DNA of 11,863 nucleotides from an uncultured Oscillospiraceae bacterium (GTDB lineage Bacteria > Bacillota > Clostridia > Oscillospirales > Acutalibacteraceae): NCBI GenBank assembly GCA_900555805.1, contig USMJ01000013.1:1-11863 (forward strand), given 5' to 3'. The translations under genes and the position numbers were made by a program. Positions 1 through 11,863 of this stretch are shown here, in pieces. The notes below the pieces were generated by a model. That model was not told where the DNA came from and made no database searches. It saw only the letters and a program-made list of their open reading frames with translations. Every line of letters begins with the position of its first letter. The stretch's first letter is position 1.

Positions 1-88
1 AAAGCACCGACCGAGCCGGCAGGCGAGAACGCCGGTGGCGACCTTTGGGGCGTAGCCACAAAAGCCCCGACCGAGCCGGCAGGCGAGA
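1..88. repeat. Two-copy direct repeat with 60-bp period
   Basis: Bases 1-28 and 61-88 match at 27 of 28 positions (position 6 is A in the first copy and C in the second). The shared core contains CCGAGCCGGCAGGCGAGA. The 32 bases between the copies carry inverted repeats (GTGGC at 35-39 with GCCAC at 55-59, and GGGGC at 47-51 with GCCCC at 64-68). The first copy starts at the window edge, so a longer tandem array to the left cannot be excluded. Only a weak trace (CCCGACCG) recurs downstream near 123-130. Confidence 0.75.
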
Positions 89-430
89 CCCCCACCAACG
101 GCTACCGCCGTCGGCAGGCACACCCGACCGCCGTTCGCCGCAGCCAGCCTGCGGACTGCACAGCATAAATCCGACCCGACAGCAGCGGAGCGACTGTTCG
201 CGCACTCTCAACGGCTGCCGCCGCAGAGAGTACGCTCACAGCCGCTTGCGGCGCCTTCGGCGCCGCGGTCAGCCTCGAACTGAACAGCGAACCGCAACCC
301 CATGCAACGGCGAGCTTACTCGCGCAGCTTCTCCGCAAAGGCCCCATTCCCCAACATTCTGTATTCTTCAGCACACCGACCACAATCCGCCTGTCATTTG
401 TTCCAAATAACCCCCCTGTCTTTTGGATAT
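1..430. other. GC-rich, hairpin-dense intergenic segment without a supported gene
   Basis: No convincing gene is seen. Open frames on both strands have Arg/Pro/Ala-rich, low-complexity translations, no good ribosome binding site and no recognisable family. A series of inverted repeats is visible: 16-20 with 31-35; CCGCAG 138-143 with CTGCGG 149-154; a nested stem 200-209 with 226-235 (one mismatch) enclosing CGGC 212-215 with GCCG 220-223; a perfect 8-bp stem GCGGCGCC 248-255 with GGCGCCGC 259-266 around a TTC loop; and GCGAG 310-314 with CTCGC 319-323. None is followed by a T-run, so these are not terminators. It could be a dispersed intergenic repeat or a structured RNA. GC drops sharply after about 360. 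Confidence 0.5.
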
Positions 431-464
431 TTTTACTAAAAAACTCACGGCGGAAGAATAAATC

Positions 465-493
465 TTGACTTAACAGCCGACTTAGTGTACAAT
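465..493 (+). promoter_or_regulatory. Sigma-A-type promoter of the twin-peptide unit
   Basis: The -35 element TTGACT (465-470) and -10 element TACAAT (488-493) are separated by exactly 17 bases, each differing from consensus at one position. Transcription would start near base 500, giving a leader of about 50 bases before the first peptide. No operator-like palindrome overlaps it. Confidence 0.75.
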
Positions 494-549
494 AATAATA
501 GAAAATTGGGTTAGTATTCACGGTATACTCTTTGAAAGGAGAATGAATT

Positions 550-681
550 ATGATCGGAAATGTTGATATCCTCGGTCTTTGGAAGATGTTTATCGGCTTT
601 TTAGACAGAGTTGTCGCTTGGCTCGTATTTATTTTCGGCGGCGGAGAGTGGAACCCCGACGCTGTCGGCGGCAAAAAATAA
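550..681 (+). CDS. Small hydrophobic/amphipathic peptide 1 (43 aa), unknown function
   Basis: A 43-residue open frame starting MIGNVDILGLW and ending in GGKK. A strong ribosome binding site (AAAGGAG, 535-541) sits 8 bases before the ATG. Another ATG at 543 is in a frame that stops after seven codons, which favours 550. Residues about 7-31 are largely hydrophobic with Lys12, Asp19 and Arg20 spaced as in an amphipathic or interfacial helix; a Gly-rich FGGG turn and a polar tail follow. There is no cleavable signal peptide or double-glycine leader. The motif R-x-x-x-W-x4-FGG is shared with the peptide encoded 25 bases downstream. The two genes lie between a good promoter and a good terminator and so form their own transcript. 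I do not recognise a family. A membrane-active peptide, a leaderless bacteriocin-like pair, a type I toxin-like peptide or a membrane-protein regulator are possible. That it is translated is moderately certain; its function is unknown. Confidence 0.6.
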   Translation: MIGNVDILGLWKMFIGFLDRVVAWLVFIFGGGEWNPDAVGGKK

Positions 682-706
682 ATCTTTCTGACTTAAGGAG
701 TAATAT

Positions 707-814
707 ATGGACTGGTATCTTTTCAGAGATCTTTATGTCTTCTTCAAAAACGCCATAACGAGATTCCTTGAGTGGATCTTCACGAACTTCGGCGGAAAAA
801 AGGACGACGAATAA
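707..814 (+). CDS. Small amphipathic peptide 2 (35 aa), paralogue of peptide 1
   Basis: A 35-residue open frame starting MDWYLFRDLYVFF. The ribosome binding site TAAGGAG (694-700) lies 6 bases before the ATG at 707. The body alternates aromatic/aliphatic residues (Trp3, Tyr4, Phe6, Tyr10, Phe12, Phe13, Phe20, Trp23, Phe25, Phe28) with charged ones, predicting a short helix lying on a membrane, followed by FGG and the charged tail KKDDE. The segment RFLEWIFTNFGG aligns with RVVAWLVFIFGGG of the upstream peptide, so the two are probably diverged duplicates, though too short for a firm homology claim. It is co-transcribed with peptide 1, and the terminator begins 19 bases after its stop codon. 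Two separate good ribosome binding sites argue that both peptides are made. The function is not recognised. Confidence 0.6.
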   Translation: MDWYLFRDLYVFFKNAITRFLEWIFTNFGGKKDDE

Positions 815-833
815 GATTTTTTAATTCACGGCC

Positions 834-877
834 AAGGGCGGTCTTTGTGCTTAGCATAAAGACCGCCCTTTTTCTTT
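834..877 (+). terminator. Strong intrinsic terminator after the twin-peptide unit
   Basis: A perfect 13-bp stem pairs AAGGGCGGTCTTT (834-846) with AAAGACCGCCCTT (858-870). It is extended inward by a G-T pair and TGC/GCA around a TTA loop. A run of T (869-873, then CTTT) follows. This is a textbook rho-independent terminator on the + strand. Confidence 0.93.
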
Positions 878-934
878 GTTCATACAAAATTCACATTAAA
901 AATGCAAAAATTACTATGTTTGCCGTTATTTTTC

Positions 935-963
935 TTGACATTTTTGTGTGATTTTGATAAACT
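935..963 (+). promoter_or_regulatory. Sigma-A-type promoter of the SCP2/transketolase operon
   Basis: A perfect -35 element TTGACA (935-940) and a 4-of-6 -10 element TAAACT (958-963) are separated by 17 bases. Transcription would start near 970, leaving a leader of about 70 bases before the first gene. It is the only good promoter found between the upstream terminator and base 1040. Confidence 0.65.
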
Positions 964-976
964 TAATACATCTACA

Positions 977-1018
977 GGTGTAAGCGGCATTCCACGGAAA
1001 AGTGAGTGACCGCTCACC
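977..1018 (+). promoter_or_regulatory. Bulged hairpin in the 5' leader of the SCP2 operon
   Basis: GGTG (977-980) plus AGCGG (983-987) pair with CCGCT (1010-1014) plus CACC (1015-1018), leaving TA bulged. The stem ends about 8 bases before the ribosome binding site AAGGAGGA near 1025-1032. GTGAG (1002-1006) can alternatively pair with CTCAC (1013-1017), so two mutually exclusive folds exist. It does not match any riboswitch class I know. It may only stabilise the messenger. Confidence 0.35.
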
Positions 1019-1039
1019 CGGAATAAGGAGGAATTCATC

Positions 1040-1798
1040 ATGACAGATGCAAAAACCTTAGCGTATATCAACCTTTTCGGTATCTTAGGCGCTTTGGAAA
1101 ATCTTTGTGAGCTTGACGAAGGCGCACAGGAATTGTTAAAGGGTAAAAAGCCCATCTCAATCGGCATCACGGTCAAGGGCGGCCCGAGCGCAACCCTTAC
1201 CTTTAAAAACTGCCGCTGCAGAATGGAAGAAGGCGTCAGCGACTGCGATGTTAAGCTTCCGTTCTCTTCTTGCGAGAAGTTCAACGGTCTGCTCGACGGA
1301 ACGACCACTCCGATCCCGTCAAAGGGCTTCACACACATCGGCTTTCTTCTCAAACAGTTCGTCGGTCTGACCGATATTCTCACCAAATATCTCCGCCCGA
1401 CAGAGGAAGACCTCAAGGACGAAAAGTTCTTCGAGACAAGCACGAAGATCATGTTCTATCTCATCACGGTCGCTATCTCTCAGATCGCTAACCACGACGA
1501 GATCGGCAAGTTCAGCGCTCACCTCGTACCCGACGGTATCATCGAAATGTCGATCAAGGGCTCTGTCGGCGCAACGATCAGAGTTAAGGATCATCACTTC
1601 GTCACGATCAAACAGAGACCTCAGTCGTACCGCTCGGCTATGCAGTTCGGCGACATTCATCTCGCCCGCGACCTCTTCGACGGCAAGGTCAACGCAGTTG
1701 CCTGCATAGGTGAAGGAACGATTGAGATGCACGGTCTCATCAACATGATAGACAATGTCAACAGAATTCTTGACAGAGTCGGTCTCTACTTAGCATAA
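1040..1798 (+). CDS. Tandem SCP2-like lipid-carrier-fold protein, first of operon
   Basis: A 252-residue soluble protein with no signal peptide. It appears to contain two SCP2-like (sterol carrier protein 2) halves. Residues about 38-118 hold alternating beta strands, then LPFSSCEKFNGLLDG, resembling the SCP2 segment where a strand is followed by a short helix before a Gly. Residues about 165-248 hold the second half ending in GEGTIEMHGL and an amphipathic helix. A linker helix includes FYLITVAISQI (139-149). The same order and the FYL-x-T-x-x-ISQ and R/K-x-AM-x-F signatures recur in the protein encoded at 5118-5921, so the two are paralogues. SCP2 folds bind acyl chains, acyl-CoA or other hydrophobic ligands in a cavity; the ligand here is unknown. 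The start has the strong site AAGGAGGA. The next gene begins 13 bases downstream. The family call rests on pattern recognition, so it needs profile or structure confirmation. Codons are strongly biased to ATC, CTC and GGC, suggesting high expression. Confidence 0.65.
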   Translation: MTDAKTLAYINLFGILGALENLCELDEGAQELLKGKKPISIGITVKGGPSATLTFKNCRCRMEEGVSDCDVKLPFSSCEKFNGLLDGTTTPIPSKGFTHIGFLLKQFVGLTDILTKYLRPTEEDLKDEKFFETSTKIMFYLITVAISQIANHDEIGKFSAHLVPDGIIEMSIKGSVGATIRVKDHHFVTIKQRPQSYRSAMQFGDIHLARDLFDGKVNAVACIGEGTIEMHGLINMIDNVNRILDRVGLYLA

Positions 1799-1811
1799 GG
1801 AGGGTTTTAAA

Positions 1812-3083
1812 ATGAGTTTTCCGACATATAAAAATGATAAAAGTGCCGAGCTTTATGCGAGAGCCACAAAAGTCATTCCTTCCGGCGTTTACGGTCATTT
1901 AGGCCCTGCCGAAGGTCAGTTCATCCCCGTTCAGAAGTGGCCCCGTTTCTCAGACAAGGCCAAGGGTACATATTTCTGGGATGTTGACGGCAACAGATAT
2001 ATCGACTATATGTGCGCATACGGTCCGAACGTTCTCGGCTACTGCGACCCCGATGTTGACAAGGCGGCTATCGCCCAGATCAAACTCGGCAACTGCACGA
2101 CCTCGCCGAATAAGATCATGATCGACTGCGCCGAGCTTCTCGTTGACACCGTTAACTGCGCCGACTGGGCTTTCTTCGCCAAGAACGGCAACGACGTCAC
2201 ACAGGCGGCTATCATGACCGCAAGAGCTCACACCCACAGAAAGAAGATCATCTTCTTCAACGGCTTCTATCACGGCGTTTCAGCCGTCGTTCAGAAGATC
2301 GACTATCCGGGCATTCTTCCCGAGGACGTCGCCAACAACCTCTATGTCAACTGGGACGATATCGACGGTCTCAAGAAGACTATCGAGGAGAACAAGGGCG
2401 AGATCGCGGGTCTCATCGCTCAGCCCTATAACCACGGCAACTTCGCCGACAACTCGATCTCAAGCAAGGAGTTCTGGCAGCAGGTCCGCAAGCTTTGCGA
2501 CGACAACGGAATCATTCTTATTATAGATGACGTACGCGCCGGCTTCCGTCTTGACCTTGCAGGTTCCGACCACTATTTCGGTTTCAAGGCCGACCTTATC
2601 TGCTTCTGTAAGGCTCTGGCAAACGGCTACAATATGTCAGCCCTTTGCGGCAGAGAGTTCCTCAAGAGCACTGTTTCCGGTCTTTCATACACAGGTTCAT
2701 ACTGGATGAGCGCTGTTCCGTTCGCGGCTTGTATCGCTTGTATCAACAAGATGAAGAAGCTCGACACTCCCAAGCTCTTCAGAGAAAAGGGTCTCAAGCT
2801 CACCGACGGCCTCATCGCCGCAGGTAAAGAGCACGGCTTCGACCTCGTATTCTCGGGCGAACCGTCGCTGTTCTATCTCAGAATAGCTAACGACGACTCC
2901 ATGCTCCTTCATCAGGAATGGATCGCCGAGTGCGTCAACAGAGGCGTATTCTTCGCTTCTCACCACAACCACTTCATCAACGCGGCTCTCTCAGACGACG
3001 ACATCAAGCTCACTGTTGAGATCGCCGAGGATGCGTTCAAGGTTGTCGCCAAGAATCACCCCGAGCTCGCCGAGCTTCACTGA
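1812..3083 (+). CDS. Class III PLP aminotransferase, glutamate-1-semialdehyde aminomutase-like
   Basis: A 423-residue cytosolic fold-type I PLP enzyme. Visible landmarks are the N-terminal beta segment GTYFWDVDGNRYIDY (52-66), the cofactor phosphate loop NGNDVT (125-130), the NGFYHG motif (150-155), IIDDVRAGFR (237-246) with the Asp that should bind the pyridine nitrogen, and FCKALANGYN (265-274) in which Lys267 is the expected Schiff-base lysine. The end motif ALSDDDI (392-398) is like AHTDEDI of HemL. It departs from true HemL at several motifs: NGND replaces NSGTEA, DDVRAGFR replaces DEVMTGFR, and the GGG after the lysine is ANG. This suggests a different amino-acceptor rather than heme synthesis. 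No other heme gene is nearby. It is co-transcribed with a split transketolase and two SCP2-like proteins, so the substrate may be a ketol made by the transketolase. The ribosome binding site is AGGAGGG, 13 bases after the previous gene. Family is confident; substrate unknown. Confidence 0.85.
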   Translation: MSFPTYKNDKSAELYARATKVIPSGVYGHLGPAEGQFIPVQKWPRFSDKAKGTYFWDVDGNRYIDYMCAYGPNVLGYCDPDVDKAAIAQIKLGNCTTSPNKIMIDCAELLVDTVNCADWAFFAKNGNDVTQAAIMTARAHTHRKKIIFFNGFYHGVSAVVQKIDYPGILPEDVANNLYVNWDDIDGLKKTIEENKGEIAGLIAQPYNHGNFADNSISSKEFWQQVRKLCDDNGIILIIDDVRAGFRLDLAGSDHYFGFKADLICFCKALANGYNMSALCGREFLKSTVSGLSYTGSYWMSAVPFAACIACINKMKKLDTPKLFREKGLKLTDGLIAAGKEHGFDLVFSGEPSLFYLRIANDDSMLLHQEWIAECVNRGVFFASHHNHFINAALSDDDIKLTVEIAEDAFKVVAKNHPELAELH

Positions 3084-3097
3084 TAAAAGTATTTAAT

Positions 3098-3168
3098 GCG
3101 TATGCGGCGGGCACTCGCTTCAAACCGGGGCAAACGACTTCGGCAAGCACTCACTCGCCGCGTACGGC
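3098..3168. repeat. Imperfect palindromic element between aminotransferase and transketolase
   Basis: In the 121-base gap, CGTATGCGGCG (3099-3109) pairs with CGCCGCGTACG (3156-3166), an 11-bp stem with one G-T pair. The loop contains the direct near-repeat GCACTCGC / GCACTCAC (3111-3118, 3148-3155). No T-run follows; the sequence after it is A-rich, so it does not look like a + strand terminator. Read on the minus strand it begins GTACGCGGCGAGTGAGTGCTT, closely matching the + strand near 7690-7710. It could be a dispersed intergenic repeat that also shapes messenger stability within the operon. Confidence 0.6.
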
Positions 3169-3204
3169 AAAAAATAAAAGTAAAATTTTTAGGAGGAAAT
3201 AACT

Positions 3205-4083
3205 ATGCCACTTTCAAAAAAAGAATGGCTTGCGCTTGAGAAGAAAGCATTTGATCTTCGTAAGCTCTGCCTTCAGACAACAATGTGGGCAGGCAGCGGT
3301 CATATCGGCGGCGGTATGAGCGTTATGGATCTTCTCACCGTTCTTTATTACAAATATCTCAACATCAAGGTTGAGGAGCCCAAGTGGGAAGACAGAGACA
3401 GATTTATTCTTTCAAAGGGCCACGCTGCTATTGCGTACGCCCCGGTTCTCTGCGACAAGGGATTCAACGATCCCGAAATGTTAAAGACATTCAACCTTTC
3501 AGGTTCTAAGATGGGTATGCACCTTGACTCAAACAAGGTCGTCGGCGTTGACGCTTCGACAGGCTCTCTCGGCCACGGCGTTTCTATCGCGGCAGGTACG
3601 GCTCTCGCAGCGAGAATCCTCGGCAAGGACTATCTCACATACGTTGTCACAGGCGACGGTGAGCTTGGCGAAGGCTCCAACTGGGAAGGCTTCATGACCA
3701 TCAACCACTATCAGCTTTCCAACTGCATCGTCTTCATCGACAGAAACCACTGCATGATCGACGGTCCGACAGAGGAAGTTATGAAGCTCGAGCCTCTTGC
3801 TGACAAGATGGTTGCTTTCGGCTTCAACACTCTCGTTATCGACGGCAACAATATCGGCGCTCTCTGCGACGCTATTGATCAGGCTATCGAAAGATCGAAG
3901 GAAAAGTGCGCTCCGACCTGTATCATTATGGATACTAAGAAGGGCGCAGGTATCAAGGACATCGCGGGCGACTATCACTGTCACTACATGGCTCTTGACG
4001 ACGACACCTTTGCAAGATACAACAAAGAACTCGAAGAAGATTATAATGCACGCTGCGCTCGTGCGGAAAAGGAGGGTAAATAA
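3205..4083 (+). CDS. Transketolase, N-terminal (TPP pyrophosphate-binding) subunit
   Basis: 292 residues, covering only the N-terminal third to half of a conventional transketolase. Transketolase moves a two-carbon ketol unit between a ketose donor and an aldehyde acceptor using thiamine diphosphate and a divalent metal. Motifs present are GSGHIGGG with His33, SKGHAA with His73, GSLGHGVSIA (120-129), and the TPP/metal motif GDGELGEGSNWEG (150-162) ending near DRN (179-181). The partner half is encoded 2 bases downstream, so the two chains should form one heterotetrameric enzyme. The ribosome binding site AGGAGGA is strong. It lies downstream of the aminotransferase across a 121-base gap with no clear terminator, so cotranscription is likely. 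Split transketolases are known in Clostridia and archaea and can serve the pentose phosphate pathway or specialised ketol chemistry; the sequence alone does not say which. Codon use suggests high expression. Confidence 0.92.
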   Translation: MPLSKKEWLALEKKAFDLRKLCLQTTMWAGSGHIGGGMSVMDLLTVLYYKYLNIKVEEPKWEDRDRFILSKGHAAIAYAPVLCDKGFNDPEMLKTFNLSGSKMGMHLDSNKVVGVDASTGSLGHGVSIAAGTALAARILGKDYLTYVVTGDGELGEGSNWEGFMTINHYQLSNCIVFIDRNHCMIDGPTEEVMKLEPLADKMVAFGFNTLVIDGNNIGALCDAIDQAIERSKEKCAPTCIIMDTKKGAGIKDIAGDYHCHYMALDDDTFARYNKELEEDYNARCARAEKEGK

Positions 4084-4085
4084 TT

Positions 4086-5096
4086 ATGGCAGGCGGATTT
4101 GTTTATAACGCAATCGACCAGACAGATGTTGCTACCGCTGAAATTTACGGTAAGGCTCTGGCTGACCTCATAATGAAAGACCCCAAGGTTGTCGCTATCA
4201 CGGCTGACCTTGCAAAATCAACAAAGCTCGGCGACGTTCTCAAGGTTTGCCCCGAGAGAGTTATCAATGTCGGTATCGCTGAGCAGGATATGTTCGGCGT
4301 AGCCGCAGGTATGGCAAGAGCAGGCTGTATCCCGTTCCTTTCGGGCTTCTCAGCTTTCACTTCGATGAGAGCCTGCGATCAGCTCCACACCGACATCTGC
4401 TATCAGAACGTCAACGCTAAGATCATAGCCACTCACGCCGGCACTTCGTTCGGCCAGGCAGGTTCAACACATCACGCTATCGTTGACCTCGCTATCACAA
4501 GAGCTATGCCCAACCTCACTGTTATAGTTCCCGCCGACGGTTTCGAGACCGCCAACGCAGTCAATGCGGCGTACGAAAACTTCGGACCCTATTATATCCG
4601 TATCAACAGAGGTTTCGACCGTGTTCTCTACAAAGACATGAACTACGGCTTCGAAGTTGGCAAGGCTGTTGAAGTACACGAGGGTACAGACATCACGGTT
4701 ATCGCTTGCGGCTCATGCGTATTCCAGGCAAGAGAAGCGGCTAACTTCCTTGAGAACGCGGACGGCCTTAAGGTCAGAGTTCTCAATATGCATACAATCA
4801 AGCCCATCGACAAGGACGCCATCATCAAGGCTGTTATGGACACGAGAAGAATCATCACCGTTGAGGATCACAGCATCATCGGCGGTCTCGGCTCGGCTGT
4901 TTCAGAGGTCGTCGTTGAGTCCGGTAAGGCTTGCGCGTTCAAGATGCTCGGTCATCCCGACAAGTTCGCACCCATCGGTCTGCATGAAGACATTATGTCA
5001 GAGGTCGGCATCGACGCTAACGGCATAATCGCGGCAGTCCGTGAGGTTATGAAGAAAGACTTCGAAGAAGACGACAACTGGGACGACGAATTCTAA
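4086..5096 (+). CDS. Transketolase, C-terminal (pyrimidine-binding) subunit
   Basis: 336 residues forming the pyrimidine-binding and C-terminal regulatory domains of a split transketolase. INVGIAEQDM (60-69) carries Glu66, the glutamate that activates the thiamine ring. GFSAFTSMRACDQL (87-100) and the GSTHHAIVDLA segment (126-136) belong to the substrate/cofactor channel. The TVEDHSIIGGLGSAV segment marks the C-terminal domain. The start is 2 bases after the N-terminal subunit's stop, with AAGGAGGG inside that gene's end, implying translational coupling. The last residues (DFEEDDNWDDEF) are an acidic tail not needed for the fold. The two chains together total 628 residues, close to a one-chain enzyme. 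The acceptor aldehyde is unknown; the SCP2-like and aminotransferase neighbours suggest it may not be an ordinary sugar phosphate, but a housekeeping role is equally compatible with the protein itself. Confidence 0.92.
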   Translation: MAGGFVYNAIDQTDVATAEIYGKALADLIMKDPKVVAITADLAKSTKLGDVLKVCPERVINVGIAEQDMFGVAAGMARAGCIPFLSGFSAFTSMRACDQLHTDICYQNVNAKIIATHAGTSFGQAGSTHHAIVDLAITRAMPNLTVIVPADGFETANAVNAAYENFGPYYIRINRGFDRVLYKDMNYGFEVGKAVEVHEGTDITVIACGSCVFQAREAANFLENADGLKVRVLNMHTIKPIDKDAIIKAVMDTRRIITVEDHSIIGGLGSAVSEVVVESGKACAFKMLGHPDKFAPIGLHEDIMSEVGIDANGIIAAVREVMKKDFEEDDNWDDEF

Positions 5097-5117
5097 TACA
5101 GGAAAGGAGCAAATATA

Positions 5118-5921
5118 ATGTCAATACCACAGGAAGCATTATATTCAAACAAGATATTTTTAAATGCTGCTCTTCCGCTCGTTAAGGTCATCGCGACAGA
5201 TGTTCCGTCTCTCGCGAAGAAATTTGAACACGCTCACGCCGTCATTCAGGTCAGCTGTCTCAATCCCGAAGCTCCCGAGGGCAAGGTCGGTATGCACTTC
5301 GTCGTCAACAGCGGCGAATGGCTCGTTCACACCTGCCTGACGAAGGATCCTCATATTGAGCTTGAGTTCAAGAGCGTTGAGGCTCTCAACGGCTTTTTCA
5401 AGGGCAACATAACACTCGGCGCCATTCCGAAGATCCACGGCGTTAAGAAAGCCGGCACACTCGTCGCTTTCGTTCAGGTTCTTCTCAAGATGGCTTCTCT
5501 TCTCGGCGCATCAACACCGCCGGAGGACGAAGAGACACAGAGACTCATGGTCAAGTGCTTCTTCTATCTTCTCACAAGCGGTATCAGCCAGCTCAACAAG
5601 CTCGGTCATCCCGAGATCCACGATTGGGCTTTGAAGTCGCCCGACAGAGTTTACGCTCTCGCAGTCGACGGACATCCCGAGGTTGCGGCATACATCCGCG
5701 TTAAGGCAGGCAAGACAAGAGCAGGCAGAGGCGAATACAAGAGAGCTATGCCTTTCTTCACTCTTCGCTTCGATTCCTTCAAGAGCGCGCTCGGCACTCT
5801 TCTCGGAACAGACGACATGCTCGAGTCGACAAAGTCAGGAAAGCTCATCATGGACGGCGCACCGGAATTCGGCGCACAGCTCGGCGGCTTCCTTCTTATG
5901 ATCGGCGATCTTGCAAAATAA
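5118..5921 (+). CDS. Tandem SCP2-like lipid-carrier-fold protein, last of operon
   Basis: A 267-residue soluble protein, paralogous to the operon's first gene product. The N-terminal half (about 35-128) has PHIELEFKSVEALNGFFKGN (78-97), a good match to the SCP2 strand-helix-Gly pattern. The C-terminal half (about 174-266) contains YKRAMPFFTLRFDSF (207-221) and SGKLIMDGAPEFGAQLGGFL (240-259), matching the SCP2 end region of Gly-Lys-Leu, Gly and an amphipathic lid helix. The linker has FYLLTSGISQL (149-159), matching FYLITVAISQI of the first protein. SCP2 domains bind hydrophobic ligands; no catalytic residues are apparent. The ribosome binding site GGAAAGGAG is strong, and the gene follows the transketolase by 21 bases. 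An intrinsic terminator lies 54 bases after its stop, so this is the last gene of the operon. Two non-identical carriers could handle substrate and product, or form a heterodimer; this is inference. Confidence 0.7.
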   Translation: MSIPQEALYSNKIFLNAALPLVKVIATDVPSLAKKFEHAHAVIQVSCLNPEAPEGKVGMHFVVNSGEWLVHTCLTKDPHIELEFKSVEALNGFFKGNITLGAIPKIHGVKKAGTLVAFVQVLLKMASLLGASTPPEDEETQRLMVKCFFYLLTSGISQLNKLGHPEIHDWALKSPDRVYALAVDGHPEVAAYIRVKAGKTRAGRGEYKRAMPFFTLRFDSFKSALGTLLGTDDMLESTKSGKLIMDGAPEFGAQLGGFLLMIGDLAK

Positions 5922-5975
5922 ACTTATTTGAGTGCAATTTTTGCACTGTTATGTGAAAGATTTTTTATAAAAAAA

Positions 5976-6018
5976 GGCTTCATCCCCGGGAGTTGTGCCC
6001 CGGGGATGAAGTCTTTTT
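5976..6018 (+). terminator. Strong intrinsic terminator ending the SCP2/transketolase operon
   Basis: GGCTTCATCCCCGGG (5976-5990) pairs with CCCGGGGATGAAGTC (5999-6013) over 15 bp with one G-T pair, followed by TTTTT (6014-6018). A run of A before the left arm means it could also stop transcription on the minus strand. Confidence 0.94.
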
Positions 6019-6040
6019 GAATTTTGGTTATTTTTATTTG

Positions 6041-6160
6041 GTACGCGCAAAGTAGCGTGCGTGAGTCAGCGGCGGCGAGGGCTGCGCGTTTGTGCGGTCC
6101 TCGCCGCAGGCAGTTGTGAGGGTATCGCGGCGCATTCGTCACCGCCTGCATCCGAACCCT
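6041..6160. other. GC-rich three-hairpin cluster upstream of dnaA
   Basis: The 345 bases between the terminator and dnaA hold no gene. Within them, a GC-rich island surrounded by T-rich DNA contains three consecutive stems. The first is ACGCGC 6043-6048 with GTGCGT 6057-6062. The second is a long stem, perfect over GCGGCGAGG 6072-6080 with CCTCGCCGC 6099-6107 and extended inward with wobble pairs to a GTTT loop at 6088-6091. The third is AGGGT 6119-6123 with ACCCT 6156-6160, enclosing GCGG 6127-6130 with CCGC 6142-6145. No promoter or T-run defines it as an RNA gene on either strand. It starts with GTACGC, like the elements at 3098-3168 and 7690-7710, so a degenerate intergenic repeat is the simplest reading. 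Confidence 0.45.
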
Positions 6161-6232
6161 GACTTCCAAAATTTTCACAATTTTTCCTCTTATTTTTATC
6201 CTTATTTTTGCCCTGAGTTTTAGCATATTTTC

Positions 6233-6261
6233 TTGCATATTTTACTCTTTTCTGCTATAAT
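6233..6261 (+). promoter_or_regulatory. dnaA promoter (extended -10)
   Basis: A perfect -10 TATAAT (6256-6261), preceded by TG in the extended -10 position (6253-6254), lies 17 bases after the -35-like TTGCAT (6233-6238). Transcription would start near 6268, about 95 bases before dnaA. No DnaA box (TTATCCACA or TTTTCCACA) overlaps it, so direct DnaA autoregulation is not evident at this promoter. Confidence 0.75.
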
Positions 6262-6363
6262 AAAGTGTACTGTATTATTGTGTATTATTATATTCATTTT
6301 TAGTTTTGTCCGCCTTGACGGGGCAAATGAAATGTGACTATATATTGTTAAGGAGGAATAAAT

Positions 6364-7686
6364 TTGGACTCTATTTCCGAATTGTGGGAGCTTGTCAAAC
6401 AGGATATGCGAGCTTCCGTCAAAGAGATAGCCTACGACTTCTGGCTCGCTCCTTTAGAGTTTGTTAAATATGAGAACAACAAGATGACTTTGCGGATAAA
6501 TGCCGACTTTAAGAGAAACACAATTTTAGATAAATTTTCAACTGTTATCAGAGACTCGGTCGAAAACGTTTTCGGCTTTGCGGTCGATGTTGAGATCATA
6601 CTTCCGGGCGAAGAAAAGATAGAGGAAGAGGGAAAAATCGACTCCGCCACGAAAAAGGCAATGAATAAGTATAACTATTCGTTTGAGAATTTCATTATCG
6701 GCTCTTCGAATAAATTCGCCCACGCGGCGGCTATAAATGTCGCGAACAATCCGGGCGGCTCATATAACCCTCTGTTTATCTACGGTCACTCCGGTCTTGG
6801 AAAAACTCATCTTCTCTGCGCCATACAAAAGCAGATATTGGAGAATAATCCTAAGACTAACATTATATACACAAGCGGCGAGCTTTTCACCAACGAGCTT
6901 ATTCATTATATCAGTCTGAAGGACACCCACACGTTCCATGAAAAATACAGGAATGTCGACGTTCTTCTGATAGACGATATCCAGTTCATAGCCAAAACCG
7001 TCAGCACTCAGGAGGAGTTCTTCCACACCTTCGACTACCTCATTCAGAAGGGCAAGCAGGTCGTTTTGACTTCGGACAGGCCTCCGAAAGAGATGGTCAC
7101 TCTCGAAGAGAGACTGAGAAACCGATTCGAGTGGGGTCTTATGGCGGACATTCAGCCGCCGACGCTTGAGACGAGAATGGCGATAGTCAAGCTCAAGAGC
7201 GAGGAGATCGGGATAGCCCTCTCCGACGATATAATCAAATACATAGCCGAACACATTAAGAAGAACATTCGTCAGCTTGAGGGAATCGTCAAGAAAATCG
7301 AGGCTTATTATAATCTTTACATGGTAAGTCCCACGATGGAGAACGTTCAGGAGATGATGGCGGATCTCATCAATGACGAACAGCCCTACCCCGTGACGGT
7401 CGACAATATCATCGTTGAGGTCGGCAGGATCTTCGACGTCACGCCCGTTGAGATAAAGTCGACCAAGCGGCAGGCGAACATTGTCCTCGCCCGTCAGGTG
7501 GCTATGTATATCGTCCACGAGACGACGAACCTTTCGCTGAAAGATATCGGCAAGGAGTTCGGCAACAAACACTACACGACGGTCATGCACTCTTTGAGCG
7601 AAATTGAGAGTAAGATGTCGAAGAATGTCACATTAAGAGCGACAGTTGACGACGTTCTGAAGAATATACTCGAAGATTACGGATAA
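6364..7686 (+). CDS. dnaA: Chromosomal replication initiator DnaA
   Basis: 440 residues: domain I (about 1-80), a short linker II (about 82-104), the AAA+ domain III and DNA-binding domain IV (about 345-440). Walker A is GHSGLGKTH (141-149), Walker B is LLIDDIQF (201-208), box VII with the arginine finger is ERLRNRF (249-255), and sensor II is NIRQLEG (301-307). It binds origin boxes as an ATP-driven oligomer and opens the duplex. The start is TTG at 6364, chosen because AAGGAGGAA lies 6-14 bases upstream; the next in-frame Met (15) would cut domain I. An oddity is the domain IV signature. The near-universal GGRDHTTV reads GNKHYTTV (400-407), with His403 and Tyr404 in place of the Asp433 and His434 of E. 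coli, and Lys393 in place of Pro423. Arg369 (Arg399 of E. coli) and Thr405 (Thr435) are kept. The origin boxes next door also deviate from consensus. Confidence 0.98.
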   Translation: MDSISELWELVKQDMRASVKEIAYDFWLAPLEFVKYENNKMTLRINADFKRNTILDKFSTVIRDSVENVFGFAVDVEIILPGEEKIEEEGKIDSATKKAMNKYNYSFENFIIGSSNKFAHAAAINVANNPGGSYNPLFIYGHSGLGKTHLLCAIQKQILENNPKTNIIYTSGELFTNELIHYISLKDTHTFHEKYRNVDVLLIDDIQFIAKTVSTQEEFFHTFDYLIQKGKQVVLTSDRPPKEMVTLEERLRNRFEWGLMADIQPPTLETRMAIVKLKSEEIGIALSDDIIKYIAEHIKKNIRQLEGIVKKIEAYYNLYMVSPTMENVQEMMADLINDEQPYPVTVDNIIVEVGRIFDVTPVEIKSTKRQANIVLARQVAMYIVHETTNLSLKDIGKEFGNKHYTTVMHSLSEIESKMSKNVTLRATVDDVLKNILEDYG

Positions 7687-7689
7687 AAG

Positions 7690-7710
7690 GTACGCATAAG
7701 CGAGTGCTTT
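7690..7710 (+). repeat. Short copy of the GTACGC...GAGTGCTT intergenic repeat
   Basis: GTACGC (7690-7695) then AAGCGAGTGCTTT (7698-7710), directly after the dnaA stop. The same words occur on the minus strand of the 3098-3168 element (GTACGC at 3160-3165, GAGTGCTTG at 3143-3151, AAGCGAGTGC at 3111-3120). It lies just before the first DnaA box. Confidence 0.45.
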
Positions 7711-7718
7711 TGACAAGT

Positions 7719-7761
7719 TTTTCCACACATATTCATGTGGAAAAAGAATAAGTTTTCCACA
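7719..7761. promoter_or_regulatory. Three phased DnaA boxes
   Basis: TTTTCCACA occurs at 7719-7727 (+), 7736-7744 (- strand, seen as TGTGGAAAA) and 7753-7761 (+). The starts are exactly 17 bases apart. The first two face each other as an inverted repeat with an 8-base spacer. Each differs from the standard box TTATCCACA only at position 3 (T for A). Confidence 0.85.
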
Positions 7762-7801
7762 TAGCGGTCTTAGTTCTGTATCAGCATATAATAACTAAAA
7801 A

Positions 7802-7810
7802 TTTTCCACT
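7802..7810 (+). promoter_or_regulatory. Degenerate DnaA box
   Basis: TTTTCCACT, one base different from the local box sequence TTTTCCACA. It lies between the phased trio of boxes and the box next to the unwinding element and may be a weaker site. Confidence 0.6.
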
Positions 7811-7868
7811 CGCTTTTAACATCGGAAAAGAGCCCGCGAGTACCCCGAAAATAAAGGGACAAACACAC

Positions 7869-7877
7869 TTTTCCACA
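7869..7877 (+). promoter_or_regulatory. Unwinding-proximal DnaA box
   Basis: An exact TTTTCCACA followed by 12 bases including CGCCCCC, then the trio element. This matches the arrangement described for the Bacillus subtilis origin: DnaA box, GC-rich spacer, DnaA-trios. Confidence 0.85.
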
Positions 7878-7889
7878 TATTCACGCCCC

Positions 7890-7904
7890 CTACTACTATT
7901 ACTA
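7890..7904 (-). promoter_or_regulatory. DnaA-trio element of the DNA unwinding site
   Basis: The + strand reads CTA CTA CTA TTA CTA, so the complement read 3' to 5' is GAT GAT GAT AAT GAT, five consecutive matches to the trio pattern 3'-(G/A)A(T/A)-5'. An AT-only stretch (7903-7920) and further AT-rich DNA follow. In B. subtilis this element guides DnaA filaments from the last box onto a single strand. Confidence 0.82.
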
Positions 7905-7972
7905 AATATATTATATTATTCTTATGTTTTTGAGTTAAAAAAATCGGACTAAACGATCGGAGGTAAAAATTT

Positions 7973-9091
7973 ATGAAAATAGTCTGCGAAACATCTGTGT
8001 TATATAAAGCCTGCCAGAACATCCAGCGTTCCGTTTCGACAAAGGGTACGCTTCCGGCTTTGGAGTGTATCCTGCTTGACGCGCTCGGGGACGGGGTTAA
8101 TCTGACCGGCTATGACCTTGAAATAGGAAGCGAAACCTATATTTCCGCTTTCGTCGAAGAAAAGGGCAAGATTGCCCTCAACGCAAGACACCTTTGCGAC
8201 ATTCTGAGACTTCTCCCGGGCAATAAGGTCATGCTTTCGACGGACGAGAAAAACGTCTGTATGATCTCAAGCGAAGACACCGAATATTCTATCATCGGTA
8301 CGGACCCCGAGACATATCCAGACCTGCCGAGCGTCAACGGAGTTTTCCCGATAGTAATCAACCAGGGCGTACTTAAAGATATGATAAGAAAGACTATCTA
8401 CGCTGTTTCGATCGTCGACAGCAAGCCCGTTCACACAGGTATAAAGTTTGAGATAATCCAAAATCAGATAGTTCTTGTCGCTCTCGACGGCTTCCGTCTG
8501 GCGATAAGACGCGAACAGATAGAATATGACGGCGACGCTATGAGCTTCGTCGTACCGGCAAAAACGCTCAATGAGATTATCAAGATATCCGACGATGACG
8601 ACGACGTTTTCACCATCAGCGTCGGAAAGAGACATATCGTTTTCCAGGTCGGCGAATACAAGATAATTTCGAGACTTCTCGAAGGCGAATTTCTTGACTA
8701 TAAGTCGGCTATCCCGACAGCTTACACGACAAAAATAACCGTCGACGCCAAAGATCTTATCGAAAGTGTCGAAAGAGTTTCGCTTCTCGTTTCTTCCGAG
8801 AAGATCAAGACGCCGATACGCTGTCTCGCCGAAGATAATATGTTAAAGCTCTCGAACATCACCTCAGCCGGCAGAGCTAAGGACCGCTGTATAGCCGACA
8901 CCGAGGGCAACAGCATAGAAATAGGCTTCAACGCGAGATATATGCTCGATGCTCTGAAAGTCTGCGACGAAGATAAGGTCAGCATTGAGCTTAACAGCAG
9001 CGTAAGCCCGATAATCATAACACCGACAGACAACGATAATTTCCTTTTCTTGATATTACCGATGAGGCTTAAAAATGAGATTGAAAGTTAA
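7973..9091 (+). CDS. dnaN: DNA polymerase III sliding clamp, beta subunit
   Basis: 372 residues, the usual length for a bacterial beta clamp built from three similar folds. The protein dimerises to a ring around DNA and tethers DNA polymerase III and other partners. Recognisable segments are the N-terminal [14 protein letters not shown] (24-37) and the C-terminal FLILPMRL just before the last six residues, which forms part of the partner-binding pocket. The start has GGAGG about 10 bases upstream (GATCGGAGG). The gene lies immediately right of the origin, in the standard position. Its stop overlaps the start of the S4-domain gene by 17 bases, so the two are translationally linked. No convincing promoter of its own was found; transcription may read through the origin from dnaA or use a weak site near 7787-7792. 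Nothing unusual is seen. Confidence 0.98.
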
Positions 9092-9320
9092 AATAGCTGA
9101 AAAGCAGGAAAAAACACTCGAAATAACGACGGAGTTCATCCGCCTTGACAGCGCCATGAAGCTCGCCGGAATAGCCGGAACGGGCGGCGAAGCGAAAATG
9201 CTCATTCAGGACGGACTTGTCAAAGCGAACGGCGAAGTCTGCGAAAGCAGGGGCAAGAAGCTTCGCGACAGCGATAGATTTGAATATAAAAGAATAGTAT
9301 ATGTGATAAAAAACGCGTGA
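9075..9320 (+). CDS. yaaA: S4-domain RNA-binding protein, YaaA/RlbA family
   Basis: 81 residues comprising essentially one S4 RNA-binding domain. [18 protein letters not shown] (17-34) forms the first helix pair, [18 protein letters not shown] (37-54) is the characteristic helix-loop-strand, and [10 protein letters not shown] (58-67) is the basic strand. Small S4 proteins in this exact place between dnaN and recF are typical of Bacillota; the B. subtilis counterpart YaaA is linked to ribosome assembly. The start overlaps dnaN's end by 17 bases. The N-terminal dozen or so residues (Lys-rich) extend beyond the shortest family members, but the next Met (28) would cut the domain, so the 9075 start is preferred. 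The stop is 10 bases before recF. Confidence 0.88.
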
Positions 9321-9330
9321 GGAAAACGAC

Positions 9331-10422
9331 ATGAAGCTGACGGCTCTTGAAATCTCCGATTTCAGAAACATTGAAAAAATGAATATAGAGCCATGCGAAA
9401 CGGTGAATGTCATTTTCGGCGAGAACGCCCAAGGGAAGACGAACCTGCTCGAAAGCATATGGCTTTTCACGGGCTGCCGCTCGTTTCGCGGCACGAAAGA
9501 CCGCGAACTTGTGCGGTTCGGCTGCGACAGGGCGAAGCTTTCGCTGAATTTCTTTTCCGACGGAAGAGACCAATACATGAACGTCGATATAGACCAAAAA
9601 AGAAAGATATCCAAAAACGGAATAGCCTATCCGTCCTGTTCGAAAGCGGTGGGCGAAATGAGATGCGTTGTTTTTTCGCCGGTACACCTGAGTCTTATCA
9701 AACAGGGACCTGCCGAGCGCAGACGGTTTCTTGATATAGCCGTCAGTCAGCTCAGACCTAACTATGCGGTCGTTCTGACGGATTATAACCGCGCGATAAA
9801 ACAGAGAAACATTCTCCTGAAAGACGCCGCTTATCACAGCGAAATATATAACATGCTCGACATCTGGGAGGAAAGAATAGCCAACTACGCTTCGAAGCTC
9901 GCAACCTACAGATTGACTTATCTCGAAAAGCTCAGAAAAGAAGTCTGTAAGATTTACAGCGGAATTTCTTCCGATAAAGAGTATATAGAAATAGAATATG
10001 TCCAGGGCGAATCGACCAAAAACTACGCAGGCATAGATGACTATCTCGAACTTCTGAAGAGATCAAGAAAGGAAGACATGATTTCGGGAAGCACTTCGGT
10101 CGGAGTACACCGTGACGATCTTGAGATAAAGATAAACGGCGTTTCGGCGAGAAAATTCGGCTCTCAGGGTCAGCAGCGTTCGGCCGCCCTCGCGCTGAAA
10201 CTCGGCGAAGCGAGCGTAGTCAGAAAAATGACGGAAGAACAGCCCGTCGCTCTCCTTGACGACGTTATGAGCGAACTCGATATTTCGAGACAGGATTATA
10301 TTCTAAATCACATAAAAAATTGGCAGGTGTTCATAACCTGCTGCGACCCGAACACGATAAAGAACCTCAAAGAGGGAAAAAGCTTCGAAATAGAAAAAGG
10401 CAGGCTGATATCCTGCGGGTGA
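9331..10422 (+). CDS. recF: DNA replication and repair protein RecF
   Basis: 363 residues, an SMC/ABC-type ATPase acting at gaps in the RecFOR recombination pathway, where it helps load RecA at single-strand/double-strand junctions. Walker A is GENAQGKT (30-37), the ABC signature region is GSQGQQRSA (277-285), and Walker B with the following D-loop is LLDDVMSELD (308-317). Its length is normal. The start is preceded by GAGG 10 bases upstream (bases 9318-9321), the ribosome binding site overlapping the previous gene's stop. The remB-like gene begins 4 bases after the stop. Base composition is like dnaA and dnaN, with many ATA and AGA codons, unlike the upstream SCP2 operon. Confidence 0.97.
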   Translation: MKLTALEISDFRNIEKMNIEPCETVNVIFGENAQGKTNLLESIWLFTGCRSFRGTKDRELVRFGCDRAKLSLNFFSDGRDQYMNVDIDQKRKISKNGIAYPSCSKAVGEMRCVVFSPVHLSLIKQGPAERRRFLDIAVSQLRPNYAVVLTDYNRAIKQRNILLKDAAYHSEIYNMLDIWEERIANYASKLATYRLTYLEKLRKEVCKIYSGISSDKEYIEIEYVQGESTKNYAGIDDYLELLKRSRKEDMISGSTSVGVHRDDLEIKINGVSARKFGSQGQQRSAALALKLGEASVVRKMTEEQPVALLDDVMSELDISRQDYILNHIKNWQVFITCCDPNTIKNLKEGKSFEIEKGRLISCG

Positions 10423-10426
10423 AAAT

Positions 10427-10702
10427 ATGTTTTTACATTTAGGCAACGCGACAGTCGTTCATCAGGACGACATAATAGGAATTTTCGACCTCGACAACAC
10501 GACGGTTTCGAAGGCGACAAGAGAATACTTAGCCAAAGCCGAAAAAGACGGCAGAGTTATAAACGTTTCGCCCGAACTTCCGAAGTCGTTTATAGTCTGT
10601 GAAAACGAAGACAAGACGAAAGAGCCGACAGTCTATATCTGTCAGATATCGACCTCGACGCTCATAAAAAGAGCCGACTCCGGCTTGATAGATATAAAGT
10701 AG
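10427..10702 (+). CDS. remB: RemB-like extracellular matrix regulator (DUF370)
   Basis: 91 residues, matching the small DUF370 protein encoded between recF and gyrB in many Bacillota (YaaB/RemB in B. subtilis). The N-terminal MFLHLGNATVVHQDDIIGIFD is the diagnostic segment, followed by DNTTVSKATREYL and a C-terminal strand region IYICQISTSTLIKR-like (about 69-82). RemB is associated with control of biofilm matrix genes in B. subtilis; whether it has that role here is unknown. It is the fifth gene of the origin cluster, starting 4 bases after recF with only a weak ribosome binding site, consistent with translational coupling. A short stem (AGCCG 10672-10676 with CGGCT 10681-10685) lies near its end but has no T-run. 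Confidence 0.88.
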   Translation: MFLHLGNATVVHQDDIIGIFDLDNTTVSKATREYLAKAEKDGRVINVSPELPKSFIVCENEDKTKEPTVYICQISTSTLIKRADSGLIDIK

Positions 10703-10741
10703 GAAACAAGTTTAAAACCGATATTAAACGGAGGATAATAT

Positions 10742-11863
10742 ATGGACTCAAAAGATATCAAAGATCAGCAGCAGGAAGAAGAAGTATTTGAAATAGCTCA
10801 TGAAGAAACCGAACAGGAAGAAGTAGAGCTTATGGATACCGCCGTCACGGAAGAATACACGGCGGACGCCATTCAGGTGCTTGAAGGACTTGAAGCTGTC
10901 AGAAAAAGACCCGGTATGTATATCGGCTCGACAGGACCGAGGGGTCTCCACCATCTCGTTTATGAGATAGTCGACAACTCGATAGACGAATCTCTCGCCG
11001 GCTTCTGCACTCATATCGAAGTCAACATTCTTCCCGGAAACGTTATCGAAGTCAGGGATAACGGCCGAGGTATACCCGTCGATATCAATGAACAGCAGGG
11101 ATTGCCTGCGGTCACGGTCGTTCTGACTGTTCTTCACGCCGGCGGTAAGTTCGGCGGAAGCGGCTATAAAGTCTCGGGCGGTCTCCACGGCGTCGGTTCA
11201 TCCGTCGTCAACGCCTTGAGCGAATGGATGGAAGTCGAGATAAGCCGAGACGGTCACATTTATCATCAGAGATTCGTCAGAGGTAAGATAGACACTAACC
11301 TTACGATTATCGGCGACACGAACGAAACGGGAACGCTCGTGCGTTTCAAAGCCGACCCCGAAATATTCACGGAAACCACAGAATACGACTATGAGACCTT
11401 ACAGAGGCATTTAAGAGAATCGGCGTTTCTTAACGCGGGCCTTAAGATAACCCTCACCGACACAAGAAACGAGGAAGAGCCGCAGCAGGATGTGTTCTGC
11501 TACGAGGGCGGTATAGGTTCGTTCGTCGAATATATAAACGAGTCGAGAGGTCTGACTCCTATTCACGAAAAGCCGATACATTTCTCGACCGTCAGCGGCG
11601 ACAGAAGCGCCGAGGTCGCGCTGATGTATAACGACGGCTATAACGAGACCTTGCTTTCGTTCGCCAACAATGTCCACACAGTTGACGGCGGCACTCACGA
11701 AACAGGCTTCAAGAACGCTCTGACAAAGGTATTCAACGAATACGGAAGAAAATATAACTATCTCAAGGACGCCGACAAGAAGCTTTCGGGCGACGACTGC
11801 CGCGAGGGTCTGACGGCGGTTATATCCGTCAAGCTCACCGAGGCTCAGTTTGAGGGTCAGACA
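10742..11863 (+). CDS. gyrB: DNA gyrase subunit B, 3' end outside the window
   Basis: 374 codons are visible with no stop, so the gene runs off the right edge. This part covers the GHKL ATPase domain and the start of the transducer domain. [17 protein letters not shown] (46-62), [10 protein letters not shown] (74-83) with catalytic Glu75 and Mg-binding Asn79, RDNGRGIP (105-112) and [10 protein letters not shown] (145-154) are all intact. GyrB pairs with GyrA to introduce negative supercoils. Its place after recF and remB supports GyrB rather than ParE. The start at 10742 has CGGAGG about 10 bases upstream. Residues 1-38 form an acidic, Glu/Gln-rich extension before the canonical domain; the catalytic Glu is at 75 instead of 42 in E. 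coli. Another Met at 31 is a possible shorter start but lacks a good ribosome binding site. Confidence 0.97.

Follow-up and report, generated by a model that had tools for sequence, protein, structure and literature searches.

According to PMC12134224, only bacteria with a gene for serine palmitoyltransferase (SPT) were thought to produce sphingolipids, and the new route described in that paper still uses such an enzyme. The SPT route and its PKS-linked SgaAB variant, as presented there, both use an alpha-oxoamine synthase and serine. The same class of product would come from the five-gene operon described here, which encodes no alpha-oxoamine synthase. The order of chemistry proposed for it is that of man-made transketolase-transaminase cascades to amino-alcohols (PMC5813273), and its transketolase differs at the residue that is changed in engineered D469 variants of the E. 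coli enzyme to admit non-hydroxylated aldehydes (PMC6310800). As described in these sources, the man-made cascades take small or aromatic aldehydes without carriers and have Thr or Glu at this residue, whereas the operon enzyme has Ala.

The nearest solved relative of both operon transketolase chains (TN and TC) is the two-chain split transketolase of Carboxydothermus hydrogenoformans (PDB 6yaj, 6yak). That enzyme retains the ATR Arg, the GEDG Asp and the Arg at TN position 97, whereas the operon enzyme has lost all three. We know of no SCP2 partner for it. UbiJ, an SCP2 protein of ubiquinone synthesis, is a lipid-holding protein that serves soluble enzymes. It is the first-ranked fold match (PDB 6h6n-p) of the first operon product, S1, but it has a single SCP2 domain and belongs to another pathway, whereas the operon encodes two tandem-domain proteins, one for each enzyme. 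FumI, the aminopentol aminotransferase of Sphingopyxis sp. MTA144 (PDB 6hbs, 6hbv), has a class III fold like the operon aminotransferase, AT. According to PMC2933618, it works with pyruvate/alanine on a long chain, at the end that bears the 2-amino and 3-hydroxy groups. The FumI pathway, as described, degrades a sphingoid-like toxin and is catabolic, unlike the synthetic role proposed here for AT, which counts against our explanation.

The window, that is the whole stretch of 11,863 nucleotides that was analysed, contains the following features:

935..963, + strand, candidate sigma-70-like promoter (TTGACA, spacing of 17, TAAACT, TG before the -10; 10/12), assigned by consensus match only
1025..1031, + strand, ribosome-binding site AAGGAGG of S1, read from the sequence
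1040..1798, + strand, S1, 252 aa, predicted tandem SCP2-like domains, AT partner (AlphaFold fold match with UbiJ-SCP2 ranked first, distant relative above the Pfam SCP2 cut-off, co-evolution)
1812..3083, + strand, AT, 423 aa, class III aminotransferase (Pfam cut-off passed, FumI the nearest solved relative, PLP lysine K267 at codon 2610-2612)
3097..3171 (ends approximate), + strand, hairpin in the 121 bases that separate the S1-AT module from TN-TC-S5 (-35.3 kcal/mol, z -3.35)
3205..4083, + strand, TN, 292 aa, N-terminal half of the split transketolase (Pfam; N97 at codon 3493-3495, Arg in ordinary transketolases)
4086..5096, + strand, TC, 336 aa, C-terminal transketolase half (A18, 4137-4139, replacing a phosphate Arg; A125, 4458-4460, replacing the acceptor-hydroxyl Asp)
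5118..5921, + strand, S5, 267 aa, predicted tandem SCP2-like domains, transketolase partner (AlphaFold fold match, co-evolution)
5971..6018, + strand, intrinsic terminator (-36.3 kcal/mol, z -6.73)

The initial annotation had described five co-directional genes in the order SCP2, class III aminotransferase, split transketolase, SCP2, tightly spaced between one promoter and one terminator. The five reading frames and their order are confirmed, and a candidate promoter and a terminator are both present. The description of the spacing holds for the S1-AT, TN-TC and TC-S5 gaps of 13, 2 and 21 bases but not for the 121 bases between AT and TN. Scans of the window were noisy for promoters (26 found against 11.1 expected) and, in number, for terminators (29 against 13.0); the terminator that follows S5 folds far better than its shuffles. 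Codon use in the operon suggests high expression, the Ile codon ATA being used 11/115 times there against 79/157 in dnaA-gyrB.

The gene order is conserved beyond the source strain and far beyond chance. Among 80 loci anchored on AT, 70 have the five genes in this order, nine more are cut by contig ends and one is without the transketolase part. Eight genomes of a second class also have the whole unit, in the same order. The relatives of S1 in this class are named, for example, Dethiobacteria and Candidatus Hakubella, organisms that to our knowledge are not known to live in the gut. Many of the 80 loci are titled gut, rumen or faecal. The compared genomes are mostly MAGs, and the operon is also carried by a culture-collection isolate, Eubacterium coprostanoligenes ATCC 51222 (locus L076). 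In 200 genomes of one family S1 and S5 occur together in 45, S1 alone in 3, S5 alone in 0 and neither in 152, a count that excludes one S1 match of 19.5 bits. Three of the 48 S1-bearing genomes have S1-AT with TCs that are all of the ordinary type (39-42% identity), and one locus (L017) has S1-AT and no transketolase within 7 kb, so that AT may serve some use without the operon transketolase.

S1 and S5 of the window have no Pfam match at E<=0.1. Their AlphaFold models (pLDDT 92.4 and 92.5) both match SCP2 structures, and on the Pfam model PF02036 (cut-off 21.3) a distant S1 (L094) scores 26.8 bits and one of two distant S5 proteins (L128) 38.1 bits, the other (L093) having no match. The SCP2 fold proposed earlier for both proteins is thereby upheld, and S1 and S5 are putative carriers of hydrophobic ligands. 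Identity correlations in 21 gene sets are 0.96 within S1-AT and 0.92-0.93 within TN-TC-S5 but 0.69-0.78 across these groups; in nine genomes of the second class they are 0.89 and 0.97-0.98 within and 0.12-0.29 across. S1 thus co-evolves with AT, as S5 does with the transketolase, so that the operon consists of two modules. In three genomes the modules are flipped or lie on separate contigs.

TN and TC pass the Pfam cut-offs of PF00456, PF02779 and PF02780 and carry the hallmarks of the pentose phosphate-type enzyme: a ThDP-binding N half, a pyrimidine/C-terminal half, the catalytic His and the GDG motif. D151, G152 and His 33, 73, 106 and 260 are invariant across 77 operon rows, and we take these His residues to be those that grip the ketol hydroxyl. 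A comparison with ordinary transketolases shows three Asp and Arg residues for a sugar-phosphate acceptor to be replaced. TC position 125 is Ala in 75/75 operon rows and Asp in 8/8 ordinary enzymes, TC position 18 is Ala or Ser in 75/75 and Arg in 8/8, and TN position 97, where the ordinary Arg pairs with the acceptor Asp, is Asn in 77/77 and Arg in 8/8. In the distant sets the acceptor Asp is missing from 15/15 TCs, and all 25 aligned TNs, of which 15 are distant, have N97; at TC position 18, G168 and L136 retain Arg, and L130 and L131 have Lys. H117 and R175 are retained, and S45, Ala in ordinary transketolases, is Ser in 75/75 operon rows. Three of the four presumed phosphate contacts are kept. 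The phosphate contacts are thus lost in part only, which counts against our explanation, and the pocket changes indicate a non-hydroxylated acceptor, not specifically a fatty one.

In the engineering work described in PMC5573996 and PMC6310800, replacement of the same Asp (D469 in E. coli, D477 in yeast) by Glu or Thr gives higher activity on aliphatic aldehydes. The top yeast variant for aliphatics given in PMC5573996 is D477E, not Ala, which again counts against our explanation. A second, ordinary transketolase with the usual Asp and Arg, also split, is present in 8/8 genomes, so that the operon enzyme is not the sole one. On the residue comparison and this second enzyme, an ordinary transketolase was rejected as the main reading.

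AT passes the Pfam class III aminotransferase cut-off, and K267, invariant in 12 sequences, is by family knowledge presumably the PLP lysine. Among solved structures AT is closer to FumI (302 bits, next 166, nearly the whole length aligned) than to GSA aminomutase or GABA/ornithine aminotransferases, and a distant AT gives the same picture (FumI 320 bits, next 175). No SCP2 or transketolase partner is known for FumI. According to PMC2933618, FumI transfers the 2-amino group of hydrolysed fumonisin, in which a 3-OH is present, to pyruvate, and the substrate is a 2-aminoicosane without a C1 hydroxyl. By analogy, AT would transaminate C2 of a 2-amino-3-hydroxy long chain.

The explanation favoured here, which we regard as quite possible though short of probable, is that the two modules, each an enzyme with its carrier, work one after the other on a hydrophobic substrate and produce a sphingoid-type 2-amino-1,3-diol without SPT; we infer substrate, product and direction. 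S5 would present a long-chain aldehyde to TN-TC. With hydroxypyruvate or a ketose phosphate as its donor, this transketolase would extend the aldehyde by a HOCH2-CO- unit to a 1,3-dihydroxy-2-ketone. S1 would then present the ketone to AT, which would transfer an amino group from alanine or a different amino acid to C2 and so give the 2-amino-1,3-diol head group of sphingoid bases. Such a pathway would need neither SPT nor a 3-keto reductase. Its support comes from the gene set and order, the module pairing, co-occurrence, the carrier fold, the lost polar-acceptor residues, FumI kinship and the separate ordinary transketolase. The aminodiol interpretation of the initial annotation is thus supported in part, namely by the order, the second transketolase, the loss of acceptor-side Asp and Arg and the kinship with FumI. 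The genomes may also lack SPT: TIGR01825 (alpha-oxoamine synthase, the superfamily of SPT), a model whose power to recover true SPT does not emerge from the control list, gives nothing above 21 bits in 8/8 of them.

Several observations count against this pathway. Transketolase normally forms a 3S centre, opposite to that of sphinganine. One genome (G167) combines the complete unit with two strong matches to alpha-oxoamine synthase, a LuxC-type aldehyde-forming acyl reductase (PF05893) is found in 0/10 genomes, and there are no lipid genes among the neighbour families common to most loci. As described in PMC8468837, E. coprostanoligenes is a sterol reducer, and related sterol-reducing strains need plasmenylethanolamine whereas E. 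coprostanoligenes does not. A plasmalogen-derived aldehyde as the substrate is speculation.

The main rival is the same chemistry run in reverse, in which AT would deaminate a sphingoid base or similar aminodiol to the 1,3-dihydroxy-2-ketone, from which the transketolase would pass the two-carbon unit to a sugar phosphate and free a fatty aldehyde, a degradation without sphingosine-1-phosphate lyase. Transketolases and aminotransferases are both reversible, FumI is described as catabolic, many loci are titled gut, rumen or faecal, where host and diet sphingolipids occur, and S1-AT without an operon-type transketolase in 3/48 genomes fits a deaminating use. We nevertheless hold breakdown to be rather unlikely: neighbour families common to several loci, of which 10 proteins were examined with Pfam and the others by eye, include no lipase or ceramidase, no transporter or dehydrogenase is common to most loci, the whole unit extends to a second class that we do not know from the gut, and the codon use suggests high expression. 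It is unlikely that the transketolase accepts a different hydrophobic or aromatic aldehyde (isoprenoid, aryl or steroid) and that the pathway ends in some other amino-polyol, for instance a pigment, a cofactor or a secondary metabolite. The pocket changes suit any non-hydroxylated acceptor, E. coli variants at the same Asp, with other changes, take aromatic aldehydes (as described in PMC6310800) and E. coprostanoligenes reduces sterols (PMC8468837), but four SCP2-like domains and the FumI kinship favour a long flexible chain, and the shared neighbours include no aromatic or isoprenoid precursor gene.

The thiamine enzyme might instead use pyruvate in the manner of DXS to give a 1-deoxy-type 2-amino-3-ol, exactly the unit that FumI recognises, its described substrate having no C1 hydroxyl. 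TC scores 199 bits on the DXS model, but the transketolase-model scores are higher (TN 226, TC 238 bits), the nearest solved relatives of both chains are split transketolase chains, and the His residues presumed to grip the ketol hydroxyl are invariant, which makes pyruvate improbable. A role in ordinary sugar-phosphate or amino-sugar metabolism, the SCP2 genes being unrelated to it, would agree with the split ordinary transketolases of the eight genomes and with the three of four phosphate contacts that we take to be retained. It is very improbable in view of the second transketolase of 8/8 genomes, in which the usual Asp and Arg are present, the tracking of the transketolase by S5 and of AT by S1, and the loss of the polar-acceptor residues.

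Among the papers listed from the open-licence PMC literature no description of a transketolase-based sphingoid or long-chain-base pathway or of Acutalibacteraceae sphingolipids was found, and the listed co-mentions of E. coprostanoligenes and sphingolipid looked, by title and opening of the abstract, like microbiome correlations. In the many gut and other anaerobic bacteria that carry it, the five-gene unit may synthesise or degrade sphingosine-like lipids by a route not found described there. The wider claim of a natural SPT-free route to sphingoid-type membrane lipids in many gut Clostridia and a second anaerobe class, in which a tandem SCP2 carrier of its own serves the lipid transketolase and another the FumI-type aminotransferase, is conceivable but doubtful. 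If 2-amino-1,3-diol lipids are made or broken by transketolation and transamination, bacteria with the operon would be overlooked sources or sinks of sphingolipids, the gut included. The operon would then be a natural form of the cascade that chemists built by hand, changed at the same active-site position, and would provide enzymes for making chiral aminodiols.

The flanks vary between loci, the commonest neighbour family being SecA (21/80). The oriC/dnaA neighbourhood was considered as a clue and set aside, since dnaA, dnaN, recF and gyrB have no match at E<=1e-5 in the 80 loci and are not parts of the system. A longer operon was likewise rejected, with no extra gene common to most loci among the 45 largest neighbour families listed. 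A class II aldolase-like gene occurs in 10 loci, an NAD-dependent epimerase/dehydratase-like gene in seven, six of them on the operon strand, and a MurT-like gene lies upstream of S1 in five variant loci.

The five genes form a genuine unit that is conserved, modular and specialised. It encodes two tandem SCP2-like proteins (S1 and S5), a class III aminotransferase (AT) and the N- and C-terminal halves of a transketolase (TN and TC). The co-directional genes lie between one promoter and one terminator, as the initial annotation had described:

935-963, forward strand, sigma-70-like promoter 5' of S1
1040-1798, forward strand, S1
1812-3083, forward strand, AT
inside the 121-base AT-TN gap, hairpin
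3205-4083, forward strand, TN
4086-5096, forward strand, TC
5118-5921, forward strand, S5
5971-6018, forward strand, strong terminator 3' of S5

The successive intergenic gaps are 13, 121, 2 and 21 bases. The next genes downstream, identified by reading, are dnaA, dnaN, a small S4-like gene, recF and gyrB, a gene order typical of oriC. The isoleucine codon ATA is rare in the five genes (11 of 115 Ile codons) versus dnaA-gyrB, the sole reference (79 of 157; Fisher p 2e-13), which suggests that the five genes are highly expressed, as for a structural lipid or central pathway. Two tiny ORFs (550-681 and 707-814) would encode hydrophobic peptides of 43 and 35 aa whose ends are charged. Each is preceded by a Shine-Dalgarno-like stretch, and neither gave a match in a Pfam scan; a strong terminator-like site (834-870) follows them. 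Positions 1-93 look non-coding and carry a 33-base G+C-rich repeat twice, start-to-start 60 bases.

The gene order, whose conservation beyond this strain had been a point of the initial annotation, is indeed widely retained. A scan anchored on AT, with one genome per GTDB species, yielded the best 80 loci of at least 528 relatives. Most are MAGs whose titles name Clostridia, Oscillospiraceae or Ruminococcaceae, and many titles refer to gut, rumen or faeces; one is a named isolate, Eubacterium coprostanoligenes ATCC 51222 (locus L076, genome G001). The order S1-AT-TN-TC-S5 is complete in 70 of these loci and interrupted by a contig end in nine; L017 has S1-AT and no transketolase within 7 kb downstream (L017:9267-16272). 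The lowest identities to the window among the complete loci are 45% (S1), 70% (AT), 51% (TN), 63% (TC) and 54% (S5). Searches for S5 gave 3 genomes among 299 sampled from the phylum of G001 and 5 among 245 from its order (G001 is included in both counts); in one family, query genome included, 45 of 200 have it. In a second class, that of genome G168, where G001 is not listed, the S1 alignment matched 18 of 97 genomes at E<=0.001, eleven with more than 200 bits. Twelve regions were fetched from this class (L124-L135): L124-L131 hold the complete unit in unchanged order, L132 and L134 hold four genes and then the contig end, L133 has a fragment of TC together with S5, and the unit in L135 is disrupted. 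Identities between the window and L124 are 28% (S1), 46% (AT), 51% (TN), 58% (TC) and 31% (S5). The relatives of the G168 S1 (46 proteins, few named), matched by S1 protein alone, carry names such as Dethiobacteria, Candidatus Hakubella, Brocadiia and Ignavibacteriales.

The unit is comprised of two modules, the S1-AT pair and the TN-TC-S5 trio. They lie on separate contigs in G168 and G568, with all five genes present; in L151 the trio is 5' of the pair, and in L152 and L153 other genes separate them. Pairwise identities over 21 gene sets, selected by hand, have correlations of 0.96 between S1 and AT and 0.92-0.93 within TN-TC-S5, versus 0.69-0.78 between modules; in nine second-class genomes the values are 0.89, 0.97-0.98 and 0.12-0.29, respectively. 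The trio seems to have been exchanged as a block in L130 and L131, because their S1-AT resemble those of L124 (0.70-0.82) and their TN-TC-S5 those of G168 (0.84-0.90). Among 200 genomes of one family, S1 and S5 occur together in 45, S1 alone in three, S5 alone in none and neither in 152, a count that omits one 19.5-bit S1 match and whose absences are soft, because genome completeness is not stated. The three S1-only genomes have AT, and their transketolases are solely of the ordinary type (39-42% identity). As in L017, S1-AT occurs without the trio in L148 (genome G730), there over the whole genome searched. At L135:7433-8191 (genome G808), beside TN-TC, one ORF joins the first part of S1 to the last ~80 residues of AT, the result of either a deletion or a misassembly. 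Apart from this ORF, the top AT match in G808 has 30% identity.

The operon transketolase is not the housekeeping enzyme, an alternative that the initial annotation had left standing. In all eight genomes searched, one TN shares a contig with S1, and another TN, which scores better, is on a separate contig. The operon halves (TC from the window and 74 loci, TN from the window and 76) were aligned with eight ordinary transketolases. Position TC 125 is Ala in 75/75 operon rows versus Asp in 8/8 ordinary enzymes, TC 18 is Ala (66) or Ser (9) versus Arg in 8/8, and TN 97 is Asn in 77/77 versus Arg in 8/8; Gln replaces Glu at TC 124, Phe replaces Val at TC 122, and TC 45 is Ser (75/75) where ordinary enzymes have Ala. 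TC His117 and Arg175 and TN His33, 73, 106 and 260 are retained. TC 125 and TC 18 align with D424 and R318 of human transketolase; we take them to be D469 and R358 of the E. coli enzyme and D477 and R359 of the yeast enzyme, and TN 97 to be R91. In the distant sets, Asp is missing at TC 125 in 15/15 TCs (Ala in 14, Ser in L136), and all 25 aligned TNs, of which 15 come from these sets, have Asn at TN 97; TC 18 is variable, and here G168 and L136 have Arg, L130 and L131 Lys.

According to the available text of two papers, D469 bridges to Arg91 and His100 (PMC6310800), R528 contacts phosphate, and D469E, D469T and yeast D477E improve activity with aliphatic aldehydes (PMC5573996); variants have also been evolved stepwise to accept nonpolar aliphatic and aromatic aldehydes (PMC6310800). 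The residue comparison, combined with these roles, indicates that the operon transketolase no longer has the acceptor-hydroxyl contact or the Arg that partners it, and that most of the enzymes also lack one phosphate contact; the donor side and the other phosphate contacts are retained. The best yeast aliphatic variant, D477E, keeps the charge (PMC5573996, same portion), so that the precedent is not Ala.

The nearest solved relative of AT is FumI, the aminotransferase of fumonisin degradation (302 bits; GSA aminomutase is next with 166), as it is for the distant G168 AT (320 bits versus 175 for the next). As described in the accessible part of PMC2933618, the substrate of FumI is hydrolysed fumonisin B1, a long chain with a 2-amino and a 3-hydroxy group, and FumI transfers this amino group to pyruvate. 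On NCBIfam profiles AT scores 218 bits with GntE and 217 with GSA aminomutase; as these similar scores are far under the cut-offs, AT belongs to a family without an NCBIfam name. No FumI model was seen in NCBIfam.

In the pathway proposed, S5 would deliver a hydrophobic aldehyde to TN-TC, which would attach a hydroxyacetyl unit to form a dihydroxyketone; S1 would deliver the latter to AT for amination at C2, and the product would have a sphingoid-base head group. The two reactions, transketolation and amination, follow from the enzyme classes, and the hydrophobic substrate from the SCP2-like carriers and the transketolase pocket; that the chain is fatty, and in which direction the reactions run, is what we infer. 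The same steps may run in reverse, as a catabolic pathway, by analogy with FumI, which works in catabolism; the gut origin of many of the genomes also fits this reading. The sphingoid-type reading is the best of several. It had been expected to dispense with serine palmitoyltransferase (SPT). Alpha-oxoamine synthase matches above 21 bits are absent from 8/8 genomes, which fits the proposed pathway and is no proof of need; G167 combines a complete five-gene unit (36-64% identity) with two strong matches (567 and 398 bits), so that the unit coexists with such synthases too. Against the proposed pathway, a LuxC-type reductase was found in none of 10 genomes searched.

Among the matches listed from the open-access literature we found no report linking a bacterial transketolase to sphingoid or long-chain bases. 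The bacterial route to polyketide-derived sphingolipids still uses an enzyme with SPT activity, in the available text of PMC12134224; transketolase-transaminase cascades to amino-alcohols are man-made (available text of PMC5813273). The parts of the unit are known families and their assembly matches no known system found; the newness lies in the gene assembly, not in proven chemistry. The sphingoid-type reading is testable in a cultured strain.

Several other genes adjoin the unit. In E. coprostanoligenes a third, single-domain SCP2 protein (L076:12495-12824, minus strand; 48.9 bits to PF02036) is encoded directly past the unit on the opposite strand. A second class III aminotransferase gene, 26-30% identical to AT and nearest to the NCBIfam GSA aminomutase model, under its cut-off, lies divergently 5' of S1 on the minus strand in one group of loci (L002, L003, L005, L006, L012, L013, L021, L026 and L036), and another is at L154:9916-11013. 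Ten loci have a double class II aldolase-like gene as a neighbour, L012 in addition to the second aminotransferase gene. A MurT-like Mur ligase gene is directly 5' of S1 and co-directional in five variant loci (Pfam scan of three of the five), and proton-translocating NADP transhydrogenase-like genes (named by reading) occur in three genomes:

L124:4624-6054, MurT-like gene
L127:13118-14686, MurT-like gene
L130:1116-2660, MurT-like gene
L131:6053-7483, MurT-like gene
L132:5434-6873, MurT-like gene
L094:4914-7841, transhydrogenase-like genes beside the S1-AT pair
L125:8300-10815, transhydrogenase-like genes beside a complete five-gene unit
L136:1824-5479, transhydrogenase-like genes beside the TN-TC-S5 trio

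An NAD-dependent epimerase/dehydratase-like gene (L054:12104-13123 and relatives) is found in seven loci, mostly directly 3' of S5 and in six on the operon strand.
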